DNA of 64,000 bases, taken from an uncultured SAR86 cluster bacterium (GTDB lineage Bacteria; Pseudomonadota; Gammaproteobacteria; Magnimaribacterales; D2472). The notes beneath the pieces are model-generated. The model had not been told where the DNA came from. It was given only the letters and a program-made list of their open reading frames with translations, and ran no database searches. Shown here piece by piece: positions 1 through 64,000 of the stretch. Positions within the stretch are counted from its first letter, which is position 1; each line of letters begins with the position of its first letter. A program made the position numbers and the translations under genes. The stretch lies in assembly GCA_902520495.1 (NCBI GenBank), contig CABYNW010000005.1, positions 1 to 64,000 of the forward strand. The letters are read 5' to 3'.

Positions 1-1
1 A

Positions 2-274
2 AAGTATGGGAAAAATGTAGCCGATGCCTATAAATCTCAAAAAATTACTCTTGGAATGCCAATTAGCATGGTAGAAGAAATTAAAGGACAAGGATATGAT
101 CGAAAAAGAAATATTTCTAAGCAAGGAGAGACTATTAAAGAAAAATATGGAAAATATTATAAGACCCTAGCAAGTGGTAAAAAGTCTTCAGCCGCATCAT
201 ATGAGATGGAAATAGAATATGAAAGAGACGAATCCGGCAACTCATGGCTAGTTTCAAGCCTTAAAGATTTTTAG
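2..274 (+). CDS. C-terminal part of a small hypothetical protein, truncated by window start
   Basis: Frame is open from base 2 to the stop at 274; the tracked ATG at 56 is internal to a longer frame. Confidence 0.55.
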   Translation, partial: KYGKNVADAYKSQKITLGMPISMVEEIKGQGYDRKRNISKQGETIKEKYGKYYKTLASGKKSSAASYEMEIEYERDESGNSWLVSSLKDF

Positions 275-286
275 TTTATATCTTTA

Positions 287-550
287 TTACCAGTTTACTT
301 TTATGCTATGGCCTCCTGAATTTATTGTGCTAGTTCGTTTATTAATAGTGAGAACTCCAGTTTGTCCAGGCGCAGTATAATGAATCTTCCATTCGTCATC
401 TGAAAACATTCCTCCTTTTGAGAAACTATCTTGAGATATTTTTATCGCATCATCAACCTCAAGCGTTGGACCATTATTCCCTACTTTATATGAATATGAC
501 ATTTTTCTACTCCAATAATAATGTGGTATCGACAATATAACATAATCCAA
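287..550 (-). CDS. small hypothetical protein (start may be the internal ATG giving MSYSYKV...)
   Basis: 87-aa ORF, convergent with the preceding ORF; no family recognised. Confidence 0.5.
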   Translation of the reverse strand: MDYVILSIPHYYWSRKMSYSYKVGNNGPTLEVDDAIKISQDSFSKGGMFSDDEWKIHYTAPGQTGVLTINKRTSTINSGGHSIKVNW

Positions 551-553
551 ATA

Positions 554-1552
554 TTAGACTCGAATTATTACCTTGCCTTTAGCTTTTCTATCTTTTAGAT
601 GTGCTATTGCCTTAGCTCCATCATCTAAGCTAAAAGAGTCTGATACTTCTGGATTAATTTTTCCATCTGAATGAAGCTGGAAAAGCTCCTCAAAATTTTT
701 CTTATTTTCTTCTGGGAACATACCCACCCATGCGCCCCAGAAAACACCTATCATCTTCATGCCTTTTAGGAGCATAAGATTAGTAGGAATTTTTGGAATT
801 TCACCTGCAGCAAATCCAATTACCAGATATCTTCCATCCCATGCTGTTGCTCTTATACAAGGTTCAGAATAATCACCACCAACTGGATCATAGACAACAT
901 TTGCACCCAAACCTCCAGTTAACTCTTTTATGAATGTAGAAAGTAATTTCTGTTGATCTTTGTCCAGCTTGCCGGTTGGATATACAAACCCCTCATCAGC
1001 GCCATGCTTTTTACAAAGATCTACTTTTTCTTGTGTTGATGCTGCTGCTATAACTCTGGCGCCCATTGCTTTTCCAAGTTCTACGGTTGCTAGACCTACA
1101 CCACCTGCCGCGCCAAGAACTAAAAGAGTCTCTCCTTCTTTTAAATCAGCCCTTTGCTTAAGAGCATATAAAGATGTTCCATAAGTCATAGGCAATGCAG
1201 CAGCAGTCTCAAAGCCCATTGAGTCAGGAATTTTTACGACAGTATGCTGAGGAACAACAATTTTTTCTGAAAATGCTCCTAAGCCTGTCATAGCAAATAC
1301 TCTGTCTCCAACCTTAAGATCATTAACCCCATCTCCAACAGCAGAAATTATTCCAGCTGATTCTCCACCGGGTGTAAAGGGTAATTCTGGTTGAAATTGA
1401 TACAATCCCTGAATCATTAGAACATCGGGAAAATTAACACTTGCTGCTTTATTTTCAATTAAAACATGTTCTGGAAGAACCTCTGGGTCAGGTACCTCAT
1501 TAACCTCTAACTTATCTGGCATACCCAGCTCAACACATTGTAACGCTTTCAT
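554..1552 (-). CDS. NADPH:quinone oxidoreductase family (MDR/zinc-type alcohol dehydrogenase superfamily)
   Basis: 332 aa with MDR Rossmann motif (VLGAAGGVGLATVELGKAMGARVIAAAS) and quinone-reductase-like N-terminus. Confidence 0.88.
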   Translation of the reverse strand: MKALQCVELGMPDKLEVNEVPDPEVLPEHVLIENKAASVNFPDVLMIQGLYQFQPELPFTPGGESAGIISAVGDGVNDLKVGDRVFAMTGLGAFSEKIVVPQHTVVKIPDSMGFETAAALPMTYGTSLYALKQRADLKEGETLLVLGAAGGVGLATVELGKAMGARVIAAASTQEKVDLCKKHGADEGFVYPTGKLDKDQQKLLSTFIKELTGGLGANVVYDPVGGDYSEPCIRATAWDGRYLVIGFAAGEIPKIPTNLMLLKGMKMIGVFWGAWVGMFPEENKKNFEELFQLHSDGKINPEVSDSFSLDDGAKAIAHLKDRKAKGKVIIRV

Positions 1553-1562
1553 ACTTTTCCCC

Positions 1563-3071
1563 TTAAAGATTTAAATTATAGTTTTTAACAAATTCATTCA
1601 TTTCTTCTTCAGAATTTTTTTGCATTTTACTTAATTCTTCTAATGATAGCTCCGCCTCTTTTTTAATACTATCAATATTTTTTACCTTAGAAGATTTTAA
1701 TATAGAAAGATTTAATTTTGCTTTCTCAATCCCGTCTTTATGAAATGAATTCTTTGGAAGCTTACCCTTAGATAACTTCGTTACATGTTTAATGGCTTTA
1801 TGAAATAACTCACTTTCATCCATAAAGTCGGCAATATTTTTTAGCTTCTCTAATATTTCTTGTCTAGCCTTATTAATACTAATCATATTTCCATCTAAAT
1901 TGATTTTAGAGTTTTTACTTCTTCCCTTGTAGATTGAGATGATGTCATTTGAGTCTATAGTTATCTTTTCTTCAGATGTAATTTTAGGGCTTGAAGATAC
2001 CAAGCAATAGATAAGGATGAGATCAAGAAACCTTATGTGGTCTTTGGACATACCAGTTATATCAGATGGAGAAATATCCACACCTCTTATTTCAAGATAT
2101 TCTATGCCAAAATTTTTCAATAAGTCATATGGTCTCATGTTATTGGAGGCAGATCTCTTAGGCCTTATTGAATCATAATATTCATTTTCAATTTGTATTA
2201 TCCCATCAGATATTTGATGGTACTCTCCGTCAGAACCTATAAGTCCTTTTTTCTTGAATTCCTCAAAAGGAACTGTAATTGCATTCTTGATTTGTTCAAG
2301 AAACTCGTTCAAAGAGTTGTACCTGATATCAAGTCCTTTTTGAGCCTTACTTTGATAGCCTATATCACTCATTCTTAGTGATGTTGCATGTTTTAAGTAC
2401 ATGTCATCTTTGTTTAGCTTTTCTAGATTATGTTCTCTATTTTTCACAAAGGATTTATCGACCACATTTGTTTGACCAAATTCTAGCAAAACAAACCAAT
2501 ATATTCTTTTAAAGTTTCTAATAAGGCCGAGGTATGCTTCATTAATATTTTTTTGATTAGTTGAGTCAACTAAAGGGGAAAAAGAATCTTTTTTTATAGA
2601 GAAGTTATAGTGCATTCCGGAAACACATTGCATGGTTGGCCCATATCTAACTTTTAAACCTTTTCTATAAACGTGTTTCAATAATCCAATTCCTGATTGA
2701 TGGTAGTAGCCTAGATTGATTTCAGATTCATCTTTAATTCTTGGAGGCATAGAAAATGGCCACAACATCTCATCATCATTAATATTATTTGCAACGAAGA
2801 CATGAAGAGAATATAAAAAATTATACAGATCATCGATATCATCAAAAGTTGGGGTTACCAATTCAACCTGAGCTTCAGCAAAATCAGTTGTAATATATTT
2901 ATTTTTTAGAGCAGAGCCTAAAGATTTTGGATGAGGCTTTTCTGAAATAAAACCACTTTGATTAACTCTAAAAAATTCTTTTTCGATTCCTCTTTTAATA
3001 ACCAAGCCTTCAAAGAACCCATTATTTTTTAATTCTTTGAGTCTATTTATTAATGCATCATTTGTCATCAA
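1563..3071 (-). CDS. gshA: glutamate--cysteine ligase
   Basis: 502 aa, GshA-like ([34 protein letters not shown]). Confidence 0.9.
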
Positions 3072-4611
3072 ATCCTGGACCAGCTTTTACTATTTCAGGT
3101 TTTACATCAAATTTTTTAAAGTTATCTTGGAACTTTTTAATTAATTCTTTTAGATATTTATCATACTCTTTCTTATCTTCCCAAGTATTCCTTGGATTAA
3201 GTAAATTAGAGTCAACCCCTTGAACTTCGGTTGGAACGTCTAGGTTTAGTCCTGGAATTCTTTGAGTCTCAACGTTTTCAAGTTCTCCATCTTGAATGGC
3301 ATTTACAATTCTTCTAGTAGTCGGAATTTTAAATCTAGAACCTGTGCCATAAGGTCCGCCAGTCCATCCGGTATTTACTAGATAGACTTTAGCAACAAAA
3401 GATTCAACTCTTTCCATGAGCAGATCAGCATATATGCCTGCTGGCCTTGGAAAAAACGGAGCCCCAAAACATGTTGAAAATGTAGATTCTATATCAGAAC
3501 TTGATCCCATTTCAGTAGATCCAACCTTGGCCGTATACCCACTTAGAAAATGATAAGCAGCACTTTCTTTAGATAGAATGGACACCGGAGGTATCAAGCC
3601 CATAAGATCACAAGTTAGGAAAATAACTGTTTTAGGCTCTCCGGCAGCATTGCTTTTAACGGCTGCATCAATATGAGATCTTGGGTAGCAACATCTTCCA
3701 TTTTCTGAAAGTGAAGTATTTGAATAGTCAGGTTCATTTAAATCGTTAAGAAAAACATTTTCAATCACACTGCCATGTTTGATAGCTTTATATATAACCG
3801 GTTCATTTTCTTCTGTAAGATCAATTGTTTTTGCATAACAACCACCTTCAAAATTGAAAACAGATCCAGGGCTCCATCCATGTTCATCATCTCCAATTAG
3901 TGAACATTTTGGATCTGCAGATAAGGTAGTTTTTCCTGTTCCGGAAAGACCAAAGAATAAAGCAACATCACCTTTTGCATTTACATTAGCAGAGCAATGC
4001 ATTGGTAAGACCCCTTTTTCAGGAAGTAGAAAATTTTGCACTGAGAACATAGATTTTTTCATTTCACCAGCATATTTCATACCAGCAATAATCACTTTTC
4101 TTTTGGCAAAGTTTATAATTATGCAACTCTCAGAGTTTGTTCCATCTACTTCAGGATCGCATTCAAAATTAGCAGCACTAATGATCCTCCATTCTTGTTT
4201 ATTAGAAAGGTTGTAGTTATCTGGACACACAAAAATTAATCTTGCAAAAAGAGAATGCCATGCTGTTTCAGTTTTAACTTTTACAGGCAAATAATGCTCA
4301 TCGTGAGATCCAACATGAACACTTGAGGTATATGTATTTTTTTCAGCTAAATATGATTCTACTTTATTCCACAATGGATCAAACTTATCTTCATCAAAAG
4401 GCTTATTAACCTCACCCCAGTCTATTAGATTATCAGTCCCAGGCTCTCTTACTATAAACCTGTCGTTTGGACTTCTGCCTGTTCTTTCTCCAGTATTTGT
4501 TGAAAAAGCCCCATTACTAGCAATAACACCTTCGTTGTTTTCAACAGCTGCTTGAATAAGTTCTTCCGTAGATAACTCTATTGATTGGGTTGTTTGAGAT
4601 TGATTATTCAT
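3058..4611 (-). CDS. pckA: phosphoenolpyruvate carboxykinase (ATP)
   Basis: 517 aa with [17 protein letters not shown]-loop, GDDEHGW and [12 protein letters not shown] motifs; overlaps gshA by 14 nt. Confidence 0.96.
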
Positions 4612-4617
4612 TTTTGT

Positions 4618-4702
4618 GCTAACAAATATTATAGGTACTTGGGGGGAATAATTATATATGTAGAGGAGATAATTATGTACCTATAATATACGTATTGTTA
4701 GC
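4618..4702 (-). promoter_or_regulatory. long imperfect inverted repeat just upstream of pckA start codon
   Basis: Arms 4618-4638 (gctaacaaatattataggtac) and 4677-4702 (gtacctataatatacgtattgttagc) pair over 8+13 bp with a 5-nt bulge. Confidence 0.6.
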
Positions 4703-4831
4703 TATCATTAACATTAATATGTAGTTAATTAAAATTTAATCATAAAAAAAAGTCAATAAACTAAAAAAACCTTTATTTTATAGTATTTTAAGGACATTTT
4801 TGTTGTAGTTAAGCTACAAAATCAGGCGATT

Positions 4832-5338
4832 TTAATGATTTCTAACTTTTAAAATAGTTGCTCCAAGGTATGCAAAGAAGAAAATAAATCCCCACTCTGC
4901 AAAATTAAAGACAAACCTCCACCCATCCTCCGCACAGCTCGGACCTCCAGCAAGGACTCTATTTATTGCCTCAATAATGCCGAAGTATTCTATTTGAGTA
5001 TGAAAGGGCATACTGCAACCAGAAAGTCTTCCAATTTCTTCAATCGACATATTTTGTATATAAATTTGTCTTGATGTTACCAGCAGGCCAATCACAGAAG
5101 AAATGATTATTAAAATATAACCAAGGGTTTTTTTCTTTATAAGCATTGCTACGCAAGCTGAAATAGCAATTAAGCCAAAAACATATCTTGTTAATATGCA
5201 CATTGGACATGCTTGAAGAAAAAACAACCAATCCATAATAATTGCTAGCCCAATAATAAATATTGCTGAAATAGCTACAAAAAACTCAAAATAATTATTA
5301 AAGACATTTCTGATGAGATCTAAAATTTTTTTATACAT
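4832..5338 (-). CDS. dsbB: disulfide bond formation protein B
   Basis: 168 aa, four TM segments, CPMC motif and second Cys pair (GCSMPF...GPSCAEDGW). Confidence 0.85.
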   Translation of the reverse strand: MYKKILDLIRNVFNNYFEFFVAISAIFIIGLAIIMDWLFFLQACPMCILTRYVFGLIAISACVAMLIKKKTLGYILIIISSVIGLLVTSRQIYIQNMSIEEIGRLSGCSMPFHTQIEYFGIIEAINRVLAGGPSCAEDGWRFVFNFAEWGFIFFFAYLGATILKVRNH

Positions 5339-5401
5339 TTTTATTTAATTTTTTCCATTATAGAAAAACAAGAGTCATAATACATCATATAAAACTTAAT
5401 C

Positions 5402-8074
5402 ATGAAAGATAGAATTTTTATAATAGATGGTTCCTCATATCTCTATAGAGCTTATCATGCGATGCCTCCGTTAAGCACCTCATCTGGCCAGCCCACAGGA
5501 GCAGTAAAGGGTGTTACAAATATGCTAATGAATCTAAAGAAAGATAGTGAAGGCTCTCCAATAATTGTTGTGTTTGATGCTAAAGGAAGAACTTTTAGGA
5601 ATGAAATCTATTCAGAATATAAGGCCAATAGACCACCTATGCCAGATGACTTAAGAGATCAACTTAAACCTGTGAAATCAATATGCCGTGCTATAGGGTT
5701 TCCCCTCATAGAAATCGAAGGGGTAGAAGCTGATGATGTTATTGCAACGATTTCACAAATGGCAAAAGATGCTAAATATAAATGTGTTATCTCTTCATTG
5801 GATAAAGATCTTATGCAGCTTGTCGAAGATCCTCATACCACAATGATGGATACCATGAAGCATAAAATATTTAATGAAGATGGCGTATTTGAAAAATTCG
5901 GTGTAAAGCCAAATCAAATAAGAGATATGCTCGCTCTGGTAGGAGACACTTCTGACAATATACCAGGGGTTCCAAAAGTAGGACAAAAGACTGCTGCTAA
6001 ATGGTTGAAAGAGTTCGGCAATATCCAAAGCATTAAAGAGAATGCAGAATCAATAAAAGGAGTTGTTGGAGAAAATCTTAGAAATGCTCTAGACGATCTT
6101 GATAGGAATATGGAGCTGGTTTCTTTAAAGAGTGATGTAAGCATAAATCAAACATTTGAAGATCTCTTAGTATTTAATCCTGATGAAAAAGAGCTTGATA
6201 AAATTTTTGCTGAATTAGAATTTAAATCAGTTAATAAAAGCAAAGAAAAAGAAGTTCCAAAGAAAGATTCTAATTATGAGACTATATTAGATGAAAAAGC
6301 TCTTAAGAGTTGGGTTTCTAAGATTAATAAATCAGAAGCTTTTGCAATCGATACAGAAACAGACTCTGTAAATACAGTATCGGCAAACTTAATAGGCATT
6401 TCTCTGTCTATTTCTGAAAACGAGGGCTGTTACATACCCATTGCACACAGCTATGAGGACTGTCCAAAGCAATTAAGTATGGAGTATGTAGTGAAAAATC
6501 TTGGGCCAGTAATAGAGAAAAATCAGGATAAAGCTGTGGGACAAAATTTAAAATTTGATATCCCAATATTGGCTAGGCATGGAATTAAAATGACTAAGTT
6601 TCTTGCTGATACTATGTTGATGTCTTATGTATTAAACAGCACAGCAACTCGACACGGAATGGACAGGTTGGCAGATTATTACTTAAATTACACGACAACT
6701 AAATATACCGATGTAACTGGAACAGCATCAAAACAAATAAGCTTTGCTGAAGTTAAGCTAGAAATTGCATCAGATTATGCAGCTGAAGATGCTGACATAA
6801 CCTTGAGACTCTTCAATGTTTTAGGACCAATGCTCAAAGAAAAGCCTATTCAAGAAAAACTACTCCACGAACTCGAATATCCTCTTGTTCATGTTTTATC
6901 AAGGGTAGAGCAAAATGGAGCTAAGATTGATAAGAAAAAATTAGCTAATCATTCTAAAGAGCTTGGAGAAAAAATAGATGATCTTTCATCTCAAGCATAT
7001 AAGATTGCAGGTGAAGAATTTAATCTTGACTCTCCAAAACAATTACTTGAAATCTTATATGAAAAACAGGGTCTACCTGTTCTTAAAAAAACACCAAAGG
7101 GCCAGCCATCAACTAATGAAGATACTCTTAAAAGACTTTCAGAAGAATACGAACTCCCAAAGATTATTTTGCAATATAGAACTCTAGCAAAATTAAAATC
7201 AACTTATACAGATAGCTTGATAAACATAGAAAATCCAAAAACAGAAAGAATACATACTTCATATCAACAAGCGGTTACTTCAACAGGAAGGCTCTCATCT
7301 ACAGAGCCCAACCTTCAAAATATTCCTATTAAGACTGCAGAAGGAAGAAGAATCAGAGAAGCTTTTGTACCTGAAGAAGGAAATGTTCTTATTTCAGCTG
7401 ATTATTCTCAAATTGAATTAAGAATCATGGCTCATTTATCACAAGATAAGAATTTAACTTATGCCTTTAATAATGATATCGACGTCCATTCATCCACTGC
7501 AGCAGAAGTTTTTGGCGTGTCAATTGACGATGTTAGCCAAGATCAAAGAAGAAGTGCTAAAGCAATTAACTTTGGATTAATGTATGGTATGTCGGCTTTT
7601 GGACTTACAAGACAGCTAGGTATTCCTAGAGGAGAAGCACAAGAATACTTAGATACTTATTTCGCTAGATACACTGGCGTAAGAGATTATATGGATAATA
7701 TCAAAGCTCAGGCAAAAGAAGATAAATATGTAGAGACAATAATGGGTCGACGCCTTTATCTAAATGAAATTAATGCAGCCAATGGTCTAAGAAGACAGGC
7801 TGCTGAAAGGGCTGCTATCAATGCTCCACTTCAAGGTTCGGCCGCAGATATTATAAAAAAAGCTATGCTCGATATTGATGAATTTCTATCAAACGAAATG
7901 CCAGATGTAAAAATGATAATGCAGGTTCATGATGAATTAGTATTCGAGTGTCCAAAAGATAATGCTGATACTGTAATGAAAAAAACGAAAGACACTATGG
8001 AGCAAACGGTAGAATTAAATATTCCTTTAATTGCTGAAGCCGCTATCGGCTCTAATTGGAATGAAGCTCATTAA
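5402..8074 (+). CDS. polA: DNA polymerase I
   Basis: 890 aa: 5'-3' exonuclease domain, exonuclease-like domain (FAIDTETDSV), polymerase A motifs (SADYSQIELRIMAHLS, RRSAKAINFGLMYGM, MQVHDELVFE). Confidence 0.98.
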   Translation: MKDRIFIIDGSSYLYRAYHAMPPLSTSSGQPTGAVKGVTNMLMNLKKDSEGSPIIVVFDAKGRTFRNEIYSEYKANRPPMPDDLRDQLKPVKSICRAIGFPLIEIEGVEADDVIATISQMAKDAKYKCVISSLDKDLMQLVEDPHTTMMDTMKHKIFNEDGVFEKFGVKPNQIRDMLALVGDTSDNIPGVPKVGQKTAAKWLKEFGNIQSIKENAESIKGVVGENLRNALDDLDRNMELVSLKSDVSINQTFEDLLVFNPDEKELDKIFAELEFKSVNKSKEKEVPKKDSNYETILDEKALKSWVSKINKSEAFAIDTETDSVNTVSANLIGISLSISENEGCYIPIAHSYEDCPKQLSMEYVVKNLGPVIEKNQDKAVGQNLKFDIPILARHGIKMTKFLADTMLMSYVLNSTATRHGMDRLADYYLNYTTTKYTDVTGTASKQISFAEVKLEIASDYAAEDADITLRLFNVLGPMLKEKPIQEKLLHELEYPLVHVLSRVEQNGAKIDKKKLANHSKELGEKIDDLSSQAYKIAGEEFNLDSPKQLLEILYEKQGLPVLKKTPKGQPSTNEDTLKRLSEEYELPKIILQYRTLAKLKSTYTDSLINIENPKTERIHTSYQQAVTSTGRLSSTEPNLQNIPIKTAEGRRIREAFVPEEGNVLISADYSQIELRIMAHLSQDKNLTYAFNNDIDVHSSTAAEVFGVSIDDVSQDQRRSAKAINFGLMYGMSAFGLTRQLGIPRGEAQEYLDTYFARYTGVRDYMDNIKAQAKEDKYVETIMGRRLYLNEINAANGLRRQAAERAAINAPLQGSAADIIKKAMLDIDEFLSNEMPDVKMIMQVHDELVFECPKDNADTVMKKTKDTMEQTVELNIPLIAEAAIGSNWNEAH
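8054..8070 (+). repeat. 17-bp direct repeat copy 1 (polA 3' end), aattggaatgaagctca
   Basis: Identical to 10630-10646. Confidence 0.7.
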
Positions 8075-9158
8075 AACCATTTTTTTAATATTAATCTTAA
8101 CTATCTCAAGCTTTTTAATAGCAGGCGAAGATAGAATTGAAAATTATTTTCGTAATATTTTTGAAACCGAAAAATATATTTTTAATAAATGTGTTTCAGG
8201 CGAGAAACTTAATCAACTTGATAGATTGAATACTAAATGTATGGTTTCTGAAAGAATTAAAAGAGCGGCATATGTTCTAGAAAATAAAGAGAATTTAGCG
8301 AAAGCAGATATTTTAGATGGATTTAACAGGCATTTAAGACTTACAAATAATAAACTATTTTACCCACCTCGAATGCAACGAAATGGCGAGATGGGATATG
8401 TAATTTTGAATTTTGATATTGATGAAGATGGCAATACAACTAATATAGGAGTTGAAGAAAGTATGTGTGGGAATATGCATTCACCTTTTGCTAATTTTGA
8501 GTCTTGTAGTGGCTTCAATATTACAGCAATAAATTATATTAAGAATACAAAATATAAACCCTCATCATTCAATGAGACACTTATTTATACCAAGGATGCT
8601 AAGTATAGACTCAGCTTTATTCTCGAGGGAGCAATGCTTCAATTCGATAACTCTAAATCTATCAAGGAGTATGAAAAAGCTCTTCGGCTTATTAAAAAAA
8701 AGAAATTCGAAGAAGCTTACAAAGTCGCACTTGAAAACAAAGATACAGAGAATGAATTTATTTATGAGTTAGCAAGAATTAAATATATAGAAAAGGATTA
8801 TATAAGTGCTATAAATTATATGGATGAGTTTCTTAACAAGATTGAGATTGAAAAAGATGAGATTCCTGAATCTATGTTAGCAGGAGCGGCATCAATTATG
8901 ATTGAATCACTATATAACAACGGTGATTATCAAAAAGTTATTGAACTATCTGAGAAGCTAGACTCTTATTTAATGAGTAAAAAACCTTTTGAAGAAGTTT
9001 TAGCAATCGCATATTTGTATATTGGAGCCTCTTTCATTAACTTATCTATGGCTGAAAGCGGTTTATTTTATTTAGTTCGATCAAAAAGAATGTCATCTAA
9101 TCAAGGACAAATAGAATACATTAATACCTTTATTGATAACGTTTCTAACTATCTTTAG
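8061..9158 (+). CDS. secreted or periplasmic protein with TonB-C-like domain and TPR-like C-terminus
   Basis: Start MKLIKTIFLILILTISSFLIAG gives a signal peptide (tracked start 8031 is less likely); GYVILNFDIDEDGNTTNIGV resembles a TonB C-terminal domain; helical repeats follow. Confidence 0.65.
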   Translation: MKLIKTIFLILILTISSFLIAGEDRIENYFRNIFETEKYIFNKCVSGEKLNQLDRLNTKCMVSERIKRAAYVLENKENLAKADILDGFNRHLRLTNNKLFYPPRMQRNGEMGYVILNFDIDEDGNTTNIGVEESMCGNMHSPFANFESCSGFNITAINYIKNTKYKPSSFNETLIYTKDAKYRLSFILEGAMLQFDNSKSIKEYEKALRLIKKKKFEEAYKVALENKDTENEFIYELARIKYIEKDYISAINYMDEFLNKIEIEKDEIPESMLAGAASIMIESLYNNGDYQKVIELSEKLDSYLMSKKPFEEVLAIAYLYIGASFINLSMAESGLFYLVRSKRMSSNQGQIEYINTFIDNVSNYL

Positions 9159-9161
9159 CTT

Positions 9162-9251
9162 ATAAAGCAATTACAGCTACTAAGACCTTTTTAATAGCTG
9201 GATTCTTCTTCATTTTAAAAGCTCTAAATATAACCTTTCTTTTTACAACCA
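9162..9251 (-). pseudogene. fragment related to the C-terminal part of the COQ4-like gene at 11820-12323
   Basis: Translates to MVVKRKVIFRAFKMKKNPAIKKVLVAVIAL*; matches KRKVMFRAFKMKKKW of the COQ4-like ORF; 9203-9243 is 39/41 identical to 11944-11984. Confidence 0.6.
9203..9243. repeat. 41-bp direct repeat copy 1 (39/41 identity to 11944-11984)
   Basis: Aligned by eye, same orientation. Confidence 0.75.
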
Positions 9252-9710
9252 TCTCCTGACATTTTTAGTGTAATCTTTCCATTCTTGATCGAAAAGTTTT
9301 TCCATAGCAGCTTCTTCAGGTTTAATTTGGAATATTGTTATAAATAACATAAACATACTGGTGAATAATAGGCCGCCTATTAAATTAAATTTAAAAACCA
9401 AACCTAGCAATATAAATGACATTCCTAAATACATTGGGTTTCTAGAGTATTTAAATATTCCGTTAACAACTAAAGAGGATGCTTTTTCTATTGATATTGG
9501 ATTGACAGTAGTTTCTTGTTTTTTAAATGAGCTTACTGCTGCTACAAAAACAGATATTCCAATCACAAATGAAATCACACTTAATGAGCTTAGAAGGGTA
9601 GAACTAAATTCAGGAAAGTATGGTCTCGAAAAGTATATACATAGCCCAAAGAATAAAGTTACTATTGGTGGAGGGATTTTATTATTCATATTATTTTTTA
9701 ATACCATCAA
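9243..9710 (-). CDS. isoprenylcysteine carboxyl methyltransferase (ICMT)/PEMT-like integral membrane methyltransferase
   Basis: 155 aa, multi-TM, GIFKYSRNPMYLGM and KPEEAAMEKLFDQEWKDYTKNVRRWL signature. Confidence 0.82.
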   Translation of the reverse strand: MMVLKNNMNNKIPPPIVTLFFGLCIYFSRPYFPEFSSTLLSSLSVISFVIGISVFVAAVSSFKKQETTVNPISIEKASSLVVNGIFKYSRNPMYLGMSFILLGLVFKFNLIGGLLFTSMFMLFITIFQIKPEEAAMEKLFDQEWKDYTKNVRRWL

Positions 9711-10614
9711 TGAATTCCTGAGCCACTTTTCTTTCTATACCTGAAGAAAAAAAATGACCACCAGAATATTTTTTAACTATTGGATTATTATAGTTTTTAA
9801 TAGCTTCTTCAACCAGTTGTGAATCTATTTCCGCATCATCTTCCGCATAGGCAAAATAGCTTGGGATAGAATTATTACCAATAATACTATGATCATTAAG
9901 CCTATTCCCCATAGCATTTCCTAAAAAGAAGTTTTTAAAAAATCTCTCAGTTCCCTTGACCTCAAACTGTTCAATGTAATGATCTAATAGCTTTTTATTC
10001 ATTAAGCCTTCATATTCCTCTATTCTTTTTAAAACACCAGGAACCAAAAAACCCCTTGTTAATAAGTCACCATATAGAGGAATTTTTACTATTGAAAGTA
10101 GAGGAATATTTGCAGAATTAATAAGTGGAACTTGGTAGCCTATAAAACTAATGTTTTCTGGATTGTTTGCAGCATATTTAGCAACAACTGCAGCACCAAA
10201 AGAAACGCCATATAATATTAGGTCTTCAACTTCACAATGTTTAATAAGTTCTTTAAGTTGCTTTTCCATAAGTTCAATACTTACATCACCATGAACTCTA
10301 TCTGAATAGCCCCTGCCATATTGGTCATAGGTTATTACTCTATAGTTATTTTCAACAAAGACATTTACATATTCCTCATATGCAAGCGATCCAAAAGTAG
10401 CGCCATGAACCAGAACAATAACTTTGTTACTTTTGTCTCCAATATCTTTATAAGAAGTAATGCCATCACTTAATCTAACTTCTTGATAGCCAGAATCTAA
10501 TCTAAATTCATTTATATCAATATTTTCTCTATCAAGAGCGAAATATAAACAAGCTGGAGTAAATACAAATATTAAAAGAAGGTAAATAATTTTTTTATTA
10601 ACTAAGAAATTCAA
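9691..10614 (-). CDS. alpha/beta hydrolase, N-terminally membrane anchored
   Basis: 307 aa; oxyanion-region VLVHGATFGS, nucleophile elbow YGVSFGAA, catalytic-type GGHFF. Confidence 0.85.
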   Translation of the reverse strand: MNFLVNKKIIYLLLIFVFTPACLYFALDRENIDINEFRLDSGYQEVRLSDGITSYKDIGDKSNKVIVLVHGATFGSLAYEEYVNVFVENNYRVITYDQYGRGYSDRVHGDVSIELMEKQLKELIKHCEVEDLILYGVSFGAAVVAKYAANNPENISFIGYQVPLINSANIPLLSIVKIPLYGDLLTRGFLVPGVLKRIEEYEGLMNKKLLDHYIEQFEVKGTERFFKNFFLGNAMGNRLNDHSIIGNNSIPSYFAYAEDDAEIDSQLVEEAIKNYNNPIVKKYSGGHFFSSGIERKVAQEFIDGIKK

Positions 10615-10629
10615 ATTATTTTTTCTTTA

Positions 10630-10646
10630 AATTGGAATGAAGCTCA
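10630..10646 (+). repeat. 17-bp direct repeat copy 2 of polA 3' end
   Basis: aattggaatgaagctca identical to 8054-8070, then ctaaa versus ttaaa. Confidence 0.7.
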
Positions 10647-10665
10647 CTAAACTTTATTGAAAGAA

Positions 10666-11526
10666 TCATAATAATTCATTTATTTTTTCAATAAAAAGTT
10701 TCCCAATTGTTCTGGTTTCTTTGGTTTTAAAATAAGTTTCTTCATAACCCCAATCTAGCTCTTCATTAATTTTTCTTAGCACATTTTTTGTTACAGATTC
10801 AGCATCAGAATTACTATCTTTGTAAACTCTTACATGTCCAGTTTTATGCCTTTTTAATGTATATGAACCATCAGATAGTTTTATTGTTGCTTTATCAACC
10901 ACATCACTTTCAACAGGAGCATTTCTTCCGAGGATAGTATTTGATTTTTCTATGGCAGTGGTTGTTTTCTTTACTACTTCTCTTTCAAGCCCCTTTAATG
11001 ATACGCCTAAGTCAACTCTACATGCATTTGAAAATTTAACTATTTCTGTTATTAAAATTTGCTTCTGTATGTCAGTTAACTCAACATCGTCGTCAGGCTT
11101 TTCATCAAATACTTTATTAATTTCATCATACACAACTTGGTATGCTGATATGACATCGTCCGATCCAATTGTAACGAGCCTTGCCATAACAAATGGTAAT
11201 TTCTTCATTTCTTGTTCTTTTGATATGCGACCGTCTTCTAGCATCTCTTCAGTAGCATCAAAGATTTGCCAATAGATTTTCAGTTTTTCTTCGAATAATT
11301 TCTCTCCTTGCTTACTTTCTTGTTCAATTTCAGTCTGTTTATTTAAAAGATACATAGTTATGATTATTACAAAAGCAGCGCCAAGAGAAGCTGCAACAAT
11401 GCCTGAAGAGACAGGATCATCTACAAATTCTGTTAAAGGTTTAAACCCAAGATATACACAAACTGCAATAATTGTAAGTGCAACTAAGTTTTGTGCTCCT
11501 TTTTTTCTTGCATTATTTAATTTCAT
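10666..11526 (-). CDS. hypothetical protein, two TM helices plus cytoplasmic helical domain
   Basis: 286 aa with N-terminal hydrophobic segments LVALTIIAVCVYLGF and GIVAASLGAAFVIIITMYLL; no family recognised. Confidence 0.6.
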   Translation of the reverse strand: MKLNNARKKGAQNLVALTIIAVCVYLGFKPLTEFVDDPVSSGIVAASLGAAFVIIITMYLLNKQTEIEQESKQGEKLFEEKLKIYWQIFDATEEMLEDGRISKEQEMKKLPFVMARLVTIGSDDVISAYQVVYDEINKVFDEKPDDDVELTDIQKQILITEIVKFSNACRVDLGVSLKGLEREVVKKTTTAIEKSNTILGRNAPVESDVVDKATIKLSDGSYTLKRHKTGHVRVYKDSNSDAESVTKNVLRKINEELDWGYEETYFKTKETRTIGKLFIEKINELL

Positions 11527-11565
11527 TGTTTTCTCCCCAATTATTGATTAGTTTAATTAGTCTCT

Positions 11566-11817
11566 CTAAGGCCAATTGACTGTAAATTGATCTCCACCAA
11601 TATTTACCGACCTAGTGCTTCCGTTCACAGTGAATTGAGCGGTTACATTCATACTTTTTCTTTTTGAATACTTTACCACCCAAGTTGATCCCAAACCTTT
11701 TTGTTTAAGGCCTCTAATTACATAGCCATATGGCGGGGTTATTATTGGTCTATTGTAAACATTTTGATATGTTTTTGCTGCAGCACCACCCAGTAAAAGA
11801 TTTTTAAGCCAGCCCAT
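11566..11817 (-). CDS. small hypothetical protein
   Basis: 83 aa ORF between two same-strand genes, 2 nt from the COQ4-like ORF. Confidence 0.55.
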   Translation of the reverse strand: MGWLKNLLLGGAAAKTYQNVYNRPIITPPYGYVIRGLKQKGLGSTWVVKYSKRKSMNVTAQFTVNGSTRSVNIGGDQFTVNWP

Positions 11818-11819
11818 AG

Positions 11820-12323
11820 TTAACTTACTCTTTCTATTGGAACATATTTCATTTCCTCTCTAAGTAACACTTGAATGCCATGTTCTTTTCTTAGATCTGA
11901 GATTTTCATAGAGAGATATTCTTCAGGGACTTTAAATGGCCATTTCTTCTTCATCTTAAAAGCTCTAAACATAACCTTTCTTTTAATACCTGAAACTTGC
12001 CAATACAGTTTTAGAAAACCTAAAATGCCCAGCTCTTTAAATAAATCCTTAGTTAGTTGTTTAATTTCAGGAAGTTTATTGTACCCAAGTATATACTTTA
12101 GCTTCCATTTGCTGCCCCATAGAACCCAAGTATCCAAAATAGCTTCTTGCTCTAAAGAAATATCAAGACCAAAAATTACGTGTGTACAGTCATGGTCTCG
12201 CATCAAAGTCCCAGATTCCAGAGTATCTATGAATACTTCTGTAGATTCAGGAAAAGATTTGTAATAACACTCTAAACCTTCTTGGAGCGTTAAATCACAA
12301 TCTTGTTTTTGATATTCAAGCAT
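11820..12323 (-). CDS. COQ4-family (ubiquinone biosynthesis-like) protein
   Basis: 167 aa with HDCTH-VIFGLDISLEQ-E, an exact HDxxH-x11-E COQ4-family metal-binding motif. Confidence 0.7.
   Translation of the reverse strand: MLEYQKQDCDLTLQEGLECYYKSFPESTEVFIDTLESGTLMRDHDCTHVIFGLDISLEQEAILDTWVLWGSKWKLKYILGYNKLPEIKQLTKDLFKELGILGFLKLYWQVSGIKRKVMFRAFKMKKKWPFKVPEEYLSMKISDLRKEHGIQVLLREEMKYVPIERVS
11944..11984. repeat. 41-bp direct repeat copy 2 (within COQ4-like gene)
   Basis: 39/41 identity to 9203-9243. Confidence 0.75.
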
Positions 12324-12904
12324 TAATCTATAAAGTTTAGTATTTCTTTCGAAAGCTTGTCAAAACCAGTTATATCTTTTGATGAAACAGCTATTGCATC
12401 TGCTTCATGAACTTTGTTTTTAACAAGCTTAACAGTGTTAGTAATTTTATTATTTGATAACTTATCGCTCTTAGTGAGTACAGGGATAAAAGGAACATTG
12501 AAATCTCTACAAAGTTGAATCATATCCCAATCACTTTCTTTGAGAGGATGTCTGATATCCATAAAAATTATTACTGCTGTCAGCGCTTTTCTTTTTTGAA
12601 AGTACTCGCCTAATAGCGGCCCCCAATCATTCTTTTTGGCTTTACTAGATTTTGCAAAGCCGTATCCAGGTAGATCCACAAGCATAAGATCTTCATTTAC
12701 TTTAAAAAAGTTAATTTCGGTTGTTCTTCCAGGTGTTTTGCTTATTCTTGCTAATTTTGGGTTATCCGTAAGCGCATTTAGGGCGCTAGATTTACCAGCA
12801 TTAGATCTACCAGCAAGCAAAATCTCGCTTCCTTCATCTTCAGGTAGACTTCTATAGCTTGTTACGCCAAAAACAAACTCAGTATTTTTAAAAAGGTTTT
12901 TCAT
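12323..12904 (-). CDS. engB: ribosome biogenesis GTP-binding protein EngB/YsxC
   Basis: GRSNAGKSSALNAL P-loop, KTPGRTTEINFF, DLPGYGFA, TKSDKL. Confidence 0.94.
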   Translation of the reverse strand: MKNLFKNTEFVFGVTSYRSLPEDEGSEILLAGRSNAGKSSALNALTDNPKLARISKTPGRTTEINFFKVNEDLMLVDLPGYGFAKSSKAKKNDWGPLLGEYFQKRKALTAVIIFMDIRHPLKESDWDMIQLCRDFNVPFIPVLTKSDKLSNNKITNTVKLVKNKVHEADAIAVSSKDITGFDKLSKEILNFID

Positions 12905-12972
12905 TTAATCGTTTATATCATATCAACCTATGTTTATAATACACTCCAGCAAGACACACATTTTAATTTTCG

Positions 12973-13638
12973 ATGAAGTATTTATTAATTTTCATAGCTT
13001 TCTTTAGCTTTTCAATAGGCTTGAGCGCTGCTGATGATAAATCTAAAGAAATCCAAATGCCAGACGTTTTTATTTCAGGTGATGTAAATAAAGGATCACA
13101 ATTAGTTGAAACATGTTCTGCTTGTCATGGCGTTGATGGGAATAGCATTAGTACTGATTGGCCAAAACTTGCTGGTCAAAATCAAAAATATTTGTATGAA
13201 CAATTAAAGTATTTTAGAGATGGTGAAAGAATGAATGTTTTAATGATGGGAGTAACGCCATATTTACAAACATTAAATGATCAAGATTTGTTAGATATTG
13301 CTGCTTTTTATTCGAATTATAATGCCACTGTAGGACAAGCAAAGAATGATGAAGAGTTACTTGCTTTGGGAACACAATTATATAGATTTGGAAATATGAA
13401 AGAACAAATACCTTCATGCACATCTTGTCATGGTGTCTATGGCCAGGGCAACAGCCTGGCTGGATATCCTTCAATAGCCGGCCAACAAGTTGGATATTTA
13501 ACATCTACATTAAAAGCATATAGATCAAAAGAAAGAAATGCTGGAGAATCCTCTTTGGTCATGCAGTCAATTGCAGAAAATTTAACTGACTATGAAATAG
13601 AAGCTTTAGCAAATTACATGCACGGGTTATATCAATGA
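12973..13638 (+). CDS. di-heme cytochrome c4
   Basis: Signal peptide plus two CxxCH motifs (CSACHG, CTSCHG). Confidence 0.9.
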   Translation: MKYLLIFIAFFSFSIGLSAADDKSKEIQMPDVFISGDVNKGSQLVETCSACHGVDGNSISTDWPKLAGQNQKYLYEQLKYFRDGERMNVLMMGVTPYLQTLNDQDLLDIAAFYSNYNATVGQAKNDEELLALGTQLYRFGNMKEQIPSCTSCHGVYGQGNSLAGYPSIAGQQVGYLTSTLKAYRSKERNAGESSLVMQSIAENLTDYEIEALANYMHGLYQ

Positions 13639-14258
13639 TGAAATATATAAAAAATACATTTGGAATACTATTTTTAGCAATTTTTACAATAGCAATTAGC
13701 GCCGAATACAGGCTTGGGAGAGATTACACAATAGTAGACAACCCCTTGCCTGTTAAAAAAGATGGAATAGTCGAAGTGACAGAATCTTTTTGGTACGGTT
13801 GTGGCGGCTGTTATTCATTTGAGCCTGCAATTAATGATTGGGCATCTAAGCAGGGCTCTGATATCAAATTTAAAAAAATGCCAGTTCCTTGGAGTCAAGT
13901 TCACCAACTTCATGCTGCGCTCTATTACACAATTGATGCTCTAAAACTTGATTCGTCTACTCACTCTGCTGTTTTTGTTACGATCCATAAAGAAGGCAAT
14001 TTTCTTCAAACTCCTAAAAGAATAGAAGATTTTCTTAAAAACTTCGGTGTTGCGCCTGAAATAACAAGCCAATATTTAAATTCATTTACTATTAAACAAA
14101 AAATTAACCGAGATGCAAAACATGCAAAACAGCTTAAGATTTCATCCACTCCAATGATTGTTGTTGATGGTAAATATATCATTGAAACAAAAAGGTCCTA
14201 TGAAGAGATGCTTAACATAGTAGATTATGTTGTTGAACTTCAGAAACCAAATTCTTGA
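13635..14258 (+). CDS. dsbA: thiol:disulfide interchange protein DsbA family
   Basis: Signal peptide, WYGCGGCYSFEP active-site region (CGGC), cis-Pro region STPMIVVDGKY. Confidence 0.85.
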   Translation: MMKYIKNTFGILFLAIFTIAISAEYRLGRDYTIVDNPLPVKKDGIVEVTESFWYGCGGCYSFEPAINDWASKQGSDIKFKKMPVPWSQVHQLHAALYYTIDALKLDSSTHSAVFVTIHKEGNFLQTPKRIEDFLKNFGVAPEITSQYLNSFTIKQKINRDAKHAKQLKISSTPMIVVDGKYIIETKRSYEEMLNIVDYVVELQKPNS

Positions 14259-14265
14259 TTAGATT

Positions 14266-14856
14266 ATGAAAGATAAAAGATTTTTAATTATATTGCCATT
14301 ATGTTTTTTGATGCTATTTAATGGAAAAAAATACGATGAAGCTGTTAAAGATAGATTATTGGTCCCTGTAAAAGTTTGTTTAGAGGGTCAGGACTGTGGC
14401 AATGCAGCAACAGCAAGTCAATCTGTTGTCTCGACGGCTCCAATAGAAGTAAAGAAGATAGAGCTTTCTGAAGGTTCAGAACATACAGTTAAGATGTTAA
14501 ATACTGGTGAAGGTGGCCAGATGATATTTGAACCTGCTGTTATAAAGGTATCTAAAGGAGATACCATCCACTTTAAGGCAGTGGACGCCTCTCATAATTC
14601 TGCAACTATTGAAGGAATGATTCCTGTTGGTGCTAATGCATGGAATGGACAAATAAATACGGATATAAGTATTACTTTAGATACAGAGGGTGTTTATGTT
14701 TATCAATGCGACCCTCATGTAATGATGGCAATGATAGGAGTTATTCAGGTAGGCGAAGCTATTAATTTAAATGAAGTAAAAGAAGCATCTCAAAAGATTA
14801 AATCTAATTTTGTAATGAATGCTGAAAGAATCGATACCTATTTAAGTCAGCTTTAA
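14266..14856 (+). CDS. cupredoxin/pseudoazurin-like copper protein
   Basis: H...YQCDPHVMMAMIGVIQVG type-1 copper motif (Cys-X2-His-X2-Met). Confidence 0.75.
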   Translation: MKDKRFLIILPLCFLMLFNGKKYDEAVKDRLLVPVKVCLEGQDCGNAATASQSVVSTAPIEVKKIELSEGSEHTVKMLNTGEGGQMIFEPAVIKVSKGDTIHFKAVDASHNSATIEGMIPVGANAWNGQINTDISITLDTEGVYVYQCDPHVMMAMIGVIQVGEAINLNEVKEASQKIKSNFVMNAERIDTYLSQL

Positions 14857-15083
14857 TCTTTTTCTAGATCACTAATTCTTTTTTCAAGATCATCTGCTAT
14901 CTTTTCAAGATTTTCATATTTTGATTTTTTTATATAACCACTTTGCTCAATAATATTTTCTAGTTCTGGAGATATTCTTTTTTCAATGTTCGAAATAATA
15001 TCTTTTGGCAACAGCTTATTAAAGTTATTTAGCTCTTTCTCAATAACTCGCTTCAAAGCTTCTGATAAATCTTTATCACTCAT
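14853..15083 (-). CDS. ubiK: ubiquinone biosynthesis accessory factor UbiK (YqiC/BMFP family)
   Basis: 76 aa helical protein with C-terminal coiled coil; stop overlaps the cupredoxin stop. Confidence 0.6.
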   Translation of the reverse strand: MSDKDLSEALKRVIEKELNNFNKLLPKDIISNIEKRISPELENIIEQSGYIKKSKYENLEKIADDLEKRISDLEKD

Positions 15084-15777
15084 ATAAATCTTCTATAATT
15101 TTTGGCAATGAACTCCAACAACTAAACTCCGTTGGCTTCGCAAAATCTTGAATCCATTCAGCATTATTATTATTAAACCATAAAGTGTCTATACCAAGAT
15201 TATATGCAAAGAAGATATCATTAATTTGATGATCTCCAATATGAAGAATCTCGTTAAATGAAATATCTTTAAACCTTCGTATAACTTCATCAAAATGAGC
15301 ACGATTAGGTTTGCTATTCTTAGCCTCTAATGAGCTTATTGCGAACTTAAAGTATTTACCAATATTGAACTTATAAACATCAGCATTCCCATTAGTTAAA
15401 ACACCAAGAGAATATTTGCTTGATAGGAGGCTTAGAGCGTTCTCTACACCATCAAATAATTTAATCTCATGCCTTTTATCAATAAATATATTAAAAGCTT
15501 CTTCTACTATCTCATCTCTTAAATTTTTAGGACTTACATGCTCTAATTTTTTTCTAAAGATTTCCTTCCTTAGTTTGCTGATATCCCATTCAATAACAGG
15601 ATCCTCTTTTATCAGTTCCTCTCTTAGACTAAGAAAATCATTAAAGTCACCCCATTCAACCTTCCCAACTCTATCCTCGATCCATCTTCTTGTATCAATT
15701 TCAGCTCTTTTTATAGTTGGAACGTTATCCCAAAGAGTATCATCAAGATCAAAGGTGATTAATTTAATCTCCTTCAT
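15076..15777 (-). CDS. HAD-superfamily hydrolase (YigB-like)
   Basis: ITFDLDDTLWDN, LGVLTNGNADV, HIGDHQINDI; YigB-like position next to xerC. Confidence 0.85.
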   Translation of the reverse strand: MKEIKLITFDLDDTLWDNVPTIKRAEIDTRRWIEDRVGKVEWGDFNDFLSLREELIKEDPVIEWDISKLRKEIFRKKLEHVSPKNLRDEIVEEAFNIFIDKRHEIKLFDGVENALSLLSSKYSLGVLTNGNADVYKFNIGKYFKFAISSLEAKNSKPNRAHFDEVIRRFKDISFNEILHIGDHQINDIFFAYNLGIDTLWFNNNNAEWIQDFAKPTEFSCWSSLPKIIEDLYE

Positions 15778-16658
15778 TTTTTTGCTCGCGGATGAGCTTG
15801 ATCATAAATTTTTGCTAAATGTTGATAATCAAGCTTTGTATATATCTGAGTTGTAGATAGAGAGCTATGACCAAGAAGCTCTTGTATTGTTCTTAGATCG
15901 CCACTAGATTCAAGCATATGAGTTGCAAAACTGTGTCTAAGCATATGAGGATGAATTGGTGGTAAGCCCTGTTTTGTTGCCATTTTTTTAAGTCTCAACT
16001 GTACACTTCTTACAGAAAGTCTGGTTCCTTTTGAATTTAAAAAAAGAGCATCAGTATCATCTGCTATTTTTTTTCTTTCAGTTAGCCAGTTTTTAATAGC
16101 AGATACTGCATATCTACCCATAGGTACTAGTCTAGTTTTAGATCCCTTTCCAAGAACTCTTAGAAAATCCATTCCTTCTTCAAAGTCACTAATATTGATA
16201 TTTATAGCCTCAGAAACTCTTAAGCCCGAAGAATACATTACCTCTACGATCGCTAAGTCTCTTATCTCAATTAAGTCTTTAGGCTTAAAATTTAAAAGCT
16301 GTTCTACATCTTCCGGAGTCAATACTTCTGGTAAATTACTAGGTGATTTTGGAGCAACTACCAACTCAAAAGGCGAAGCACTAATTAAATTATTTTTTTT
16401 TAAAAAACGAAAAAAACCTTTTGCAGAAGATAAGTGTCTCTGAATACTTCTTGGATTATTGTCTTGAGAATATAAATCACCAATCCATGCAGAACATATA
16501 TCTGTATTAATTTCGGAATAATTTGATATTTTTAGATGTTTTAGAAATGAGCATAGTTTTTTGAGATCTCTTTTATATGACTTTGTAGTATTTTCTGAAA
16601 GGTTTTTTACTTGAGAAACAAATATTAAGTATTCTTCAACATCATTATCAATGGACAT
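15774..16658 (-). CDS. xerC: site-specific tyrosine recombinase XerC
   Basis: R...HMLRHSFATHML...LGHSSLSTTQIYTKL motifs; dapF-DUF484-xerC synteny. Confidence 0.92.
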   Translation of the reverse strand: MSIDNDVEEYLIFVSQVKNLSENTTKSYKRDLKKLCSFLKHLKISNYSEINTDICSAWIGDLYSQDNNPRSIQRHLSSAKGFFRFLKKNNLISASPFELVVAPKSPSNLPEVLTPEDVEQLLNFKPKDLIEIRDLAIVEVMYSSGLRVSEAININISDFEEGMDFLRVLGKGSKTRLVPMGRYAVSAIKNWLTERKKIADDTDALFLNSKGTRLSVRSVQLRLKKMATKQGLPPIHPHMLRHSFATHMLESSGDLRTIQELLGHSSLSTTQIYTKLDYQHLAKIYDQAHPRAKK

Positions 16659-16661
16659 AAG

Positions 16662-17285
16662 CTATGTAATTAATTTCACTTCCAGAACATCTCTAATATA
16701 CTGGATAAAGGTTGTATCCTCATCTCCTAAATATCTAGTTCTGTCTTGACTGCCTAGCTTTAATAATCCAATTTCATTTTTTATAACAATAACCGCAATG
16801 ACCATCGATTCAATTTTTTTATCTTTAAAAAATGCTTCTGTCTTTTCGTTTGAAAAAGACCCACAATGGATAGCCCCCTTATGAAGAGAAAATCCGGTAA
16901 TGTTTTCAATATTATCAATCTGTTTACTTTTATAAAACTCAAGCAAACATTTATCTACTTTAAAATCATCCTTAAAACTTGACTCAACTATTTCAATTAT
17001 TTCCTTTTTAGAATTAGAACTCAGAATCTTTAATGTAAGCTCTTTTGATTTATTAAAAAGATCTTCATTTATAGATGCAGTCTTTATAAATGAGGAAAGA
17101 AGATCCATAAGGTTTTTATGTTCTTCACGAAGTTTCTTTACTTGTCTTTCAAGAATTGAAGCTGCAGAGTTAGAAGAATGTTTAAAGTTTAATTCACTAA
17201 CCAAAGACTCTCTTGTTTCAAAAAAATTTAAGTTATCTAGCAAAAATAACTCAACATCTTTCGGGTCTAATTTTTCACTCATCAA
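16662..17285 (-). CDS. DUF484 family protein
   Basis: 207 aa between dapF and xerC; C-terminal GAF-like LLKLGSQDRTRYLGDEDTTFIQYI. Confidence 0.75.
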   Translation of the reverse strand: MMSEKLDPKDVELFLLDNLNFFETRESLVSELNFKHSSNSAASILERQVKKLREEHKNLMDLLSSFIKTASINEDLFNKSKELTLKILSSNSKKEIIEIVESSFKDDFKVDKCLLEFYKSKQIDNIENITGFSLHKGAIHCGSFSNEKTEAFFKDKKIESMVIAVIVIKNEIGLLKLGSQDRTRYLGDEDTTFIQYIRDVLEVKLIT

Positions 17286-18063
17286 TATTTCCTTTATAGA
17301 TAAAATCCGTTGGACCAGACATTAGTATATTTAAAAAATTGCTTTGAAATTTTAATTCACCCCCTATGGAACGAATTATAACTTTATTTGGTTTATCTTT
17401 ATTCATAAGATGAGAGGCAACACATAAAGCAGCAGAACCACATGACAGCGTTTCACCTACACCATTTTCAAATGTTCTTATTTCTACAAATTTATCTTTC
17501 TTGGCATATATAGATAGATTTAATTTTGGTATTTTAATAGATTTTTTCAATTTAGAGTAAAGTGCGTCCAAGTCAACTTTTTGGATAGAGTCCATTTTTA
17601 TTCCAAAATGATTGTTACCAATACTTGCACTAAAGAAATAACCTCCAATTATTTTCTCAAGCTTTTTTCTAGCCTCAGGATTCCAAAAATCTTCAACCGG
17701 CTTAGTAATATCTACTGAAACATTATTATCTGGTTTTAGATTACACGAAATCTCATTTTGTTTTGTCTTGAAAATAATTTCATTTTTTGGTGCTAGACTA
17801 TTCTTCCAAATATATGATGATGCGCACCTTATTCCATTGAGACAATTACCAGCCTCTGAACCATCCGAATTATAAAATCTAATAAAAAAGTCATGATCGT
17901 GCTTCGTAGGCAATCCAACCAATATGAGCTGATCAAATCCAATACCTTTATTCCGATCCCCAGTCTTTTTTATAAAACCTTTGTTTAACTTAAAACTTTG
18001 TTCAATAGAATTAACAATAACAAAATCGTTTCCATTTCCATGCCACTTTTCAAAATTAATCAT
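17275..18063 (-). CDS. dapF: diaminopimelate epimerase
   Basis: KWHGNGNDFVIV, GNCLNGIRC, ENGVGETLSCGSAA. Confidence 0.95.
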   Translation of the reverse strand: MINFEKWHGNGNDFVIVNSIEQSFKLNKGFIKKTGDRNKGIGFDQLILVGLPTKHDHDFFIRFYNSDGSEAGNCLNGIRCASSYIWKNSLAPKNEIIFKTKQNEISCNLKPDNNVSVDITKPVEDFWNPEARKKLEKIIGGYFFSASIGNNHFGIKMDSIQKVDLDALYSKLKKSIKIPKLNLSIYAKKDKFVEIRTFENGVGETLSCGSAALCVASHLMNKDKPNKVIIRSIGGELKFQSNFLNILMSGPTDFIYKGNIDE

Positions 18064-19294
18064 TAAGATTTATCTCATTTTTTATTAAATCATTAAATGA
18101 TTCTCTAGAGCGAATAATATTGAACTCTTCACCATCAACAAGAACTTCAGCAGATCTCAGTCTTGAGTTATAGTTTGAAGACATTACAAACCCGTATGCA
18201 CCAGTAGTTTTAATTGCAAGAATATCTCCTTGAACAGCATTAATAAGATAATCCTTTGCAATAAAATCTGAAGATTCACAAATTGGACCGACTATTGTCC
18301 ATAACTCCTTCTTTAGAGCAGAGTCTGTTAGATTCCATACTTCGTGGCTTGCGCTATATAAAGCTGGCCTTAATAAGTCATTCATCGCAGCATCAACTAT
18401 AAGAAATTTATCTTTTATATACTCAACTTTAGTAAGAAGAATTCCTGCATTCCCAGAAATACTTCTTCCAGGCTCTAAAATAATCCTTTCCTCTATATCT
18501 TTTAATTCTTCTTCAATGATTGAGATTAATTCTTCAGGTGATGGAGTCTTGTCTTTGGCATAAGGAATTCCCAACCCACCGCCAAGATCAAGAAATTCTA
18601 ACGGGGAGCCTATTTCTTTAATAGTTATTGAAAGATTTTTAATATTTCTTGCAGTCAATCTATAACTTTCTAAGTCTGTTATTTGTGATCCAATATGACA
18701 AGCCAGACCAACAAGTTTTAGATGCTTTGAATTGTTAATGTAGTCAGCAATCTTTAAAATTAATTTATTTGAAGATATTCCAAACTTATCTCCCTTTCTT
18801 CCAGTCTTAATATATTCATGTCCTCCTGAATCGATTTCTGGATTAAATCTGATAGCTAAATTTGCAGTTTGATTCTCTAATGACGCTATCTCTTCAATTC
18901 TAAAAACCTCTGACTCTGACTCAATGTTAAAAGATAGAATTTCTTTTTGAATACCTAAGACAATTTCATCATGGGATTTACCAACACCGCTAAAAATTAT
19001 TTTTTTTGGATCAGCACCTGCAAGAAGAGCCCTTTTAAGCTCTCCGCCTGAAACAACATCAAAACCACAACCCTTTTCATTGAGAATCTTGAGTATTGAA
19101 ATATTACTTAGTGATTTTACTGAAAAACAGACTAGGTTATTTTTCGTCTTGAAAGCATTTTTATATACATCAACATGTCTTTCCAAAGTTTTTTTTGAAT
19201 AAACATATGACGGAGTTCCAAATTCTTTGGCTATATCTTGAAGATCTACATCTTCACAAAAAAGCTTATCATTTTTATAATTAAAATAATCCAT
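18056..19294 (-). CDS. lysA: diaminopimelate decarboxylase
   Basis: PLP decarboxylase with CFSVKSLSNISIL, CHIGSQI, LDLGGGLGIPY; likely start at internal Met MDYFNY. Confidence 0.93.
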   Translation of the reverse strand: MDYFNYKNDKLFCEDVDLQDIAKEFGTPSYVYSKKTLERHVDVYKNAFKTKNNLVCFSVKSLSNISILKILNEKGCGFDVVSGGELKRALLAGADPKKIIFSGVGKSHDEIVLGIQKEILSFNIESESEVFRIEEIASLENQTANLAIRFNPEIDSGGHEYIKTGRKGDKFGISSNKLILKIADYINNSKHLKLVGLACHIGSQITDLESYRLTARNIKNLSITIKEIGSPLEFLDLGGGLGIPYAKDKTPSPEELISIIEEELKDIEERIILEPGRSISGNAGILLTKVEYIKDKFLIVDAAMNDLLRPALYSASHEVWNLTDSALKKELWTIVGPICESSDFIAKDYLINAVQGDILAIKTTGAYGFVMSSNYNSRLRSAEVLVDGEEFNIIRSRESFNDLIKNEINLND

Positions 19295-19395
19295 TTTTGA
19301 TATGGTGATTAAAAAATTATTGGCCCTTTGACCCCACAACTATATAGAGTAATCAAAAGACATAATAACAAGATTGTTTTAAAAGTTTTCACAGG

Positions 19396-19427
19396 TCATA
19401 TTATGGGCATAAATGCCCATAATATGA
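19396..19427. terminator. perfect 15-bp inverted repeat between lysA and ahcY (possible terminator or processing hairpin)
   Basis: tcatattatgggcat-aa-atgcccataatatga; no clear T-run on either side. Confidence 0.5.
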
Positions 19428-19437
19428 ACTTTATATC

Positions 19438-20832
19438 TTAATATTTATATGTTTCTTCTTTAAATGGACCATCTTGAGGAACATTTATATAGTCTGCTTG
19501 GTCTTGAGTTAGCTTGGTTACTGTTCCGCCAAATCCTTCTACCATTAGGCTTGCAACTTCTTCATCTAATTTCTTAGGAAGAACCTCAACGGTTATCATC
19601 TCAGCCCTCTTATCAGCATCATTGATATTTGCAAAACCTTGTTTATACAAATGAATTTGAGCTAGAACTTGGTTTGCAAAAGAACCATCCATAATTCTGC
19701 TCGGATGCCCTGTTGCATTACCAAGGTTAACCAGTCTTCCTTCAGCAAGTAGAATTATATAATTCTTACTTGAAAGATCTGGAGTTCCATCAGGCTTTGT
19801 ATCTCTAAAAACCCTATGAACCTGAGGCTTAATCTCATCCCAATAATAGTTCTCTCTCATAAAGGCCGTATCAATTTCATTATCAAAATGACCAATATTA
19901 CAAACCACAGCTGTATTTTTAAGAGTACTTATCATTGCAGAATCACAAACATTAACATTACCAGTTGTTGTGACTATAAGATCAGTATCTCCCATAACGG
20001 CCATATTTATATCTTTAGGATCTCGCGTAACTACCCCATCTTTATAGCAAGACACAACTGAGAATCCATCCATACAAGCTTGCATTGCACATATAGGATC
20101 TGATTCAACAACACTTACAATCATGCCTTCTTGAGCTAAGCTTGCAGCAGAACCTTTACCCACATCACCATAACCAATAACAAGGCCTTTTTTTCCAGAA
20201 AGTAACATGTCGGTTCCTCTCTTAAGAGCATCATTAAGGCTATGTCTGCAACCATATTTGTTATCATTTTTAGCTTTAGTAACAGAATCATTTACATTAA
20301 TTGCAGGAATTTTAAGCTCGCCTTTTTCTAGCATCTCTTTTAGTCTGTGAACTCCTGTGGTTGTTTCTTCAGAAACTCCATGAATAGTTTCAAGCATATC
20401 TGGAAACTTTGCATGTACCATTGATGTAAGATCGCTTCCATCATCAAGAATCATATTTGCATCCCAAGGATTGCCATCTTTACATATAGTTTGCTCTATA
20501 CACCATTCATATTCTTCATCTGTTTCACCTTTCCAAGCAAAAACAGGAATTCCTTTTGCAGCCATTGCCGCAGCAGCATGATCTTGTGTAGAAAAGATAT
20601 TACATGAAGACCAACGCAACTCAGCGCCTAAATCTACTAAAGTTTCCATTAATACAGCAGTTTGGATTGTCATATGGATACAACCCATTATTTTGGCACC
20701 TGCAAGAGGTTGTTCTGCTCTATACTTTTCTCTCAAAGCCATAAGTGCTGGCATTTCATTTTCAGCAAGAGAAATTTCTCTTCTTCCAAATTCAGCAAGA
20801 TTTATATCGGCTACTTTATAGTCATTTTCCAT
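19438..20832 (-). CDS. ahcY: adenosylhomocysteinase
   Basis: 464 aa SAHase with [53 protein letters not shown]. Confidence 0.97.
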
Positions 20833-20857
20833 TTTATTTCCTTATTTTAATTAATAT

Positions 20858-22012
20858 TTATTGTGAAATTTCTGAAGCCTTATCAGTTCTTTCCCATGAA
20901 AGATCAATATCTGTTCTTCCAAAGTGCCCATATGCAGCAGTTGGAAGATATATAGGTCTTTTTAGATCAAGCATATTGATAAGACTTTTAGGCCTTAAAT
21001 CAAACTTCTCTTCGACAATTTTTTCAATTGCTTCTTTAGAAATTTTTTCGCTATTAAATGTATTAACATTTATTGATGTTGGCTTTGCTACCCCAATAGC
21101 GTAAGAAACTTGTATTTCACAGTAATCTGCTAATCCAGCAGCAACAATATTTTTTGCAACATATCTCGCAGCATAAGCAGCAGAACGATCAACTTTAGAA
21201 GGGTCTTTTCCAGAAAAGGCTCCGCCACCATGCCTAGCCATTCCGCCGTATGTATCCACAATTATTTTTCTTCCAGTAAGCCCACAATCGCCAACAGGGC
21301 CTCCAATGACAAATTTACCAGTTGGATTAATATAGATATTTGTAGAATCCAAGATCCACTCTTCAGGAACTATCGGCTTGATAATTTCTTCCATAACCCC
21401 TTCTTTTATTTCTTCTTGTGTAACATCTTCATCATGTTGCGTTGATAGTACAATTGCTGACAAACCTTCAATAGTTTTACCATCATCAGAATAAATTGCG
21501 CTAACTTGGCTTTTTGCATCTGGCCTTAACCAGGATAATTTGTTATTTTTCATTACGTCAGCTTGTTTTTTCACCAGTCTATGCGAAAGATCGATTGGAA
21601 GAGGCATTAATGAATCAGTTTCAGTACAAGCGTAGCCAAACATGAGCCCTTGATCACCAGCTCCTTGCTCTAAATTTTCACCCTCACCTTCAGTTACACC
21701 TTGAGATATATCAGGTGATTGTTCAAAAACAAGATTAGTAAATTCACAAGTATCGCCATTAAAACCATATTCGTCAGTATCATAACCAATATCATTAATA
21801 GTTTTTCTAACAACAGGCTCTAAATCTGGACTGCCTAATGATGTTATTTCACCGGCAATATAAACCATATTGTTTTTGATCATTGTTTCACATGCAACCC
21901 TACTATTTGGATCTTCGGCCAAGTATGCATCTAATACTGCATCTGAAATTTGATCACAGACTTTGTCTGGGTGTCCTGCGGAAACAGATTCCGACGTAAA
22001 AATATAACTCAT
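20858..22012 (-). CDS. metK: S-adenosylmethionine synthetase
   Basis: [56 protein letters not shown]. Confidence 0.98.
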
Positions 22013-22131
22013 ATTTGCTCTCCCTGAAACTTTTGAATACGACGATACTCTTTAAAAAAAGAATTCGACATACAATTTAACTACTTTATATGAAAAAATT
22101 CAATTTTATCTATGCATTTCATCTCAAAAAT

Positions 22132-22163
22132 ATTATTATCCCTTAAGCAAAAGGGGAAAATAA
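22132..22163 (+). promoter_or_regulatory. small hairpin covering the tkt Shine-Dalgarno
   Basis: attattat-ccctt-aagcaa-aagggg-aaaataat directly before the TTG start. Confidence 0.4.
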
Positions 22164-22164
22164 T

Positions 22165-24153
22165 TTGCAACAATCAGAACCAATAAATGCTCTCAGATTT
22201 TTATCCGTTGATGCTGTTCAAAAAGCAAATTCTGGTCATCCTGGAATGCCTATGGGAATGGCAGAAATCGCTACTGCTTTATGGAGCAAACATTTAAAAC
22301 ATAACCCCTTAAACCCAACTTGGTTTGATAGAGATAGATTTGTACTTTCAAACGGTCACGGCTCAATGCTGTTGTATAGCTTGTTGCATTTGACTGGTTA
22401 TGATCTTTCAATTGAAGATATTAAAGACTTCAGACAGCTAAAATCAAAAACACCAGGACATCCTGAATACGATATAGATATTGGTATTGAAACAACTACT
22501 GGTCCATTAGGTCAGGGGATTGCAAATGCTGTTGGTATGGCAATATCAGAAAAAATATTAGCAGCAGAATTTAACAAAGACGACATAAAACCTATTGATC
22601 ATTACACGTATGTTTTTTTGGGAGATGGTTGTTTAATGGAGGGCATTTCTCACGAAGCATGCTCTTTTGCAGCAACTCATAATCTTGGGAAATTGATATG
22701 CTTTTATGATCAAAATGGAATTTCAATTGATGGAGAAATAGATAATTGGTTTACAGATGATTCTATTAAAAGGTTTGACAGTTATGGCTGGCAAACAATT
22801 TGCGTAGATGGTCATAATATTGAAGAAGTTAACGAGGCCATTTCTAAAGCAAAAGAAGAACCTAATAAACCATCAATGATTTTTTGCAAGACAACCATTG
22901 GTTTTGGTTCTCCAAATAAATCAGGAACAGCTGATGTTCATGGGGCACCGCTAGGAGATGAAGAAATTAAAAAAACTAGGGAGGCTCTTGGTTGGAAGCA
23001 TCCTGCTTTTGAAGTACCTAAAGAGGTATATGATTTCTGGGACTCAAAGAATTCAGGCACTGAAAAAAATTCAAACTGGAACGATTTAATTAAAAATTAT
23101 AAAAACAAATATCCTGATGAGTCATTAGAGCTAGAACGAAGGATCAAAGGAGATATGCCAGAGAATTTTCAACAAAGCTTTATTAATTTTCTTAATGATT
23201 GCAATTCAAGCAATGCTTCTATGGCAACAAGAAAAGCTTCTAAAGCTTGTCTAGATTTTTTTGTTAAAGAAATGCCTGAGCTTGTTGGCGGTTCAGCTGA
23301 CTTAACCCCTTCAAACAATACTTTCTCAGCTTCAAGTTCCACATTTTCTAATGAAAACCCATCAGGAAATCATATTAATTATGGTGTTAGAGAATTTGGA
23401 ATGTCAGCTATTATGAATGGTATGGTTCTTCACGGAGGCATCAAACCCTATGGAGCGACTTTCCTAGTTTTTACTGACTATGCAAGAAATGCAGTTAGAT
23501 TATCAGCACTCATGGGACTACCAAATATATTTGTTTATACGCATGATTCAGTAGCTTTGGGAGAAGATGGGCCCACTCATCAACCTATAGAACATATGGT
23601 TACTCTAAGATCAACCCCTAACTTGAATAGTTGGAGACCAGCTGATCTTGTTGAGACAGCTGTTGCATGGAAAAACGCCGTAAGCTCAACAACAACGCCA
23701 ACGTGTCTTATTTTTAGCAGACAAGGTACTTCAGCAATAGAACGGACGTCTGAACAGCTCTCCTCTATCGAGATGGGAGGGTATCTTCTTCAAGAACAAG
23801 AGGATCCAAATATTACTATAGTTGCTTCTGGGAGCGAGGTTCAATTAGCTTTAGATGCTGCCATAGAATTAAAAAATGAATCAATTAATGCTAACGTTGT
23901 TTCAATGCCTTGTTTGGACCTCTTTTTAGAACAAAGCAATGAATTGCAAGACAAAATTATTAATCCTAAAAAACCAGTCCTAGTTGTAGAATGCGCTCAC
24001 CCTAATTCTTGGTATAAGATTTTAAATAGAAGCGATAAAGTAATTGGAATGGAAACATTTGGAGAATCTGCGCCAGGAAGTGAACTGCTTGAACACTTTG
24101 GATTTAGTAAAGACAACGTAATTCAATCAGCCAAATCACTAATTGATGATTAA
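22165..24153 (+). CDS. tkt: transketolase (start codon TTG)
   Basis: 662 aa: NSGHPGMPMGMA, GDGCLMEGIS, GGSADLTPSN, EDGPTHQPIEH. Confidence 0.96.
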   Translation: MQQSEPINALRFLSVDAVQKANSGHPGMPMGMAEIATALWSKHLKHNPLNPTWFDRDRFVLSNGHGSMLLYSLLHLTGYDLSIEDIKDFRQLKSKTPGHPEYDIDIGIETTTGPLGQGIANAVGMAISEKILAAEFNKDDIKPIDHYTYVFLGDGCLMEGISHEACSFAATHNLGKLICFYDQNGISIDGEIDNWFTDDSIKRFDSYGWQTICVDGHNIEEVNEAISKAKEEPNKPSMIFCKTTIGFGSPNKSGTADVHGAPLGDEEIKKTREALGWKHPAFEVPKEVYDFWDSKNSGTEKNSNWNDLIKNYKNKYPDESLELERRIKGDMPENFQQSFINFLNDCNSSNASMATRKASKACLDFFVKEMPELVGGSADLTPSNNTFSASSSTFSNENPSGNHINYGVREFGMSAIMNGMVLHGGIKPYGATFLVFTDYARNAVRLSALMGLPNIFVYTHDSVALGEDGPTHQPIEHMVTLRSTPNLNSWRPADLVETAVAWKNAVSSTTTPTCLIFSRQGTSAIERTSEQLSSIEMGGYLLQEQEDPNITIVASGSEVQLALDAAIELKNESINANVVSMPCLDLFLEQSNELQDKIINPKKPVLVVECAHPNSWYKILNRSDKVIGMETFGESAPGSELLEHFGFSKDNVIQSAKSLIDD

Positions 24154-25300
24154 TTTATCTTCCATAGATATAGCAAATAAAAATCTTGTAATCCGAGTTG
24201 ACATGAATGTGCCAATAAAAGATGGAAATGTGGAAGACGCAACAAGAATAGAATCCTGTATACCTACTATTAAATATGCTTTGAAAAATAATGCAAAAGT
24301 TTTACTAGTAAGCCATCTTGGCAGACCAATCGAAGGAAATTTTGAAGAAAAATTTTCATTAAAACCTGTTGTAGAATACTTAGGCACAATTATTAACAGG
24401 CCTTGTGAATTAATTTCTAGTTTGGACTCTAGCAATATCTTTCATGGCGAAACAGATATTCAATTTTTAGAAAATATAAGATTTTTTAAAGGAGAAAAAG
24501 AAAATTGCCAAGATCTAGGAAATAAATTAGCTAATCTTGGTGACATCTATGTTTTTGATGCCTTTGGAACTGCTCATAGAGAGCAAGCTTCAACCCATTC
24601 AGCAATTAAAAGCGCATCTGTTGCATGCGCAGGCCTTCTTTTAGAGAGGGAAAATAAATTTTTATCTCAGGCACTTAAAAAATATGAAAGCCCATACCTA
24701 GCAGTAATTGGAGGAGCCAAAGTTTCTACCAAGCTTGAATTAATAAAACATATTAGTTCAGTTGCCGATTATATTATTGTTGGAGGCGGAATTGCTAATA
24801 CTTTTTTGGCGGCCTCTGGTTTAAATATAGGAAAATCTATTTTTGAAGATTCGATGATCGATCTTGCAAAAGATTTACTTGAAAAGGGAAAAATAGTTTT
24901 ACCTAATACGGTCATAACATCTAAAACATTTGAGGGCGAAGACATAAAAGAAATTCCTGTTAATGAAGTTACAGATGAAGAGATGATCTTAGATCTTCAT
25001 TTAACTAAAGAAACAATTGATTTGATAGTTCAAGCAAAAACCATTTTATGGAATGGTCCAATGGGAGTTTTTGAGAATAGCGCCTTTTCAAAAGGCACTA
25101 AAGTTCTTTCAGAAGCAATAGCAAAGTCTCAGGCATTTTCTTTAGCAGGCGGCGGTGAAACATTATCTGCAATTAATAAATATATTAAATCAGATGATGT
25201 ATCATATTGTTCAACAGGTGGAGGAGCCTTTTTAGAGTTTATGGAGGGCAAAATTTTGCCTTCTATCGATGTTTTAAATTCAAAAACAACAGGGAGTTAA
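24146..25300 (+). CDS. pgk: phosphoglycerate kinase
   Basis: RVDMNVPI, VSHLGRP, VIGGAKVSTKLE, WNGPMGVFE, STGGGAFLE; ATG overlaps tkt stop. Confidence 0.96.
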   Translation: MINLSSIDIANKNLVIRVDMNVPIKDGNVEDATRIESCIPTIKYALKNNAKVLLVSHLGRPIEGNFEEKFSLKPVVEYLGTIINRPCELISSLDSSNIFHGETDIQFLENIRFFKGEKENCQDLGNKLANLGDIYVFDAFGTAHREQASTHSAIKSASVACAGLLLERENKFLSQALKKYESPYLAVIGGAKVSTKLELIKHISSVADYIIVGGGIANTFLAASGLNIGKSIFEDSMIDLAKDLLEKGKIVLPNTVITSKTFEGEDIKEIPVNEVTDEEMILDLHLTKETIDLIVQAKTILWNGPMGVFENSAFSKGTKVLSEAIAKSQAFSLAGGGETLSAINKYIKSDDVSYCSTGGGAFLEFMEGKILPSIDVLNSKTTGS

Positions 25301-25306
25301 ATAACA

Positions 25307-26323
25307 ATGATACTTAAAAATATTGAAGAAATAGCAACTTTTATAGTTGAGGATGGAAAAGGTATCCTTGCAGCGGATGAGAGCAATCCAACTTGTGGGA
25401 AAAGGTTTGAATCTATTGGCGTAGAGTCATCAGAAGAAAACAGAAGAGACTATAGAGAAATGCTTTTTAGATCAAAAGGAATGAGCGGCAATATTGGTGG
25501 AGTAATACTTTTTGATGAAACCATAAGACAATCAGCAGAAGACGGAACTTTATTGAGAGATATAATTTCTAATCAAGGCGCCCTTCCTGGGATTAAAGTT
25601 GATAAAGGATTGCAACCAATTGAGGATTGCCCGGGCGAAACAGTAACAATTGGTTTGGATGGTTTAGATGAAAGACTAAAAGAATATTCATCTATGGGTG
25701 CAAAATTTACAAAATGGAGAGCTGTTATCAATATTGGCAATGGAATCCCAACAGATAAATGTATTAATGCAAATATGCAGGCTTTAGCCGATTATGCAAA
25801 ATGCGCCCAAAACAACGGAATGGTTCCAATAGTTGAGCCTGAAGTATTAATGGATGGAGAGCACTCTATTGATGAATGTTATACCGCAACCGATAGGTCA
25901 TTAAAGTCTTTATTTGCTCATTTAGAAAAAAATGATGTAAATATTAAAGGCACACTTTTGAAACCTAATATGGTAACTTCTGGTAAAGATTCTTCTGATC
26001 AGGCAGAAGTTGAAGAGGTTGCGCAGAAAACTTTAGATTGTTTAATTAAAAATGTTCCGGCAGAGCTCCCAGGGGTCACTTTTCTTTCTGGAGGTCAATC
26101 AGATGTCTTGGCAACCGCGCACCTAGATGCTATGAATAAAATTGGTGGCTTTTCATGGAAGTTAAGTTTTTCTTATGGAAGAGCTCTTCAGGCTCCAGCT
26201 TTAAAAGCATGGGGAGGAAAACCAGAAAATATATTTATTTCTCAAGATGAATTATCACACAGGGCAGAAATGAATAAACTTGCTTCTCTTGGTCAGTGGG
26301 AAGCGGAACTTGAAGAAAGATAA
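25307..26323 (+). CDS. class I fructose-bisphosphate aldolase
   Basis: GKGILAADESNPTCGKRFESIGVESSEENRRDYREMLF, KWRAVI, LLKPNMV: the class I (Schiff-base) family. Confidence 0.93.
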   Translation: MILKNIEEIATFIVEDGKGILAADESNPTCGKRFESIGVESSEENRRDYREMLFRSKGMSGNIGGVILFDETIRQSAEDGTLLRDIISNQGALPGIKVDKGLQPIEDCPGETVTIGLDGLDERLKEYSSMGAKFTKWRAVINIGNGIPTDKCINANMQALADYAKCAQNNGMVPIVEPEVLMDGEHSIDECYTATDRSLKSLFAHLEKNDVNIKGTLLKPNMVTSGKDSSDQAEVEEVAQKTLDCLIKNVPAELPGVTFLSGGQSDVLATAHLDAMNKIGGFSWKLSFSYGRALQAPALKAWGGKPENIFISQDELSHRAEMNKLASLGQWEAELEER

Positions 26324-26326
26324 AAT

Positions 26327-26764
26327 TTGCTAGCTACTGTTCAAAGAGTTTCGAGTGCCAAAATTATTATTGATAATCAAACTTTTTCTTCTATTGAAAG
26401 AGGCTATCTAGTTTTTGTCTGTATTGAAGTAAATGATTCTTTTGAACAAGTTAAAGAAATGACTGACAAGATAATAAATTTTAGAATGCTTGATGGACCA
26501 AAAGGGATAACATCAAGATCTTTAAAAGATTCCAATGAAGAAGCTCTAATTGTTAGTCAATTTACTTTAGCTGCAATCACAAATAAGGGAACTAAGCCAA
26601 GTTTCCATAAGGCTGCAAAACCTGATGAAGCTAAATTACTGTATGATAAATTTCTAATTGAGTTTAAAAGCTTATTTCCGAAAGTTAAAGAGGGAAAGTT
26701 TGGAGCATTTATGGAAATTAATTTAGTTAATAACGGACCAGTTACTTTTAACTTTAAAACCTAG
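26327..26764 (+). CDS. dtd: D-aminoacyl-tRNA deacylase
   Basis: VQRVSSAKIIID, VSQFTLAA, GKFGAFMEINLVNNGPVTF. Confidence 0.92.
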   Translation: MLATVQRVSSAKIIIDNQTFSSIERGYLVFVCIEVNDSFEQVKEMTDKIINFRMLDGPKGITSRSLKDSNEEALIVSQFTLAAITNKGTKPSFHKAAKPDEAKLLYDKFLIEFKSLFPKVKEGKFGAFMEINLVNNGPVTFNFKT

Positions 26765-26771
26765 ATAATTT

Positions 26772-27353
26772 ATGAAGAATATTTCAATTTTTTGTGGTGC
26801 TCATGAGGGCAATAATCCAGAATATGCAAATGCTGCCAAGTCTATTGCAGAATTAATAGCTAAAAAAGGAATCAATGTAGTTTTTGGAGGAGGTAATGTT
26901 GGCCTCATGAAAATTATTTCTGATACCGCCCTAGATAATGGTGTTGAAGTCTTAGGAATATCTTTAAAATCTTTGCATGCTTTAGAACTTGCGAATCCAA
27001 GATTAAATGAGATAGTTGTATCAGAGACTTTGCTTGATAGAAAAGATGAATTTATGTCCAGATCAGATGCATTTATTGTTCTCCCAGGCGGCGTGGGTTC
27101 TTTAGACGAGCTCGCAGAGATTATGGCGAGTAATCAATTAGGTATTATCAATAAACCAGTAGGTATCTTAAATACTAAAGGCTACTACGACTATCTCTTA
27201 AAATGGTTTAATAAAGCTGTCGACGAGGGGTTCATTTCTTCTTCGAATCTAAAAGAATTATTAGTATCTGATTCACCAGATGAGTTGATTGAAATGGTAG
27301 TAAATCATAAAAGACCTTCAGATGACAACTGGACAGAAAGACTTGGTTTGTAG
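26772..27353 (+). CDS. LOG family protein (TIGR00730; putative cytokinin riboside 5'-monophosphate phosphoribohydrolase)
   Basis: FCGAHEGN, VVFGGGNVGLMKII, ALPGGVG-type VLPGGVGSLDELAE. Confidence 0.9.
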   Translation: MKNISIFCGAHEGNNPEYANAAKSIAELIAKKGINVVFGGGNVGLMKIISDTALDNGVEVLGISLKSLHALELANPRLNEIVVSETLLDRKDEFMSRSDAFIVLPGGVGSLDELAEIMASNQLGIINKPVGILNTKGYYDYLLKWFNKAVDEGFISSSNLKELLVSDSPDELIEMVVNHKRPSDDNWTERLGL

Positions 27354-27953
27354 TTGATGTCTTTCGAAGAGATTAGAGCAGTAACCATAGTTTATTTAGC
27401 AGTTTTCTTACCACTTTTAATATATTTTTTAAATAAATCTAGACTACCAAGGTGGGTTCCATCTTTTTATATAGTTGGTGTGGTGGTTTGTGCATTAGGT
27501 TGGGAGCTTTGGTTTACCTATGGTTGGGTAGATGGGGATGCCGTGGATATGAGACGATCTGAAGCTCTAAATTATTGGATACCAAAAAATGTAAATTGGT
27601 TAATGAACTCAATGGCAGACGCAGGAGCAGTTTTACTCGGCGGAGTTTGGATTATGTGGATATCTCATAACAAAGATCAGGCTATCTTTAGAAAGTGGAA
27701 TTGGAGCGCATTTTGCATTCTATTATTTTGGTGCATTAGTCAGAACATTCTGGTAGAAATGTTTTTATATCATGATCAATTGGCAGACAGTAAATCTTTA
27801 TCATGGGCTCCAATGTCGCCACTGGGAACATATTTTAATCCTTTACTCTTTGAATTTAATAATCGAACAATTATGCTTCAGTCTCAAATGCCTTGGTTAA
27901 TACTGCCGTGGATTTTTTACAAAACTTTAATAAATTTAAATAAACTTATTTAA
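27354..27953 (+). CDS. hypothetical multi-pass membrane protein
   Basis: 199 aa, about 5 hydrophobic segments; likely same operon as the upstream gene. Confidence 0.6.
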   Translation: MMSFEEIRAVTIVYLAVFLPLLIYFLNKSRLPRWVPSFYIVGVVVCALGWELWFTYGWVDGDAVDMRRSEALNYWIPKNVNWLMNSMADAGAVLLGGVWIMWISHNKDQAIFRKWNWSAFCILLFWCISQNILVEMFLYHDQLADSKSLSWAPMSPLGTYFNPLLFEFNNRTIMLQSQMPWLILPWIFYKTLINLNKLI

Positions 27954-28202
27954 TCTTCTATAAAGATAATATGAAAGAAAGAACTGTCCTCCATAAAGAA
28001 CTATAGCAAGAACACCAATAACCCCATTACTTAAGATCGCATCTGCAAAAGCCAACACATTATCTATTATTCTTAAATTTACTACAGGGTTTAATAATAG
28101 CTCTAATAAAATTAGAGGAACAAGAGACATAACAAAAATATACCCAAGCATTGCATATGCCCAAAATAAAAATCTAAATATATGTATAAATATATTCTTC
28201 AT
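27936..28202 (-). CDS. hypothetical membrane protein
   Basis: 88 aa with hydrophobic segments; convergent 18-bp overlap with 27354-27953. Confidence 0.5.
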   Translation of the reverse strand: MKNIFIHIFRFLFWAYAMLGYIFVMSLVPLILLELLLNPVVNLRIIDNVLAFADAILSNGVIGVLAIVLYGGQFFLSYYLYRRLNKFI

Positions 28203-28210
28203 TAATTTAA

Positions 28211-28915
28211 TTAACTCTTATCTCTTGATAGCAATAAGCCTAACTCAAACAAAATCCACATTGGCATTGCTAAGAATAATTGTGAGAATATATCAGGAGG
28301 CGTTAACAACATTCCAATAACTAAGAAAAGAACTATCAAGTAAGGCCTTGCCTCAGCCAAAGAGGACTTTGAAGCTATACCGCTCTTTACAAGAAGGATA
28401 GTAGCTACTGGAATCTCAAAAGCTATACCAAAAGCAAAAACAAGTTTAAAAACAAAACTAAGATATTGACTTATATCTGTCATTATTTGAATAGAATCAG
28501 GCGCCATTCCAATAAAGAATTTAAAGATAATTGGACAAACTATAAAAAAAGCAAAACTAACACCTGTAAAAAACAAGATAATAGTCGACAGCATCAATGG
28601 AGCAGTAAATCTTTTTTCATTTTTATAGAGTCCAGGAGATATAAACATCCATGCCTGGTAAAACAGCCATGGCATTGAAAACAATAAAGCTACATATATT
28701 ACTAATTTAATTGGTGCCATAAATGGCGAAGCAACCTCGGTTGCTATCATAGAACCTCCATCAGGAAGCATGCCTATAAGAGGAGCCGCAACAAAGGAGT
28801 ATATTTCTGCTGCAAATGGAATGCCTGCGATTACTAAAATACCAAATAAAATAATAACCCTAAGCAATCGAGTCCTAAGTTCTAATAAGTGATTTGAGAT
28901 AGATTCTTTAGCCAT
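28211..28915 (-). CDS. tatC: Sec-independent translocase subunit TatC
   Basis: SNHLLELRTRLLR, multi-TM, AEARPYLIVLFLVIGMLLTPPDIFSQ. Confidence 0.94.
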   Translation of the reverse strand: MAKESISNHLLELRTRLLRVIILFGILVIAGIPFAAEIYSFVAAPLIGMLPDGGSMIATEVASPFMAPIKLVIYVALLFSMPWLFYQAWMFISPGLYKNEKRFTAPLMLSTIILFFTGVSFAFFIVCPIIFKFFIGMAPDSIQIMTDISQYLSFVFKLVFAFGIAFEIPVATILLVKSGIASKSSLAEARPYLIVLFLVIGMLLTPPDIFSQLFLAMPMWILFELGLLLSRDKS

Positions 28916-29153
28916 CTTTTGAATTTTTATTATTTTCTAGCTCTTCCATTCTTAGCTCGTTGAATACATCTTTTTTGAGCTCATCAGCTCCAATATCTTT
29001 TTCGAAATCTTTTTTGAAAGAACCTAGTTTATTTTCTATTCTTTTATAAAGCTTAATTAATGCTTTTATTACTTCAGGCAATCTTTTAGGACCAAGTATT
29101 ATTAGTCCTAATACAAAAATAATTAAGATTTCAAGAAAACCAATTTGAAACAA
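28908..29153 (-). CDS. tatB: Sec-independent translocase subunit TatB
   Basis: MFQIGFLEILIIFVLGLIILGPKRLPEVIKAL. Confidence 0.88.
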   Translation of the reverse strand: MFQIGFLEILIIFVLGLIILGPKRLPEVIKALIKLYKRIENKLGSFKKDFEKDIGADELKKDVFNELRMEELENNKNSKDG

Positions 29154-29155
29154 TT

Positions 29156-29323
29156 TTAGTCTTCTTTTTCTTTAGATTCTTCTTCTTTAACAGCTTTCTT
29201 AAAACCTTTAATGCTTGAACCAAGATCAGACCCAAGAGATTTTAATTTACCACTTCCGAAGATCAATAAAACGACAACTAGAATTATTAATAATTGCCAT
29301 ATGCTTATACCACCAAAGCCCAT
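29156..29323 (-). CDS. tatA: Sec-independent translocase subunit TatA (missing from ORF track)
   Basis: Hand translation: [55 protein letters not shown], canonical TatA TM-FG-hinge-amphipathic helix. Confidence 0.93.
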
Positions 29324-29331
29324 AATTTCTC

Positions 29332-30813
29332 CTATGAAACTATCATCATAATAGCTATAGAAACCATTATAACAATACTGATTACCATAATAAGGTATTT
29401 TTGATTAGATAATTTAAGCTCTAAATCTAGAATTCTTTTTTCATTTGATTGCTTGGTTTTTGAATAACCTCTTAATTCATCTAAAGCTTCATATACAATT
29501 CCAGGAACTTCAGAAGCTTTAAATAAAATATCTTCTTTGTTGTCGATGATGTAATCCTTGAGCTTAAGAGGACTAAATTGTTCTGTTAACCAATCGTCAA
29601 GATAAGGCTCAGCTATACCCCAAAAATCAAGATCTGGATAGATTTGTCTTCCCATTCCCTCTATATGAATTAATGTTTTTTGTAATAAAACAAGAGATGT
29701 TTGAAGAGATAAGCCATATTGTCTAGTGCTTTGAAAAAGATATAAAAGCAATTTACCAAATTCAATTTCAGATAACGGCTTTTCAAAGATTGGCTCACAG
29801 CAAGCCCTTAAAGTATTTTCTAGTTCAATATTATTTGTATCAGGATTTACCCATCCTGAAGTTATAAATAAATTTGCTAAAGATTTATAATTTTGTTTTA
29901 AAACAGATTGCAACATCCTTGCAAGGGTATATCTTTCATCGTTTGATAAAGAACCGGTTATAGCGCAATCTATAGCAATATATCCTGGATTGTCAGGATT
30001 TTTTTTAGAAACGAAGATATTTCCAGGATGCATATCAGCATGAAAAAAATTATCTCTAAACACTTGATTTAGAAAAATCATCACCCCATTTTCTGCAAGT
30101 ATTTTTTTATCAATATTATGTTTTTCAATTTCTTTTATATCTGTGCACGGAATACCATCAATTTTTTCAAGAACCATTACTTTTGAGGTCGTCAGATCCC
30201 AATAAACTTCTGGTATGTATAGCTCACTTGAATCTAAAAAATTTTTTCTTGTTAAGTTTGTATTAGATGCCTCTAATCTTAAATCAAGCTCTTTTAGGAT
30301 CGTTGTTTCGTAATCTTTAATAACCTGATTTGGCTTTAATCTATAACTATCTTTATAAAGATAAGAAAAAATTCTTGCAGAAGCCTTAAGAAGCCTAAGA
30401 TTTTTTTTAACGCTTCTTTCAATGTTTGGTCTAAGGACCTTTATTACAACCTCTTTACCATTCTTAAGCTTTGCTGAGTGAACTTGTGCAAGAGATGCTG
30501 CTGCTAGTGGCTTTTCTTCAAATTCATCAAAAATGTTTTCAATCGAATCGCCAAGTTCTAATTCAACTATTTTTTTAAATTTCGAGACATCAAAAGGCTT
30601 GCAACTATCGGTTAATGACTCAAGCTCTTTAGCTGTTTCAATATCCAAAATATCAGTTCTTGTTGAAAGCAATTGACCAAATTTTGTGAATATTGGACCC
30701 AAAGATTCCAAATAAGTAGCTAATTTTTTTCCATTAGGCCTATAGAAGACACCTTTATGGATGCCTAAAACAGACATCTTTAATAATTCATATATAACTA
30801 TTATAAAATTCAT
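29332..30813 (-). CDS. ubiB: ubiquinone biosynthesis kinase-like protein UbiB (ABC1/ADCK)
   Basis: [50 protein letters not shown]. Confidence 0.94.
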
Positions 30814-31331
30814 GAACTTCTCAAAGCCTCTAATCTATCAAGCCTTATCGCAATATCCCTAAGGCGCTTTCTTAACTTTCTATGATTCTTATCCTCATAT
30901 ATTTCTGACGAGCTAAACATTCTATTAACAATAGCATACGTAAATAAAGCCGGTAAGCTGCCAAAGTATTTATCAATCAAGTAAATGATATCAATATTAG
31001 ATTTATATATTATACCTAACAGCACTATAGCAATTTCAGCATCCCCATGTATAAGATTTCTGCTTAATTTTCCAGAAACCAACACCTTTATGACATCAAT
31101 AAGAGATGCTCTTATCTCAAATGCATAGTTTTTTTCTTTGAAAGAAATATCAGAGTCATCACCATTAATTATTATATAAATATTTTTATGACCGTTTATA
31201 TTTAATAAAAAAGTTATTGGGCCGATTTCTTGTAAGGCATTTTTTAAATTTGGTGAAGAATCTTCAAGATCTCTAAGTAATTTATTTAGAGCTTTTTTAA
31301 TATCAATCATTGTTACCAAGATGAATTGCAA
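30810..31331 (-). CDS. ubiJ: UbiJ (SCP2-domain ubiquinone biosynthesis factor)
   Basis: Position between ubiE and ubiB; SCP2-like N-terminal region and charged C-terminal helix. Confidence 0.7.
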   Translation of the reverse strand: MQFILVTMIDIKKALNKLLRDLEDSSPNLKNALQEIGPITFLLNINGHKNIYIIINGDDSDISFKEKNYAFEIRASLIDVIKVLVSGKLSRNLIHGDAEIAIVLLGIIYKSNIDIIYLIDKYFGSLPALFTYAIVNRMFSSSEIYEDKNHRKLRKRLRDIAIRLDRLEALRSS

Positions 31332-32043
31332 CTATGCCATTTAGCAGGTTATAAAATTTACAATTTGAAAATCCTGAATCCAATATCATACTTTTGAGAT
31401 GTTCTTGATCAGGATGCATTCGAATAGACTCTGCCAGATATTGGTAACTTTGAGAATCATTTGCAAGAAATGATCCAAGTTTTGGAAGAATATTAAAAGA
31501 GTACCAATCATATATTTTTGAAAAAACTGGATTTATTGGTTTAGAGAATTCCAAAACTAGAAGCTTGCCATTTTTTTTAAGACATCTCTTCATTTCATTA
31601 AGACCTTTTTCTTTATTTGTAAAATTTCTTAGCCCAAATCCAACAGTTATTAAATCAAAAGTATTATCACTAAAGGGCAAAATTTCACCGCTTAGCTGGC
31701 AGAAAGAACAATTTGAATCAAAGCTTTCGTTAATAGCTCGATTTCTACCCTCGTCCAACATGTCATAGTTTATATCGCTCATAAATATCGAAGTATTAGG
31801 GTATTCCCTAGAAATTATCTTTGATATATCACCTGTTCCGCTTGCAATATCTAAAATTATGTCTTCTTCACTAATCGCTGCCAACTCAACTAAAATTTTT
31901 TTCCACAGCCTGTGCATTCCAAATGACATGGCATCATTCATAATGTCATAGTTTTTTGAAACGGATGTAAAGACGTCCGCAACGTATTTGCTTTTATGAG
32001 ACTCCTCCACTTCTTTGTACCCAAAATGAGTTTTTTTATTCAT
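31303..32043 (-). CDS. ubiE: ubiquinone/menaquinone C-methyltransferase UbiE
   Basis: YDIMNDAMSFGMHRLWK, DIASGTGDI, GFGLRNFTNKEKGL. Confidence 0.96.
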   Translation of the reverse strand: MNKKTHFGYKEVEESHKSKYVADVFTSVSKNYDIMNDAMSFGMHRLWKKILVELAAISEEDIILDIASGTGDISKIISREYPNTSIFMSDINYDMLDEGRNRAINESFDSNCSFCQLSGEILPFSDNTFDLITVGFGLRNFTNKEKGLNEMKRCLKKNGKLLVLEFSKPINPVFSKIYDWYSFNILPKLGSFLANDSQSYQYLAESIRMHPDQEHLKSMILDSGFSNCKFYNLLNGIVAIHLGNND

Positions 32044-32904
32044 TTATTCTAAATCTCTAAATTTAATGAAATTATTGTATCTACTTTTACTTATAACGCC
32101 ATTTAATAGGGCTTTTTTAACATTACATCCCTTATTGTTAATATGGTTGCAGTCATTATATTTACAACCTTTCGATGATTTTAATATTTCTTCAAAACCA
32201 TATATTATTTGCTCTTTGTCATACTCCATAATTTGAATATCTCGCATCCCTGGCGAATCAATTATTTTGATACCATTGGGTAATTCATATAAAGAAGATA
32301 TTGAAGTGGTATGAACACCTTGGTCATTTGATAGTGTGCTTGTCTTAAGATCTTTGCCTACAATCTTTGAGGTTAAGGTAGATTTTCCTGCACCAGAATT
32401 ACCAACAAATAAAACAGATTTATTTTTTATATAATTACTTAGTTCCTCAAGATTTTCATCGTATTTAGCTGATGTATTTATGATTTTAATGTTTAAACTT
32501 TTATATATTTTAATTTTATTTTGATATTCTTTATCAGAACCTAAATCATTTTTGTTATTAATAATAAAAGCCTCAATATCAGAAAGCTTTGTCTTTAATA
32601 TCCATTTATCTATAAATTCTGATGATGTTTTAGGTTTAGGGGTTATCAGAATTCCAACATGTGTAATATTGGCTGCAAATAATTTTTTTTTATCTTTGTT
32701 TTTTTTAGATAGGGAAGAAAATCTTTGATTGATTTTTAAAATTTTTCCAAGAAATTTTTTACTATCTTGAATTATTTCTAATTCAACAAAGTCACCAACA
32801 ACAACGTTTTTAATAGCCAAACAGGTAAATTCTCCAAAATTTGTTTTAACACGACAGCTATTCGAATAGAATTCAATCACTTGTCCAGTTTGAACTTTTT
32901 TCAT
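32044..32904 (-). CDS. rsgA: ribosome small subunit-dependent GTPase A
   Basis: LFVGNSGAGKSTLTSKI, HTTSIS, DSPGMR, C-X-C-H zinc motif; likely start MKKVQTGQVIEF. Confidence 0.92.
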   Translation of the reverse strand: MKKVQTGQVIEFYSNSCRVKTNFGEFTCLAIKNVVVGDFVELEIIQDSKKFLGKILKINQRFSSLSKKNKDKKKLFAANITHVGILITPKPKTSSEFIDKWILKTKLSDIEAFIINNKNDLGSDKEYQNKIKIYKSLNIKIINTSAKYDENLEELSNYIKNKSVLFVGNSGAGKSTLTSKIVGKDLKTSTLSNDQGVHTTSISSLYELPNGIKIIDSPGMRDIQIMEYDKEQIIYGFEEILKSSKGCKYNDCNHINNKGCNVKKALLNGVISKSRYNNFIKFRDLE

Positions 32905-32945
32905 AATAAGAACAAAATACACCAAACAGTTGATTAAAAGAAGAG

Positions 32946-33494
32946 ATGAAGACATTACAATCAAAAGATAACTTAGTCTGGATTGATCTTGAGATGACAG
33001 GACTAGATCCAGAAAAAGAAAGAATTATAGAAATTGCTACCCTGATAACTGATTCTGATTTGAATATTATTGCTGAGGGGCCAAATCTTGTAATTTTTCA
33101 ACGATCAGAACTTATTGATGCTATGGATGATTGGAATCAAAAACAGCACGGATCTTCAGGCCTTATAGAGCAGGTTGGTAAGAGCGATATAACAGAACAA
33201 GTTGCAGAGATTGAAACGTTGGATTTTATTTCTAAATATGTTGGTGAAAAAGTTTCACCCATGTGCGGCAATACAGTATCCCATGACAGGAGATTTTTAT
33301 CGAAATATATGCCAAGACTTGAGTCATATTTTAATTATAGACATATAGACGTTTCATCCTTTAAAGAGGTTGCTGTTAGATGGATGAATGAAGCTCAAGT
33401 ATATGAAAAGAAAGGCTCTCACAGAGCGATGGGAGATATAAAAGAATCGGTTGCAGAACTTAAGTTCTATAAAGGACTTTTTATGCCAGACTAA
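32946..33494 (+). CDS. orn: oligoribonuclease
   Basis: LVWIDLEMTGLDPEKERIIEIATLITD, GNTVSHDRRFL, HRAMGDIKESVAEL. Confidence 0.96.
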   Translation: MKTLQSKDNLVWIDLEMTGLDPEKERIIEIATLITDSDLNIIAEGPNLVIFQRSELIDAMDDWNQKQHGSSGLIEQVGKSDITEQVAEIETLDFISKYVGEKVSPMCGNTVSHDRRFLSKYMPRLESYFNYRHIDVSSFKEVAVRWMNEAQVYEKKGSHRAMGDIKESVAELKFYKGLFMPD

Positions 33495-33495
33495 G

Positions 33496-33822
33496 TCAAT
33501 CTTTATTTTTTGTTGGTTGAATGTTGAGTGGAATGGGGCTCACCTTACCATCATTTTTCTTAATTTTTGCCTCACCTGATTCATTTACCTCGTCAATACG
33601 TATTATTGAGTTTATAGGAATATAACTCCTTTCGACCTTTGAAAATTCATTTTTTAACTTTTCGGAACTTGGGTCGACTACTAGCTGTTTATCTTTATTG
33701 AAGATATACTCTTCCACCTCGATAAAACCGTACATATCACTTTGGTATATTTGTTTTGCAAAAACTTCATAAATTTCACCAAGTTGAACGAAAATTATCT
33801 TGTAAACATTTTTAGTTTTCAT
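33496..33822 (-). CDS. DUF1820 family protein
   Basis: YKIIFVQLGEIYEVFAKQIYQSDMYGFIEVEEYIF...ERSYIPINSIIRIDEV pattern. Confidence 0.75.
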   Translation of the reverse strand: MKTKNVYKIIFVQLGEIYEVFAKQIYQSDMYGFIEVEEYIFNKDKQLVVDPSSEKLKNEFSKVERSYIPINSIIRIDEVNESGEAKIKKNDGKVSPIPLNIQPTKNKD

Positions 33823-33880
33823 AATACTTAATTATATGGGAATTAAATTAGAGAATTAAAGTTATATATATTTATTTAAA

Positions 33881-35206
33881 ATGGCAAAAAAATTATTCAT
33901 AAAAACTCATGGATGTCAGATGAATGAATATGATTCTGCTAAAATGTTTGATCTTCTCGGAGAAAAAGAAGATTTCGAGCTAGCAAAAAGTGAAGAAGAA
34001 GCAGATCTCTTGATTTTAAACACTTGTTCAATAAGAGAAAAAGCTCAAGAAAAAGTTTTTCACCAAATTGGCAGATGGAGAAAAATTAAAGATAAGAAAC
34101 CAGACCTTAAAATTGCTATTGGAGGCTGTGTTGCTTCTCAAGAAGGAGAAAATATTATAAAGAGAGCTCCAGCAGTAGATATAGTCTTTGGTCCTCAAAC
34201 CCTGCATAAGCTTCCAGAGTTATATAATGCAAAAGAAAAGACAAATATTAATCAAATTGATATATCTTTTCCAAAACTAGAAAAGTTTTCGCATATACCT
34301 GTTAATGGTACCGGAGAACCATCAGCATTTGTATCCATAATTGAAGGCTGCAACAAATACTGTTCATTTTGCGTTGTTCCTAAAACCAGAGGTCACGAAG
34401 TTTCAAGAACTATTGAGGATATATTAAATGAGATTTCTATATTGGCAGATAAGGGAACCAGAGAAATACATCTTTTAGGTCAGAATGTAAATAATTTTAA
34501 GGGAACCTACAGGGGTGAAAAATCTTCTTTAGCTAAACTAATTGAGCTGACAGCTAAAATCGATAATATTGAAAGAATAAGATATACAACCAGCCATCCT
34601 CATGAATTTAAAGATGATCTTGTTGAGGTCTATGATAGGGTTCCTGAGCTTGTGAGCCATGTGCATCTTCCTATTCAAAGCGGGTCAGATAGAATCTTAA
34701 AATTAATGAGGCGAAGATATAATATAGATAAATATATTAATCTTATCGATAGAATAAAATCTATAAGACCAGATATGAGTTTTTCATCTGATTTTATTGT
34801 TGGATTCCCTGGTGAAACCAATGAAGATTTTGAAGCGACTATGAATGTTATTAATGAGGTTAAATTTGATGAATCATTTAGTTTTATATATAGCCCAAGA
34901 CCAAATACCACTGCATCTGAAATGCCAGATGATGTCTCTATAGAAGAAAAAAAAGAAAGACTAAATATATTACAAAATAGATTAAACCAGCTATCGTTTG
35001 GCTACAGTAGAAAGAAGGTAGGCACAGTTCAAAATTGTTTAGTATATGGCCAATCAAAAAGAGATCCAGGTCAGCTACAAGGAAGAACAATATGCAATCG
35101 TATTGTTAATTTTTCTTCACATGATATTGATTTAGTTGGACAAATGATTAATATTCAAATAAATGAAGCACTTCCAAATTGTTTAAGAGGTAATTTACAA
35201 AATTAA
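33881..35206 (+). CDS. miaB: tRNA-2-methylthio-N6-dimethylallyladenosine synthase
   Basis: [12 protein letters not shown], radical [23 protein letters not shown]-like C-terminus. Confidence 0.96.
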
Positions 35207-36165
35207 TGTCTAAAGATTCAGCTTTAACTAACCTTGAATTAAAACCTTCAGATACAAATATAATGATTAGGTTCGTAGGAGAGCTTAACGAAAACCTTAA
35301 ATTTGTTGAAAAGACCTTTAATGTAAAGATTTTCCAAAATGGAAACAATCTTAAAATAAAAGGATCTGAAGAAAGCGTTAGATTGTCTACAAAAGCCTTA
35401 AAAAGGCTCCATAAGGAAGCTGGAGAAGGAGCAGAGATAACAAAAGAAATCTTGCATCTATGCATACAAGATTCTGATAATAGAGTAATGAGCAAAGAAG
35501 TAAAAATAAAAACACCAAAAAAAAGTATTATTCCAAGAGGAAAAAATCAGATAATTTATATAGAAAATATCAAAAAATTTGATATTAATTTTGGTATAGG
35601 TCCTGCTGGTACAGGAAAAACATATTTAGCTGTTGCGCTTGCAGTTGATTCACTTTTAAATGAAGCTGTTGATAGAATTATTCTTGTTAGGCCTGCTGTT
35701 GAGGCTGGTGAAAAGCTTGGCTTCCTTCCTGGAGATCTTTCACAGAAAGTTGATCCATACTTGCGCCCTCTTTATGACGCCTTGTATGAGATGTTAGGCA
35801 TTGAAAAAACTGAAAAACTATTAAACAAGGGAGTTGTTGAAATAGCTCCGCTTGCATATATGAGAGGAAGAACACTCAATAATTCTTTTATTATCGTAGA
35901 TGAGAGTCAAAATACGACGAAAGAACAGATGAAAATGGTGTTAACTAGAATGGGATTTGGTTCACATCTTGTCATAAATGGAGACCTAACCCAAGTTGAT
36001 CTCCCCAAACAAATAGAATCTGGGTTATCTCATGCAATTAAAGCTTTATTTGACACTGATGGAATTGGCTTCACAGAGTTTTCTTCTCAAGATGTTGTTA
36101 GACATCCATTGGTTAAGAAAATAATTGATGCTTATAAGTATTTTGAAGAAAAAAAAGGTTCATAG
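35206..36165 (+). CDS. ybeZ: PhoH-like ATPase (YbeZ)
   Basis: GIGPAGTGKTYLAVALAV, FIIVDESQNTTKEQMKMVLTRMG. Confidence 0.93.
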   Translation: MSKDSALTNLELKPSDTNIMIRFVGELNENLKFVEKTFNVKIFQNGNNLKIKGSEESVRLSTKALKRLHKEAGEGAEITKEILHLCIQDSDNRVMSKEVKIKTPKKSIIPRGKNQIIYIENIKKFDINFGIGPAGTGKTYLAVALAVDSLLNEAVDRIILVRPAVEAGEKLGFLPGDLSQKVDPYLRPLYDALYEMLGIEKTEKLLNKGVVEIAPLAYMRGRTLNNSFIIVDESQNTTKEQMKMVLTRMGFGSHLVINGDLTQVDLPKQIESGLSHAIKALFDTDGIGFTEFSSQDVVRHPLVKKIIDAYKYFEEKKGS

Positions 36166-36615
36166 GTGGGCTTAGAAATTTCATATAACAATGACTTAGA
36201 CATAGGCAAAGAATTAATGCATAAGCTTAATAAAGCTTTTGAAGCAATTTCTGATGAGGAAAATCTAAGCGATAATACAATAAATATAAGAATAGTTAAT
36301 GATAAAGAGATGGTTGACTTAAACAAGCAGTTTAGAAGAAAGAACTCGTCAACCAATGTTCTTTCTTTTATAAATCATGATATCTCTAAATCTATGACCG
36401 GAGACTTAGGAGATATTGCAATTAATTATGATTTTATAAAGAGAGAATCAAAGAAACAAGGTAAAACTTTTGATGATCATATTATTCACATGTTAATACA
36501 TGGGATATATCATATATTAGGGCTTGATCATGAAAATGACGAAATGGCAAAAGCTATGGAACAGAAAGAAGTAGCTTTGTTAAATAAATTAAATATTAGA
36601 AACCCATATAATTAG
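36166..36615 (+). CDS. ybeY: endoribonuclease YbeY
   Basis: STNVLSF, HMLIHGIYHILGLDHENDEMAKAME (H3XH5XH). Confidence 0.94.
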   Translation: MGLEISYNNDLDIGKELMHKLNKAFEAISDEENLSDNTINIRIVNDKEMVDLNKQFRRKNSSTNVLSFINHDISKSMTGDLGDIAINYDFIKRESKKQGKTFDDHIIHMLIHGIYHILGLDHENDEMAKAMEQKEVALLNKLNIRNPYN

Positions 36616-37473
36616 ATGAACGAAAAACAAAATAATGAAGAAGGCCAACCTCCATCGGGAATGTTTGGAAAATTAAAAAGGTATTTTAGAAATCCTTTTT
36701 TCATAAAAACTCAATCCGTATCCGAAGTCACCGATTTTCTTAAAGATGCAGTTGATCAAAAGATAATAGACAAAGAAGCAGAATCAATAGCAACTAAAGC
36801 AATAAAGCTAGGCGATATAACTGCTAAGGAAATAATGATTCCCAAAGTTGACATGATAACTATTCAAATAGATGAAGATACTAATGAAATAATTCAGAAA
36901 ATCATTGATTCAGGTCATTCTAGATATCCTGTTTTGGGAAATGAAAGAAACGAAGTTATAGGCATATTACTAGCTAAAGATATGTTGCCTAAATTATTTA
37001 AAGGTAGTACAGATTTTGATATCAGTGAAATGCTTAGAGATCCTAATGTTGTCCCAGAAACAAAAAAAATCGATACACTTCTAGAAGAATTCAAAGAAGA
37101 CAAGTCTCATTTAGCGGTTGTTATTGATGAATATGGCGCAATATGTGGCCTTATTACTATTGAAGATATCCTTGAAGAATTAGTTGGTGAAATTGAAGAT
37201 GAACATGATGTAGATCTGAATGAAATTATCGAAATATCTGAAAACACTTTTAGGGTTGATGCAAAAATAGAATTAGAAGAATTTATTAGCTTTTTTGAAC
37301 TTAAAATAGATCCGCTATCAATTGATGCAGAAACATTAGGAGGCTTATTTATATCTAAATTTGGAGTCCTTCCAAAGACTGGAGACAAGATTAAAATTAA
37401 TAATATTACAATTAAAGTCTCAGACACTAATTCAAGAAGAATCAAGAAGTTTAAAGTCACAAAAGATTTATGA
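36616..37473 (+). CDS. CBS-domain transporter-associated protein CorC/YbeX
   Basis: Paired CBS domains, SGHSRYPVLGNERNEVIGILLAKDML, EDEHD. Confidence 0.92.
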   Translation: MNEKQNNEEGQPPSGMFGKLKRYFRNPFFIKTQSVSEVTDFLKDAVDQKIIDKEAESIATKAIKLGDITAKEIMIPKVDMITIQIDEDTNEIIQKIIDSGHSRYPVLGNERNEVIGILLAKDMLPKLFKGSTDFDISEMLRDPNVVPETKKIDTLLEEFKEDKSHLAVVIDEYGAICGLITIEDILEELVGEIEDEHDVDLNEIIEISENTFRVDAKIELEEFISFFELKIDPLSIDAETLGGLFISKFGVLPKTGDKIKINNITIKVSDTNSRRIKKFKVTKDL

Positions 37474-38939
37474 AAATAATAAATTTCATAACCCCATTTA
37501 TTATAGGGTTAATAGGAGTATTTTCTTTTGCGCCCTTCTCAATTAAATTTTTAATATTTGTTTCATATGCATATCTCATACACACCATATTGTACGAAAG
37601 AAGTTATAGATTTTTAAAAGTTTTTATATGGGGAATTGGACATTGGGGATTTGGTATGTCGTGGATAATAGTAAGTGTTTACTATTACGGAGAATCAAGC
37701 ATTTATTTATCTCTGGCAATATTTATTCTATTAGTAATAATATTATCAATCGTTTTTACTTGCCCTCTTCTTTTAATTAGACATATTTTAAATAATCTAG
37801 ATATTACAAAAAATTACCAGAAAATATTAGTAATCACTAGTCTACTTATCATAGGAGAATTTAGCAGATACCATCTTCTAAATGGAGTGCCATGGCTAAT
37901 ACCTGGTAATATATTTTTAGATACTATAACTCAAAATATTTATCCTCTTTTTGGGGCATCTGCTTCTTCAATTATTATATATATTTTATGTTGCAGCTTA
38001 GCTATCTTTCTTAATAATGAGAATAAAAACTATTTAATAATAATCATTTTGATTATTATCTCTATAATCCCAAATTATAAATTGATTGAAGAAATTGAAG
38101 ATGGAATCACGGTATCTGTTATTCAACCTTCAAGCGATCCATTTCTTAAATATAAAAAAGACTATCAAACACAAATAGAGATGAATTTACTCGATTTAAT
38201 TAATACCAGTTCAGAATTATCAGAAATAGTTGTTTTGCCTGAAGCTGAATTACCTTATCCCATAAGAAGCACACAATTTGATCAATTTATAAGTAGAATA
38301 AATAATTCTAAAAAAATAGTAATGGGCGCATGGGATATTGATACAAACTCTGTATATAATTCTATTTATGGTCTAAAAACTTATGATTCATATAAAAAGA
38401 TTCATTTAGTGCCATTTGGAGAGTATATACCCTTTATATCTAGCCTAAGAGGATTAGTAGCATTTTTTGATTTACCCATGTCAAATGTAAAGCATGGACC
38501 TAAAGACCAACAAAATATTAGAATATTAAATAATATAGCGGTATCAACGCCTATTTGTTTTGATATAGCATTTGCAAATACCGTTAGAATAATGAACAAA
38601 AGTTCACTTTTAATGATAAATGTTTCAAATGATACTTGGTTTGGTAATTCAATCGGCCCATATCAACACCTAAATATTGCAAGGATAAGATCAATAGAAA
38701 ATAAAAGATGGACTATTAGATCAACTAATGATGGTATTTCTGCAATTATTAATAGTAATGGGACAGTTGTTGATAAATTAGAAAAAGGAAGATCTGGAAT
38801 TCTTGAGGGTGAAGTAGAATTAATTAATAATAACACCTTATATAATAACTATGGATACTTATTTACTTATCTCTTTTCCTTTATAATCTTATTAATGGCT
38901 TTATTTACCAAAATATGGAAAAAATCTCATACAAATTAA
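37470..38939 (+). CDS. lnt: apolipoprotein N-acyltransferase
   Basis: Multi-TM N-terminus, nitrilase domain with VVLPEAELPYP, LVPFGEYIPF, STPICFDIAF, VSNDTWFG. Confidence 0.92.
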   Translation: MKIINFITPFIIGLIGVFSFAPFSIKFLIFVSYAYLIHTILYERSYRFLKVFIWGIGHWGFGMSWIIVSVYYYGESSIYLSLAIFILLVIILSIVFTCPLLLIRHILNNLDITKNYQKILVITSLLIIGEFSRYHLLNGVPWLIPGNIFLDTITQNIYPLFGASASSIIIYILCCSLAIFLNNENKNYLIIIILIIISIIPNYKLIEEIEDGITVSVIQPSSDPFLKYKKDYQTQIEMNLLDLINTSSELSEIVVLPEAELPYPIRSTQFDQFISRINNSKKIVMGAWDIDTNSVYNSIYGLKTYDSYKKIHLVPFGEYIPFISSLRGLVAFFDLPMSNVKHGPKDQQNIRILNNIAVSTPICFDIAFANTVRIMNKSSLLMINVSNDTWFGNSIGPYQHLNIARIRSIENKRWTIRSTNDGISAIINSNGTVVDKLEKGRSGILEGEVELINNNTLYNNYGYLFTYLFSFIILLMALFTKIWKKSHTN

Positions 38940-39481
38940 CATTTTTACTTGTTTTAATTAGTCTTCCTAATATTACTTTTTCTATGGGGAATGATAAATT
39001 TGATATAGGTATCACTGTCGATATTTCAGAACAAAGGCTTTATTTGCTTAAAAATAGCCTTGTTATAGAAAGTTTTCCTATTTCTTCTTCTAAATATGGT
39101 GAGGGCAGTATAGAAAATTCATTTAAAACACCTCTAGGAGATCATAAGATAAAAGAAAAAATTGGAGATAACGCAAATCTTAATACTATATTTGTATCAA
39201 GGATAAATACACACCGTCAGGCTGAAATTATTGACGAACAGATAGATTCAGATGATGATCATGTCACTTCCAGGATCTTATGGCTTGATGGCCAAGAAGA
39301 AGGGATTAATAGCGGAGAGGGGGTTGATTCTTTTCAGAGATACATTTACATACACGGCACTCATGAAGAGGGGCTTATAGGGCAAAAAGCATCCCATGGC
39401 TGTATACGAATGTTCAATGATGATGTTATATATTTATATGATATGGTCAAAGAAGGGACAAAAGTCTATATTAGGACTTAG
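38915..39481 (+). CDS. L,D-transpeptidase (YkuD family)
   Basis: IYIHGTHEEGLIGQKASHGCIRMFNDDVIYLYD. Confidence 0.93.
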   Translation: MEKISYKLTFLLVLISLPNITFSMGNDKFDIGITVDISEQRLYLLKNSLVIESFPISSSKYGEGSIENSFKTPLGDHKIKEKIGDNANLNTIFVSRINTHRQAEIIDEQIDSDDDHVTSRILWLDGQEEGINSGEGVDSFQRYIYIHGTHEEGLIGQKASHGCIRMFNDDVIYLYDMVKEGTKVYIRT

Positions 39482-39507
39482 AAGCCTATTTTTACATATA
39501 AATTTAA

Positions 39508-41718
39508 TTAAAAATTGTTAGCCACAGAAGACATTTCAAATCCTAATTTTGATTTTCTATCTTCTTTTTGAGGCGCTTCTCCTAATTTTTCACCATTTTT
39601 TGCTAATTTTATTAGCATTTCACTTGGTTTATAGACGTCATTACCTGTAATTTCTCTATATTTCTCTAGTTTTTCAATTACAACATCTAATCCCATAGCA
39701 TTTGCGTGATGCATAGGACCTCCTCTCCATATTGGAAATCCATATCCATTGATGTATACAACATCAATATCTGCTGCTCTTTGCGCTACTCCCTCAGAGA
39801 GAATATCAGCACCTTCATTAATTAAGGCAAGAATACATCTATCTACAATTTCTTCATCAGAAATATCTCTTCTTACAAAACCATTTTCACTTGAGATTTT
39901 TTCGTAGGTAGCTTCATTTTCTGGTGCTGGATTTGGTGCACGGGAGCCTTCAGAATAGTTATAATATCCAGCACTACTTTTTTGACCAAATCTATTTTGT
40001 TCACACAATTCGTCACCAATTTTTGCATGTAATGGTGATTCTTTACCGCTAAGTTTTCTTGCTCTCCATCCCAAATCTAAACCAACAAGATCCATCATTC
40101 TGAAGGGACCCATATTTAAACCAAATGACTCTAGAGCTTGATCTATTTGATGGGGAAGGGCGCCCTCTAATAGAAGCATGTTCGCTTGAGCTGTATATCC
40201 GAATAACATTCTATTGCCAATAAAGCCTGGTGCATTTAAAGAGACCACAGCCGCTTTCTTGAGCTTTTTGCCAATGGCCATAATTGTTGCCAACGTTTCA
40301 TCAGAAGTTTTCTCACCTCTTACAACTTCCAACAATCTCATAATGTTTGCTGGACTAAAAAAGTGAGTACCTACTACCATTTCGGGTCTATTAGTTACTG
40401 ATGCTATTGAATCTATGTCTAACCCTGATGTGTTGCTGGCAAGTATCGCATCTTCTTTTACATGTTCATCTAATGATTTAAAAATTTCATGTTTAAGTTC
40501 CAAATTTTCATATACAGCTTCAATAACAATATCGCAATCAGAGACATCCTTATAATCAAGACTTGATGTCACTAACCCAAAAACAGCATCTTTTTGTTCA
40601 GGAGTTAATTTGCCTCTACCAACCATAAATTCATAATTTTTTTCAATAACAGAAATTCCCTTTGTAAGATTATCTTGGTCCTGATCGATAATGTGAACAG
40701 GGATGCCTGCATTTGCAAAACACATTGCAATACCGCCACCCATTGTTCCTGAACCAATTATTCCTGCCTTTTTAATATCTTTAGTTTTTGTTTCTTTTGG
40801 AACATCAGATATCTTTGAAGCAGCTCTTTCGCCGAAAAATATATGAATCATTGCCTCTCTCTGAGGATGAAGCAGGCATTCTAGGAAGTATTCACCTTCT
40901 TTTTTTAGTCCTTCATCAAAATCGTCTAGATTTATAGCTGATTCAACGCATTTAATGATTTGTCCAGGTGCAAACTGACCCTTCCTTCCTTTTGCAGCCA
41001 TTGCTTGAGCTTCAAGTAAGACTTTATCATCGCCTCTTGCTTCAAGCATTTTTTCATTTTTATCTCTAACTTTTGGATGATCCATTTCAGAAAATTTCAT
41101 CCCCATCCTTTCGCACAGGTCAACCAAATGAATTATAAAATCTATGGAATCTTCAACTACATTTTCTACAATTTTGTCTATAATTCCTATATCTAAAGCT
41201 TTTTTGGCAGGAACATGGCTACCTGAAAGCATCATTTTTAATGCTTCACTAGCCCCAGTTAACCTTGGAAGCCTCTGTGTACCTCCACCGCCTGGAAGTA
41301 GCCCCAAATTAACTTCTGGTAGGCCTACAAAGGCATTTTTGTCTGCTAATCTATAATTACAGCATAAGGCTGTTTCAAGACCTCCGCCTAATGCAATGCC
41401 GTTTAATGCTGCTACAACAGGCTTTGAACAGTTCTCTAGTTTATGAAATACTTCATTTAGACTTATACCCTCAACATTTCCACCAAATTCTGATATATCT
41501 GCACCTGCTATAAAAGCTCTTCCATTTCCAGTAAGAACAACCCCTATAACTGTAGGATCTTCTTCTGCTTTAACCAAAGCGTCATATAAACCAGTTCTAA
41601 CACCATCACTTAAAGGATTAACAGGAGGATTGTCTACTGTAAGTACTGCAACTCCATCAGTCTTTTCATATAAACCAGCTAATTTTCTTCTAACATCATA
41701 TAAAACGGTTCCTTTCAA
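39508..41718 (-). CDS. bifunctional enoyl-CoA hydratase/3-hydroxyacyl-CoA dehydrogenase
   Basis: GGGLETALCCNYRLAD, NLGLLPGGGGTQRLPRL, GSGTMGGGIAMCFANAG, ASNTSGLDI, HFFSPAN. Confidence 0.93.
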   Translation of the reverse strand: MKGTVLYDVRRKLAGLYEKTDGVAVLTVDNPPVNPLSDGVRTGLYDALVKAEEDPTVIGVVLTGNGRAFIAGADISEFGGNVEGISLNEVFHKLENCSKPVVAALNGIALGGGLETALCCNYRLADKNAFVGLPEVNLGLLPGGGGTQRLPRLTGASEALKMMLSGSHVPAKKALDIGIIDKIVENVVEDSIDFIIHLVDLCERMGMKFSEMDHPKVRDKNEKMLEARGDDKVLLEAQAMAAKGRKGQFAPGQIIKCVESAINLDDFDEGLKKEGEYFLECLLHPQREAMIHIFFGERAASKISDVPKETKTKDIKKAGIIGSGTMGGGIAMCFANAGIPVHIIDQDQDNLTKGISVIEKNYEFMVGRGKLTPEQKDAVFGLVTSSLDYKDVSDCDIVIEAVYENLELKHEIFKSLDEHVKEDAILASNTSGLDIDSIASVTNRPEMVVGTHFFSPANIMRLLEVVRGEKTSDETLATIMAIGKKLKKAAVVSLNAPGFIGNRMLFGYTAQANMLLLEGALPHQIDQALESFGLNMGPFRMMDLVGLDLGWRARKLSGKESPLHAKIGDELCEQNRFGQKSSAGYYNYSEGSRAPNPAPENEATYEKISSENGFVRRDISDEEIVDRCILALINEGADILSEGVAQRAADIDVVYINGYGFPIWRGGPMHHANAMGLDVVIEKLEKYREITGNDVYKPSEMLIKLAKNGEKLGEAPQKEDRKSKLGFEMSSVANNF

Positions 41719-41788
41719 AATATTTCTCCAAATTTAGGTAGAAAAAGCATTATACATAAAAAAAATACAATTTATTTTATAAATAAGG

Positions 41789-41816
41789 TTGATAATTAAT
41801 TATAACTATATATAAT
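41789..41816 (+). promoter_or_regulatory. sigma70-like promoter (TTGATA-16 nt-TATAAT)
   Basis: -35 ttgata 41789-41794; -10 tataat 41811-41816. Confidence 0.6.
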
Positions 41817-41822
41817 AATTGT

Positions 41823-41899
41823 TGTCAGCACTCCTCTCCCCTATTAGATTTTGCTGACACTCTGGAAATGTGGAGGGCTTAGCCCTCCATATCTTTTTT
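41823..41899 (+). ncRNA. candidate structured small RNA or leader attenuator, C-rich loop plus intrinsic terminator
   Basis: 8-bp stem tgtcagca/tgctgaca (41823-41830/41852-41859) with loop starting ctcctctcccc; second stem tggagggc-tta-gccctcca followed by ctttttt. Confidence 0.6.
41868..41899 (+). terminator. intrinsic terminator
   Basis: atgtggagggc tta gccctccatat c tttttt. Confidence 0.75.
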
Positions 41900-41913
41900 G
41901 AAAGGTTTAAATT

Positions 41914-42000
41914 ATGGATAAAATTAGAGATAATATTGAAATAATCTTTTTAATAACTGTTTTTGTATCTTCATTGTCAGCTATTACTCCGATTACATAG
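41914..42000 (+). CDS. 28-aa putative single-TM microprotein
   Basis: ATG after gaaagg: MDKIRDNIEIIFLITVFVSSLSAITPIT*; ends 14 nt before the gpx start codon. Confidence 0.4.
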   Translation: MDKIRDNIEIIFLITVFVSSLSAITPIT

Positions 42001-42014
42001 CTACACTAATAAAT

Positions 42015-42536
42015 ATGAATAAATTCTTTATATCGTTTCTATTTTTCCCTTCTTTGATATTTGCATGCTCTGATATTCTAAATACTGAAATGCGTTTGCT
42101 AGATTCATCTGAAACAATAAACCTATGCAAGTATGAAGATCAGGTAATGCTTGTTGTCAATGTTGCCAGTAGATGCGGATACACATATCAATATGCTTCT
42201 TTACAAAATCTATATGATGAATACAAAGACGATGGTTTCGTTGTAGTAGGAGTTCCATCTAGAGATTTTATGCAAGAATACTCTAACGAAGAAGATGTTG
42301 CAGAATTTTGTTCAACTGAATATGGGGTAAATTTTCCTATGCTTTCAACTTCAAAGGTTAGAGGCAAGAAAGCTAATCCATTTTACAAAAAGCTTATTGA
42401 GGAAAGTGGCTATAGTCCTTCCTGGAATTTTAATAAATATTTAATCTCTAGAGATGGCAATGTTGTATCTACATTTGGCTCAAAAGTTAAACCTGACTCT
42501 AAAGAGCTTACTGCAAAAATCGAAGAACTTCTTTGA
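42015..42536 (+). CDS. glutathione peroxidase family protein
   Basis: VNVASRCGYTYQYASLQNLYDEYKDDGFVVVGVPSRDF, signal peptide; Cys-type active site. Confidence 0.9.
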   Translation: MNKFFISFLFFPSLIFACSDILNTEMRLLDSSETINLCKYEDQVMLVVNVASRCGYTYQYASLQNLYDEYKDDGFVVVGVPSRDFMQEYSNEEDVAEFCSTEYGVNFPMLSTSKVRGKKANPFYKKLIEESGYSPSWNFNKYLISRDGNVVSTFGSKVKPDSKELTAKIEELL

Positions 42537-42544
42537 TAAATAAA

Positions 42545-43183
42545 TCAATCAGACACTAAAACCAGTCCAGGTTTATTAAATGCAAATATTCCGTTGTCTA
42601 CTACACCAGGTATATTGTTAATATAAATTTCTAGTTCCTTCGGTTCAGAGATATCTAAGTCTTTAACATCTAGAATTTGATTTCCTTGGTCTGTTATAAA
42701 ACCATTTCTATATATTGGGTTACCTCCCATAGATACAATTTTTCGGGCAACCAAGCTTCTACTCTCTGGTATTACCTCAATTGGAAGAGGGAAGGTGCCA
42801 AGCCTTTGAACCATTTTAGATGCATCCACAATGCAAATGAATTCTCTTGATGCAGACGCAACAATTTTTTCTCTAGTATGTGCTCCGCCACCACCTTTAA
42901 TAAGAAAATTATCTGGTGAAACCTCATCTGCGCCATCAATATAAAACTCAATTTCATTTACATCATTTAGACTAAATACCTCAATTCCATTAGCCTCTAG
43001 TAGTTTTTTAGAAGCTTCTGAGCTTGACACAGCACCTTTAAAATGATTTTTAAAAAGCATAAGCTCATTAATAAAAAAATTAACTGTCGAGCCAGTCCCG
43101 ATACCAAGAACCATATTATTAGTCAGTTTTTTTTCAATATGACTTATTGCTTTTTTTGCAACACTTATCTTTGCAGTGCTCAT
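42545..43183 (-). CDS. rpiA: ribose-5-phosphate isomerase A
   Basis: [32 protein letters not shown]. Confidence 0.95.
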
Positions 43184-43222
43184 ACAGTTATAATACTAGA
43201 AAAATATACTGTGTGATTTAAA

Positions 43223-44773
43223 TTGAGATTAAAAATAAAAAAAACAGGCAAATTTACGTACTCAAAAAAGTACATTAAATTAATTAATGAGGCTTCGGTC
43301 TATGACGTTGCATTTAATACTCCAACAACTCATGCTGTTAATCTTTCTTTAAAAGAGAAAAATAATATCTATTTAAAAAGAGAAGACTTGCAGCCAATAT
43401 TTTCATTTAAAAATAGAGGTGCCTACAACAAAATATTTAATTTATCTGATAAGCAAAAGTCTTTAGGAATAATAGCAGCCTCAGCTGGAAATCATGCCCA
43501 AGGTGTAGCATTGGCTTGTAAGATATTAAATATTAGTTGCAATATAGTTATGCCATTGACCGCTCCAGAAAATAAACTAAATTCAGTAAAACGCCTTGGT
43601 GCAAAAATAACCTTGTATGGAGAAAATCTAGCTGAAGCTCTTGTGAAGGCAGATGAAATTTGTAAAAAACATAAGTATACATTTGTCCATCCATATGATG
43701 ATCCGTTTACCATTGCTGGTCAGGGAACTATAGGTAAAGAGATTCTTGAAGATGGCATTAATTATGACGCAATTTTTGTTCCTGTTGGAGGAGGAGGATT
43801 ACTGGCAGGTATTTCTGCTTGGGTAAGGCATCATAGTAAAAAAATAAAAATTATTGGAGTAGAGGTTGATGATTCAGCTTGCTTAACAGAGGCGCTTAAA
43901 TCTAATAAAAGAGTTCTTCTTAAAAGAGTGGGTTTATTTGCAGATGGTGTTGCTGTATCTCAAGTTGGTAAACATAATCTTGAAGTGATTAAAGAGTGTG
44001 TAGATGAAGTAATGACAGTAAACATAGATGAGGTCTGCGCAGCAGTTAAAGATATTTTTGAAGACACCAGGGTTCTTTCTGAGCCATCAGGTGCAGTCGC
44101 ATTAGCCGGCCTAAAAATCTATTCAAAAAGAGTAAAAAATAAAAATTTACTTGCGCTAAGCTCTGGAGCAAATGTAAATTTTCAAAAATTGGGTTTTATA
44201 GTCGAAAGATCAGAGCTTGGAGAAAATAGAGAAAAGATTCTTAGTATAAAAATTCCTGAAGAGCCTGGGAGCTTTCTAAAACTAGCTAAAGTTTTTGGAA
44301 AATTACCTGTAACAGAATTTAATTATAGAAAATCTGATAAGGAAGATGCCTTTGTTTTAGTTGGGATAAGAACTCCATCAGAAGATAGCTTTACAAAACT
44401 TAAAAATAAACTTACGAAATTAAAGTATAAATTTAGCGACCTAACCAGTAATGATATTTCTAATGATCATTTGAGACACATGGTTGGGGGAAGATCGGTC
44501 AGATCTGATGAATCTGAGCATAACGAAAGAATATTTAATGGCGAGTTTCCAGAAAAACCTGGAGCTCTTTTAGATTTTCTAAAAAACTTTGGGACAAATT
44601 GGAATATTTCTTTATTCCATTATAGGAATATTGGAGCAGCTTACGGAAATATTTTGATTGGAATAGAAGATTCAAATAAGAATAAATCTTTACTTCTAAA
44701 ACATCTTGATAAATGCGGGACTCCCTTCAAGGAAGAGAGCAATAACAGAGCCTATTTAGATTTCTTGAAATAA
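43223..44773 (+). CDS. ilvA: threonine dehydratase (biosynthetic), start codon TTG
   Basis: KREDLQPIFSFKNRGAYNKI, SAGNHAQGVA, PVGGGGLLAG, two C-terminal ACT-like regulatory regions. Confidence 0.94.
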   Translation: MRLKIKKTGKFTYSKKYIKLINEASVYDVAFNTPTTHAVNLSLKEKNNIYLKREDLQPIFSFKNRGAYNKIFNLSDKQKSLGIIAASAGNHAQGVALACKILNISCNIVMPLTAPENKLNSVKRLGAKITLYGENLAEALVKADEICKKHKYTFVHPYDDPFTIAGQGTIGKEILEDGINYDAIFVPVGGGGLLAGISAWVRHHSKKIKIIGVEVDDSACLTEALKSNKRVLLKRVGLFADGVAVSQVGKHNLEVIKECVDEVMTVNIDEVCAAVKDIFEDTRVLSEPSGAVALAGLKIYSKRVKNKNLLALSSGANVNFQKLGFIVERSELGENREKILSIKIPEEPGSFLKLAKVFGKLPVTEFNYRKSDKEDAFVLVGIRTPSEDSFTKLKNKLTKLKYKFSDLTSNDISNDHLRHMVGGRSVRSDESEHNERIFNGEFPEKPGALLDFLKNFGTNWNISLFHYRNIGAAYGNILIGIEDSNKNKSLLLKHLDKCGTPFKEESNNRAYLDFLK

Positions 44774-44780
44774 AACCATA

Positions 44781-47063
44781 TCAATACTTTAATCTAAACT
44801 TAAGAGAAAAGATTTCATTATCAGGATCTTCCCATGGGTCCATAAATACATCAGATGTGTTTCTTTCATTCTCATCATCATAAACTCTTCCGCCTTTTGT
44901 ATAGACTAGGTAGATATAGGACAAAGGAGCAATCTCATATTTATATCTAATCTGAAAAGAGGTAATACCATCTGTAAAAGGTTTTACGATAGAGTCATGG
45001 TTGTACAGATATCCAGCCTTATCTGAAATCAAGCTAATAGGGTTCTCTGCCTCCAATGCCACAAACTGACTCTTTAATCTTATTTCGTGTTTAGATCCTT
45101 TAAACCAGTTTGCATTGATAGATACAATCTTTTGAGTTAAATCATAGACAGCAAGCTCATTATCTTCGATCCAATTAAGCCATTCATCTTCTTCTCTTAC
45201 TCTAAATTGCCAACCTAATTTAAAATCATCGATTGGATAAAGAGATCCTGCAATCTTTGCAAATCTTCTTTCGTATCCCTCAGAACTCCATGTTTGATAT
45301 TTATCTGATGTCTCATAACCAATTCTCCAGTCATATTCCCAAGTACCATAACTTGGGGATTCATAGTCTAGATTAAAGCTAAAACTTCCATTTCTCTTTA
45401 TATAAGGGAAATCAATGTTTTTTCTTGTAATTGTTGTGTTTTTACCAGATGTTTTAAGATCCCATGATGCTTGAAAGCTGGAGGCATTCTTATATTTGAA
45501 ATTATATTCTTGTTTTATTTGAATCGGATTGGAATTTCCTGACGTGTCAGCATCATAATTAAAGTCAATGCCAATCTTTCTTTCTTTAATCTGGCTAGAT
45601 TCATTAAAATCAACCTTCGTAATATCTGAGCCCAATCCAACATGGAACCAATCATTTTTTTTAAGATATCCAAAATCACTTAGTCTAAAAGTATCTTCAA
45701 AAAATAAAATACTTCCAGATCTTCTGCTAAGTTGCGAGGGTTTATAAACAAATTGAGACCTTAGACCAAAGCCAGATACCCCTTCTTTTTCTGAAGAGAG
45801 CAGGTCTGTATATAAAGTTAATTTATTTGATTTAACATTTGTAAAGTCAATTACATTTACCGTAGCCTTTTCGTTTTTAAAATTATCTACAACATGAGTA
45901 AGAAAATAACCAATAGATCTTGTTCCAACCATATTTTTTGATCTCAGAGCATAAAAACTTTTTCCTTTTGTAAATAATTCGTCTGATTCTTGGGCAACAA
46001 ATATTCCAATATCATTACTACTATTTTTTTGTGTGTATCTTAGAGCAAAATCTATATCTGTATAACTTTTCTTTGCATTATTACAATCATTTTCATTAGA
46101 AGATATTTCACAATCATAAGAGCTTGCTGCACCAATTCTTCTAGTATTTATTACCCTATATCTATCATAATGAGATAGATCAAACAGAGACTGATTTTCA
46201 TTGAAAAAAGCTCTTTTTTCTGAATAGAAAGTTTCTTGAGCAGAAAAATTTACAATCACCTCATCACTCTCAGCCTGTCCAAAGTCAGGATTAACAGTCA
46301 GATTAATTTGTTTACCTGTTCCAGTATTTAAGAAGACTTCTGCACCTACCTTGTTTTCATTAAAACCAGAAACAGAATTATATGTTTTTGATATATACGG
46401 GAAATAGTTAATCTTTCTTTTTGTAAAGTTTTTTACATTGATTGATCTTAAGCTAGAAAGAAAGTTTGTCCTAAAACCACTAGTTTTAGTATCGTTAAGC
46501 CAGGATTGATCTTTTGCATAATATCTAAAAGTTGTAATATTAATATTTCTATTAGGACCATCAATATTTTTCATTAAAACCACATCCCAAGGTATTAAAA
46601 ACTCTGAAACCCAATAACCATTGTATTTTTTGGTTTGCACTTTCCAATCACCATCCCAATCAAACTCCGGCCAGCCGCCCAAACGCCTAATGCCATCTCC
46701 CTGGATGTTAGCAAGAGTAACAAAGAACATATATGCCTTAAGACCATCTCCATCAAAATCAATTGCAACTCCATTTTGTTCAACATTATTTGGAACCTCA
46801 TCTCTCATGGACTTTTTCGATAACATAGATTGGTTATCTTGGAAATTAGTAAATCCAACATATATACCATTTTCATTTGAAATAATTCTTGTTTCTGTTT
46901 TTACTTTTGCAGGTAATAACGTAAATGGAACAGTCTCATAATATGCATTTACAACTTCAGCGTTTTTCCATTCTGCTTCATCTAAATTTGCATCAATTAC
47001 AATAGATTCCCCATATACAGATGGTAGAAAAAACAAGAATAAATATTTAAGGAAGTTTTTCAT
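44781..47063 (-). CDS. secreted CBM9-like/DUF5916 outer-membrane beta-barrel protein
   Basis: Signal peptide, IVIDANLDEAEWKNAEVV CBM9-like start, FNENQSLFDLS..RRIGA region, beta-strand-rich C-terminus ending in a Tyr. Confidence 0.72.
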   Translation of the reverse strand: MKNFLKYLFLFFLPSVYGESIVIDANLDEAEWKNAEVVNAYYETVPFTLLPAKVKTETRIISNENGIYVGFTNFQDNQSMLSKKSMRDEVPNNVEQNGVAIDFDGDGLKAYMFFVTLANIQGDGIRRLGGWPEFDWDGDWKVQTKKYNGYWVSEFLIPWDVVLMKNIDGPNRNINITTFRYYAKDQSWLNDTKTSGFRTNFLSSLRSINVKNFTKRKINYFPYISKTYNSVSGFNENKVGAEVFLNTGTGKQINLTVNPDFGQAESDEVIVNFSAQETFYSEKRAFFNENQSLFDLSHYDRYRVINTRRIGAASSYDCEISSNENDCNNAKKSYTDIDFALRYTQKNSSNDIGIFVAQESDELFTKGKSFYALRSKNMVGTRSIGYFLTHVVDNFKNEKATVNVIDFTNVKSNKLTLYTDLLSSEKEGVSGFGLRSQFVYKPSQLSRRSGSILFFEDTFRLSDFGYLKKNDWFHVGLGSDITKVDFNESSQIKERKIGIDFNYDADTSGNSNPIQIKQEYNFKYKNASSFQASWDLKTSGKNTTITRKNIDFPYIKRNGSFSFNLDYESPSYGTWEYDWRIGYETSDKYQTWSSEGYERRFAKIAGSLYPIDDFKLGWQFRVREEDEWLNWIEDNELAVYDLTQKIVSINANWFKGSKHEIRLKSQFVALEAENPISLISDKAGYLYNHDSIVKPFTDGITSFQIRYKYEIAPLSYIYLVYTKGGRVYDDENERNTSDVFMDPWEDPDNEIFSLKFRLKY

Positions 47064-47092
47064 ATGTGTTTATAAGAATCGTATTTTATAAC

Positions 47093-47662
47093 TCAGAGAT
47101 ATGAAAGTATACGAGTTTCAGTTATAACAATATCGTATTGCATATCATGCTCCATGCCAAATTCTTCATTAATTATTTGATAATCAAAGCCCATACCAAC
47201 AATAAGAGGCTTTTTATTTAATAGTCTAATTCCCTCAAGAGCCCTATCAAAATAACCTCCGCCATAGCCAAGACGATAACCATATTTATCTACTCCAACA
47301 AGCGGTATAAACATAGTATTAAATAAACTAGGTTCTAAATATTTTGGACTATCAATCTCTTCAATACCATACCTATTAGTCTTTAGAACACTATCCTCAG
47401 ATAGTAAATTAAATTTCATATTTATATCTGAGAGAATTCTTGGCATGTAAATATTGTTTGAATTGCTATTTATTTCATTTATTAGAAGGTTTAACTTAAC
47501 CTCTCTTTTATATGGAAAATACAATAGGTTATTCTTAGAAGAAACTAAATCAATTTCATTTAGCGCAGTCTCTTGTATTTTTTGATCGTATTTGTCATAG
47601 AGGTCTTTTGGAAGAAGCTGCCCCTGCTCAAGAAGTGATTTTCTAATTTTATTTTTCACCAT
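47093..47662 (-). CDS. 5-formyltetrahydrofolate cyclo-ligase
   Basis: RKSLLEQGQ, FIPLVGVDKYGYRLGYGGGYFDRAL; start set at MVKNKIRKS so as not to overlap 6S RNA. Confidence 0.88.
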   Translation of the reverse strand: MVKNKIRKSLLEQGQLLPKDLYDKYDQKIQETALNEIDLVSSKNNLLYFPYKREVKLNLLINEINSNSNNIYMPRILSDINMKFNLLSEDSVLKTNRYGIEEIDSPKYLEPSLFNTMFIPLVGVDKYGYRLGYGGGYFDRALEGIRLLNKKPLIVGMGFDYQIINEEFGMEHDMQYDIVITETRILSYL

Positions 47663-47681
47663 AAATTTTGCAAAGGCTACA

Positions 47682-47848
47682 AACCAGATCACCGCTATGT
47701 GTTATACCTGAACCGAATGTTCAGGTGGTGAATATCATGTCAGATCAGGCTTCCCTTTTAGGTATTGCTCAACAAAGACAGTGGAAAATCACCTAATTAT
47801 TAGTATCGGTTCAAATTTATTAACACATTAGCAAATGAACCAGAATGC
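47682..47848 (-). ncRNA. ssrS: 6S RNA
   Basis: Between zapA and 5-FCL gene (conserved locus); minus strand GGTGA...GAGCA...AGAAGCCT-like...ATTCACC hairpin followed by CCTGAACattcgGTTCAGG; ATGTGTTA/TAACACAT closing pairing; TATACT -10 about 7 nt upstream. Confidence 0.85.
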
Positions 47849-47885
47849 TAATTAAGTATAGTTGAGTTCAAATATAAGATAAAGG

Positions 47886-48152
47886 TTATTTTTCTATAGC
47901 CTTTTCAATTTTATTTATGAGCTTTGAGAAATCTAAATCACTTACTTTGCTCGATTTTGTGTCGTTAGATAGCAATTTATTCGCCAAAGTTAGACCAGCA
48001 ATGATTAGAGCATTATTCTTATCATTAATATTATCAAGCTCTTCGTTAAATAGCTTTGCTGCTTTAATAAGGTTATCTTTTTCTTTAGGAGGGCAGGCTA
48101 GAGTTAAATCTCTTCCAAATATTCTAAGAGAAACTGTTTCTACTTTACTCAT
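47886..48152 (-). CDS. zapA: cell division protein ZapA
   Basis: VSLRIFGRDLTLACPPKEKDNLIKAAKLFNEEL, 6S-adjacent. Confidence 0.9.
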   Translation of the reverse strand: MSKVETVSLRIFGRDLTLACPPKEKDNLIKAAKLFNEELDNINDKNNALIIAGLTLANKLLSNDTKSSKVSDLDFSKLINKIEKAIEK

Positions 48153-48339
48153 CTGTTACCTTTTTTAAAATCTTTTCAAGACGATTTACTTCTTTTTTAT
48201 GGAGCAGTTTATCTTTTTTCCATTCTCTTTCTCTTTTAATATATGAGTCTATAATACCTTTCTGCTCTTCGAATCTTTTTATTAGTAAATCTAATTTTTT
48301 TTCAAAAATCTTAGAAGATGAATTATTTGATTTAGACAT
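48145..48339 (-). CDS. small coiled-coil protein (TIGR02449-like)
   Basis: 64 aa, heptad-like helix, located between zapA and pepP. Confidence 0.6.
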   Translation of the reverse strand: MSKSNNSSSKIFEKKLDLLIKRFEEQKGIIDSYIKREREWKKDKLLHKKEVNRLEKILKKVTDE

Positions 48340-48401
48340 TTTAATAGTTTAATTCTACTTTAATGAATTGGAAAGTTTGTTTAAAAGAGTAAAATACTCA
48401 A

Positions 48402-49697
48402 ATGGATAAGACTATATATAAAAATAGAAGAAATAATTTAAAGGATACATTGCCTGAGAATTCTGTGCTGCTAATTCCTGGAGCTGATTTGCAATATAGA
48501 AATGCTGATTCAACCTTCCCTTTTAGGCAAGATAGTAGTTTTTATTATATGTCTGGCTTTTGTGAGCCCGAATCTTTGATTGCTATTGTAAATAATAAAG
48601 ATGGCATAAACTCAATTATGTTTGTTCCTCCAAAAGATAAGCTTAAAGAAATATGGGATGGATACAGAGCCGGTCCTATAGGCGCAGTTGAAGACTTTTT
48701 ATTTGATAAAGCTTTTGATAATACTCAGATTGACTCAATGCTTCCTGACATACTTTATGGTTCTGAACAAGTTCTATATCCTATTGGTAAAAAATCAGGT
48801 TTTGATCAGAAAGTAATCGATTGGACTACTGCAGCATCATCAAAAGATCGTCATAGTAAATCTATAAATATAATCGATGCAAGCTCATTGATTGGCAATG
48901 CTCGACTTATAAAAGATGATCATGAGATAGATTTAATTAAAAAGGCATGTGATATTTCTGCTGAGGCACATATTGCAGCTATGAAATCAGTAAAAAAAGG
49001 AGATTTAGAACAACAAGTTGAAAGTTTGTATATACATGAATTCTCAAAACGTGGCGCTAGATATCCAGCATATAACCCAATTGTTGCCGGTGGAGAAAAT
49101 GCATGCGTGCTCCATTATGTAGAGAACAATCAAGTCCTCAATGAATCGGATTTATTGTTAGTAGATGCTGGATGTGAATACGAAATGTATGCAGCAGATA
49201 TCACAAGAACTTTTCCAATTAGCGGCAAGTTTTCTGAGGAGCAACTTAAAGTATATGAAATTGTGCATGAAGCCATGAATGCAGCAATAGAATGTGTTAA
49301 AGAAGGTAACAGTATTATGGAACCTCAAGAAATTTCTGAGAAAGTTATAACAAATGGCCTTGTTAAAATTGGTTTGCTAGAAGGGGATCCAGAAGAATTA
49401 CATAAATCAGGAGCTTATAAAGATTTTTATATGCATAAAATAGGTCACTGGCTTGGACTTGATGTTCATGATGCTGGCGATTATATGGAAGGAGATGATT
49501 TTATGAAATTCAAGGCTGGGATGATTACAACTATAGAACCAGGAATCTATATAAGCAGCTCAATGAATGTTGATGATAAATGGAAGGGAATTGGAGTAAG
49601 GATAGAAGACGATATTCTTGTAACAAAAGATGGAAACGAAAATCTTACTAAAAAAGTACCGTCAGATCCTCATAAAATTGAATCATTAATGTCATAG
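48402..49697 (+). CDS. pepP: Xaa-Pro aminopeptidase
   Basis: LLVDAGCEYEMYAADITRTFP, HKIGHWLGLDVHD, ITTIEPGIY. Confidence 0.95.
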   Translation: MDKTIYKNRRNNLKDTLPENSVLLIPGADLQYRNADSTFPFRQDSSFYYMSGFCEPESLIAIVNNKDGINSIMFVPPKDKLKEIWDGYRAGPIGAVEDFLFDKAFDNTQIDSMLPDILYGSEQVLYPIGKKSGFDQKVIDWTTAASSKDRHSKSINIIDASSLIGNARLIKDDHEIDLIKKACDISAEAHIAAMKSVKKGDLEQQVESLYIHEFSKRGARYPAYNPIVAGGENACVLHYVENNQVLNESDLLLVDAGCEYEMYAADITRTFPISGKFSEEQLKVYEIVHEAMNAAIECVKEGNSIMEPQEISEKVITNGLVKIGLLEGDPEELHKSGAYKDFYMHKIGHWLGLDVHDAGDYMEGDDFMKFKAGMITTIEPGIYISSSMNVDDKWKGIGVRIEDDILVTKDGNENLTKKVPSDPHKIESLMS

Positions 49698-49701
49698 AAC
49701 T

Positions 49702-50859
49702 GTGAACCCTATCGTTACAATATCCGGCGGTGGAATTATTGGGAATTATATTTCATCGAGATTAAACAATAACAATATCGAATCTCTTATTATTGAAAAA
49801 TCTGCTTCAATTTTGCCTGCAGCTGAAAATATACGAACACTAACACTTAATCCTTACTCAAAGAAGCTTTTAGATGATCTTGGGATAGATATTAAATATG
49901 CTGAAATCAAAAAAATAAATGTTTTTGATGGTGAGGGTTCTGGAAGAATAGATTTTTCTTCAGAGGAAATCCGTTCAGATAATCTTTCTTATGTTTGTTA
50001 TTTTAATGATCTCCAATCAGAATTAAAAAAAGGAGAAAAAGAAAGAACTCTATTTAAAACAGAGATTAAAAACTTTAAAGAAAATGATTCTAACAATACA
50101 TGTAATATTTTGTTATCTGGAAGCGAAGAAATTAATTCACAATTTATTGCAGGATGTGATGGACGAAATTCAAATGTTGCAAAATTATCGTTATTAAAAC
50201 CCATTACATCAGTTTATGAACAAACAGCAATAACTTTTACTGCAAAATGTAACCTTGGCGATTTAAATTCAGCGTATCAGATTTTTTCTGAAAGAGGGAT
50301 ATTTGCAATAATGCCTTTACCGCCATCTTCGGAAGAATTAACACACACTATAGTTTGGTCAGTAGATCACAAGAGAATTAAAGGGAATAATATCGAAGAC
50401 TTCGTTAAGAAAAATATTTCTTACTTTGAAAGAAAACTCAATGCTGAAATAAATATACACTCCAATATTCTTAGCTTTAATTTATCTAATCATCACTTTG
50501 AAAACTATATTTCTGGATCTTTGGTTTTAATTGGAGATGCGGCTCATTCAATACACCCATTGGCCGGACAAGGAATAAATTTAGGTTTTGCAGATGCAGA
50601 TGCCTTCTGTGAGGAAATAATTAAAGCCTATCAAAGTAAAATCAATTTCGACAAAAATTTAGTTTTAAAAAAATATGAAATTAGGCGAAAAGACATGAAT
50701 TTATTGATGCTCAAGTCTATGGATTTTTTTGTAGATTTGTTCCGATCTGATAATTTATATATAAGATTATTAAGAAACATTGGTCTTTCCAGTGTAAATA
50801 AAACAAATTTTATAAAAAGATTTTTTATAAATCACGCTTCAGGAAACAATAAGATATAA
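49702..50859 (+). CDS. ubiH: UbiH/UbiF/VisC-family FAD monooxygenase (GTG start)
   Basis: GGGIIGNYI, GCDGRNS, LIGDAAHSIHPLAGQGINLGFADADAF; pepP-ubiH synteny. Confidence 0.88.
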   Translation: MNPIVTISGGGIIGNYISSRLNNNNIESLIIEKSASILPAAENIRTLTLNPYSKKLLDDLGIDIKYAEIKKINVFDGEGSGRIDFSSEEIRSDNLSYVCYFNDLQSELKKGEKERTLFKTEIKNFKENDSNNTCNILLSGSEEINSQFIAGCDGRNSNVAKLSLLKPITSVYEQTAITFTAKCNLGDLNSAYQIFSERGIFAIMPLPPSSEELTHTIVWSVDHKRIKGNNIEDFVKKNISYFERKLNAEINIHSNILSFNLSNHHFENYISGSLVLIGDAAHSIHPLAGQGINLGFADADAFCEEIIKAYQSKINFDKNLVLKKYEIRRKDMNLLMLKSMDFFVDLFRSDNLYIRLLRNIGLSSVNKTNFIKRFFINHASGNNKI

Positions 50860-50909
50860 TATTTAAAGCACACCTAAAAAAATAAAATTTCTTTCTAGCG
50901 AGGTTTAAA

Positions 50910-51905
50910 ATGAAAAAAATTTCTTTACTGTTTTCTTTATTTTTTTTAGTTTCATGTGCTTATGAATCAAATAAAGAGTTAACCATATACACATCTAGAC
51001 AGCCTCAGCTTCTAGAACCAATTATTGAAAATTTTTATCAAGAAACTGGCATCAAAGTTAATCTTCTTTCTGGTAATGCTCAAGAGCTTATGGAAAGAAT
51101 AGATATTGAAGGAGATCAATCAAAGGCTGATATTTTTATGACTGTTGATGCTGGAGTTTTATGGCAGGCAGCTGAAAGGGATATTTTTAGTGAAACAAAA
51201 TCTCAGATTCTTGAAGAGAACATTCCAAGTTACTTTAGAGATCCAAACGGCATGTGGTTTGGACTTTCTAAGAGAGCTAGAACAATAGTTTATTCAAATG
51301 ATCAATTTTCTGATACCGACTTTTCTTCATATGAAGATTTAGCTAATCCTAAATGGAAAGGAAAATTGTGCTTAAGAACTTCTAAGAAAGTTTATAACAG
51401 ATCGCTTATAGCTAGCATGATTGATGCATATGGTTTTGATAAAGCTAAAGAAGTTGTAGCTGGTTGGGTTGCTAACTTAACAACAGAAGTCTTTTCAAAT
51501 GATACCAACGCCCTTAAAGCTGTATCAAGTGGACAATGCGGAGTAACAATTGTTAATACTTATTATTTGGCAAGATTATTAGATGATTCTAAATATGATA
51601 ACTTGAAATTATTTTGGGCTAATCAAGATAGTAGAGGCGTACATGTGAATATTTCTGGAGCAGGAATAGTAAAGTCATCAATCAACAAAGAAGATGCCCA
51701 AACCCTTTTGGAGTATCTTTCATCTGAAAAGGCTCAAGATTTTTATGCATCAGCAAACAAAGAGTATCCTGTTCTTAAAAATGCATCTATTGCTGATTCG
51801 ATAAAGAATTGGGGTAATTTTATTGAGGATGATATTAATGTAAGTAAACTTGGTTCGCTTCAAAAAGAGGCGGTATTTATTGCCCAGGAAGTAGGCTATA
51901 AATAG
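50910..51905 (+). CDS. Fe(III) ABC transporter substrate-binding protein (FbpA/FutA-like)
   Basis: Lipoprotein-like signal (LVSCAY), ELTIYTSRQPQLLEPII, SGAGIVKSSINKEDAQTLLEYLSSEKAQ. Confidence 0.88.
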   Translation: MKKISLLFSLFFLVSCAYESNKELTIYTSRQPQLLEPIIENFYQETGIKVNLLSGNAQELMERIDIEGDQSKADIFMTVDAGVLWQAAERDIFSETKSQILEENIPSYFRDPNGMWFGLSKRARTIVYSNDQFSDTDFSSYEDLANPKWKGKLCLRTSKKVYNRSLIASMIDAYGFDKAKEVVAGWVANLTTEVFSNDTNALKAVSSGQCGVTIVNTYYLARLLDDSKYDNLKLFWANQDSRGVHVNISGAGIVKSSINKEDAQTLLEYLSSEKAQDFYASANKEYPVLKNASIADSIKNWGNFIEDDINVSKLGSLQKEAVFIAQEVGYK

Positions 51906-51914
51906 ATCTACTAT

Positions 51915-52151
51915 TTAGACTTTTTCGCCACGTTCGCGAATTTCTTTAAGAACTTGACTGATACCTTTTTTATCAATAATTCTCATACCTTTTGCTGAAA
52001 CTTTTAGATTAACAAATCTATTTTCAGACTCAACCCAAAATTTGTGAGTATGGAGGTTTGGAAAGAATTTTCGCTTAGTTCTATTATTAGCATGAGAAAC
52101 GTTATTCCCAGACTGTGGCATCTTTCCTGTTACTTGACATTTTTTACTCAT
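51915..52151 (-). CDS. rpmB: 50S ribosomal protein L28
   Basis: [33 protein letters not shown]. Confidence 0.96.
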
Positions 52152-52207
52152 AGAATCGCGATTTTATAGAACAGAAGCTTACTTATCAATACTATAATTA
52201 ATATTAT

Positions 52208-52705
52208 ATGAAACAAATCTATATTCTTAGGCATGCAAAATCTTCTTGGGACAACTCAGAGCTATCTGATTTCGATAGGCCTTTATCAAATAGAGGAAAA
52301 AATGATGCAAAAAAGCTATGTAGTTTCATCGAGAAAAAAGGCTTTATTGTTGATAAAGTTTTTTGCAGTAGCGCTAAAAGAGCAAAAGAAACACTTGATT
52401 TAATGATGGATGGTTTATGGTTTGATTATATAAACGATCTATTCTATGAAGAATATCTTTATTATGGAAATGTAGGTAATATTGTTGATCGTCTAAGAGA
52501 GTTAGACGAAGAATCAAAGAATATTTTATTTATCGGCCATAATCCAACCTTATTTCATTTGATTGAAGAATTAACAAATGAAAGGATTAAAAAACTTACC
52601 ACATGCAATCTTGCTGTAATAACTTTTGCAGATGCATGGAAAAAACTATCCAAATCCAAATGTAAGTTAAAATTATTATATAGACCAAAGGAAATAGAGA
52701 TTTGA
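52208..52705 (+). CDS. phosphohistidine phosphatase SixA-like
   Basis: [13 protein letters not shown] motif, FIGHNPTL. Confidence 0.88.
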
Positions 52706-53157
52706 AAGATATTAAAATAAAAATAGTTAATCCTTTAGTAGGAGAGAAAATTCCAATACCAAAATATGAAACCAAAGGCTCTGCTGGTCTAGACCTTCGG
52801 GCATGCATAGAAAAAAAACTAACTTTAAGACCAGGTGAAACAAAAATGATACCAATGGGATTTGCAATGCACTTAGAGGATCAATCTTTGGCAGCATTAG
52901 TTGTTCCAAGATCAGGCCTTGGCTCTAAACACGGAATTGTTCTTGGAAATTTGGTTGGTCTTATTGATTCTGATTATCAAGGAGAATTAATGGTTCCAGC
53001 TTGGAATAGATCAAATGAAGAATTTGAAATCAGTCCAGGTGATCGAATAGCTCAGATGATAATTGTTCCTGTGGTGCAAGCTAATTTTAAGATAGTTGAA
53101 AGTTTTAAAGAATCTCTAAGAGGGAATAAGGGGTTTGGGAGTTCTGGAATAAATTGA
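52702..53157 (+). CDS. dut: dUTP diphosphatase
   Basis: [51 protein letters not shown]. Confidence 0.97.
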
Positions 53158-53162
53158 TATTT

Positions 53163-53411
53163 TTATTTCTTCTTTCCAAACCTTTCTTCAAATTTTTGTA
53201 CTCGACCACCAGTATCTATAATCTTTTGTTTGCCAGTATAAAAGGGGTGAGAAGAAGAAGAAATTTCAACAGGATAGTATGGGTAAGTTTTTCCATCTTC
53301 CCAGTCTTTTGTTTGAGTAGTTTCAAGCGTTGAATTAATAATGAAATATTCATCCACACTTGTATCATGGAAAAGTATTTCTCGATATTCAGGATGTATG
53401 TCTTTTTTCAT
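53163..53411 (-). CDS. rpmE2: 50S ribosomal protein L31 type B
   Basis: [41 protein letters not shown]; no CxxC, as in type B. Confidence 0.93.
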
Positions 53412-53469
53412 AATAAAATTAAATTAGGATGAGAACTATAGCAAAAATAAACTCCATTACAATTAAAAA

Positions 53470-55458
53470 ATGAAAATTTTTTACTACGATATTGCTGTTG
53501 GATTACCAATTAGACAGTGCTTTACCTATAAATCAGTTGATATTATTAAGAAGGGTAACAGGGTGTTAGTTCCCTTTGGAAATAAAACATTGACAGGGAT
53601 AGTGGTTAGAAAAATAACCAAACCCAATTCCTTTAATAAATCAGGAGCAATAAAAGAAATTATTTCAACTAATGAGCAATTTTGTTGCTTTGATAAATCA
53701 ATTTTTAATACTATTTTATGGGCATCAGATTATTATCATCACCCTATTGGCGAAGTTTTTTTTTCGTTTATGCCAACTCTTTTAAGAAATCAAGGTAATA
53801 AGATAATTGAGCCAACCAATGAAGTCTCAACATATAAATTAAATGAAAAAGATAAGAGTTTTAATTTAACAAAAGAACAAGAAACAAACTTAATAAAATT
53901 AAAAAAGATAAAAGGTTTCAAACCTTCATTAATCTTTGGTGTAACTGGATCTGGCAAAACTGAAATTTATTTAAGACTTGCTGAAAAACTTCTGAAACAA
54001 AAGAAAGCTATTCTTATATTAGTTCCTGAAATTAATTTAACTCCCCAGTTGGTAACAAGATTTCAAAAAAGATTTAATGGGGATATTGGAGTCTACCACT
54101 CAAGAATGACACCAAGTCAGAGATTTAAGGTATGGCTAAGATCTAAGTTTGGAGAAATAAAAATTGTAATTGGAACAAGATCATCAGTCTTAATGCCGCT
54201 TAAGGGTCTTGGAGCAATAATTGTTGATGAAGAGCACGATCAATCCTATAAACAATCTGAAGGGTTTAAGTTTTCAGGCAGAGATCTAGCAATTAAGAGG
54301 GCTCAGCTAGAAGATATCCCTGTATATCTTGGATCTGCGACTCCATCGCTTCAAACGCTTAAGCTTGTAAAAGAAAAAAAATATAAAAAATTTGATTTAT
54401 TAAGAAGAGTAGATGGCAAGAAGCCACCAAAATTAATTCCACTTGATATTAGTGAATCCCCTCTCGTTGGAGGAATAGCATTGCAAACAATGAGCATTAT
54501 TGGAGCAACGGTAAAGAAAGGAGAACAGGTTTTGGTTTTTATCAATAGAAGAGGCTTTGCTCCTATATACGAATGTGATTCTTGTGGGTGGGTAGCAAGT
54601 TGTTCAGAATGCGAATCTAATTTAGTTTTCCATAAATCAAGTAATAGACTTATTTGTCATAAGTGTGAGTCAGCATTTGCTGTAAATAAGAATTGTCCAG
54701 ACTGTTATTCATCTGAAATCAATATGTATGGTAGCGGAACAGAACGGGTTGAGGATGTTCTTAGAAACGCATTTACAAAGGTACCAATTATTCGAGTAGA
54801 CCATGACTCAACAAAGTTAAAGGGTTCAATAGAAGCAATCTATGAAAAAGTTCATACTAGTAACGAGGCAATTTTAGTTGGAACACAGATGCTTTCAAAG
54901 GGTCATGATTTTCCAAAAGTAACCTTATGTATTATTTTAAATGCAGATAATGGTTTAATAAGTCCCGAGATTAATGCTCTTGAAAAAATCTCTCAACAAT
55001 TAATACAAGTATCTGGAAGGGCTGGGAGAAATAACAATCTTGCAAAAGTTATCATTCAGACGAGATATCCTGATGATATAAATTTAAAACAAATTAAAAC
55101 CGGAGATTACCGATTAGTTGCAGATAAGTGTTTAACAGTTAACAAAGAATTAAGTATGCCTCCGTATTCAAGTATTTGCATTCTTAGAGCGGTCTCTCCA
55201 AAAAAAACAAGTTCTTTAAAATTTCTAGATAGAACACAACTAACTTTATCTAATAAGAACGGCATAAGTACTATCGGTCCTCTTCCATCTATTCCGTATA
55301 AAACAAAAGGCAATACAAGAAATCATTTAATTATAAAGTCTCCAACTAAGACTTACCTTAATAGAGTGCTTAAATTTTTAACCAAAGAGTTTGAATCATG
55401 GCCTGAAACCAAAAAAGTTAAATGGTCCTATGACATAGATCCTTATGACATGTCTTAA
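53470..55458 (+). CDS. priA: primosomal protein N' (replication restart helicase)
   Basis: GVTGSGKTEIYL, VDEEHDQSYKQ, Cys zinc motifs CDSCGWVASCSECE/CHKCE, GRAGR. Confidence 0.96.
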   Translation: MKIFYYDIAVGLPIRQCFTYKSVDIIKKGNRVLVPFGNKTLTGIVVRKITKPNSFNKSGAIKEIISTNEQFCCFDKSIFNTILWASDYYHHPIGEVFFSFMPTLLRNQGNKIIEPTNEVSTYKLNEKDKSFNLTKEQETNLIKLKKIKGFKPSLIFGVTGSGKTEIYLRLAEKLLKQKKAILILVPEINLTPQLVTRFQKRFNGDIGVYHSRMTPSQRFKVWLRSKFGEIKIVIGTRSSVLMPLKGLGAIIVDEEHDQSYKQSEGFKFSGRDLAIKRAQLEDIPVYLGSATPSLQTLKLVKEKKYKKFDLLRRVDGKKPPKLIPLDISESPLVGGIALQTMSIIGATVKKGEQVLVFINRRGFAPIYECDSCGWVASCSECESNLVFHKSSNRLICHKCESAFAVNKNCPDCYSSEINMYGSGTERVEDVLRNAFTKVPIIRVDHDSTKLKGSIEAIYEKVHTSNEAILVGTQMLSKGHDFPKVTLCIILNADNGLISPEINALEKISQQLIQVSGRAGRNNNLAKVIIQTRYPDDINLKQIKTGDYRLVADKCLTVNKELSMPPYSSICILRAVSPKKTSSLKFLDRTQLTLSNKNGISTIGPLPSIPYKTKGNTRNHLIIKSPTKTYLNRVLKFLTKEFESWPETKKVKWSYDIDPYDMS

Positions 55459-56708
55459 ATATTAATTCTAATTATTTGGCCCGGAAAAATAGATTTATCT
55501 TCAAGATTATTTAAATTATTTATTGATTCAACTGTAACACCAAACCTTATTGCAATTTCAGATAAAACGTCTCCTTTTTGAATCTCATAATTCACATATA
55601 AAGGTTTATTTTCTATAAATGTGCCTTCAATTGGATTTTCAAGAAAGTAATTATGGATACCTAAGAAAATTGATCTGGCAATCATACGTCTTCCTGGTTT
55701 TCCTTTTAGTCTTTCAGCATCTTCTGGGTTAGTCAAAAAACCTGATTCAACTAAAACTGATGGGATATCAATTGATTTTAAAACTCTAAAATCTGCAAAT
55801 TCAACATTTTTTTTATGCATTTTTGTAAATGGGTCTTTTTTTAGCTGATCTAAAATTTTTTCTCCTAGTATTTTACTTTCATTAATTTTTTGGCTATATA
55901 TTTTTGGGTATAACCTTCTTGCCTTATCCTCATTAAAATCATCAGGCATTATATTTTTTATATCAGCTTGGATTCGTTTTCTTTGTTTTTCAGATAAATT
56001 ATTTGCAACAGTACTGGATGCCTCTTCAGACCATACAAATACTGATGCACCTTTTACTGATTGGAGTCTAAACCCATCAGCATGAATCGAAATGAGAATA
56101 TCAGAACCATATCGTCTAACCCTTTGATATCTATTATTCAAGCTTACAGTTTCATCTCCCTGTCTGATCATTACTGGACTATAACCCTCAGTATCCCTTA
56201 GTGTTCTTTCTAATTCTTTAGCAATTAGAAGGGTGATATCCTTTTCTACTATATTATTTGATCCAACGGTACCTGGATATTTACCTCCATGACCTGGGTC
56301 AATAGCAACAACGATTTCTCTAATACTACTTTTTAATTTTTTATTTTTTGAAATTTGTAAGCTTAAAAGAACACCTTTGTCTGTTTTTACCTGAGTAGGC
56401 TTTACCCAGTAAACGTATTCATATAAATCAATAACAATACTAGTGATATTTTCCTTTGATATAGACCTAATTTTTTTAACAGGATAGTTATATGATTCAT
56501 CAATAACTGACTTTGGTTTAGTGTCATAAACATCCATCACTATTCTTGATGGGTTTTCTGATGAATATGATTTTATTAATGAGACACTATTTAATAAAAA
56601 TGATATTTCAATTGTGCCATTGCCTAGATCATTTACTTCATTAAACACAACTTCATTGGACTCTATAAAGCATGATAAAAGCAAAAGTGATAAAAATTTT
56701 CTCATCAT
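55455..56708 (-). CDS. N-acetylmuramoyl-L-alanine amidase (AmiC/AmiB-like) with AMIN and LysM domains
   Basis: VAIDPGHGGKYPGTVG, ISIHADGF, VLVESGFLTNP, C-terminal LysM YEIQKGDVLSEIAIRFGV. Confidence 0.93.
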   Translation of the reverse strand: MMRKFLSLLLLSCFIESNEVVFNEVNDLGNGTIEISFLLNSVSLIKSYSSENPSRIVMDVYDTKPKSVIDESYNYPVKKIRSISKENITSIVIDLYEYVYWVKPTQVKTDKGVLLSLQISKNKKLKSSIREIVVAIDPGHGGKYPGTVGSNNIVEKDITLLIAKELERTLRDTEGYSPVMIRQGDETVSLNNRYQRVRRYGSDILISIHADGFRLQSVKGASVFVWSEEASSTVANNLSEKQRKRIQADIKNIMPDDFNEDKARRLYPKIYSQKINESKILGEKILDQLKKDPFTKMHKKNVEFADFRVLKSIDIPSVLVESGFLTNPEDAERLKGKPGRRMIARSIFLGIHNYFLENPIEGTFIENKPLYVNYEIQKGDVLSEIAIRFGVTVESINNLNNLEDKSIFPGQIIRINI

Positions 56709-57160
56709 TATTTGGTTAATTTTAAAAACAAATTGTTTGTGTCTATTATTTCGATTTCTCTTTGATTATTAATATGCTTGAAAGATATTTTTAAATCAAA
56801 TTTTCTGGGTTCTTGAAGTTTTTGAGGCCACTCAACAATAATTATCTTTTTAGAATGAGTTGTTCTTTCTAAATCAAAAATATGAATATCTTCTAATTCA
56901 TTTGTTCTATAAAGATCAATGTGAAGAAAAATAGATTCACCCAGATCATACTCCTCACAAAGTGTATAGGTAGGGCTTTTAACTAAACCCGTCCATCCTG
57001 AATTTGCAATTATGGATCTTGTAAGGAAGGTTTTGCCTGTGCCTAATTCACCTTCTAAATGAATTTCAATAGATTCTTTATTTATATCAGAGATCTCTTT
57101 AGCAATTATTTTGCCAAGATCTTTTGTTGCTTCTTCGTTTGCAAGATTAAACTTATTCAT
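56708..57160 (-). CDS. tsaE: tRNA threonylcarbamoyladenosine biosynthesis protein TsaE
   Basis: LEGELGTGKTFLTRSI, VKSPTYTLCEEY, HIDLYR. Confidence 0.92.
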   Translation of the reverse strand: MNKFNLANEEATKDLGKIIAKEISDINKESIEIHLEGELGTGKTFLTRSIIANSGWTGLVKSPTYTLCEEYDLGESIFLHIDLYRTNELEDIHIFDLERTTHSKKIIIVEWPQKLQEPRKFDLKISFKHINNQREIEIIDTNNLFLKLTK

Positions 57161-57990
57161 TTGTTTAATAAATCTCTTATTCTTTTTATCAAGTTACTAG
57201 CATTCAAACCAATTTCGCCTATTTCTTCTTTGAACAATTTTCCAGCCCTTGAATGAACAGCCACAGCTAGCAGACATGAATCTATAGGCTTAACATTTTG
57301 TGCAATTAATGCACCTATTACACCAGCCAACACATCACCAGTTCCTCCTGAAGACAATTCAGGACCACCTTCTACACACTGATATAGTTCAAGATTTTTT
57401 TTTGAACATACAATTGTTCCATTTCCTTTGAGAATAACATTTGCATGATACTTTTCAGCAATTTTAACTGCAGCTGAGCATCGATCTTCTTGTATTTCTT
57501 CTATTGAAACATCCAAAAGCTTGCTTGCTTCGCCAGGATGAGGCGTTAAGATTATTTCAGACTTTAACCTTGAATATTCTATAAACGATTTGTGAAGAAA
57601 ATTTAATGCTCCAGCATCAAGGACGATCGTATTTATATCATTATTTGTAAATACTTTGTTAAATACATTCTCTGACCAGTCATCATTCTTCAGACCAGGA
57701 CCACAAACGAGCACATCAATATTATTTGGAATTTCAAAGTTAGAATTAATGCCAAGACTCATTATTTCTGGATTTCTTTGCAGGCCTGCCTCAACATTAG
57801 TTGAATGAGTATATAAATGGGTTAAACCAGCTCCTGAGAATAAACTAGCCTCTGAAGAGAGTATAGCTGCTCCACCCATACCTTCTGAGCCACCCAAAAC
57901 TGCAACCCTTCCAAAATCCCCTTTATGAGAATTGTTATTTCTTTCAGGAATCTCGATATTTATTGTTTCAAAATTAAACTTTTCAACCAT
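57157..57990 (-). CDS. nnrD: ADP/ATP-dependent NAD(P)H-hydrate dehydratase (dehydratase domain only)
   Basis: HKGDFGRVAVLGGSEGMGGAAIL, LTPHPGEASKLL, GGTGDVLAGVIGALIAQ. Confidence 0.9.
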   Translation of the reverse strand: MVEKFNFETINIEIPERNNNSHKGDFGRVAVLGGSEGMGGAAILSSEASLFSGAGLTHLYTHSTNVEAGLQRNPEIMSLGINSNFEIPNNIDVLVCGPGLKNDDWSENVFNKVFTNNDINTIVLDAGALNFLHKSFIEYSRLKSEIILTPHPGEASKLLDVSIEEIQEDRCSAAVKIAEKYHANVILKGNGTIVCSKKNLELYQCVEGGPELSSGGTGDVLAGVIGALIAQNVKPIDSCLLAVAVHSRAGKLFKEEIGEIGLNASNLIKRIRDLLNK

Positions 57991-57994
57991 ATAT

Positions 57995-59371
57995 TTAGTT
58001 TATTTCAAAAAATCCCAATCTATCTGAATGAAACGAGCCCATATATACTTTGTTCTCAAATGGAACTGCAACCGTAGGTAGACCAAAAACTGTTTTACTA
58101 AATGAATATTTATCAAGAATATTCAAACTCTTTTTTTCTAATTTATAAATTGAAAAAGGCAATGAGCAGATTTTTTTAAATTCGCACTCTCCAAAATCAT
58201 TTGGTTGAAAATCTAAAGATGTTACCCATATGAAATCATTATCAATGTATGGATTATCAGGAGCTTCAATAAAGCTACTATTTAATTTTTCATTATTTAG
58301 CAGATCAAAACTCACGATTTTATCGCCTTGATTATAATTTATATAAATAATATTGGATTCTTCATCAAATGCTATTCCATTGGGACCACTTCCATCGGTA
58401 CCTGAGACTTTTGTAAATAAATTATCACTCCATTCTACAAGGTAACCTGAATTTCTTTTTAACAGAGAGGTTAACAGCCATTCATTAAGAGTAATATCTC
58501 TTTCATACATATGTGATGCAAAAAAACTACCATCTTTCTTGAGACTTATATCATTAAAATAATATTTATATGGAACATCAACACAACCTCTCCATATGAA
58601 ATTCCATGACTCATTAGTTTTTATCAATTCAAACATTTCAATAGTCTCATTTGGATAATGGCTCACAACTCCTAGTTGAAGTTTTCCATCATTACGCTCT
58701 ACGAGATCTATACCATGCGGTCCATATTGCTCCTCATAAGTCCTTTTGCATGATGGGTCACCCCATGAATTATTAGCAATAGTTATATTTGGAATAATTC
58801 TTTTTCCTGTTTTTAAATTTAATAATGCAAAAAAACCAGGTTTCTGTTCTTCGTATGGACCTATGCCACCAAATTCTGACATAAGCAGGAATTTCCTATC
58901 AGGAGTAATGACAATATCTTCTGGGTTGAAAAAATTACAAATCACGTTTATATCTTTGTCTGAAGTACAAGAGCTAATATCTTTTTGAGGACCAATATAA
59001 TCGTTAGATACAATTAAAATTGATACATAAACCAGAACAAGTGAGATTGGTATTGAAAATTTATAATAGTTACTCATGAAATAAGGAAGCATTTTTTTTA
59101 TTTTTTTAAAAAAGAAAATAGTTACGAAACCTCTTATTAAAAGGGCAATTCCTATTACAAAAGTTACAATTGACCATACTCGTTCATACCAAAATTCGTA
59201 TGTAAGGCTTATGTATAGACACAAAGCTCCTGCTAAAAGAATGACCACACCAGTTATTGTTAGTTTCTTGGATTGCATGACCCAATTAGAAATGATATTT
59301 GTAAATGGCTTTATTAATATTAGAACTGATAGAACTAAGAAAAAGAAAAAATAAAAATAATTCATATACAA
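57995..59371 (-). CDS. membrane-anchored SMP-30/paraoxonase-like beta-propeller protein
   Basis: N-terminal TM helices followed by propeller-like motifs (MSEFGGIG, YGPHGIDLVE, YYFNDISLKKDGSFFASHMY, GPNGIAFDEESNIIYI). Confidence 0.6.
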   Translation of the reverse strand: MYMNYFYFFFFLVLSVLILIKPFTNIISNWVMQSKKLTITGVVILLAGALCLYISLTYEFWYERVWSIVTFVIGIALLIRGFVTIFFFKKIKKMLPYFMSNYYKFSIPISLVLVYVSILIVSNDYIGPQKDISSCTSDKDINVICNFFNPEDIVITPDRKFLLMSEFGGIGPYEEQKPGFFALLNLKTGKRIIPNITIANNSWGDPSCKRTYEEQYGPHGIDLVERNDGKLQLGVVSHYPNETIEMFELIKTNESWNFIWRGCVDVPYKYYFNDISLKKDGSFFASHMYERDITLNEWLLTSLLKRNSGYLVEWSDNLFTKVSGTDGSGPNGIAFDEESNIIYINYNQGDKIVSFDLLNNEKLNSSFIEAPDNPYIDNDFIWVTSLDFQPNDFGECEFKKICSLPFSIYKLEKKSLNILDKYSFSKTVFGLPTVAVPFENKVYMGSFHSDRLGFFEIN

Positions 59372-59373
59372 AT

Positions 59374-60264
59374 CTAAAAAAGACGATTTTTTATTATATC
59401 AACTATTTCTAATGGTTTATCTAACGGAACATGGTGTGCGGCACCATCAACTTTATTAAAATCCATAATTTCAGAATACATTTTTTTAATATTATCCAAG
59501 ATATTTGCTGACATTAGGAGGCTATTTGCTCCATAAATAAAAAGAGCAGGGCAACTGAAAGAGAATTTATATCCAAACAACCTTTCAAGACTATTAAACA
59601 TTGAGTCATCAAATTTCCAACGCCATCCTTCTGATGTTTCTCTAACCGAATGCTCAGATATATACCTTACGAACCATTCATTATTGCATTCTTGTTGAGG
59701 AAGAAGTCTAAATCTTTTTAGAATTGTAGTTTTGTCTTGATAATACTTAATCATTCTTAATGGCCCACCCTCATTTTGAGATGGATCCCAATCAGGAGGC
59801 CTTATAAAGGTATCAATCATAATTAAATTAGAGACAAGATCTTTTTTTTCTGAAGCCACATATCCAGCTACTTGCCCTCCTAAAGAGTGACCTATAATAG
59901 AAATACTATCAATATTCATATTGGACTTCTCTTTCTCGATAATTGAAATAATGCATTGACCAAAGTCTTTGATACTGTACTTTTCTCTAAAACCTGAATC
60001 GCCCATACCTGGAAGATCAACAGCAATCACATTTGAATAATCTATAAACTGAGGGGCGATTGGGTACCACCACTTTTTATGAGCACCAGTTCCATGGATA
60101 AAGATTATAAGATTTCTATTTTCAGATGAAGATGGCCATACAGAATATGAAAGGTTTCCTTTAATATCTTCTAAAATTTTTTCACTTGGTTTTATGGAAA
60201 CAGCATCATGAAACCAAGCAGGAGCATCAGAGATATCATTTTTTAGATTGTCAGTAATTTGCAT
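59374..60264 (-). CDS. alpha/beta hydrolase
   Basis: LIIFIHGTGAHKKWW, SIIGHSLGGQVAGY, GAAHHVPLDKP. Confidence 0.88.
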   Translation of the reverse strand: MQITDNLKNDISDAPAWFHDAVSIKPSEKILEDIKGNLSYSVWPSSSENRNLIIFIHGTGAHKKWWYPIAPQFIDYSNVIAVDLPGMGDSGFREKYSIKDFGQCIISIIEKEKSNMNIDSISIIGHSLGGQVAGYVASEKKDLVSNLIMIDTFIRPPDWDPSQNEGGPLRMIKYYQDKTTILKRFRLLPQQECNNEWFVRYISEHSVRETSEGWRWKFDDSMFNSLERLFGYKFSFSCPALFIYGANSLLMSANILDNIKKMYSEIMDFNKVDGAAHHVPLDKPLEIVDIIKNRLF

Positions 60265-60296
60265 AAGCAGTATTCTAAGCTAAATCTATTAAATAT

Positions 60297-61088
60297 ATGA
60301 ATAATAATTTAACTCCTGCTGCATCTGTATTGGTTCTAAGAGACTCTATAGACGGTATGGAAGTTTTAATGGTCAAAAGATCTAAAAAACCTCCTTTCGA
60401 AAATCTTTATGTTTTTCCAGGAGGTAAAATTGATGAGAGCGATTGTTTAGATGATCTCGAGTCATACTGTGATGGGCATGATGATCAAAATGCATCGCAC
60501 ACTTTAGGCTTAAATGGCGGTGGACTAAGCTATTGGGTTGCATGTATTAGGGAATGTTTTGAAGAAGTCGGCATACTTTTAGCAACAAAAAAATCTGGAG
60601 AAAAGCTTAATTTAGAAGAAGAAGATAAATCTAAGTTTGATGAATATAGAAAAATGTTAATCAATAATGAAATAAATCTTTTAGATGTATGCAAAAAGGA
60701 AGACTTGATTCTCTCTACAGCAAATATTGCACCTCTCTCTCATTGGATAACTCCGGAATTTGAGACTAGGAGATTTGATACAAGGTTTTTTATAGCCTAC
60801 TTGCCAGAAAAGCAGATCGTGCAGCATGATGGCATGGAATTAACCAAGAGTTTATGGATAAATCCAAATATTGCTCTTAAGAAAGCTTTGGATGGAGAAA
60901 TGCAAATGATTTTACCAACCACTGAAAATCTTAAATCCTGCATGAATTATAAAAATGCAATGGAAATGCTAGACAATCAAAAGAAACTTTCTAATAGCGA
61001 TATTAAACCTATTTTGCCGAAGTTTTTTAAAAAAAATGGAAATTGGGTTGTGTTATTTCCTGATGATGAAGGTTATGAGGATCATTGA
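60297..61088 (+). CDS. NUDIX hydrolase (NUDT19-like)
   Basis: VYVFPGGKIDESD-like FPGGKID, RECFEEVGILLA split Nudix box. Confidence 0.85.
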   Translation: MNNNLTPAASVLVLRDSIDGMEVLMVKRSKKPPFENLYVFPGGKIDESDCLDDLESYCDGHDDQNASHTLGLNGGGLSYWVACIRECFEEVGILLATKKSGEKLNLEEEDKSKFDEYRKMLINNEINLLDVCKKEDLILSTANIAPLSHWITPEFETRRFDTRFFIAYLPEKQIVQHDGMELTKSLWINPNIALKKALDGEMQMILPTTENLKSCMNYKNAMEMLDNQKKLSNSDIKPILPKFFKKNGNWVVLFPDDEGYEDH

Positions 61089-61888
61089 TGAATGAGCTAA
61101 TAAAAAAAATAACAGCTCCTAATGGAGGGGTCTTTACAGGAAATGGAACCAATACTTACCTAATAGGAAAAGATAACATTACTTTAATCGATCCTGGCCC
61201 AAATATCTCCGAACATATAGAACGCATTTTAAAAGAAGGAAGAGGGAAGATTAAAAGAATCCTCGTTACTCATACTCATACAGATCATTCCCCGGCTGCT
61301 CTTCCTATTTCAAAAGAGTTAAATATTCCAATGTATGGAAGATTGGTTGATAGAGATTCTGATTGGGAAGATGAAACATTTAAACCACACACTGTTTTAA
61401 GTCATGGGGATGAAATTTCAACAGATGAGTATTCTATTGAAGTAATTCATACTCCGGGTCATGCTTCTAATCATTTATGTTTTTACTTAAAGGAAATTGG
61501 TTGTTTGTTGACAGGAGATCACATTATGGATGGTTCAACTGTTGTAATAGCACCGCCAGATGGCAATATGACTGAATATATAGATTCTTTAAAGTTATTA
61601 AATAATTATAATATTAATTTCTTTGCGCCTGGTCACGGCAATTTTATGGAAGAGCCAAATAAAACTATTAAGTCCATTATTAGACACAGACTATCAAGAG
61701 AATCAAAAGTCTTGAGATGTATTGAAAAAAATCAAGATATGAATATTGAAGATTTATTACCACTAGTTTACGACGATGTGCCTGAAATGCTTCATCCAAT
61801 TGCAAAAATGAGTCTTTTGGCTCATTTGATAAAACTTGATGATGATGGAAAAATAAAAAGCAAAAAAAATCTTTATTCCCCTTCTTGA
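61085..61888 (+). CDS. metallo-beta-lactamase fold hydrolase (LACTB2-like)
   Basis: THTHTDHSPAALPI, HTPGHASNHLCFY, LTGDHIMDG, FAPGHGN. Confidence 0.9.
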   Translation: MMNELIKKITAPNGGVFTGNGTNTYLIGKDNITLIDPGPNISEHIERILKEGRGKIKRILVTHTHTDHSPAALPISKELNIPMYGRLVDRDSDWEDETFKPHTVLSHGDEISTDEYSIEVIHTPGHASNHLCFYLKEIGCLLTGDHIMDGSTVVIAPPDGNMTEYIDSLKLLNNYNINFFAPGHGNFMEEPNKTIKSIIRHRLSRESKVLRCIEKNQDMNIEDLLPLVYDDVPEMLHPIAKMSLLAHLIKLDDDGKIKSKKNLYSPS

Positions 61889-62208
61889 TCTTCTAAGTTA
61901 ATTTCGAGCTTAAATTCTTCCTTTTCTTTTTTATTGTTAAGCAGTCTCTTGCGCTCATTGTCGCCCATTTTATTTTCAACACAATCGTTTTGATCATAAA
62001 CTTCACTAGTTGACACTTTATGGCTGGGATTTATTGGAACGGGTGGACGAGGTACTGGTATTTGCATGCAAGATATTAATACTTTTGAATTAACCTCACT
62101 TAGAACTTGCGGATCTGCATTTGGAAGCATAGATTTATCATAGTTCTGGTTAGAATTACAACCAAAGAAAGTTAATAAAAGGATAATTAGTAAACTATTT
62201 CTCTTCAT
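61873..62208 (-). CDS. hypothetical lipoprotein
   Basis: 111 aa with lipobox LLLTFFGCNSN. Confidence 0.6.
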   Translation of the reverse strand: MKRNSLLIILLLTFFGCNSNQNYDKSMLPNADPQVLSEVNSKVLISCMQIPVPRPPVPINPSHKVSTSEVYDQNDCVENKMGDNERKRLLNNKKEKEEFKLEINLEDQEGE

Positions 62209-62259
62209 ATAATTTATTTTTTTATTGCAAATTCACCATCGGATATAAATTTTAATTTT

Positions 62260-63507
62260 TTAATTTTTCTGTTTTTTAGGTTTTTTAACTTTTATTTCTT
62301 CTAAAGTAAATGAATTAGGGCTTTCATTAAAAGAATATTTACCATTCTTCCATGTACCAAATTCTTCTCTTCCATTAGCATAAGTCATAGTTCCCACGCC
62401 GTCCATAAGACCATCTTTCCATTCACCCTCATATTTATCTCCATTTGACCAAGTATGAGTTCCAAAACCATTCGCATTATCATCTTTCCATCTACCTATA
62501 TATTTTTCTCCATTAAAAGTAAAAGTTCCCAGACCATGTTTTCGATTATCTCTAAATTCGCCTACATATTTTCTCCCATCAGCCCAAGTATAAGTTCCTA
62601 TTCCATTAAATTTATCTTCTTTCCATTCACCCTCATATTTGCTTCCATCAGCCGAAGTAAAAGTTCCCTGACCATGTTTTAGATCTTCTTTATATCCACC
62701 TACATGCTTTCTCCCATCAGGCCAAGTATGAGTTCCTTGTCCAAGAGCTTTTCCATATTTGTTCTCACCGACGTATACTTCTCCATTAGCATAAGTGTAA
62801 GTTCCTTGTCCATGGGGCAAATCATGTTTCCATTCACCCTCATATTTGCTTCCATCAGCCCAAGTAAAAGTCCCCTGTCCAAATTTTTGATCTTCTTTCC
62901 AACCACCTTCATATGTACTGCCTGTGCAAAGAGTTGAAATTCCCTGTCCATGAGATAGATCATCTTTCCATTCACCCTCATATTTGTTTCCATTAACCGA
63001 GATATATGTTCCTTCTCCATGTTTTCGATCTTCTTTATATTCACCTACGTATTTTGATCCATCTGCTGCTGTAGCAGTCCCTTGCCCATTCATCATATTA
63101 CTTTCCCAGTAACCATTAAGAAGCCATGCATTCTCCTCACTTCCATCTAATGATGGGAGGTAGGAATTAGAAAGAAATAAATAGTGTTTATTAGAACTTT
63201 GATCTGATATTTCACATTCATCGCCAAGATAAGTTAAAAGCTCGATGTTTTTAAGCTCTGCTTCAACAAATTCTTTAATAGCATATCTAGACCCAAAACA
63301 GTTATGCCAGACTTCTAGAGGATCTGAAGGACATTTACTATCTATTAGAGTGTTAGATTTAACATCTTGTTCTATTAGAATGTTAGATTGATCATCTTCT
63401 TCTATTAGAATGTTAGATTGAATATCCTTTTTATTGTTATACCAAACAAGTGATATCAAAAAGATAAGGTGTAGGAATAAAAAAATGTTGAAAATTCTTT
63501 TTTTCAT
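62260..63507 (-). CDS. membrane-anchored MORN-repeat protein
   Basis: N-terminal TM helix, decapeptide repeats, then about 11 MORN units (YEGEWKxxxxHGQGTxTxxxGxK). Confidence 0.88.
62335..63114 (-). repeat. about 69-nt tandem repeat encoding the MORN units
   Basis: Recurring cattcaccctcatatttgcttccatcagcc-like units every 69 nt. Confidence 0.85.
63341..63429 (-). repeat. 30-nt tandem repeat, about 3 copies
   Basis: tctattagaatgttagattgatcatcttct units; encodes (S)N(I/T)LI(E/D)xDxxS decapeptides. Confidence 0.8.
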
Positions 63508-64000
63508 AGATTTATTTTATTAATAATTAAAGATTCTACAACTGTAGGGTCCGCAAGGGTGGTGGTGTCTCCTAAATTAGATAAATCACCTTCAGCAATT
63601 TTTCTTAAAATTCTTCTCATTATCTTTCCAGATCTTGTTTTAGGAAGGCCTGGAGCATTTTGAATTAAATCTGGTTTTGCTATTGCACCGATTTCTTTTG
63701 CAACAAATTGTTTTAATTCTTTGTTAAGTTCATCATCAAATGATTCTTCGACCATCAAAGTTACAAAAGCATATATACCTTGACCCTTAATAGGGTGGTC
63801 AAAACCTACAACTGCTGCCTCAGCAACTTTTGGATGAAGCACAAGAGCACTTTCAATTTCTGCGGTGCCGAGTCTATGTCCAGAAACATTGAGGACATCG
63901 TCGACCCTTCCCGTAATCCAGTAATAACCATCTTCGTCTCTCCTAGCTCCGTCTCCGGTGAAATAGATACCTTCATACATACTAAAATAGGTATCTATCA
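63504..64000 (-). CDS. acs: acetyl-CoA synthetase, C-terminal part (continues past window end)
   Basis: [54 protein letters not shown]; frame open to base 64000. Confidence 0.95.

Follow-up and report, generated by a model that had tools for sequence, protein, structure and literature searches.

A candidate trans-acting small RNA upstream of gpx in SAR86 bacteria with predicted pairing to the proteorhodopsin leader

Results

Organization of the locus

The window analyzed here is a stretch of 64,000 nucleotides from a 1.09-Mb, SAR86-type genome. On its forward strand, a gene for an exported glutathione peroxidase-family protein (gpx, 42015-42536; PF00255, E 7.6e-28), a conserved neighbor of the element under study, is preceded by a conserved 28-aa hydrophobic micro-ORF, MDKIRDNIEIIFLITVFVSSLSAITPIT (41914-42000), which lies 3' of a compact block of two hairpins and has a counterpart in family f4 of the same order. 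Upstream of the hairpins, a sigma70-type promoter carrying a conserved control box, TTTATAAATA-n-TTGATA-16-TATAAT (41774-41817), was assigned by its position weight matrix score and an alignment of 47 copies; inspection of the sequence places TTGATA at 41789-41794 and TATAAT at 41811-41816, separated by a spacer of 16 nt. The 5' hairpin (41823-41859), identified by folding and compensatory changes, consists of an 8-bp stem, formed by TGTCAGCA (41823-41830) and TGCTGACA (41852-41859), and the 21-nt loop CTCCTCTCCCCTATTAGATTT (41831-41851), which includes the C-rich CUCCUCUCCCC. The C-rich core of this loop, CUCCUCUCCCCUAUU (41831-41845), is the predicted seed for mRNA pairing, based on the conservation of CUCUCCCC. 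An intrinsic terminator (41870-41899) follows, with the arms GGAGGGC (41872-41878) and CCCTCC (41883-41888) and a T6 tract at 41894-41899; its assignment is based on the sequence, the fold and the stem changes in f4 described below. Promoter, stem, C-rich loop and U6 terminator were all located where a preliminary description of the locus had put them, except that the gap between promoter and stem is 6 nt instead of 7, a trivial difference.

An 81-nt stretch covering the block folds into the two hairpins with -29.7 kcal/mol (z = -5.29), and none of 200 shuffled sequences was equally stable. The G+C content of the block is 45% vs 32% in the window, in agreement with the earlier impression that it stands out as GC-rich. 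The micro-protein encoded between the RNA and gpx is conserved as MxKxxDNIEIIFLxxxFxSSLSAITPxT and has no match in Pfam. Elsewhere in the window, a 6S RNA (RF00013, 53.5 bits) is located at 47677-47849 on the reverse strand.

Conservation and distribution of the RNA

A DNA search detected the block 5' of gpx in 30 of the 34 genomes of the genus. With a first covariance model, the RNA was found in about 99 of the 107 genomes examined of family f1 (E<=0.01), and a second model also retrieved it from family f4, again 5' of gpx; at every locus where coordinates were compared, the homologue was positioned upstream of this gene. When 26 diverse copies were aligned, 96% of the cells were paired, and double-sided changes occurred in 10 of the 13 pairs. 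The observed covariation was matched by none of 500 shuffles, and shifting the partner by one column reduced pairing to 42-47%. The covariance check proposed in the preliminary description thus yielded stem conservation and covariation far beyond chance. The loop core CUCUCCCC is nearly invariant and present in 25 of the 26 copies. In f4, the terminator reads GGGGC-UUCG-GCCCC in place of GGAGGG/CCCUCC; since the letters are replaced while the pairing is kept, it is the structure and not the sequence that is conserved there.

No such RNA was found at gpx in families f2 and f3, in which an L,D-transpeptidase-like gene immediately precedes gpx, and a covariance search of about 366 other gammaproteobacteria gave no convincing match. 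The matches inspected outside f1 and f4 turned out to be terminators only. The gap between the convergent genes polA and engB of f3 harbors a hairpin, CCCGTCAGCATYTCTCTCCCCTGAAAAYTGCTGACGGG, whose stem and loop core are those of the RNA (G055:C2:24643-24710 and G097:C1:280336-280403); despite this similarity (E 1e-4 to 1e-3), it was rejected as a homologue, as it is situated at a convergent gene end and without promoter box. Nothing in Rfam 15 scored above the gathering threshold, the best sub-threshold E value being 0.61. Judged by these searches, the RNA is a new, previously uncatalogued family present in two families of the SAR86 order.

Additional copies of the RNA

In genera g2, g3 and g13, the RNA is encoded a second time, near sbcB and apart from gpx, and genome G168 has a third copy that adjoins an alternative oxidase gene, with a CsoR-like gene nearby. 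Both the sbcB-adjacent and the third copies retain loop and promoter, which speaks for an action in trans and against a role solely as gpx leader. Its own promoter, its own terminator and a conserved accessible seed are features generally expected of a trans-acting base-pairing small RNA, as is conserved complementarity to a target leader, which was found for proteorhodopsin (see below). None of 60 genomes of the order had an Hfq match above the cut-off, whereas positive controls were detected, which points to an Hfq-independent small RNA. As single-sequence searches for ProQ and CsrA in genome G034 gave no match either, pairing of the loop must probably work unaided.

The promoter box and a candidate regulon

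The control box TTTATAAATA-TATTGATA is unusually conserved upstream of the -10 element in the 47-copy alignment (consensus TTTATAAATAn(n)TATTGATAATnnATTATAARTA). The corresponding matrix scored 42.0 at the RNA vs -11.9 at the next best site in the window. A scan of 1.2 Mb of G034 returned only three strong sites (scores 43-54; maximum in the reversed sequence 2.6), namely the two RNA copies and a pseudoazurin gene (identified by TIGR02375). In G063, of which 800 kb were scanned, the RNA site was the only strong box. The box is located 5' of pseudoazurin in most genomes of the genus, and in many of them the ATG follows TATAAT by only 5-9 nt, suggesting nearly leaderless mRNAs; in g13 and g16, it lies about 365 nt upstream of the gene. 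A second pseudoazurin paralogue, inside a frame of about 200 aa at 14473-14853 of the window (forward strand), has no promoter box. Weaker forms of the box were found at the alternative oxidase gene (PF01786) of G034, with a score of 10.9 vs a null maximum of 4.8, and, in one f4 genome, before an alternative oxidase-pseudoazurin operon in which the alternative oxidase comes first. The occurrence of the box at the RNA and pseudoazurin and, in weaker form, at the alternative oxidase suggests a respiratory regulon. A loose three-part version of the box was not enriched genome-wide (159 matches vs 178 in the reversed control), and we therefore do not claim sdhA, ETF-QO and petA as members.

With regard to the regulator, Fur is present but seems disfavored, because its canonical boxes (GATAATGATAATCATT-like), located at a TonB receptor gene and a bacterioferritin/Dps-like gene, are unlike that of the RNA. 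OxyR is likewise disfavored: an OxyR-like gene adjoins katG in G034, but there is no matching box between the two. Searches of G034 with single query sequences revealed no homologue of FNR, CueR or CsoR.

Complementarity to the proteorhodopsin leader

The proteorhodopsin leader contains GGGGGAG 35-50 nt before the start codon and an AGGAGU ribosome-binding site, and these two elements complement the two halves of the RNA loop. When duplex energies of the loop with the region from -60 to +90 were computed for 1163 genes of G034, the proteorhodopsin leader ranked first (-25.9), with UAAUAGGGGGAG pairing with CUCCCCCUAUUA and GGAGU of the ribosome-binding site with ACUCC. For G063 and its own RNA, proteorhodopsin again ranked first among 769 leaders, drawn from 60% of the genome and from the proteorhodopsin locus; target prediction for the loop had been among the checks suggested beforehand. 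Among the leaders of each of these two sets, GGGGGAG occurs in that of proteorhodopsin only. In G000, the genome of the window, proteorhodopsin (-18.8) surpasses all 68 leaders of the window, the next best reaching -15.1. Shuffled loops attained -24 to -25 as the best of a single genome, so that the energy in one genome proves little by itself and the case rests on conservation.

The leader element recurs in six genera having the RNA (g1, g2, g13, g14, g15 and g17), with predicted pairing of -18 to -26 kcal/mol through a match that is either bipartite or 9 nt long. In g3, g16 and f4, the ribosome-binding site is itself G-rich, with GGGAGAG in g3, only GGGGG in g16, and GGGGGA or GGGGAGA in f4. 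No such G-rich element was seen in the proteorhodopsin leaders of g12 and g18, nor an upstream G5 element in those of f3, which is without the RNA. In f2, GGGAGAG serves as the proteorhodopsin ribosome-binding site even though the searches did not detect the RNA in this family, and part of the G-richness may thus predate the RNA. In full-length cofolding, the loop took part in the pairing for G034 and G063, whereas it did not for G000, where it has four Cs. A search for G-tract patterns in 36 genomes was uninformative, since a read-backwards control gave as many matches. As further features of proteorhodopsin leaders, a hairpin (GAGUAA/UUACUC or similar) directly follows the G5 element, and the AGGAG ribosome-binding site in the leader at locus L270 has a possible alternative partner in a GCUCCU segment. 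Taken together, proteorhodopsin is the best-supported candidate target of the RNA.

Discussion

We consider it probable that 41822-41899 encodes an Hfq-independent trans-acting small RNA of about 75 nt that is expressed from the control-box promoter, pairs with the proteorhodopsin leader and lowers its translation, with read-through into the micro-ORF and gpx. The RNA would be made from the sigma70-type promoter, whose control box is common to the pseudoazurin gene, and end at its own terminator. Hairpin 1 would present the unpaired loop ACUCCU-CUCCCC(C)UA. The most likely partners in the proteorhodopsin leader are GGGG(G)GAG for the 3' half of this loop and the AGGAGU ribosome-binding site for its 5' half. 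Such pairing, occurring without Hfq, would block ribosome access, so that proteorhodopsin translation would fall when the RNA is made, presumably in response to a respiratory or redox signal. Transcripts from the control-box promoter that read through the terminator probably supply the micro-ORF and gpx as well. It is possible, although we regard it as tentative, that one regulator turns on pseudoazurin, alternative oxidase and the small RNA, and that the latter shuts down the light-driven proton pump proteorhodopsin, coupling respiration to phototrophy. The idea of a C-rich-loop small RNA, already put forward in the preliminary description, agrees with the covarying stems, the near-invariant loop core, the conserved promoter and the unlinked paralogous copies; neither the proteorhodopsin target nor the promoter shared with pseudoazurin had been foreseen.

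An anti-Shine-Dalgarno small RNA acting in trans on many targets, with proteorhodopsin as one of many or an incidental one, appears rather unlikely to us. The loop does complement generic AGGAG/GGAGAGG sites, its other good matches include TonB receptors and metabolic genes, and Yfr1, which contains ACUCCUC, has many targets (PMC6778093). Against this stands that proteorhodopsin alone ranks first in both G034 and G063 and that its G5 element, conserved in six genera, lies away from the ribosome-binding site.

The preliminary description had also raised the alternative of a conditional attenuator, i.e. a 5' leader of the micro-ORF-gpx operon in which the loop and the GGAGGG terminator arm form an antiterminator. 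The constant position 5' of micro-ORF and gpx, with no room for another promoter, speaks for it, and in all copies checked the 5' arm of the terminator complements the loop with -8 to -10 kcal/mol. As the main function of the locus, attenuation is nevertheless improbable: the two stems are separately stable, and a structure in which the loop is made to pair with GGAGGG is 20 kcal/mol less stable (-9.5 vs -29.7 kcal/mol), which leaves no antiterminator of competing stability; even before the 3' arm is made, the antiterminator reaches only -8.1 vs -15.1 kcal/mol. Moreover, the unlinked, sbcB-adjacent copies keep the complementarity between loop and terminator arm even though no gene follows that could be attenuated. 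With a distance of only 14 nt between U-tract and micro-ORF, we still consider read-through into the latter and into gpx likely. That the element is a simple 5' UTR hairpin plus terminator devoid of a regulatory role would suit a short RNA with an ordinary terminator, but is hard to reconcile with a near-invariant loop on a covarying stem across two families and with duplicated unlinked copies, and we deem it highly improbable.

The proposed small RNA resembles Yfr1 and Yfr10 of marine cyanobacteria in being short, in belonging to a streamlined marine genome and in combining the heptamer ACUCCUC with a 3' terminator. In Yfr1, the motif ACUCCUCACAC is unpaired between two stems (PMC2190773), and in Yfr10 a stem carries the motif in its loop (PMC6778093). 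The SAR86 motif is likewise placed in a stem-topping loop, as in Yfr10. Unlike in Yfr1, it continues as UCCCCCUA inside the hairpin loop, the loop within hairpin 1 being ACUCCUCUCCCC(C)UA; the host phylum is unrelated and there is no Rfam match. By analogy, the RNA would work like Yfr1 and Yfr10 but is not homologous to them. CcsR and other CCUCCUCCC-motif stress RNAs of alphaproteobacteria also occur in several sibling copies and have C-rich loops that can pair with ribosome-binding sites. The SAR86 RNA is similar in its C-rich loop and sibling copies but differs in loop and structure, host class and the lack of an Rfam match. OxyS of E. coli is a 109-nt, Hfq-dependent RNA divergent from oxyR that can block ribosome-binding sites. 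Like OxyS, the SAR86 RNA adjoins an oxidative-stress function; unlike OxyS, it occurs without Hfq, and no matching box is present at oxyR-katG of G034.

Searches of the literature consulted here on SAR86 small RNAs and on small-RNA control of proteorhodopsin returned nothing on point. To our knowledge, no small-RNA control of a microbial rhodopsin has been known before, and the present case, if true, would be the first. SAR86 bacteria, which rank with the most abundant ones in the sunlit ocean, have very few regulators. The RNA described here may let these cells lower their proteorhodopsin level, as suggested by the complementarity, and a conserved RNA predicted to pair so sharply with the proteorhodopsin leader would offer a concrete mechanism by which SAR86 could control this protein.
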